Of a stretch of 21,173 bases of DNA, positions 1 to 21,173 are shown piece after piece. Every line of letters starts with the position of its first letter. Within the stretch, counting starts at the first letter, position 1. The stretch comes from a virus. Location: positions 1-21,173 of IMG/VR virus record IMGVR_UViG_3300042556_000100. One strand, written 5' to 3'. The position numbers and the translations under genes were made by a program. Below the pieces are notes generated by a model that did not search any database, was not told where the DNA came from, and saw only the letters and a program-made list of their open reading frames with translations.

Positions 1-472
1 CCGACTCCTTGGGAGCAGTCATGCCTTTAGGTAACTTGCTGATCGCATTGATGGCGCAGTACTGCCTGCCTGCCTGCGAGGTTTTGTGCATCAGGGTAAG
101 CAGGGCTGCTTTGCCAAGCAGATTCTTAAGACTGAACGATGCCAGCTCTTTCGATGTGAAAGCTGCACCGCGCCAGGACTCAAGTTGCTTGCGAAGTGTC
201 GCACGCTCACCTAGCGAACGAGTCAACTCAAGACTGACCATCATAGGCTTGGTAACCTTTGTGGTCTTGCCATTCTCCACCACCTCTCCCTCAATCACCT
301 GGTCAGGCAATTCGAAGGTTAGTCGCACTTTAGGCGACCACTTCTCCTCGCCATCCCAATTGGTTTTCTGGCAGCCAAGGTCAATCAATTGGACCAAGAC
401 TCCCATCGTCGTTCCTGCTTCAGGCAGTTGACGTTCCGTTGCTTTTGCCGATTCACTTAGCGTTAGGCTCAT
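1..472 (-). CDS. Probable phage ssDNA-binding / recombination-associated protein (3' end missing)
   Basis: The reading frame opens with ATG at 472 and stays open to the window edge, giving about 157 residues with no stop, so the C-terminus is missing. The N-terminal half has alternating beta-strand segments (MGVLVQLIDLG, KVRLTFELPD, PMMVSLELTRS), followed by an LRKQLESWRG helix and a FSLKNLLGKAALLTL segment. This pattern recalls small phage OB-fold-like proteins that are usually annotated as ssDNA-binding or recombination-associated; that assignment is from memory of the pattern, not a search. An AAAGG about 9 bases upstream, within an A-rich leader, serves as ribosome binding site. It lies downstream of two nucleases in the same direction, which fits a DNA replication/recombination module. 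Function is inferred; the gene itself is well supported by codon structure and context. Confidence 0.7.
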   Translation of the reverse strand, partial: MSLTLSESAKATERQLPEAGTTMGVLVQLIDLGCQKTNWDGEEKWSPKVRLTFELPDQVIEGEVVENGKTTKVTKPMMVSLELTRSLGERATLRKQLESWRGAAFTSKELASFSLKNLLGKAALLTLMHKTSQAGRQYCAINAISKLPKGMTAPKES

Positions 473-547
473 TTGTTTCGTACCTTTCTTTTTTTGGTTT
501 TGGTTTTTGTGTCAGGTGTAAGTTGGACTAGGACTGAAAACAGATTC

Positions 548-994
548 TTATTTGTTGGGGTTAATAGCTGAGAGATCAGATTGTTCTTGTACATAGAATC
601 CTTTCGCGACTGTTGTGTGTGTTGGTTGATTTGGTGCATATTCAATAGTGACATTGGCAGGCGCGATTTGTCTAGCTAATTCGCACACGCTGTCGGCGGT
701 TAAAATAACAAGCCACTCTTTGCGTCCATTCCTGCGAAAGAATACCGCTGGGATCTTACCTGCTGGGCAATCACGCTTCGACTGCTCCATCCACTCCTCT
801 GGCTTTAAAGCCTGACAGCGTTTCCCCTCGATATGGAATGGGAAGTTCTCGCACACCACATCACCACTACCACCCTCTGGATTGCCAGCGTATTGCTGAC
901 TACGGCGAGCCTTCTGCCAACCCTGCTCGCGAAGATAATTTGCTAATTCACGCTCCCCTGCTGCACCTTTTGCCCTGCTATTGATTTTGCCCAT
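548..994 (-). CDS. PD-(D/E)XK nuclease, Holliday-junction-resolvase-like
   Basis: This 148-residue protein carries the layout of phage resolvase-like PD-(D/E)XK nucleases. It has an N-terminal RAKGAAGERELANYL helix with the conserved acidic residues (E14, E16), then GSGDVV with the metal-binding Asp (D45), then HIEGKR with the E56-x-K58 catalytic pair. Residues 66-100 contain a Trp-rich segment and FRRNGRKEWLVIL, as in small resolvases acting on branched phage DNA. The role would be cleavage of Holliday junctions or other branched replication intermediates before packaging. The ATG start follows immediately after a 6-bp hairpin (997-1016) and has no clear Shine-Dalgarno. The C-terminal 40 residues are Thr/Gln/Asn-rich and look disordered. 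It sits between a 59-residue protein and the probable ssDNA-binding protein. Nuclease fold is likely; exact substrate is inferred. Confidence 0.8.
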   Translation of the reverse strand: MGKINSRAKGAAGERELANYLREQGWQKARRSQQYAGNPEGGSGDVVCENFPFHIEGKRCQALKPEEWMEQSKRDCPAGKIPAVFFRRNGRKEWLVILTADSVCELARQIAPANVTIEYAPNQPTHTTVAKGFYVQEQSDLSAINPNK

Positions 995-996
995 TT

Positions 997-1016
997 GTTG
1001 GTTTTAGCAGACCAAC
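997..1016 (-). promoter_or_regulatory. Hairpin in the leader of the resolvase-like gene
   Basis: The 6-base arms GTTGGT (997-1002) and ACCAAC (1011-1016) are perfect inverted repeats around an 8-base loop. On the minus strand the hairpin ends 2 bases before the ATG at 994, exactly where a ribosome binding site would lie. It may limit or tune initiation, but six base pairs is short and could be chance. No T-run follows, so it is not a typical terminator. Confidence 0.3.
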
Positions 1017-1039
1017 CCACCGCGCGTCGAGATCTATTT

Positions 1040-1219
1040 TTAATTAAGCCAAGTTTTATTAGCGTGACTAATATCCTCGTCAAACTTGCGAATCATTGCC
1101 TGCATGGTCAACTTCTTGACCATCTTTTGATTCTTCTTTACCCATTCCACCGCCTCGTCAAAAGACTGTGCGTCTTTCAATCCATCCTCAAAATATTCCC
1201 ATGCCTCCTTCTCGGTCAT
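1040..1219 (-). CDS. Small charged protein of unknown function (59 aa)
   Basis: A 59-codon frame starts with ATG at 1219 and ends with TAA at 1040-1042. Its start overlaps the TGA stop of the upstream nuclease gene as ATGA, a strong sign of translational coupling. The product is helical and highly charged: a MTEKEAWEYFEDGL start, then SFDEAVEWVKKNQKMVKKLTMQAM, ending NKTWLN. It has no cysteine, signal peptide or membrane segment. I recognise no family. Its place between two PD-(D/E)XK nucleases suggests a small accessory, inhibitor or DNA-metabolism protein, but that rests only on position. The alternative is a fortuitous frame, which the ATGA junction and the otherwise unexplained gap make unlikely. 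Confidence 0.72.
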   Translation of the reverse strand: MTEKEAWEYFEDGLKDAQSFDEAVEWVKKNQKMVKKLTMQAMIRKFDEDISHANKTWLN

Positions 1220-1599
1220 AGGTTTTTAAATACACGCCAACCACCTCCTGTCGATGGACAAAGCTTTGTTGTTACCGACCTGCACTTGGCGATGGGCAAC
1301 AGCCAAAACAGGTCATCATTCATACCCCAACAGGCAACGTAATCCACACCACTAATAGCGCGCTTTGGTATGTTAAACCCATTCCCTACGCTAGTAGTAA
1401 ACCGATACTTGGTTCGCCCAGGTTCAACAGTCTGAGCGGTCTTAACCTGGATGCGGTAAAACTTATTGTTCTTCTCGGCCACCACATCGTACCCAGCGAA
1501 ATCCTCGTAAGGAGTTAGAACGTTGTACCCACAGCGCAATAGCGCGCCAGTAACGCGAGCCACACCTACCGCACCTATTTGCCGTGAACTTAATTTCAT
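1216..1599 (-). CDS. PD-(D/E)XK endonuclease of I-Ssp6803I-like type
   Basis: The 127-residue protein matches the small nuclease family typified by the group I intron enzyme I-Ssp6803I. It has a helix with GAVGVARVTGALLRCGYNVLTP, then GYDVV with the metal-binding Asp (D38), then RIQVKT, where Gln51-x-Lys53 replaces the usual Glu-x-Lys, a known hallmark of that family. A C-terminal strand pair (VDYVACWGMNDDLFWLLPI) is also typical. No intron or homing context is visible, so it may act as a free-standing phage nuclease in recombination, repair or host DNA breakdown. The start at 1599 faces the plus-strand gene at 1638 across 38 bases and lacks an obvious Shine-Dalgarno. The family call is good; the biological role is unknown. 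Confidence 0.75.
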   Translation of the reverse strand: MKLSSRQIGAVGVARVTGALLRCGYNVLTPYEDFAGYDVVAEKNNKFYRIQVKTAQTVEPGRTKYRFTTSVGNGFNIPKRAISGVDYVACWGMNDDLFWLLPIAKCRSVTTKLCPSTGGGWRVFKNL

Positions 1600-1637
1600 T
1601 GTTGACGTACTGTAAGAATTAATAGAGACTTATTGTT
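1600..1637. promoter_or_regulatory. Divergent intergenic region, probable promoter site
   Basis: Only 38 bases separate the start codons of the minus-strand nuclease gene (1599) and the plus-strand secreted-protein gene (1638). The plus-strand gene has no upstream neighbour in its own direction, so it needs a promoter here or inside the nuclease gene. TTGACG at 1602-1607 resembles a sigma70 -35 box and TGTAAGAAT at 1611-1619 resembles an extended -10, but the two are not correctly spaced with each other. The purine-rich AGAGA at 1624-1628 is a weak ribosome binding site. Position argues for a promoter; the sequence does not define one. Confidence 0.3.
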
Positions 1638-2012
1638 ATGAAAACAATCCAAATTTTATTAATGACTGTTTTGGCCTCAATTGCATTTGCTGATGATGAA
1701 GTCGAAATTAATGATTTTGTTGGCGGAGTTTATAAGGGTTCTGGCACAGTTCATACGGCTGGAAGCGTGATTATGACTAGGGAGGGATTGATATTTAAGT
1801 CTGGAAGTAGATTCATTTATCAGGATGGGAGAGTGTGCCAGCATGTTGGATCAACATATATTCGCGAGGACAATAGCGTTGTTGTTCGTGCTGGCAGTAC
1901 ATTTGTGTCGAATGAAGGAATAATTGAAAAAGTTGGCTCGGCATATATTGGAAATGTTAATTCATTCACGGCTGGATCTACAATTGTTCGTCAATCAAAT
2001 TGGAATCCTTAA
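1638..2012 (+). CDS. Secreted repeat protein of unknown function, only plus-strand gene
   Basis: This 124-residue protein starts with a clear Sec signal peptide: MKTIQILLMTVLASIAFA, then probable cleavage before DDEVEIND. The mature part has six [ASV]-G-S-x-[hydrophobic] units (AGSVI, SGSRFI, VGSTYI, AGSTFV, VGSAYI, AGSTIV) spaced 13-15 residues apart, which suggests a small beta-roll or solenoid. One cysteine is present, and there is no membrane segment or sortase signal. It is the only gene on its strand and more AT-rich to the eye than its neighbours. It sits at the border between the virion and DNA-metabolism modules, all as expected of a moron (an independently expressed cargo gene). Its TAA shares TTAA with the stop of the muramidase gene. 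No known family is recognised. Possible roles are periplasmic, surface or superinfection exclusion, none shown by the sequence. Confidence 0.8.
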   Translation: MKTIQILLMTVLASIAFADDEVEINDFVGGVYKGSGTVHTAGSVIMTREGLIFKSGSRFIYQDGRVCQHVGSTYIREDNSVVVRAGSTFVSNEGIIEKVGSAYIGNVNSFTAGSTIVRQSNWNP

Positions 2013-2572
2013 GAATTTGCAAATTGGAAAAGTCTATTCCTTATCCTGTTCTCAAGACCAGCGATAAACTTCTTTCGGCTTGAGTCGTTGTAGGCCAATT
2101 CGTATTCGTAATCCAATTGTGCTTGACTCATTGCCTGCATTAACGCGCGTGGGTGAACCTTATTGATTGCCTCTAAGGTTTTCGGACCAATCTTGCCATC
2201 CACATCCACCTTAATCTTGAGCACATTCAACCCTTTCTGGATAAACCTTGTTGCACCGCCCATCCCTCTATTGAACGCGAGATCTTGCGTGAATGCCTGC
2301 ATGACTTTAGGCAATTTGGATATGAGTGGGCTGGTGTATTCTTTGATATATCGCGCTGCCTCTTTCGCCCTTTCTTCCGCTGGCAACTCTGAGAGCTTTT
2401 TGAATTCTTCTGGATGGTATTTGTCATTGATCCCAGCTATCTCATAGCTTCCCCCACCATCTCCGTCAGGCAACTTGTAGATCGCCAAATTGCCGTTGTG
2501 ATCGAACCTACCCTCAAGCTTGACTGTCTCAATTGCAGCCAATAGGAGCGGATCTACTTCTGTTCCGCTCAT
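2009..2572 (-). CDS. GH108-type peptidoglycan muramidase (endolysin or virion lysin)
   Basis: The 187-residue protein has the GH108/PG_binding_3 architecture. The N-terminal part holds AIETVKLEGR with the candidate catalytic Glu20, then a Gly/Asp-rich loop and GGGSYEIAGINDKYHPEEF (about 39-57). The C-terminal half holds LAFNRGMGGATRFIQKGLN and DVDGKIGPKTLEAIN (123-137), the usual PG_binding_3 signature. The enzyme would cleave the MurNAc-GlcNAc backbone. There is no signal peptide or membrane helix, so for lysis it needs a holin. Alternatively it could enter the particle, since it directly follows the ejection-protein genes (8 bases after the 707-residue gene, with AGGG as ribosome binding site). 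The loop between Glu20 and the GGGSYEIAG motif is longer than I expect for the family. Family confidence is high; lysis versus virion role is open. Confidence 0.88.
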   Translation of the reverse strand: MSGTEVDPLLLAAIETVKLEGRFDHNGNLAIYKLPDGDGGGSYEIAGINDKYHPEEFKKLSELPAEERAKEAARYIKEYTSPLISKLPKVMQAFTQDLAFNRGMGGATRFIQKGLNVLKIKVDVDGKIGPKTLEAINKVHPRALMQAMSQAQLDYEYELAYNDSSRKKFIAGLENRIRNRLFQFANS

Positions 2573-2580
2573 AGCACACC

Positions 2581-4704
2581 CTATTTCTTATTGATTTCTT
2601 GCTCAACCGCTTGATTGCGGAGGGCATCGTGAATTTCCTTGATGTCTGGATCTTGGTTTGCTTCGTAAATCTTGTTTAGGGTAGCGATGGCTGCGGATGT
2701 GTTGGAGACAGGCTTATTTGCGTTTGTGGCAAGCCAGCTCACAAACTCTGGATTGGTGAATAGTCGAGCAGCCTGGTTCGCACCGACAAGTGTGCCAAGG
2801 ATACCAGATGCAAATCCAAACTTGCCAGCAGCGACTGATCCAACTCCGCTTGTGATCGTGGCAGGAACAACTACAGCACCAGCAGTTCCAGAAGGATTCG
2901 CCACAATGCTGGTGCTTTCCCTTATCTTATTGGAAACCTTGGCGATTGTTTCCATGTCATTCTTGAATTTACTTCCGAACCTGCCAAACAAGATGTCCTT
3001 TGAAGCATTATCAAGCTTGCCGTAGTTCTGCAAGAATTTTGCAGTACTGAACACATCGCCAGTTTCATCCTGTAGGCCAGCAACAGCCTTACCCATCCTT
3101 GAAATGTAGGCAGCAGATACGGCCTTCTGAGCGTCCTTAGGTACTGCGTTGAATACTTCGCGGAGCTTGGTTGGTCCATTGCGAGATCCGCTGATTACTG
3201 CTTGATAAGCATCCTCTGGATTCTTATTTAGGATCACAGATTGGATCGAATCCATTGTATCGTGGAATTTCTTGGTATAAACATTCGCCTTCTTGAAGGC
3301 AGCTTGAGCCTCTGGCCCTTGTTGAGCTGCTGCGTTCTCAAGATCCTTCGACAATGCTCCGTATAGACTCTTCCATTGCGCCTTGGGTACGTCTGGAGCT
3401 AGGTCAACTGTAGCTATCTTCTCGCCAACCCAAGAGCGTAAATCGCGCAATACGTTAAAAGGAATTTCTCCAGATGGACTTAATCTCTTTGTCTCCTCAA
3501 GCCCACCCAAAAGCGACGTTAGTTGCGTATTGGAAATTGAAGCTTGCAGTTCTGGTGAAGCATTGCCAAGCCTATTGGTGAACTCATACAATTTACCCAT
3601 AGTCTCGTCCGAATTAATCGGAGTGCGCTCTGGCATGTATTGGTCAAAACGATTATAAAGAGCTTTTTGGGTCTGCCTCGCTCTTGGTACAAACACCTCA
3701 GAGAATCCTTTCTGGATTGCCTTGCCTGCCTCAACTGGTTCCGTGATTGGCGATAGCTGAGTTCTTAGTTCTTCAACTCTTTTGCCAACTTCGGCTTGTT
3801 GTGTCATGCCCTTTTCGCGCATTGCAGTCATTCCACTTGGGAATCTTCCTGTGCTTGTTTCAATTGCCTGGGTCAATGGATTCTCTACTGCTTGTGCCAG
3901 GGTAGGTGTAGTTCCAGCTTGACCATATAGCTCAATATTCTTGGCAATCTGCTCTTGAGTCTTACCACCGCGAAGCATTCTTAATATGAAATTTTTGGAT
4001 GTCTCAGTTGCCCCAGCCGTTCCAGCGATCATTGCTGGGATTGGGGAAACTCCAAGCTTGCTGGCAGTAGATGCTACTTGGGTCATTCTTGAAATTGGAG
4101 AAGGAGCAACAGCTCCAGCCAATCCAACAAGCCCCTGCTCTAGCGGACTTGCGCCAGCTTCTCCAGCAGCAGCAGCAGCTCCAGATCCAAGTGCAGCACC
4201 AGCAACCTGCGTCCTTGGCGAAGCACCAAGTATCTCGCCTATTTTCTGGATTGCCCTGGGCGCGCCCTTCATCCCAGCCATAGCTTGGCCACCCATAACG
4301 AGCGGAACCATCTCGGCAACTCCACCCACAACCCTGGACTCAATGCGCTCAAGCGGAGTCTCTGGTTTGGGTAGGCCAATCTGATTCTTGATATCCTCCA
4401 GGACTGCGCTGAGTTCTGGTACTTTCCTCTTCTCGTCACCTTGCGCAACGAGCGAATTGTAAACCTTTGCGCCGATATCGGCCAAGAATGCGCCAGAAGC
4501 ACCAACGCGAGCAGCAGGAGCAGCAACCTCAAATGGCGCGCCTGCTATTGCTCCACCAACAGCACCAACAGTTGCAGGCGTAATCGCTTCTCTTGCGATT
4601 AGGCCAGCCTGTCTACCCACCATCTCTGGAATGCTTCTGTCTTGAGTGGCTGGAGCTTCAACCGCAATCTCCTCACCCTTACTATTTACTGGTATGAGTG
4701 CCAT
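2581..4704 (-). CDS. Internal virion / DNA-ejection protein (707 aa)
   Basis: This is the largest gene of the window. The protein has long Ala/Gly-rich stretches that could insert in membranes (about residues 36-75, 165-200 and 605-640), alternating with charged helical segments such as 295-345 and 420-480. The lack of a signal peptide, together with this composition and a position among coiled-coil proteins just before a muramidase, matches the large core or ejection proteins of short-tailed phages, which leave the capsid to form a conduit through the cell envelope. I see no lytic transglycosylase motif inside it; the muramidase next door may supply that activity. Start ATG lies 7 bases after the upstream stop. 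Assignment rests on composition and position, not on a recognised domain. Confidence 0.65.
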   Translation of the reverse strand: MALIPVNSKGEEIAVEAPATQDRSIPEMVGRQAGLIAREAITPATVGAVGGAIAGAPFEVAAPAARVGASGAFLADIGAKVYNSLVAQGDEKRKVPELSAVLEDIKNQIGLPKPETPLERIESRVVGGVAEMVPLVMGGQAMAGMKGAPRAIQKIGEILGASPRTQVAGAALGSGAAAAAGEAGASPLEQGLVGLAGAVAPSPISRMTQVASTASKLGVSPIPAMIAGTAGATETSKNFILRMLRGGKTQEQIAKNIELYGQAGTTPTLAQAVENPLTQAIETSTGRFPSGMTAMREKGMTQQAEVGKRVEELRTQLSPITEPVEAGKAIQKGFSEVFVPRARQTQKALYNRFDQYMPERTPINSDETMGKLYEFTNRLGNASPELQASISNTQLTSLLGGLEETKRLSPSGEIPFNVLRDLRSWVGEKIATVDLAPDVPKAQWKSLYGALSKDLENAAAQQGPEAQAAFKKANVYTKKFHDTMDSIQSVILNKNPEDAYQAVISGSRNGPTKLREVFNAVPKDAQKAVSAAYISRMGKAVAGLQDETGDVFSTAKFLQNYGKLDNASKDILFGRFGSKFKNDMETIAKVSNKIRESTSIVANPSGTAGAVVVPATITSGVGSVAAGKFGFASGILGTLVGANQAARLFTNPEFVSWLATNANKPVSNTSAAIATLNKIYEANQDPDIKEIHDALRNQAVEQEINKK

Positions 4705-4711
4705 TGTTTTA

Positions 4712-6094
4712 TTATGGGGCTAGTCTGAATTGCTGACCATTTATATTTACAACATCTCCATCGCGCATTCCAGCAGCGCGAGCTTCGGCCTCAGTCTTAA
4801 ATGCACTCTTTCTCTTCATTCCGAATGAACCAATATCTTCTGGATCTGCATTGGCATCAAGAACTGCTTGAACTGACTTAATTCCGAATCCATTGGCGCG
4901 AGCATCGGCAACAAACTTTCTAGCCAAGACCTTCTTCAACTCGCCTAGTCTTTCTGGCGCAGCAAAGTTAATCACGGCAGTAGGATCTGCGATTGCAGTC
5001 ATCAACACGTTCCTATCTTCCTGCGTCATCGTGCCAGGGCCACCGATTGCAATGCGCATTTGTCCAGCAAGGGCTGTCCTGATCGCATCCGCGCGAGCCA
5101 TGAGTCTTGGCCTAGCCAAAACATCGCCTGTTTGAACTTGATTGCCAAGGTCAAGGAGTTCATCGATTCCGCCAACAGATGAGACAAAGTTTGGCACAAG
5201 TCCGCGAACTTCATTGGCGGATTTCTCGCTGCTTGCCATTCCTTCAAGACCAGGGATCTTGAGTGCGTTCTGAGCGATCCTTTTTGTCTGTGCCTTTTCA
5301 TATCCAGACATCTCTCCAACTGTTTCCTCGGCAGCCATGCGTTCTGGCGAGCCTTCTGGAAGAGAATTAATATAAGATATAGCCTTCGCCTTCATCGGAA
5401 CGAGCTGTTCCAATCTCTGCTGGTAAATTGATCCAATATTCGCTGTGGCTGGAACTGTTCCGCCACCAAGACCCTCTGGTACTGGAAGCGTTCCAACCAA
5501 CTCGCCCAGCTGTCTGCTTGTCGCAGCCTGCGCAGCTTCCGTTCCGATCATCCTCTTGCGCATGTCGGCCTCAAGCTCTAGCGCAGGGCGCATCATTTGA
5601 GTTGCCATATCTTTTTGCATGACAGGGCCAGCAGCTCCCTCTGGAAGCGTAGCTGATGCGGATTGTAAATTCTTAACTCGCTCGCCAGCAGATGAAGCAA
5701 GCTCGCCCTGCGTTGCCAAGTCCTGCTCCAGCGCGCTTCTTAGTCCGCTAAGACGAGCAGCCTCGATTGGCGCGTACTCAGGAGATGCCTTCCTTCGTTT
5801 CTCTTCTTCAGCAGCAATTTCGCCTTTCAGCTTCTCTATTCCAAGCATCCCCTTCTCTCTCTCGGCTCGGAGCGCGGCTTGGCCTTCTGGACTCTTTAGA
5901 TACTCCTCTTCGCGAGCAATCTTTTCTAGGTTTGAACGCAAAAGATCTTGCTGAAGCTTTCTTGTTTCACGCTCCCTAGCCTTATCTTGTTCCTCCAATG
6001 CTTTTTCGGAACGATATTTCTTAATACTATCCATTTGCCAAGGCATTGGGATAAGCGGATCTTGTGGATCTAAACCTAGAGCATTAACTGCCAT
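4712..6094 (-). CDS. Coiled-coil internal virion / DNA-ejection protein (460 aa)
   Basis: Residues about 25-130 are a long, highly charged helical region (repeated Lys/Arg/Glu with regularly placed Leu, for example RKLQQDLLRSNLEKIAREEE), predicted to be coiled coil. The central part (about 150-300) is Ala/Met/Glu-rich, and the C-terminal third contains a conserved-looking helical segment around IRTALAGQMRIAIGGPGTM, followed by QEDRNVLMTAI. The last residues (DGDVVNINGQQFRLAP) form a small beta element often found at the ends of phage core proteins. There is no signal peptide or membrane helix. It begins 3 bases after the preceding gene and is followed 7 bases later by the 707-residue protein, forming a block of co-produced core proteins. 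Function is inferred from context; the gene itself is certain. Confidence 0.65.
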   Translation of the reverse strand: MAVNALGLDPQDPLIPMPWQMDSIKKYRSEKALEEQDKARERETRKLQQDLLRSNLEKIAREEEYLKSPEGQAALRAEREKGMLGIEKLKGEIAAEEEKRRKASPEYAPIEAARLSGLRSALEQDLATQGELASSAGERVKNLQSASATLPEGAAGPVMQKDMATQMMRPALELEADMRKRMIGTEAAQAATSRQLGELVGTLPVPEGLGGGTVPATANIGSIYQQRLEQLVPMKAKAISYINSLPEGSPERMAAEETVGEMSGYEKAQTKRIAQNALKIPGLEGMASSEKSANEVRGLVPNFVSSVGGIDELLDLGNQVQTGDVLARPRLMARADAIRTALAGQMRIAIGGPGTMTQEDRNVLMTAIADPTAVINFAAPERLGELKKVLARKFVADARANGFGIKSVQAVLDANADPEDIGSFGMKRKSAFKTEAEARAAGMRDGDVVNINGQQFRLAP

Positions 6095-6097
6095 AAA

Positions 6098-7873
6098 TTA
6101 TCCTATTTTCCCATCCATCCATTTTCGAATAATTGCCTTTATTTTGGGCTTGTTTCGTATCGATTCTGCAATTCTTTCTCCATATTTAATGTAGAAGTTT
6201 CTTAGATTGTCAGATGCTTTAGTCATCATCCATTCCCTAAATTGCAACCATTTTGGATTGTCTATTCCATAAACCTCTCTTGCCACCCAGCAAAGCATTC
6301 CCATTCCAGCAAAACTTCCAGCAGCACCTGCGAGATCTTTCACTCCGCCTGCAACTGTTGCAAAGTTCTGGAATCCACTTGGCTGGCTTGAGACAGCTTT
6401 AATGTAATTTCCATAATTACTTGCTTGGTAATTTGCCAGCGTGTTGTAAAGCGAAGCAGAAATATTTGAAAGGCTAATCCCAGCATTTGGATCAGTTGTC
6501 TGATAGAAGTTAGCTGCTGTGCTTGCGCCTTGGCCAAAGTTACCAGGAAGCGATTGGTTGGCTTGAATGTAATTCTGGAACGCTGCGTTCTGTTGCCCTG
6601 TCCTAGCATTGCTAAGATTGTAGATGGAAGGACCACCAGCAACAAAACCAGCAGCAGATCCAAGCCTTGTCTGTAGCAAGGCATCGCGGAGTGCAAGATC
6701 GCGCTGTAGTGCATCACCAGTTGTTTGGCCAGAAGATAGGAACTGAGATGCTGCTCCGAATCGTGCAAGCTTGCGAGCCTCGCCAGCAGCACCAGATTCG
6801 ACAGCTTCCTGCACAGCAGGCGCGACACCAAAGATGTTGCCTCGAACTGTCTGAGCTGCGCGAGCTGCCTGCTCGTACTGCCTGCGCTCGTCCGCACCAA
6901 GCGTAGAGCCAAGTCTTAATTGGTTTAAGGCTTCTTGCTCAATTTGGCTTCGTAAGTCTTCGGTCTGTTGGGATGTAGTTGCAGGCAATTCTTCAGTTGC
7001 CAATTTCCTGTATTTATCGCCCAAGGCAACGGCAGTCTCGTAAGCTTTCGGATCAATCTGTTTTAGCTGATCGCTGGCGCGTTCCTCTGGAAGTTTGAGG
7101 AATTCCCTAAAAGATGTGATTTCCTTCTGGCCAGTTGTATCCAATGCGGTGATTGGTTTAAACCCTGCAACCTGTGCCTGCGCCGAGGTGATTGCTTCGC
7201 TGACGCTCCTGCTGTCTTCGTTAAGAGTTTTTAGAGATGCCTCAAGCGGAGCGCGCCTTGCGTCATCAGCTTTTAGCTTTGAAAGCAATTCGCTGGTTGA
7301 TGCAATCTTTTCGTTAATTCCGACAATTTGAGTGTTGCCTCGATCGACAACCGACTTGAGCGAATTTAGCTTTGCATCGTTGTAGTCGTTTATGATCTGA
7401 TCGTCGGAAACTTGGAAGTTAAGCTTTGTGCCAAGGTTGGACGCGCCATAGTTTCTTTCTCCAGACAGAGCGGTTAATGCACCACTTAGTCCAGTTGCCC
7501 CAGCCCTAATCTGCCCAGCAGCAGTATTTAGTTCGCCTGCTTGCTTGGTGTAGCTCTCGTCAAGCTTTCTGGCTGCTACTGCTTCTGCTGATTTAAATTC
7601 TTCGTCTGCCAAGTACTTGTTGTAAGCATCATCAAAATTCTTGGCCATTCCTGCTGGGTCTTTTGCGGACATGGAGTAAACCTTGCCGTCATGCCTGTGC
7701 GAATAGGTTGATGTGCCAGCTAAAAATTGATTGTAATCAGGAACTCTAGGACTTCCGTCTACATTACCTGCGCCTCTTCCGCCACTCGGATAAAGCGCAA
7801 GAAGTCCAGCATCGCCACCAATGCTCGGTTTATATTGTTTGTTGAAAAATTCTTGTTTTGATAATACTGCCAT
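6098..7873 (-). CDS. Internal virion / tail-tip protein with CWVAREVYG C-terminus (591 aa)
   Basis: ATG at 7873 is chosen because it follows the upstream stop as TAA-T-ATG, a junction used elsewhere in this operon; a GTG three codons upstream is possible. The N-terminus (SKQEFFNKQYKPSIGG) is followed by Ala/Gln/Leu-rich helical regions with many charged heptads (about 90-390), then a Ser/Gly/Asn-rich part (400-510). The last 75 residues carry the block CWVAREVYGIDNPKWLQFREW, ending IIRKWMDGKIG. To my memory such a block recurs at the C-termini of tail or ejection proteins of many unrelated phages; the single Cys and clustered Trp residues are typical. The protein probably travels with the genome or forms the tail tip. 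Its role is inferred from position and composition. Confidence 0.65.
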   Translation of the reverse strand: MAVLSKQEFFNKQYKPSIGGDAGLLALYPSGGRGAGNVDGSPRVPDYNQFLAGTSTYSHRHDGKVYSMSAKDPAGMAKNFDDAYNKYLADEEFKSAEAVAARKLDESYTKQAGELNTAAGQIRAGATGLSGALTALSGERNYGASNLGTKLNFQVSDDQIINDYNDAKLNSLKSVVDRGNTQIVGINEKIASTSELLSKLKADDARRAPLEASLKTLNEDSRSVSEAITSAQAQVAGFKPITALDTTGQKEITSFREFLKLPEERASDQLKQIDPKAYETAVALGDKYRKLATEELPATTSQQTEDLRSQIEQEALNQLRLGSTLGADERRQYEQAARAAQTVRGNIFGVAPAVQEAVESGAAGEARKLARFGAASQFLSSGQTTGDALQRDLALRDALLQTRLGSAAGFVAGGPSIYNLSNARTGQQNAAFQNYIQANQSLPGNFGQGASTAANFYQTTDPNAGISLSNISASLYNTLANYQASNYGNYIKAVSSQPSGFQNFATVAGGVKDLAGAAGSFAGMGMLCWVAREVYGIDNPKWLQFREWMMTKASDNLRNFYIKYGERIAESIRNKPKIKAIIRKWMDGKIG

Positions 7874-7874
7874 A

Positions 7875-8351
7875 TTAAACACTCATGTTCGGATTGGAAA
7901 CATTTGTTCCAATGGTTGAAAAATAATCGACAGGAGCTGCGCCTTGTGAGAACGCGACTTCTGGTTGAACTGCGCCATATGGGCTTTGCCCATAAAGACG
8001 AGCAAACTGAGTTGTCATCTGCTGACCAAGACCCTTGTTCAAGGCAAACGCTTCTGGCGAGTACTCGTACTGCCTACGAAGCGATTCCAAGGTGCGCTGT
8101 GCGCCGTACTGGCGTTCCAGCTCAAGATTCGACCTGACAGATGCAGCTTGATCCAAGGCGGACAACTGCCTCTCCAGCTCCCTCTGCTGTGGCATGTATT
8201 GCATGCGAAGCTTGTTCTCAAGCTCGGCCATAGCAGGAGATTTTTCAATATAGGTATCAACGTTTTTACGATACATTTCAGCATTAGCCTGCGCTACTGC
8301 TGTTGGGTCTGGCGGTGGGGGCGGTGATGGAATTGAGGGTGATCCGCCCAT
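7875..8351 (-). CDS. Small virion protein with proline-rich N-terminus (158 aa)
   Basis: The N-terminus is a Gly/Ser/Pro run (GGSPSIPSPPPPPDPTAVAQ), a feature seen at the start of many phage core or tail-tip proteins. A charged alpha-helical, probably coiled-coil region (about residues 20-105) follows, rich in Gln, Arg, Glu and Leu. The C-terminus is Gly/Asn/Phe-rich and probably extended. The start follows the previous stop as TAA-T-ATG, and its own stop is followed by the same arrangement, so it is coupled to both neighbours. It is the first of a run of four proteins that fit ejection components. No enzymatic motif, signal peptide or transmembrane helix is visible. Virion role is inferred from place and composition. 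Confidence 0.6.
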   Translation of the reverse strand: MGGSPSIPSPPPPPDPTAVAQANAEMYRKNVDTYIEKSPAMAELENKLRMQYMPQQRELERQLSALDQAASVRSNLELERQYGAQRTLESLRRQYEYSPEAFALNKGLGQQMTTQFARLYGQSPYGAVQPEVAFSQGAAPVDYFSTIGTNVSNPNMSV

Positions 8352-8352
8352 A

Positions 8353-8739
8353 TTAGTTCAATGCCTTTCTCATAAATGTATTGTAATCGTACTCCTTTTG
8401 TTTGCCTAAACGTTTAAAAGTTATGTGCTTGCGTGGTCCGAATCGATCCAACAGGATCAATAGCAAGCCTTTGAGTGGGGCTACCGACTCAGCATTTCTA
8501 ATACCACTAGTAGCACACAAGTCAACAAAGATATTGTCTCCATGCTCGTCGTGGACGTAGTGGCCTACTTCAGAGCCACTATTAACGCACCTAGCCAAGG
8601 CAACGCCTAAAATCTCATCATTCCTGTTCCTTAATGTACCCATAAGTCCCTGCTTATCAAACCATCCTACCCATTCCCTAAAGTTAGGCCACATTGCCTC
8701 GGAAACACCACTTTTCTCAAGAAACTCTACCTGGGTCAT
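8353..8739 (-). CDS. Small protein in the T7 gp13 position, possibly GNAT-like (128 aa)
   Basis: This 128-residue protein starts inside the upstream stop (ATGA overlap), so it is coupled to the tail protein before it. Its pattern of short strands and helices (EILGVALARCVN, GHYVHDEHGDNIFVDLCATS, then PLKGLLLILLDRFG, and HITFKRLGKQKEYDYNTFMRKAL at the end) resembles a reduced GNAT acetyltransferase fold, including the final strand-then-helix with aromatic residues. I do not see a clear acetyl-CoA-binding Q/RxxGxG/A loop, so catalytic activity is doubtful. Size and position directly after the gp12-like gene match T7 gene 13, whose product is needed for virion assembly. Both the fold suggestion and the gp13 analogy are inference. 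Confidence 0.6.
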   Translation of the reverse strand: MTQVEFLEKSGVSEAMWPNFREWVGWFDKQGLMGTLRNRNDEILGVALARCVNSGSEVGHYVHDEHGDNIFVDLCATSGIRNAESVAPLKGLLLILLDRFGPRKHITFKRLGKQKEYDYNTFMRKALN

Positions 8740-10592
8740 ATGTTTTGCTGAATCTGAATTGTATCTGGATTTGCCGCCATAATGACCCCTCGGATGGAGA
8801 GCTTTCTACTAGCAGCCTCAACCTTCATCTTGATATTGCGCCACTTGTCGTATGACCTAAGACTATCCGCCCTGCGCTTTACAACCTTTGCGCTTAGTGT
8901 CGCTGGAAGTGTAAATGGTAGAGTCAATCCGTCAGGCGAAGTTGTGTCAACATTCGTGCCAAGGACAATATCGTTACCATCTGTATCCCTGCGCATACTT
9001 ATCGTCGCATTGGTAGATCCAGAATTGAAGAATTCAATCTCATAGTGCGATCCGTACTTCAGCGCAAAGCGGTCATCAAATTCATACGCCTTGGTGACCA
9101 CCCTGCTCGTATAGCCAGTACCAAAATCTTGGAACCCTGTATTGATGTCAACTGAATCTGAATCCTTGTAATCCGTAAGGTGACCAATCCTTGAGTTAGT
9201 TGTGCCTATACAAAGTTTGATTGTGTTCGTGGTGAATCCAGAGGTAAAGCTTGTCTCAACCATCCTTGCTGCTGCGATTTCCCACAAGCCTTCAAAGCAA
9301 TTGAAGATTGAGTTGTACACCAATATGTGGCTTGGCCTTGTTGCCGAATCCAGAGGTATGGCTAGGAGGTATCGATTGTTGTGGAATGTAGCATTGCAAG
9401 TCTCAATAAAGCTTCTGTTGATCCTTGCGATGATATCCTTAACTGGCTCGCTTATTGTGAGGCCAACTGTAGAGAAGTCATCCGCCAAAGACCTTGAGAC
9501 TGATCGTATGCCGTCATTCGCCAAGAAGAACACATCCTTGTTTACCAAGGCAACTGATCTTCCAGCGATACAACCAATCCTATTTGAGATTGTCTGAACA
9601 GTCCACTCTGCTGCACTATTGGTAAGCGATAATACGCTGGTTCCTGATGTCACAGTCGTGCTTGGCGTGACATCAACCAGGTAGATCTTGTTCCTCTTAA
9701 ACACGATGATTTGAAATCCGTAGAATGGCTGGATTGCGATAATATCTTCGCCATCGTCACCGCCCACAATGATTGAATTGGTTGTCTTCCATATCTCTGG
9801 ATCGAGAATGTCAGAGGCGTAAAGAGTGTTGCGACTCTCACCTGTGCCTACGGCAAAAAGCCGATTTGTAAATGATTTGATTAAACGAAGTCCAGAGGGG
9901 GCCAATTGAGTAGAAATGTTTGCCGTGGCTGCTGCTCCGCTTCCACCTCCGCCAGTAATTGTAACTGATGGAGCAGTCAAGTATCCAGACCCAGCGTTGG
10001 TTACTGTTATTGCTGTAACTTTATTTGATACAACAGTTGCAATTGCGGTTGCAGTTGTTCCATATCCAGCAGTTGGAGTTCCAATTGTTACAGTAGGAAC
10101 GCTTGTATATCCACTTCCATCGTTTGTAACAGTAATTGATGCAATGCTAGTACCTTGGCGATGGGTATCTGTCCCATCTGTAAACTGCAAATAGTTTGAT
10201 CCGTCAGTATAAAATAACTTGTTGTTTAGCTGTGCAAACTCAAGTTGATTTGTGGAATTTACAAACGTCCCGCCAGTAGTCGAGAACGTGCTTGAGCCTG
10301 TATTGTATCTATAAAGAGATCCGCCTGTGGCAACAATAATTTCCTCAAAGCTTGGCGTATCAAAATAAAACATGCCTTGAATTGTGTTCGCCGTAGAAAA
10401 GCTTGTCGAAACTGTCTCAATGCCCTGGCGAGTCTGAAGGTTGCCATTGGGCGAAATGGTCATGTTAAGCAGCTCAGAGGCTGCGTTATCCGCAATAAGA
10501 TTGGGGCTAATGCCAGATACCTGGCCACCATCAAAACTTGGCGTGACAGCTACCGACAGTACATCATCTGTTGCATCCGTGAAGTACGGCAT
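8736..10592 (-). CDS. Tail tube/nozzle protein, beta-propeller (gp12 / P22 gp10-like)
   Basis: The 618-residue protein is beta-rich throughout. Near the start is a segment common in short-tail nozzle and stabilization proteins (NLIADNAASELLNMTISPNGNLQTRQGI, roughly 31-58, here as the known 'what is in the input' block preceding a propeller). Blade-like repeats follow (LYRYNTGSSTF, KLFYTDGSNYLQF, NRLFAVGTGESRNTLYASD, YGFQIIVFKRNKIYLVD, DVFFLANDGIRSVSR). Together these fit the phage nozzle/stabilization beta-propeller that prolongs the short tail. Residues about 149-227 form an extra insertion made of two GSGY-type repeats. The gene follows the gp11-like protein after 4 bases and overlaps the next gene by ATGA. 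Family-level confidence is good, but I cannot distinguish T7-type from P22-type. Confidence 0.75.
   Translation of the reverse strand: MPYFTDATDDVLSVAVTPSFDGGQVSGISPNLIADNAASELLNMTISPNGNLQTRQGIETVSTSFSTANTIQGMFYFDTPSFEEIIVATGGSLYRYNTGSSTFSTTGGTFVNSTNQLEFAQLNNKLFYTDGSNYLQFTDGTDTHRQGTSIASITVTNDGSGYTSVPTVTIGTPTAGYGTTATAIATVVSNKVTAITVTNAGSGYLTAPSVTITGGGGSGAAATANISTQLAPSGLRLIKSFTNRLFAVGTGESRNTLYASDILDPEIWKTTNSIIVGGDDGEDIIAIQPFYGFQIIVFKRNKIYLVDVTPSTTVTSGTSVLSLTNSAAEWTVQTISNRIGCIAGRSVALVNKDVFFLANDGIRSVSRSLADDFSTVGLTISEPVKDIIARINRSFIETCNATFHNNRYLLAIPLDSATRPSHILVYNSIFNCFEGLWEIAAARMVETSFTSGFTTNTIKLCIGTTNSRIGHLTDYKDSDSVDINTGFQDFGTGYTSRVVTKAYEFDDRFALKYGSHYEIEFFNSGSTNATISMRRDTDGNDIVLGTNVDTTSPDGLTLPFTLPATLSAKVVKRRADSLRSYDKWRNIKMKVEAASRKLSIRGVIMAANPDTIQIQQNI
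9912..10148 (-). repeat. Two GSGY-type repeats inserted in the nozzle protein
   Basis: Residues about 149-227 of the beta-propeller protein hold two related units. Each begins ITVTN-(D/A)-GSGY and continues with P-(T/S)-V-T-I, then a Gly/Ala/Thr-rich stretch. Such units occur as add-on beta modules in many phage structural proteins. They interrupt the propeller between two blades, so they probably protrude from the tail surface. Confidence 0.7.
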
Positions 10593-10596
10593 GGCT

Positions 10597-11541
10597 TTAG
10601 ATGATCTCTTCTAAACCAAGTTCGCCAAGAGATGTTGGGGTGATCTGCTTCATTCCGCCAACCTGGCTCAATTCGTAATTCGCCATAGATGCTAGGTCGG
10701 TATTGGCAGTTTGAACAACAAGCTGTGCCTTGCCATACTGACGCTCACGCTCTAGGGCATCGGCATGCGTCAATGCTAGTACGACATGACTGACATGCGG
10801 AAGGCGAAGTTCGTCACCAATGGCGTTGGAGGATGGTGGGAAATCTACAACGTAGTTCGAGCGAGTAAGGCATTGGAGCTTTTCGATTACCTTTAATGTC
10901 GATGTGCTGGTTGTATCTAGTCCTGGGTAAACGTCAATTTGAGCGATACCAGAAGAGTTGCGCCCCTTAAAATAATACGCCTGCGGTGTGCCAGTTCTGT
11001 TGATGTCCAGCAGATCAGCATCTTGCGATATAATCGTTGCAAGATCCATTGGGGTAAGTTCGTTGTCCCCCCAAGCAACGGAGAGAGGTGTCTCTACGTT
11101 TGTGCCGAGGGATACTGTGCGTGATAATGTTATTGATGCGGTTGGAGCTACCAGCACCCCAAAAGGTGTGTTAGGATTCCATTGCGTTAAGTCAGTTCCA
11201 GTTGTGAAATATGTATACAAACTTTCATTTGTATCGTAAACATTCCATTTATTATCATTAAAATCAATACTATTATTCCCAATTGTTGCATTAAATGCAT
11301 TTGTCCCAAAAGATGTTCTTGTGTAAGTTCCGTTTGATGTTGTTACATCTGCGCCAGACAGAATAACCTGCGCAATATCCGTAATCCCATACGTCGAATT
11401 GGTAACAGTCTCGCGCCAGGGCGCAAAGTTCCAAACGCGCCGATAGTTTAGGGCTGCTGCTTTTTGCAGGAACGTGATAGTATCAGCATCGGTCTTACCG
11501 ATCTTCTCGCCTGCAAACTGAGCGATTTCGGTGATCGTCAT
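10597..11541 (-). CDS. Head-tail connector / tail tubular protein A-like (314 aa)
   Basis: The N-terminal 45 residues are helical (TITEIAQFAGEKIGKTDADT, then LQKAAALNYRRVWNFAPWRETV), the arrangement found at the start of gp11-type adaptors, where helices pack on the portal. The rest alternates strands and loops with several Ser/Thr/Asn-rich segments. Its place immediately before the gp12-like nozzle protein, with 4 bases between, is the standard order of tail tubular protein A and B in short-tailed phages. It starts 6 bases after the stop of the fibre-like gene, with no Shine-Dalgarno, so translation probably depends on coupling. No enzymatic motif is seen. The role is mainly inferred from gene order. 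Confidence 0.6.
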   Translation of the reverse strand: MTITEIAQFAGEKIGKTDADTITFLQKAAALNYRRVWNFAPWRETVTNSTYGITDIAQVILSGADVTTSNGTYTRTSFGTNAFNATIGNNSIDFNDNKWNVYDTNESLYTYFTTGTDLTQWNPNTPFGVLVAPTASITLSRTVSLGTNVETPLSVAWGDNELTPMDLATIISQDADLLDINRTGTPQAYYFKGRNSSGIAQIDVYPGLDTTSTSTLKVIEKLQCLTRSNYVVDFPPSSNAIGDELRLPHVSHVVLALTHADALERERQYGKAQLVVQTANTDLASMANYELSQVGGMKQITPTSLGELGLEEII

Positions 11542-11547
11542 TTATTT

Positions 11548-12747
11548 TTATACATTGTAATATGGAATTTGATATGCAGTAGATCCAATTCTAATTCTAA
11601 TGTATCCTACTGGAAGTGCCGTGAGTGCAGTTGCTGCACCATTTGCTCCAATTGTTGTTTTTGTTGAAAGAGTTGATCCAAATGCAATTTCTCCATTCAG
11701 TTGAGAAGTTGCTCCATATCCAATTGAAATTGCGTTTGATACTGTTCCAGCACTAACAGTTGATGCTGCTCCAATGCAAACATTTCCTGTTCCAGTTGTA
11801 ATTGCTTCTCCAGCAAGGTAACCAATTGCCGTGTTTAAATGTCCAGCACCTGATATTGATCCTAACGCATCATACCCAACGGCAGTATTTCCAGTTGATG
11901 TTGTGCATGTGTTTAGCGAAAGACTTCCGAATGCGCTATTTCTAGATCCAGTTGTATTGTCACCTAAAGCATCATATCCGAATGCGCTATTGTCATTACC
12001 AGATGTATTTGCCTGCATTGAGGCAACTCCCAATGCCGAGTTAAACCCACCACCAACATTTGAGCTTAATGTCAAAACGCCAAATGCTGAATTAAATGAT
12101 CCAGTTGTATTTGCTGTCAATACACTAGATCCAAAGGCAGCATTTAATTGTCCAGTTGTGTTTCCTGTAAGTGCGTTTATTCCAACTGCTACATTTTGTT
12201 GTGATCCAGATGGATTTCCTGTACCAACTGTAACTCCAGATATTGTCGCATTGCTTGAAGAGGTGAAATTATTAATAGTCCCAGCGGTAAAACTTCTGGC
12301 TGTTCCAATAGATCCAGAATAGGTTCCGCCTGTAAGTGTTCCAGTAAGAGTGCTTGCTGTTAATGTCTGAATTGTTCCAGACGTAAGATTTGCAGATCCA
12401 ACAATCGATCCAGAAAATGTACCAGTACTTGAATTGATTAATCCAGAGTATGTACCACCAGTAAGATTGCCTGTCAGCGTACTTGCGGTTAGGGTCTGAA
12501 CTGTCCCATTGGTAATATTGGCAGCGGTAGATGTAGTCGTTCCAGCCGTAAGGGTTGGGATTGTTCCAGTAGTACTATTAAACGTTCCAATGGTTCCCCT
12601 GGTGCAGGAGAGCGTACCAATCGTGCCAGAGTTAATGCTTAATGTGCACTCAGGGTTAATTACAGCATCCGCAATCAAAGCGTTAAGCTTTGTATTGGTT
12701 ACTGTGTCGTTTGCACCAAAGCTGGTTCCTGCTGTAAAATTCGGCAT
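11548..12747 (-). CDS. Tail-fibre-like protein with YadA-head-type repeats (399 aa)
   Basis: The protein is dominated by Ser, Thr, Gly and Asn. The N-terminus (PNFTAGTSFGANDTVTNTKL, 2-21) looks like a virion-attachment segment. Residues about 41-160 are GT-rich beta repeats, with one 22-residue unit (GT-V/I-QTLTASTLTG...) present twice, 43 residues apart. Residues 185-329 contain at least eight 17-residue units starting N-x-A-[FVIL]-G, as in trimeric beta-roll heads. The C-terminus (LPVGYIRIRIGSTAYQIPYYN) is a cap often found at the end of phage fibres and virion proteins. It probably binds the host surface as a trimer. A strong AGGAG site in the 8-base gap after the XhlA-like gene drives its translation. 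No chaperone-type (S74) autoproteolytic domain is visible. Confidence 0.75.
   Translation of the reverse strand: MPNFTAGTSFGANDTVTNTKLNALIADAVINPECTLSINSGTIGTLSCTRGTIGTFNSTTGTIPTLTAGTTTSTAANITNGTVQTLTASTLTGNLTGGTYSGLINSSTGTFSGSIVGSANLTSGTIQTLTASTLTGTLTGGTYSGSIGTARSFTAGTINNFTSSSNATISGVTVGTGNPSGSQQNVAVGINALTGNTTGQLNAAFGSSVLTANTTGSFNSAFGVLTLSSNVGGGFNSALGVASMQANTSGNDNSAFGYDALGDNTTGSRNSAFGSLSLNTCTTSTGNTAVGYDALGSISGAGHLNTAIGYLAGEAITTGTGNVCIGAASTVSAGTVSNAISIGYGATSQLNGEIAFGSTLSTKTTIGANGAATALTALPVGYIRIRIGSTAYQIPYYNV
11761..12195 (-). repeat. 17-residue (51-bp) repeat block in the fibre-like protein
   Basis: Residues 185-329 split into consecutive units of 17 residues (one of 18) starting NVAVG, NAAFG, NSAFG, NSALG, NSAFG, NSAFG, NTAVG, NTAIG and NVCIG. 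Most contain a mid-unit NTTG-like turn. The regular spacing and the N-x-A-phi-G core are typical of a left-handed beta-roll. The units are diverged at DNA level, so this is an old repeat rather than a recent expansion. Confidence 0.85.
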
Positions 12748-12755
12748 ATTTTCTC

Positions 12756-12980
12756 CTAGTTGTTCCTATTTTTGATTACGTCCCAAGCCATTGAACATAT
12801 AAGGCCAATAACGCCAGAGAGGGCTAGTATCTTAGTCCTTAGATGCTCCAGCGCATTAACCTTATTAGCAAGATCTCCGTAGTTTGCAAGTGACCTCTCG
12901 ACCATCGAATAAAGCTGAACCTGACGCTCCTCCATCCTGGCGAGCTTCAATTCTATGTTCCAAACTTGGTCTTCGCTCAT
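12756..12980 (-). CDS. XhlA-type coiled-coil membrane protein, candidate holin/lysis factor (74 aa)
   Basis: Residues about 5-48 are a charged amphipathic helix with heptad spacing (LKLARMEERQVQLYSMVERS, then ANKVNALEHLRTK). It is followed by one hydrophobic segment (ILALSGVIGLICSMAWDVI, about 50-68) and a short basic tail (KNRNN). This is the layout of the XhlA/hemolysin-type small membrane proteins that assist holins and release lysins. The start overlaps the stop of the lipoprotein gene as ATGA. The adjacent candidate spanin strengthens a lysis role, but the muramidase is about 10 kb away and no multi-pass holin is seen, so it could instead be the only holin-like protein or a virion membrane anchor. 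Gene is certain, function moderate. Confidence 0.65.
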   Translation of the reverse strand: MSEDQVWNIELKLARMEERQVQLYSMVERSLANYGDLANKVNALEHLRTKILALSGVIGLICSMAWDVIKNRNN

Positions 12981-13108
12981 GGCTTTGTGGCCCCTAGGTC
13001 AGATGCAGCCCCCATGTCCGAATAAACTGGTAAAGCATTGTTATCCTGCTTGCGTGGCGAGCAGGAGGACAAGGAAAGGCACAGAACGGAGATGAGTAGA
13101 AGATTCAT
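12977..13108 (-). CDS. 43-aa lipoprotein, candidate outer-membrane spanin (Rz1-like)
   Basis: A 43-codon frame starts at 13108, sharing one base with the sulfotransferase stop (TAATG), and ends in TGA overlapping the next start (ATGA). The product has a short hydrophobic signal (MNLLLISVLCLSL) and a lipobox ending LSSC, so Cys16 would be lipidated. The mature part is only 28 residues, polar, and ends GATKP; the residue after Cys is Ser, which favours outer-membrane sorting. Size and layout resemble Rz1-type o-spanins, which span to the inner membrane together with an i-spanin, although this one is not notably proline-rich. No i-spanin with an N-terminal membrane anchor is seen beside it. A host-surface lipoprotein for exclusion is the alternative. 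Confidence 0.75.
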   Translation of the reverse strand: MNLLLISVLCLSLSSCSPRKQDNNALPVYSDMGAASDLGATKP

Positions 13109-13908
13109 TATAGTTCTTTAATCCACTTAAATGATTCGTCAATCTGACGAGAAAACTCTTTCCCCAACACATCATTCCAATCCTTCTCCAAAGGCTCTAC
13201 CTTATTGCGGATAGTATGATCGCCGTAAGGCCAACCAAGTTCGTGTTCTGTGGTGTATTGTTCGACATTATCAAAGTCGTGGCTGGGTGATTCTAATCCC
13301 AAATAATTCCATACCGCTTCCATAGTTTCCTTGGGTTCTTCAGTCAAAGATTCGAAGTGAACAAAGTGTAGCTTGCCCTTATGCCTCTTTACTGCGTCAG
13401 ACAATCTTTCCACCGCAATACCAAGGGGAGGTATATTAAGCCAACCCTGTGACCTCTTCTCTATGGTCGTCCAGTTTTGGGGGTTTTGTTTTTCAACGCC
13501 TGTAAATGGGAATGGATGCTTCTGCCATTTCTTTTCAAAGGAGGAAAGGATGCCTCGCATATCACGAACTGGCACTAGCACCTTGGCGTTAGGCCAAATT
13601 GCGAAAAGCATATCTAAATGACCAACCCAAGAACGGCATTTGTCGGCTACGATAGGCCGTTCGGTTAGCCTGTTGAACGCGTTCTCGCACCCACCCTTCA
13701 CATAGTCGTAGAATAAAGTTTCTCCATCCCTGGGGTTGGGGATGGTCTTAAACTCTTCGGTGCTACGAAACTCTCTCGCTATGTAGCCAATTTCGTGCAA
13801 TCCGCTGGTGGCTGTTGAATGGACTTTCTCGTTTTGTGCAAGCAAGTTCATTAGTAATGTTGACCCCGCTCTAGGCAGGCCAGAAACAAAATGAATGGTT
13901 TTAGACAT
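13108..13908 (-). CDS. PAPS-dependent sulfotransferase family protein (266 aa)
   Basis: Starting at ATG 13908, the protein opens with SKTIHFVSGLPRAGSTLLMN. The motif SGLPRAGSTLL (9-19) is the 5'-phosphosulfate (PSB) loop that binds PAPS. VLVPVRDMRGILSSFEKKW (110-128) fits the 3'-phosphate-binding strand with Arg115 and Ser122/123. HFVHFESLTEEP (181-192) matches the conserved strand before the dimer/loop region. The protein would move sulfate from PAPS to a hydroxyl or amine of a carbohydrate or protein; the acceptor cannot be read from sequence. It has no signal or membrane helix. An upstream in-frame ATG at 14004 would only add a tail translated out of frame through the LRR gene. No Shine-Dalgarno precedes 13908. 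Its TAATG overlap couples it to the lipoprotein gene. Confidence 0.82.
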   Translation of the reverse strand: MSKTIHFVSGLPRAGSTLLMNLLAQNEKVHSTATSGLHEIGYIAREFRSTEEFKTIPNPRDGETLFYDYVKGGCENAFNRLTERPIVADKCRSWVGHLDMLFAIWPNAKVLVPVRDMRGILSSFEKKWQKHPFPFTGVEKQNPQNWTTIEKRSQGWLNIPPLGIAVERLSDAVKRHKGKLHFVHFESLTEEPKETMEAVWNYLGLESPSHDFDNVEQYTTEHELGWPYGDHTIRNKVEPLEKDWNDVLGKEFSRQIDESFKWIKEL

Positions 13909-13937
13909 ACAAGGAGTGTGAAGCAGAATTGTGATTC

Positions 13938-14804
13938 CTACAAGTTCTTTATTACTGTGACGTTTGTATTCCCCTGGAAAGTTAATCCAGTTCCAGCGGT
14001 CCATGTGGCATCTACTGCTCTAGCACGAATAGTCAGGGGAGAAGCAGTTTGGTCAAATGCGTTTGAACCAACAAAAGCTGTTTGCGCTGCAAAGCAGCTA
14101 ACTGAAGTTAATCCTAAATTGTAAGAAAATGCATAACTACCAACGCTAGTAACACTGTTTGGTATAGTCAGCGTGGTGAGTGAGTTGTTAGCAAATGAAT
14201 TACCGCCAATGGTTGTAACACTGTTGCCTATGGTCACAGCAGTTAGCCCGAGGCCTGGAAAAGCACTAGCAGGAATATTTGTCATGTTTATGTTTACAGA
14301 AACAAGTGGGTTGTTACCAAATGCATATAAACCGAGGCTGGTAACATTGTTGGGTATGGTCACTGCAGTGAGATCATTGTTATTGAATGCATAATTACCA
14401 ATGCTTGTGACACTGGCAGGAATAGTGAGTTCAGTTAATTGATTTTTTGCAAACGCATAATTTCCAATACTCTGTACGCTGTTTCCAATCGTTGCTGTGG
14501 CTAAACTTGTGCATCCATAGAAGGCTTGACTACCAATGGCAGTTACGCTGTTTGGAATGGTTATTGTGGAAAGACTAGTGCAATAATAGAAGGCTTGACT
14601 ACCAATGGCAGTTACGCTGTTGTTGTTTGCAAAAATAACAGAGGCGACAGTAGCTTCGTTTTTAACCCAACTATTGGGTATATCCCCTGTAATTGTTGAT
14701 CCGACCTGTACGCCAGAGGAGTTGAAGGCTTTCGAGGTGGTGATGGGTGCTTCGCCAATTTTGAGTATATTTTGCACCCCCAACCCCAATGAAAGTCTTG
14801 GCAT
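13938..14804 (-). CDS. BspA-type leucine-rich repeat protein in the virion operon (288 aa)
   Basis: From ATG 14804 (an in-frame TTG at 14819 directly follows a stop), the first 55 residues (PRLSLGLGVQNILKIGEAPI...) look like a phage attachment segment. Residues about 62-256 then hold nine LRR_5 units of the pattern S-V-T-x-I-G-x-x-A-F-x-x-C/N-x-x-L-x-x-[IV]-x-[IL]-P-N, period 23. The last 32 residues (beta-rich, ending NTNVTVIKNL) cap the solenoid. BspA-like repeats are binding modules known from surface proteins of bacteria and protists, so a receptor-binding or virion decoration role is plausible. There is no signal peptide, which argues against secretion by Sec. Two neighbouring units are nearly identical at DNA level. 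No good Shine-Dalgarno is visible. Confidence 0.78.
   Translation of the reverse strand: MPRLSLGLGVQNILKIGEAPITTSKAFNSSGVQVGSTITGDIPNSWVKNEATVASVIFANNNSVTAIGSQAFYYCTSLSTITIPNSVTAIGSQAFYGCTSLATATIGNSVQSIGNYAFAKNQLTELTIPASVTSIGNYAFNNNDLTAVTIPNNVTSLGLYAFGNNPLVSVNINMTNIPASAFPGLGLTAVTIGNSVTTIGGNSFANNSLTTLTIPNSVTSVGSYAFSYNLGLTSVSCFAAQTAFVGSNAFDQTASPLTIRARAVDATWTAGTGLTFQGNTNVTVIKNL
14517..14552 (-). repeat. 36-bp direct repeat in the LRR gene, copy 1
   Basis: These 36 bases are identical to 14586-14621 and lie exactly 69 bases (23 codons, one LRR unit) from them. They encode most of an NSVTAIGSQAFY unit. Confidence 0.93.
14586..14621 (-). repeat. 36-bp direct repeat in the LRR gene, copy 2
   Basis: Identical to 14517-14552. 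The flanking unit halves differ (YYCTSLSTITI versus YGCTSLATATI in protein), so only part of the unit is conserved between the copies. Confidence 0.93.
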
Positions 14805-14866
14805 ATAATTAAAATGCAATCATCCGCCAGGGAATAGAACCTTGAGCGGTATGACTGCTGATATAA

Positions 14867-15106
14867 TTAACCAGCTATGTACCCAATCACTCGGCCAGTT
14901 CCAGCCGTGTAGCTGTTGAACTCGCCGTAAATGATATTGCCAGAACCAATCGTAATGCCTGTAAGAGTACCATCAAATTTACCGCTAATCGTGCTAAATG
15001 TGGTATTTTCAAGCATCTGGATTGCCCAATAGCCTGGTGTAGCTGTTCCTTGCGTCCCTACGGAAAATCCGTATTGAGCCTGGAATTTATCTAATGCGCG
15101 TGACAT
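14867..15106 (-). CDS. Small virion-operon protein of unknown function (79 aa)
   Basis: The protein begins with a short charged helix (SRALDKFQAQYGF) and is then Gly/Thr/Ser-rich and beta-like (ENTTFSTISGKFDGTLTGITIGS), ending in a Tyr/Gly-rich tail. It starts by sharing one base with the upstream stop (TAATG), so translation is coupled. There is no signal peptide, cysteine or membrane helix. The order after the capsid protein (several small beta-rich proteins) suggests a head or neck accessory, but I recognise no family. It is followed by 47 intergenic bases before the LRR gene. Confidence 0.65.
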   Translation of the reverse strand: MSRALDKFQAQYGFSVGTQGTATPGYWAIQMLENTTFSTISGKFDGTLTGITIGSGNIIYGEFNSYTAGTGRVIGYIAG

Positions 15107-15300
15107 TAGGTGTGCAGGGCAATTCTGTAAGAAGTGCCGTTAAGGGTCACGTTCAAGGAAGCAGGAGCGGTTGCAACAGTATTAACTGTGCCACCGCTGG
15201 AGCTTGCCGTAAACTCAATGACGTTGGTGAAGTTGGCTCCGTCAATTCGGATAGCCTTGTTCTTCGCTCTAACTGGACTGCGTTGAAACTCATTAGCCAT
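15106..15300 (-). CDS. Small beta-rich virion-operon protein (64 aa)
   Basis: ATG at 15300 is chosen over an upstream in-frame start at 15330 because AAGGAG lies 8 bases before it, whereas the longer form overlaps the preceding gene. The 64-residue product starts ANEFQRSPVRAKNKAIRIDG, a positively charged segment, and continues with strands (VIEFTASSSGGTVNTVAT, then LNVTLNGTSYRIAL). LNVTLNGTSYRIALHT resembles the cap of the fibre-like protein (IRIGSTAYQIPYYN). It has no signal peptide or cysteine. A small head-decoration or neck role is possible; no family is recognised. Confidence 0.65.
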   Translation of the reverse strand: MANEFQRSPVRAKNKAIRIDGANFTNVIEFTASSSGGTVNTVATAPASLNVTLNGTSYRIALHT

Positions 15301-15304
15301 ATTG

Positions 15305-15586
15305 TTAATCTCCTTTGCGACTCCAGGCACGTTTCACTTGATCCGCGCTGAACTCGCTTTTGAATCTACTGCCAAGTTTTTGTTCCTGGCGGTAGTACCC
15401 CTTCATAATATTTGTTTTATTAGACCCAAGTGGGTTGTCGAGGGGATCGCCAACACCAACAAGAGCCAAACGTTGTGGGACAGTAAACCGCTTCAGATAC
15501 TTAGGGACCGAGTCCCTTTCAGCTACTGATTTTTCCAGTTCAACGACTGAACCATTTCTGGTATCGGTGTACTGGTAAATCGGCAT
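15305..15586 (-). CDS. FmdB-like protein lacking its zinc-binding cysteines (93 aa)
   Basis: The start MPIYQYTDTRNGSVVELEKSV matches the start of FmdB zinc-ribbon proteins (MPIYEY..C..CG), and the D-x-x-P-x-x-x-x-R-x-x-V spacing that normally holds the CPxCG pair follows. However, the protein has no cysteine at all, so it cannot bind zinc in that way. The C-terminal half (DNPLGSNKTNIMKGYYRQEQ, then FSADQVKRAWSRKG) is basic and polar. Its TAATG junction couples it to the preceding gene. The place among head genes suggests a virion or assembly role rather than transcription control. The FmdB relation is a pattern match by eye. Confidence 0.65.
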   Translation of the reverse strand: MPIYQYTDTRNGSVVELEKSVAERDSVPKYLKRFTVPQRLALVGVGDPLDNPLGSNKTNIMKGYYRQEQKLGSRFKSEFSADQVKRAWSRKGD

Positions 15587-15957
15587 TAGCTGTAGTTCTC
15601 CTCGTCGGCCTGCTTCGCCAGCTCACGCATTTTGTCCTCTTCAGACATGTCGTTCTCTTCGTTATTCTCGGACTCGCCTTCAATCATGGCCTCATTGACC
15701 TTGATGTGAGCTACTCCGTTCTTAACCATTTGAACAACACCGCTGAGTTCAACTTCATCACCTTCAGAAGGAGGAACGTTGTCTCCGCCATCATTAACTT
15801 CAAGCATCGACAATGGCAGCATGACCATGCCTTTAGACATTTTCATTCCGCCACCTTTATTCATTCCTTCTTTCATTTGATCTCCGTTGGAAGAGGCTGG
15901 GGAGGTTTTACCCTCCCCAGCTTTCCGAGGACCCATAGCGATTACTAGGGTTCCCAT
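15586..15957 (-). CDS. Acidic-tailed protein following the capsid gene (123 aa)
   Basis: The start is either ATG 15957, 8 bases after the capsid-gene stop, or ATG 15936 (MGPRKAGEGK); neither has a clear ribosome binding site, and the coordinate given is the longer form. The middle is Met/Gly/Lys-rich (EGMNKGGGMKMSKGMVMLPL). A beta segment follows (GDEVELSGVVQMVKNGVAHIKVNEAMI), and the last 35 residues are very acidic (Glu/Asp/Asn-rich). There is no signal peptide or cysteine. Position directly after the major capsid protein is typical of head accessory or decoration proteins, but the family is not recognised. Confidence 0.65.
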   Translation of the reverse strand: MGTLVIAMGPRKAGEGKTSPASSNGDQMKEGMNKGGGMKMSKGMVMLPLSMLEVNDGGDNVPPSEGDEVELSGVVQMVKNGVAHIKVNEAMIEGESENNEENDMSEEDKMRELAKQADEENYS

Positions 15958-15965
15958 TTAATTGT

Positions 15966-16994
15966 TTAGCTGTAGTTCGACTTCGCGAAGATCGCGCGGA
16001 AGAACGTAGTATCCAATTGTTTGGCAGCATAGAACGTCTTAAAGGACGCCACTACGCGTTGGCCGTAAGGATCGGATTTATCAGCAGCGTCAAGGATCGT
16101 GACCTTCGGTGCGAAGGGCGAGCCAGAGGCAACAACTGAGTTCAGGCTGGGAACTCCAAAGGAGTTTCCGCCCAAGAGCAAGTTGCCGTAGACAGCAGCA
16201 GATGCCGTAGCAGCGTTAGCCACACCAGCAGCAGCAGTTGCAAAGGTCTGAACGTTGGTGCTGGAAACGACTTTGCAGCCGAACAGCGAACCGATTTCAC
16301 CTTTGAAGATGGCTTCAGGGTTCGAGTAGCTCGAAACCTTCAACCAATCGTCATCCTGCTGGAGGTCACGAATGACCGCAGGGTGAGCGACAAGGACGTA
16401 AGAATCCTTGATCTTGGGCGCACGGCTGATGAACAACGAAGTCGCGCCGTCGAGCAAGTCGGTGGCGGTGATTGCGCTGTTAGCAACAGAGCTGGTCGCG
16501 AAGGTCGTGCCGTTTGTGCCACTTTGGGCATAACGAGCATACGACTTCGTGGCAACGTTTGTGCCAGTCGAGGTGGAAGAATCCTGGATCAGCGCGCGGT
16601 GACACAGAGTGTCCGCATGCAGAGCAGCGTCTTCACCCAACTGCTTGGTGGCCTGGGCGAGGTGGTTGAACAATTCCGTCGCGAGCAATACGTCCGTGAG
16701 GACGACCTGACTGCCGTACTGCTGGAGGGTCGCTTCAACTGTGGACAGGGTCAACTGACGTTGATCCGAGCCATCGCTAACAGTCGTGCCTTCCGACAGA
16801 CCAACAATGCTGCTGATCGAAGGATTATCAAATTTGAAGAAGCGGATGGTACGATTTCCGCCGGTTTTCGAAGGATACGCCACCTTCATTGCAAACTGCT
16901 CCATTTGGAGCAGGGGGAGCGCACGTTCCAAGAGCATCTTGGAGAAGTACGTCTGGAACTGTGCAGAGACAGATCCTGTAGTTACATTAGCCAT
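15966..16994 (-). CDS. Major capsid protein, N4-gp56 family
   Basis: This 342-residue protein has the N4-gp56 family profile. The N-terminal arm (VTTGSVSAQFQTYFSKMLLE) is followed by LPLLQMEQFAMKVAYPSKTGGNRTIRFFKFD, then the family-typical helix ATLQQYGSQVVLTDVLLATE and LAQATKQLGEDAALHADTLC (about 88-130), then DSYVLVAHPAVIRDLQQDDDW in the middle. Members are HK97-fold capsid subunits. The length is close to that of usual members. A clear AAAGGAAA site lies about 8 bases before the ATG. The gene follows the scaffolding gene after a 33-base gap, the canonical order. It has one cysteine and a Ser/Ala-rich insertion around 140-170. I regard this as the most secure structural assignment of the window. 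Confidence 0.9.
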   Translation of the reverse strand: MANVTTGSVSAQFQTYFSKMLLERALPLLQMEQFAMKVAYPSKTGGNRTIRFFKFDNPSISSIVGLSEGTTVSDGSDQRQLTLSTVEATLQQYGSQVVLTDVLLATELFNHLAQATKQLGEDAALHADTLCHRALIQDSSTSTGTNVATKSYARYAQSGTNGTTFATSSVANSAITATDLLDGATSLFISRAPKIKDSYVLVAHPAVIRDLQQDDDWLKVSSYSNPEAIFKGEIGSLFGCKVVSSTNVQTFATAAAGVANAATASAAVYGNLLLGGNSFGVPSLNSVVASGSPFAPKVTILDAADKSDPYGQRVVASFKTFYAAKQLDTTFFRAIFAKSNYS

Positions 16995-17027
16995 TTTATT
17001 ATTTTCCTTTTAAACAACTAACCTATT

Positions 17028-17993
17028 TTACGATCTATCCGCCTCTGCTGCCATTTTCATCAATTCACGACCTTGCTCCTCCGAGGAGAGTTCGTGAAAA
17101 GCTTTAACGCGAGCAGGGCCAGAAGGTTGACCGCTTGCAGGTGTCGTTGCCTTTCTTAGTTGAGTCAATTCAGACTCATACTTTGCAATCTTCTTTTCCA
17201 AGTCAGAGGCAGCGTCCGCCTTGAGCCTCATCTTTGCCAATCCTACAGCATCATTGATTCCGTTAGGATAGTTCCTAAGAATCGCGTGTTGCTGTAACAA
17301 GGTCGATACTGCTTTGTAGAGATTGGTCGAAGAATCCTTTAATTCTGGATTCGCTTCGACTTCTCGCAAAAGGTTTTGGTCCCAGGCATTCTTCCATTCC
17401 GCTTGCGCCTTCTGCTCGGTATCTCTCTTGCCAGCAGTTTCAATCTCGTTGGCCTTGCTTTCAGCGAGTTTTGCAAGATCATCACGGCCTTCGTCACGAT
17501 AGCTTTTTGCGGCTTCGCGATAGTCATCCGCGCTAAACTTGCTAGAACTTGCCTCTGTCTTTGCTGGAGAAGCTTCTTGACCAGCCCTTGCAGTCTTGGC
17601 TGCTTCAATGGCTTCTCTCTCAGCCTGGAGTCTTGCACGTTCCGCTTTGACATCGTCCCACTCTTTGGCGAGTCGAGACTGTGCCTTTTGGTACTTGCTT
17701 TGCTTCTTTTCGGAAGCTGACTCTGACTTGGGTTCATCAGATTGCGTTGTTAAAGAGCTTGTTGATGTAGTTTCAGTCTTAGGGACTTCATCTACCACCG
17801 CATCGTTCGATGTGGATTTTGGTTCGGCGTTTTCTGGAGTCGTAGGTTTCTCCGAGCTATCACTACTTTCAACCTCCTGCTTAACTTCTTTAGTAGCCTC
17901 AACATTATCTTCTGGTACTTCATCTAACCCAGCGTCAAATGCTGCTGCTATCTTCAGCATATCAAGTTCAGTTGGTTCTTTGGAATCCGCCAT
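17028..17993 (-). CDS. Capsid scaffolding protein (acidic coiled coil, 321 aa)
   Basis: The N-terminal 85 residues are acidic and disordered (Glu/Asp/Ser/Thr-rich). They are followed by a long charged helical region (about 95-285) with repeated Lys/Glu/Ala heptads (KQSKYQKAQSRLAKEWDDVK, ERARLQAEREAIEAAKTARA), and a short C-terminal segment with GPARVKAFHELSSEEQGREL that could bind the capsid protein. Such composition, the position immediately before the major capsid gene and the absence of cysteine, signal peptide or catalytic motif are the hallmarks of phage scaffolding proteins, which guide procapsid assembly and leave it before packaging. AAAGG lies 8 bases before the ATG. No serine-protease triad was seen, so it does not look like a fused protease. 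Confidence 0.82.
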   Translation of the reverse strand: MADSKEPTELDMLKIAAAFDAGLDEVPEDNVEATKEVKQEVESSDSSEKPTTPENAEPKSTSNDAVVDEVPKTETTSTSSLTTQSDEPKSESASEKKQSKYQKAQSRLAKEWDDVKAERARLQAEREAIEAAKTARAGQEASPAKTEASSSKFSADDYREAAKSYRDEGRDDLAKLAESKANEIETAGKRDTEQKAQAEWKNAWDQNLLREVEANPELKDSSTNLYKAVSTLLQQHAILRNYPNGINDAVGLAKMRLKADAASDLEKKIAKYESELTQLRKATTPASGQPSGPARVKAFHELSSEEQGRELMKMAAEADRS

Positions 17994-18042
17994 GTTGACC
18001 CTTTCTTACACCGCCACTCAGGGAGTCATTCTGAATAGCAGG

Positions 18043-18366
18043 TTAATTGACAGCAGGTTCATCGGCCCCATCCCTACTGTCGAGGATGGGCGAGTTTTGT
18101 TTGGGGCTGCATAACGACTCAATTGTCGCCACACAACCTCGAAATCCTTTAGCATATCCACAAGCCTCTGCAAGTGAATCCGCATTTTTCTCTACTGCGG
18201 AGGCATTTTGGCGTAAAGTAAGGTTTAAAAGGATCAGACTAAGCTTCTTGCCAGTTAGACTTCCAAGGAATCCAGTTAACGCTCTTTCATCCTCTGCTTC
18301 CCACTTAGGCTCGTCTACCCACTCTTGGTGGCGAATAAAGGCCATAATTGCGCGTAGTCTTCTCAT
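18043..18366 (-). CDS. Small protein of unknown function between methyltransferase and scaffold (107 aa)
   Basis: The start overlaps the methyltransferase stop as ATGA; an internal Met at residue 8 is an alternative. The protein is mixed helical: charged N-terminus (MRRLRAIMAFIRHQEWVDEP), then EAEDERALTGFLGSLTGKKLS, then LNLTLRQNASAVEKNADSLA, and a short helix FRGCVATIESLCSPKQ. It has three cysteines, one within ACGYAKG. The W-x-x-E-D-x-x-A-L and A-C-G-Y-A-x-G-F-R-G pattern looks like small accessory proteins that precede scaffold genes in related short-tailed phages, but this is only an impression. No membrane or signal features. It separates the methyltransferase from the scaffolding gene by a 49-base gap. 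Confidence 0.6.
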   Translation of the reverse strand: MRRLRAIMAFIRHQEWVDEPKWEAEDERALTGFLGSLTGKKLSLILLNLTLRQNASAVEKNADSLAEACGYAKGFRGCVATIESLCSPKQNSPILDSRDGADEPAVN

Positions 18367-18893
18367 ACTATGTACCCCCAGCTATCGCCTTGGAATAGTG
18401 CCAAGTAATCGCCTTTGAAAGTCTCTGAGAGTGCCTGCCTTACTGCTGGAAGGCTAAAGTCGTGGCCTGTCATGCATCCACCCTTTCTTAGCTTCGGTAA
18501 CCATCCCTTGATGTCGGCAACCGCGCCTTCGTACCTATGATCTCCATCGACATAAACCATGTCCAACTCTCCATCCTTAAAGAACTGGAGCGCGTCTAGG
18601 CTTTTACCCCTGCTGTATAAAACATTCATTAGTGAAGATGTGCGCTTATGGAATGCTTCAAAAACATCTTCCATTGGGCATTGGTTGCTTGCCACATCGT
18701 TCGGATCGTACCCATTCTCCCAAGGATCTACTGCCAATACTTCTTTAAAATGATCAGCTAGTACCACAGTACCTTCGCCACTATACGACCCAATCTCAAC
18801 ACACTTACCAATCGCGCCATTCTGATTTGCCCACTTACAAAGTTTTGCCAAGCCTTCAGCTTGGAATGCATCGCGCATTACTGGTACTGCCAT
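18363..18893 (-). CDS. Class I SAM-dependent methyltransferase (Methyltransf_24-like, 176 aa)
   Basis: From ATG 18893 (a TTG four codons upstream is possible), the fold is a classical Rossmann methyltransferase. VEIGSYSGEGT (32-42) is motif I for SAM binding, VDPW (55-58) gives the acidic strand-2 residue Asp56, DMVYVDGDHRYEG (111-123) is the motif IV-like strand, and GGCMTGHDF (138-146) is the later strand and loop. This DxVYVDGDHxYEG form is typical of the Methyltransf_24 family, whose members often act on sugars or small metabolites rather than on DNA. There is no DNA-methyltransferase DPPY/NPPY motif or target-recognition domain, so it is not an obvious restriction-evasion enzyme. It lies 37 bases after the previous gene and overlaps the next by ATGA. 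The substrate is unknown. Confidence 0.85.
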   Translation of the reverse strand: MAVPVMRDAFQAEGLAKLCKWANQNGAIGKCVEIGSYSGEGTVVLADHFKEVLAVDPWENGYDPNDVASNQCPMEDVFEAFHKRTSSLMNVLYSRGKSLDALQFFKDGELDMVYVDGDHRYEGAVADIKGWLPKLRKGGCMTGHDFSLPAVRQALSETFKGDYLALFQGDSWGYIV

Positions 18894-18930
18894 CCGCCAA
18901 TACAAGCGGATGTAGCTATAAAGTCAAAGC

Positions 18931-19599
18931 TTAAATTAGCTTCTGATTGCTAGGGGCGAGGGAGTTGTTGCGAGGCTGTCTAGGCATGCGGTTCATGCGA
19001 CGAGTTCCGCCTGCCACCTGGGAGAAGCTTCTGGCTGGACCAGCAGGAGCTGCGAGGTTCTGAACTGCTTGGTTCATGTCTTGATTCCTGCGCATTCCCT
19101 GCTGAAGCATTTGGTTGTAGTTCTGCATCTGTGGCATTTGTGGTGGAGGAGTTCTTCTGGACTCTTGAACTCTTGGATTTTCATTTAGTGTCCTAACTAA
19201 TTCCATTCTTTTATTAATTTCGTCTTGTGATGGGATCGGCTCCATTTGAGTAATGTTTGAACCTGCTTGTGGCATCGCGCTTCCAGTTGTTGCAATGGGT
19301 TGGTTGGGAGCTTGGTAATTTGGCCCACCAGGTACGCTTTGACGCATTGCCATTGCTTCTTCTAGAGCCTGCCTTCTATCTGGAGTAAGATTACGCATTT
19401 GTTCTGCTGAAATTCCTGTTCCACCAATTGGCATTAGACCTGGCATTTCACCTCGCGCTTGGCGATCTGCTACCAATTGCGCAAGTGTGTTGAAGTAATC
19501 TTGATTTCGCATTAAGGATGAAAAATTAGGATTTTGCACCATGTCCATTGGACTCATGGTTGTTCCTGCTGAAGTTGTGGTTTTGGGTTTGGTTGCCAT
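18931..19599 (-). CDS. Gln/Pro/Met-rich linker protein after portal (222 aa)
   Basis: The protein starts one base after the portal stop (TAA-T-ATG), so it is coupled to it. It opens with a Lys/Thr segment (ATKPKTTTSAGTTMSPMDMV), then a short helical region with MRNQDYFNTLAQLVADRQAR, then long low-complexity stretches of Gln, Pro, Asn and Met (for example PPPQMPQMQNYNQMLQQGMR) and a basic Arg/Pro-rich end. The composition suggests a disordered virion protein or chaperone-like partner of the portal or scaffold. No enzymatic motif, signal peptide or membrane helix is visible. The family is not recognised, and low complexity limits comparison. Confidence 0.65.
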   Translation of the reverse strand: MATKPKTTTSAGTTMSPMDMVQNPNFSSLMRNQDYFNTLAQLVADRQARGEMPGLMPIGGTGISAEQMRNLTPDRRQALEEAMAMRQSVPGGPNYQAPNQPIATTGSAMPQAGSNITQMEPIPSQDEINKRMELVRTLNENPRVQESRRTPPPQMPQMQNYNQMLQQGMRRNQDMNQAVQNLAAPAGPARSFSQVAGGTRRMNRMPRQPRNNSLAPSNQKLI

Positions 19600-19600
19600 A

Positions 19601-21173
19601 TTACATTACCTGTGGTTGGATTTGTTGCGGTTCTTGGCCTTGCTGTTGTACTTGTGGCTTGGCTGCATCGCGAAGTTGTTTTTGAATTGCCCTGGAGGTA
19701 TTCGGATCGGTCTGTTCCAGCGCAGCTAAATGCTGTTGCAAGTGGTCCATAAGAACCTGAACTGCACTCTGGTCTACTGGTTGCTGACGCATTTGCGCTG
19801 CTTGGTTGAACGCGAAGAGAACCGATATGTGCGCTTTGTGATCATCGCTAGGCTTAATCGCGACAGGGAATCCTGTGGCCAGCATGGTCGCAATTTCTGT
19901 CGCTTGGTCTTCAGCCTGATCGCCTGCTCCTGCTTGCGGGTCAGTAAATAGTTTTCTAACGAGACTAGGGTCATCTTGTTCAAGAACTGACTTTACCAGT
20001 TCTCCTTGGTTGATGTAGGGATTTCCTTGGAACATCTGCATGCGAGCAACTGATTTCTGCAATGCAAATTGGCGGTTGATAAAGTCAAGTCCGCCCTTCG
20101 GCTCAATCGAGTACTGCTCATGGATTCCTTCAGGAACCATCTGGCCAGTATCGTCGGCATAACGGAACATCAAATCTTCCTTCGCGTACTGGACGTACAA
20201 CGCCCAAGACTGACGGAAGAGGTGAGCCAAGCTCATTCGGAAGATGCGATTACGCAAATCACCAGAAGCAGCAGCCTGACCCTGCATCGCTTGAATCTCA
20301 GCAGCAGTCTTTCTGTCTCCAGTATTAAACTGTGAGCCAGCACCAAAGTCGGCGTTACCCATGCGATTCTCTGCGAGCTGACGCTCTTCAAGCATCAAAC
20401 GCTGGAAGTCGAATGGAGGTTGGCTGAACTGGACAGGCTTCAACCCTTGCGGAAGGATCTGACCAGGCTGCATCCTCAAGTTCGCTGTGTTCAGCGATAC
20501 TGGATTCTGCGCTTCGAAAACAGGGCGGTTGGCCAGCTCTACATAGTCAGAGAGCGAGTTCTTGAGCTTGTTTAGGAGGTTTTCGCCAGGGAGGAGGATC
20601 TCAGCTACCCCGCGAGGACTATACCAACCGCCACCTGTGATTTCATATGGGAAATCAACAAACGGAGGTTCGCCGTGTTCGTATGGGAGGGTAAAGGGTT
20701 TTCGCACGTTCTCGTTGATTGCGAGAGGAGAGTATGTCTCAACCAACCATCCGTCCTTAGACGGAGTGTACATTTCCCACAAGATGATCCGATCTTCCTC
20801 GGCTTCCTGCGTGATGCCTTCACGACGATAGATCTCGTCTTGGATCTCGCTGCGAAGTCCAACAGCGTTGTTCGGCTTGCCAGCAATTTGTTTGATGAAG
20901 TTTTCGTCCTGCTTGTAGAGAGGATTGGTCTTGTAGCTATCAACGGAAATGGAAATGATGTGAACGATGAAGTCTGCGTCTTTAAGTTCCTTGGTGTACT
21001 GAGGAACAATCAAATGAAAAGGATCGATAGCTTCGAAGCCGATCCGCTTGTTTTGATCGTCCCAAACAACCTTGGCCACACCGCGACCATAGAGAAGCAA
21101 GTTGTCGATGACAGACACAATCTCTTTCTGGAAGTTGGACTGCTCGCGCATCTTGTAGTCAAACCAACGCTCG
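19601..21173 (-). CDS. Portal protein (5' end missing)
   Basis: The frame is open from the right window edge (the last codons read ERWFDYK before an internal Met), so the N-terminus is missing and about 523 residues are visible. The N-terminal visible part (FQKEIVSVIDNLLLYGRGVA, then IDPFHLIVPQYTKEL) matches the beta-strand core. Residues about 150-290 contain the helical clip/stem (NLLNKLKNSLSDYVELANRP and the preceding PRGVAEILLPGE), then FNTGDRKTAAEIQAMQGQAA and LFRQSWALYVQYAKED, as in portals of short-tailed phages. The Gln-rich C-terminus (QQGQEPQQIQPQVM) is a likely barrel extension. The portal forms the dodecameric DNA channel of the capsid vertex. A terminase should lie further right, beyond the window, if gene order is standard. 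Confidence 0.88.
   Translation of the reverse strand, partial: ERWFDYKMREQSNFQKEIVSVIDNLLLYGRGVAKVVWDDQNKRIGFEAIDPFHLIVPQYTKELKDADFIVHIISISVDSYKTNPLYKQDENFIKQIAGKPNNAVGLRSEIQDEIYRREGITQEAEEDRIILWEMYTPSKDGWLVETYSPLAINENVRKPFTLPYEHGEPPFVDFPYEITGGGWYSPRGVAEILLPGENLLNKLKNSLSDYVELANRPVFEAQNPVSLNTANLRMQPGQILPQGLKPVQFSQPPFDFQRLMLEERQLAENRMGNADFGAGSQFNTGDRKTAAEIQAMQGQAAASGDLRNRIFRMSLAHLFRQSWALYVQYAKEDLMFRYADDTGQMVPEGIHEQYSIEPKGGLDFINRQFALQKSVARMQMFQGNPYINQGELVKSVLEQDDPSLVRKLFTDPQAGAGDQAEDQATEIATMLATGFPVAIKPSDDHKAHISVLFAFNQAAQMRQQPVDQSAVQVLMDHLQQHLAALEQTDPNTSRAIQKQLRDAAKPQVQQQGQEPQQIQPQVM

Follow-up and report, generated by a model that had tools for sequence, protein, structure and literature searches.

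A small gene of a freshwater phage, S, encodes a secreted beta-repeat protein of a previously undescribed family, the discrete classes of which are matched, genome by genome, to the C-terminal tail of a presumed internal virion protein, c1, encoded about 4-6 kb away. S lies at positions 1638-2012 (plus strand) of the window, this being the whole stretch of 21,173 nucleotides that was analysed. The matched two-part polymorphism is the new finding, for which the sequence data give good support; since S and the tail are linked across a freely recombining middle, it indicates that selection acts on the combination of both. As regards function, the best supported reading, with a probability put at slightly over one half (about 0.52), is that S would be a periplasmic, type-specific superinfection (entry) exclusion factor, while the moron reading under which the gene had been described in the initial annotation was not confirmed.

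Most of what is known about superinfection exclusion comes from prophages and a small number of model systems. If the reading proposed here is true, discrimination between self and non-self would belong to the core functions of environmental phages that appear to be lytic. Moreover, the existence of about a dozen apparently cognate types, together with natural swaps between them, makes specificity, escape and co-evolution accessible to tests with short peptides and small soluble proteins, and the approach provides a method to find the partners of hypervariable phage proteins.

The S gene and its product

The S open reading frame, supported by its homologues, codes for 124 amino acids and belongs to class 0 of the family. 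As had been claimed initially, it starts with a Sec-type signal peptide (residues 1-18, positions 1638-1691, plus strand), with the sequence MKTIQILLMTVLASIAFA / DDE... around the cleavage site. Six repeat units had also been described, of which five follow the strict G-S-x-phi-[IV] pattern (GSRFI at residue 56, GSTYI at 71, GSTFV at 86, GSAYI at 100 and GSTIV at 113), the sixth being counted only if the near-match GSVIM at residue 42 is admitted; the spacing of 13-15 residues stands. The pattern is not due to chance, since 20,000 shuffles of the mature sequence contained 0.12 such units on average and 3 at most. These units of 13-15 residues are found in place of the GGxGxDxUx nonapeptide of RTX proteins. 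Throughout the S classes the cleavage region reads A-x-A/DD or similar and contains no conserved cysteine of the lipobox kind. Furthermore, S does not look like an integral inner-membrane protein of the SieA type, the N-terminal signal being the only such element in its sequence and the mature body being beta in the AlphaFold2 prediction.

The structure of the mature protein of the window was predicted with AlphaFold2 from an alignment of 30 sequences, covering 8 of the classes and read as one family, with a pLDDT of 91.5, a pTM of 0.85 and four of the five models above 87. This prediction replaced an earlier and unreliable one made from a shallow alignment (71.6, with four of the five models at 36-42). 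The predicted fold consists of a helix at mature residues 2-13 (positions 1695-1730, plus strand), carrying the motif [ND]F[VI]GGVY of the alignment, followed by a repeat body of 12 short strands (positions 1749-1991, plus strand) with pLDDT values mostly of 90-96. The model thus points to a beta-repeat fold. Of the beta-roll suggested previously, the confidently structured, non-disordered character stands, whereas the choice between a closed roll and a single-layer meander is left undecided because Foldseek gave no significant PDB match for either S model (E of at least 0.24 and TM of about 0.2 for the confident one). The single-layer sheets of OspA, the CPAP G-box and MORN proteins appear as weak Foldseek neighbours and are like S in having successive short strands joined by tight glycine-rich turns, but none is a significant structural match.

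The body of the protein is under purifying selection, with dN/dS values of 0.01-0.19 within classes and of 0.09 in class 0, for comparison with 0.08 in the RusA-like gene of the same phages. The signal peptide is under looser constraint than the body (0.34-1.01 within classes, 0.57 in class 0).

S, which the initial annotation placed between the virion and nuclease modules, is flanked by two minus-strand genes: a PD-(D/E)XK nuclease-like divergent neighbour (1216-1599; Pfam PF11645, E 7e-15) and an endolysin (PG_binding_3; 2009-2572), the 3' end of which overlaps the S stop codon and marks a swap boundary. In this endolysin and its relatives the N-terminus is variable and partly tracks the S class, while the C-terminus is conserved. 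The statement that S is the only plus-strand gene is valid for the window and not for the phage, because the fuller relatives of about 38 kb have a second plus-strand cluster. This second block, situated for example at 17.3-20.6 kb of genome G001, is made up of small, mostly unconserved ORFs, with the exception of a gene of about 65 amino acids (c25) and another of 233 (c50).

Upstream of S, a TTGAC box (1602-1606, plus strand) lies 36 nt before the start codon. The same box is present in 95/95 S loci, usually 34-36 nt upstream of the start, against a background of 10% of 75-nt windows. Its conservation suggests a promoter dedicated to S, of which the box would be part; a consensus scan of the S leader did not confirm a canonical -10 element or sigma-70 promoter.

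Distribution and novelty of the family

S had been said to match no recognised family, and this was borne out: no relative was found in Pfam, PHROGs, NCBIfam, the PDB or 50,697 GenBank phage records, the PDB sequence search giving matches at E 0.2-1 only, which were judged to be chance. When plasmids were searched with a class 4 relative, the sole match, at E 0.06, was to an unrelated gene, and no homology of S to Eex, TraS or TraG was detected via Pfam or NCBIfam. Relatives do exist among environmental sequences, since a profile search of IMG/VR recovered 46 contigs carrying them. Searching instead by the neighbouring RusA-like gene matched 288 contigs, 80 of which were listed; 11 of these 80 end too early to be assessed, and all of the others (69/69 among the matches listed) carry a divergent plus-strand S-type gene about 640-865 nt from the RusA start. 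There is one copy per record. In every relative examined S is divergently transcribed, and none lies on the minus strand within the operon, the arrangement named in the initial annotation as counting against it. S is therefore a core gene of this phage group among the matches listed, and not a sporadic accessory gene as the term moron-like implied.

The phages concerned form a freshwater group with genomes of about 38 kb, of the short-tailed type and without cultured relatives; the GenBank relatives of their capsid and portal proteins all show less than 33% identity. Searches of 84,980 species genomes of bacteria and archaea, at the sensitivity used, yielded no relative of either S or RusA, and the group has no recognised integrase. 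There is thus no sign of prophages, and the suggested expression during lysogeny finds no support. The same is true of two of the roles proposed earlier, toxin and adhesin; the third, an exclusion factor, is also the reading favoured here for the probable function.

S classes and their exchange between genomes

At 60% identity, 95 non-redundant S loci fall into 11 classes, which are discrete, strongly conserved and cleanly exchanged between near-identical genomes. Between L002/G001 (class 0) and L128/G047 (class 3), for instance, the flanks are 94-97% identical and the S genes show background similarity; the boundaries of the exchanged segment fall immediately downstream of the TTGAC box on one side and within the final endolysin codons on the other. 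When the window and G001 (class 0) are compared with G047 and G062 (class 3), with flanks of about 95% identity, both S and the c1 tail are found to be exchanged. The class 0 allele of the window seems to have spread very recently, as suggested by the S gene of the window, which at the DNA level is 100% identical in G001 and in G021, whereas the adjoining genes of G001 share only 88-96% identity with those of the window and of G021, a difference of 4-12%.

The partner gene and its neighbourhood

The c1 gene (6098-7882, minus strand) codes for a presumed internal virion or ejection protein of 594 amino acids. It belongs to a minus-strand operon with the order adaptor-like gene (10597-11541), large tail protein gene (8736-10592), genes of 128 and 158 amino acids, c1, c21, a virion protein gene of 700-1600 amino acids and endolysin. 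We take this order to resemble that of T7 genes 11-16, and c1, c21 and c20 are for this reason candidate ejection proteins. The direct PHROG matches of c1, to virion proteins, are weak; in one relative, a gene of 1423 aa has a PHROG hit at E 5e-22 to a virion structural protein. In the window the gene following c1 is of the c21/c62 type (4712-6094, minus strand), and between the linked segments lies a large virion-module gene of the c61 type (2581-4704, minus strand), which recombines independently of S and of the tail. The tail adaptor gene of the window lineage contains an insertion of about 80 residues that is missing from most relatives.

The class signal of c1 is confined to its C-terminus (6101-6292, minus strand, in the window), where identity is about 0.8 within classes and 0-0.05 between them. 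The class 0 tail, CWVAREVYG...KWMDGKIG, is basic and not hydrophobic (mean -0.36). Other tails end in ...GLGNL(I/V)KI (class 1), ...IASGIGS.. (class 2), ...FKSYSLGG (class 3) and ...GSGAFFY (class 5), and, apart from class 0, most tails are rich in glycine and moderately hydrophobic, with a best 19-residue Kyte-Doolittle mean of 0.3-1.3. The N-terminal 30 or so codons of the adjoining c21/c62 gene (6005-6094, minus strand) also track the S class.

Linkage of S class and c1 tail

Measured gene by gene on nearest neighbours, agreement with the S class is 0.70-0.84 from the endolysin to c1, except for c20 (0.49), and it falls to 0.35 for the gene 40 nt upstream of S and to 0.33-0.44 for the tail genes beyond c1. 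The neighbouring structural genes c2-c5 show a weak link to the S class or none. The hypervariable tip cassette and the tail fibre were also considered as partners of S and were rejected, the class agreement of these genes being 0.11-0.50 as against 0.70-0.84 for most genes from S to c1.

The association is expressed hereafter as adjusted mutual information (AMI), with tail types defined by average linkage, since single linkage had merged several tails together and gave an AMI of 0.63. For S class against tail type AMI reached 0.86-0.88 (75-78 non-redundant contigs), and in 1000 permutations within backbone lineages it never exceeded 0.33. The corresponding values for S were 0.10 with the nuclease-like neighbour 40 nt upstream and 0.17 with the rest of c1. 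The intervening 3-5 kb gave 0.57 with S and 0.58 with the tail, whereas the value from end to end was 0.86.

The rule was also applied out of sample, the predicted tails being written down before further contigs were fetched. Of 29 new contigs, 27 were predictable and 26 of them obeyed the rule (class 1, 13/13; class 2, 6/6; class 3, 5/5; class 6, 1/2; class 7, 1/1), some tails being scored by type and not letter by letter (LFSFSKSF for LFSFNKAF in class 7, and FKSYSIQ in one class 3 contig). The remaining two contigs revealed tails of classes 9 and 10, for which none had been seen before.

In many genome pairs the whole segment from S to c1 differs together, and therefore pairs with conserved intervening DNA were tested. 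Among the 155 pairs with 80% or more conservation of this DNA, 150 were concordant, with both S and tail the same in 102 and both different in 48, and 5 were discordant. Conversely, 122 pairs share S and tail while the intervening DNA has diverged. Three of the discordant pairs involve G002, which has a class 0 tail with nothing more than an extension, and the other two combine different S with similar tails, as is seen for classes 4 and 9. Although the genome pairs are not independent, swaps are found repeatedly on several different backbones, namely in W/G047 (W being the window), G011/G012, G035/G060, G030/G037, G025/G007 and G059/G005. The only clear mismatch is G003 (L011, L054-L055), in which a class 0 S coexists with a non-class-0 tail, ...FFGSPSSSAFFR, and a next gene of the MPAITQ type; this genome is either a recent recombinant or an assembly chimera.

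A proposed type-specific exclusion factor and its alternatives

The T7 ejection proteins make a channel across the periplasm (PMC8954989). In the mechanism proposed here, c1 would be an ejection protein entering the envelope at infection, and S would be exported to the periplasm early in infection, where it would bind the tail of c1 from an incoming phage of its own type. This binding would block the assembly or function of the incoming DNA-entry conduit, so that the first phage would keep the cell. The signal peptide is relevant in this respect, as it places S in the envelope. There S would not meet the c1 that its own cell makes in the cytoplasm and packages, but it would meet c1 that an arriving virion ejects. 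A self-type exclusion factor would require just such a match to its own c1. An altered tail would mean escape from the exclusion exerted by a resident phage, and self-exclusion would then be kept only if a matching S were acquired; escape and re-matching of this kind would explain both the diversity of the types and their pairwise swapping.

S is shown to be a core gene, Sec-signalled, under selection, confidently predicted as to fold and endowed with its own divergent 5' region. The exclusion reading is favoured by the association of S class with tail type, by the pairs with conserved or diverged intervening DNA, by the out-of-sample result, by the joint exchange of S and tail in the lineage of the window, by the signal peptide and by the precedents of P22 SieA and conjugative entry exclusion. 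The G003 mismatch, the similar tail of classes 9 and 4, the non-independence of the genome pairs, the gene order and weak PHROG matches on which the ejection role of c1 is based, and the lack of a difference in target specificity among the SieA types of P22 (PMC10883804) count against it. In addition, the c1 tail may not be the sole partner of S, because the c21 N-terminus covaries with the S class too. Put more broadly, there is about an even chance that these phages possess a counterpart of the plasmid exclusion groups: a polymorphic, exported core protein of seemingly lytic phages would recognise, in the periplasm, the tail of its cognate ejection protein, and the self/non-self types, about a dozen in number, would be spreading through a freshwater phage population as cassettes of two pieces that are separated but co-selected.

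The same matching data would be expected if S, made early from the entering genome and exported, acted on its own phage by sealing, gating or dismantling the channel that c1 forms part of in the infected cell's envelope, and so had to match its own tail. The presence of S in all assessable loci among the matches listed would suit such a role in each infection, but G003 suggests that a mismatch is tolerated, and a self-acting part needs no dozen types, while exclusion gives a reason to diversify. This alternative is regarded as rather unlikely, though it is the main rival.

Toxin/immunity pairs display matched polymorphism of this sort, and S could be an immunity-like protector that neutralises a membrane-damaging c1 tail and shields the infected cell or its neighbours from lysis from without, exclusion being a by-product. 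The glycine-rich, moderately hydrophobic nature of most non-class-0 tails would fit this role; the basic class 0 tail does not, and no match to toxin families was found, which makes the proposal improbable. A slightly lower standing is given to S as a component of the virion or of its assembly that binds the c1 tail, for example by being added after lysis, with structural co-adaptation as the cause of the matching: S adjoins the virion operon and matches virion genes, but it carries a Sec signal and is transcribed separately and divergently, and c2-c5 are weakly or not class-linked.

It is very improbable that S serves as a moron directed at the host, be it an adhesin, a toxin or a fitness factor, with no relation to the virion, since, although it is secreted, has its own 5' region and belongs to no known family, this role fails to predict the link to a virion tail or the presence of S in every assessable relative among the matches listed. 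Finally, hitch-hiking on one large transferred block, which the joint differences of the whole segment might suggest, is hardly credible in view of the 48 pairs that keep the middle and change both ends, the 122 that keep the ends and change the middle, and an S-tail AMI higher than that of either with the middle.

Comparison with known systems

A close parallel to the exclusion role proposed for S is SieA of P22, which blocks DNA entry and is escaped by mutations in the C-terminal regions of the ejection proteins gp16 and gp20 (PMC10883804). Both SieA and S are phage-encoded envelope proteins that exist in several very different sequence types, and the C-terminal portion of podoviral ejection proteins is the target of SieA and the presumed target of S. 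Located in the inner membrane and produced from prophages, SieA is carried by 22/66 P22-like phages, and its types showed no difference of target specificity in P22 (PMC10883804); matched specificity is therefore not a general property of exclusion proteins. S differs in having a Sec signal only, in occurring in all assessable loci among the matches listed, in the lack of recognised integration in its phages and in types that match the presumed target, and the two proteins are not homologous. How an exclusion protein stays matched to a diverse set of ejection targets was not apparent to the authors of the P22 study (PMC10883804).

In conjugative entry exclusion, exclusion factor and target do occur in matched groups (PMC11493245). 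The Eex/TraS-TraG systems of SXT/R391 and IncF resemble S in that factor and target are encoded on the same element and form such groups; they differ in serving conjugation, in the cytoplasmic location of the interacting regions and in the adjacency of the genes, which are 4-6 kb apart here (PMC11493245). S is not homologous to Eex or TraG, and its polymorphism and that of its presumed target are matched at the genetic level.

Superinfection-exclusion lipoproteins of the Ltp, Llp and Cor type offer a further comparison; Llp of T5 masks a host receptor. Ltp of TP-J34 and Llp are, like S, small exported phage proteins, and the TP-J34 system involves a virion protein, the tape measure (PMC3952083, PMC9586334). 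Both are lipoproteins, unlike S, which has no lipobox, and no sequence relationship with S was found.

Other variable loci

Besides the segment from S to c1, the window contains an apparent second hypervariable site that bears no relation to the S class (13108-14819, minus strand), where a sulfotransferase-like ORF (13108-14004; Pfam E 8e-18) overlaps an ORF with BspA-type leucine-rich repeats (13938-14819; E 1e-48); nearly every relative has a different gene at this cassette. In G005, a family 9 glycosyltransferase (heptosyltransferase-like, 13711-14820) and a 2OG-Fe(II) oxygenase (16751-17428) are possible modifiers of surface or DNA.
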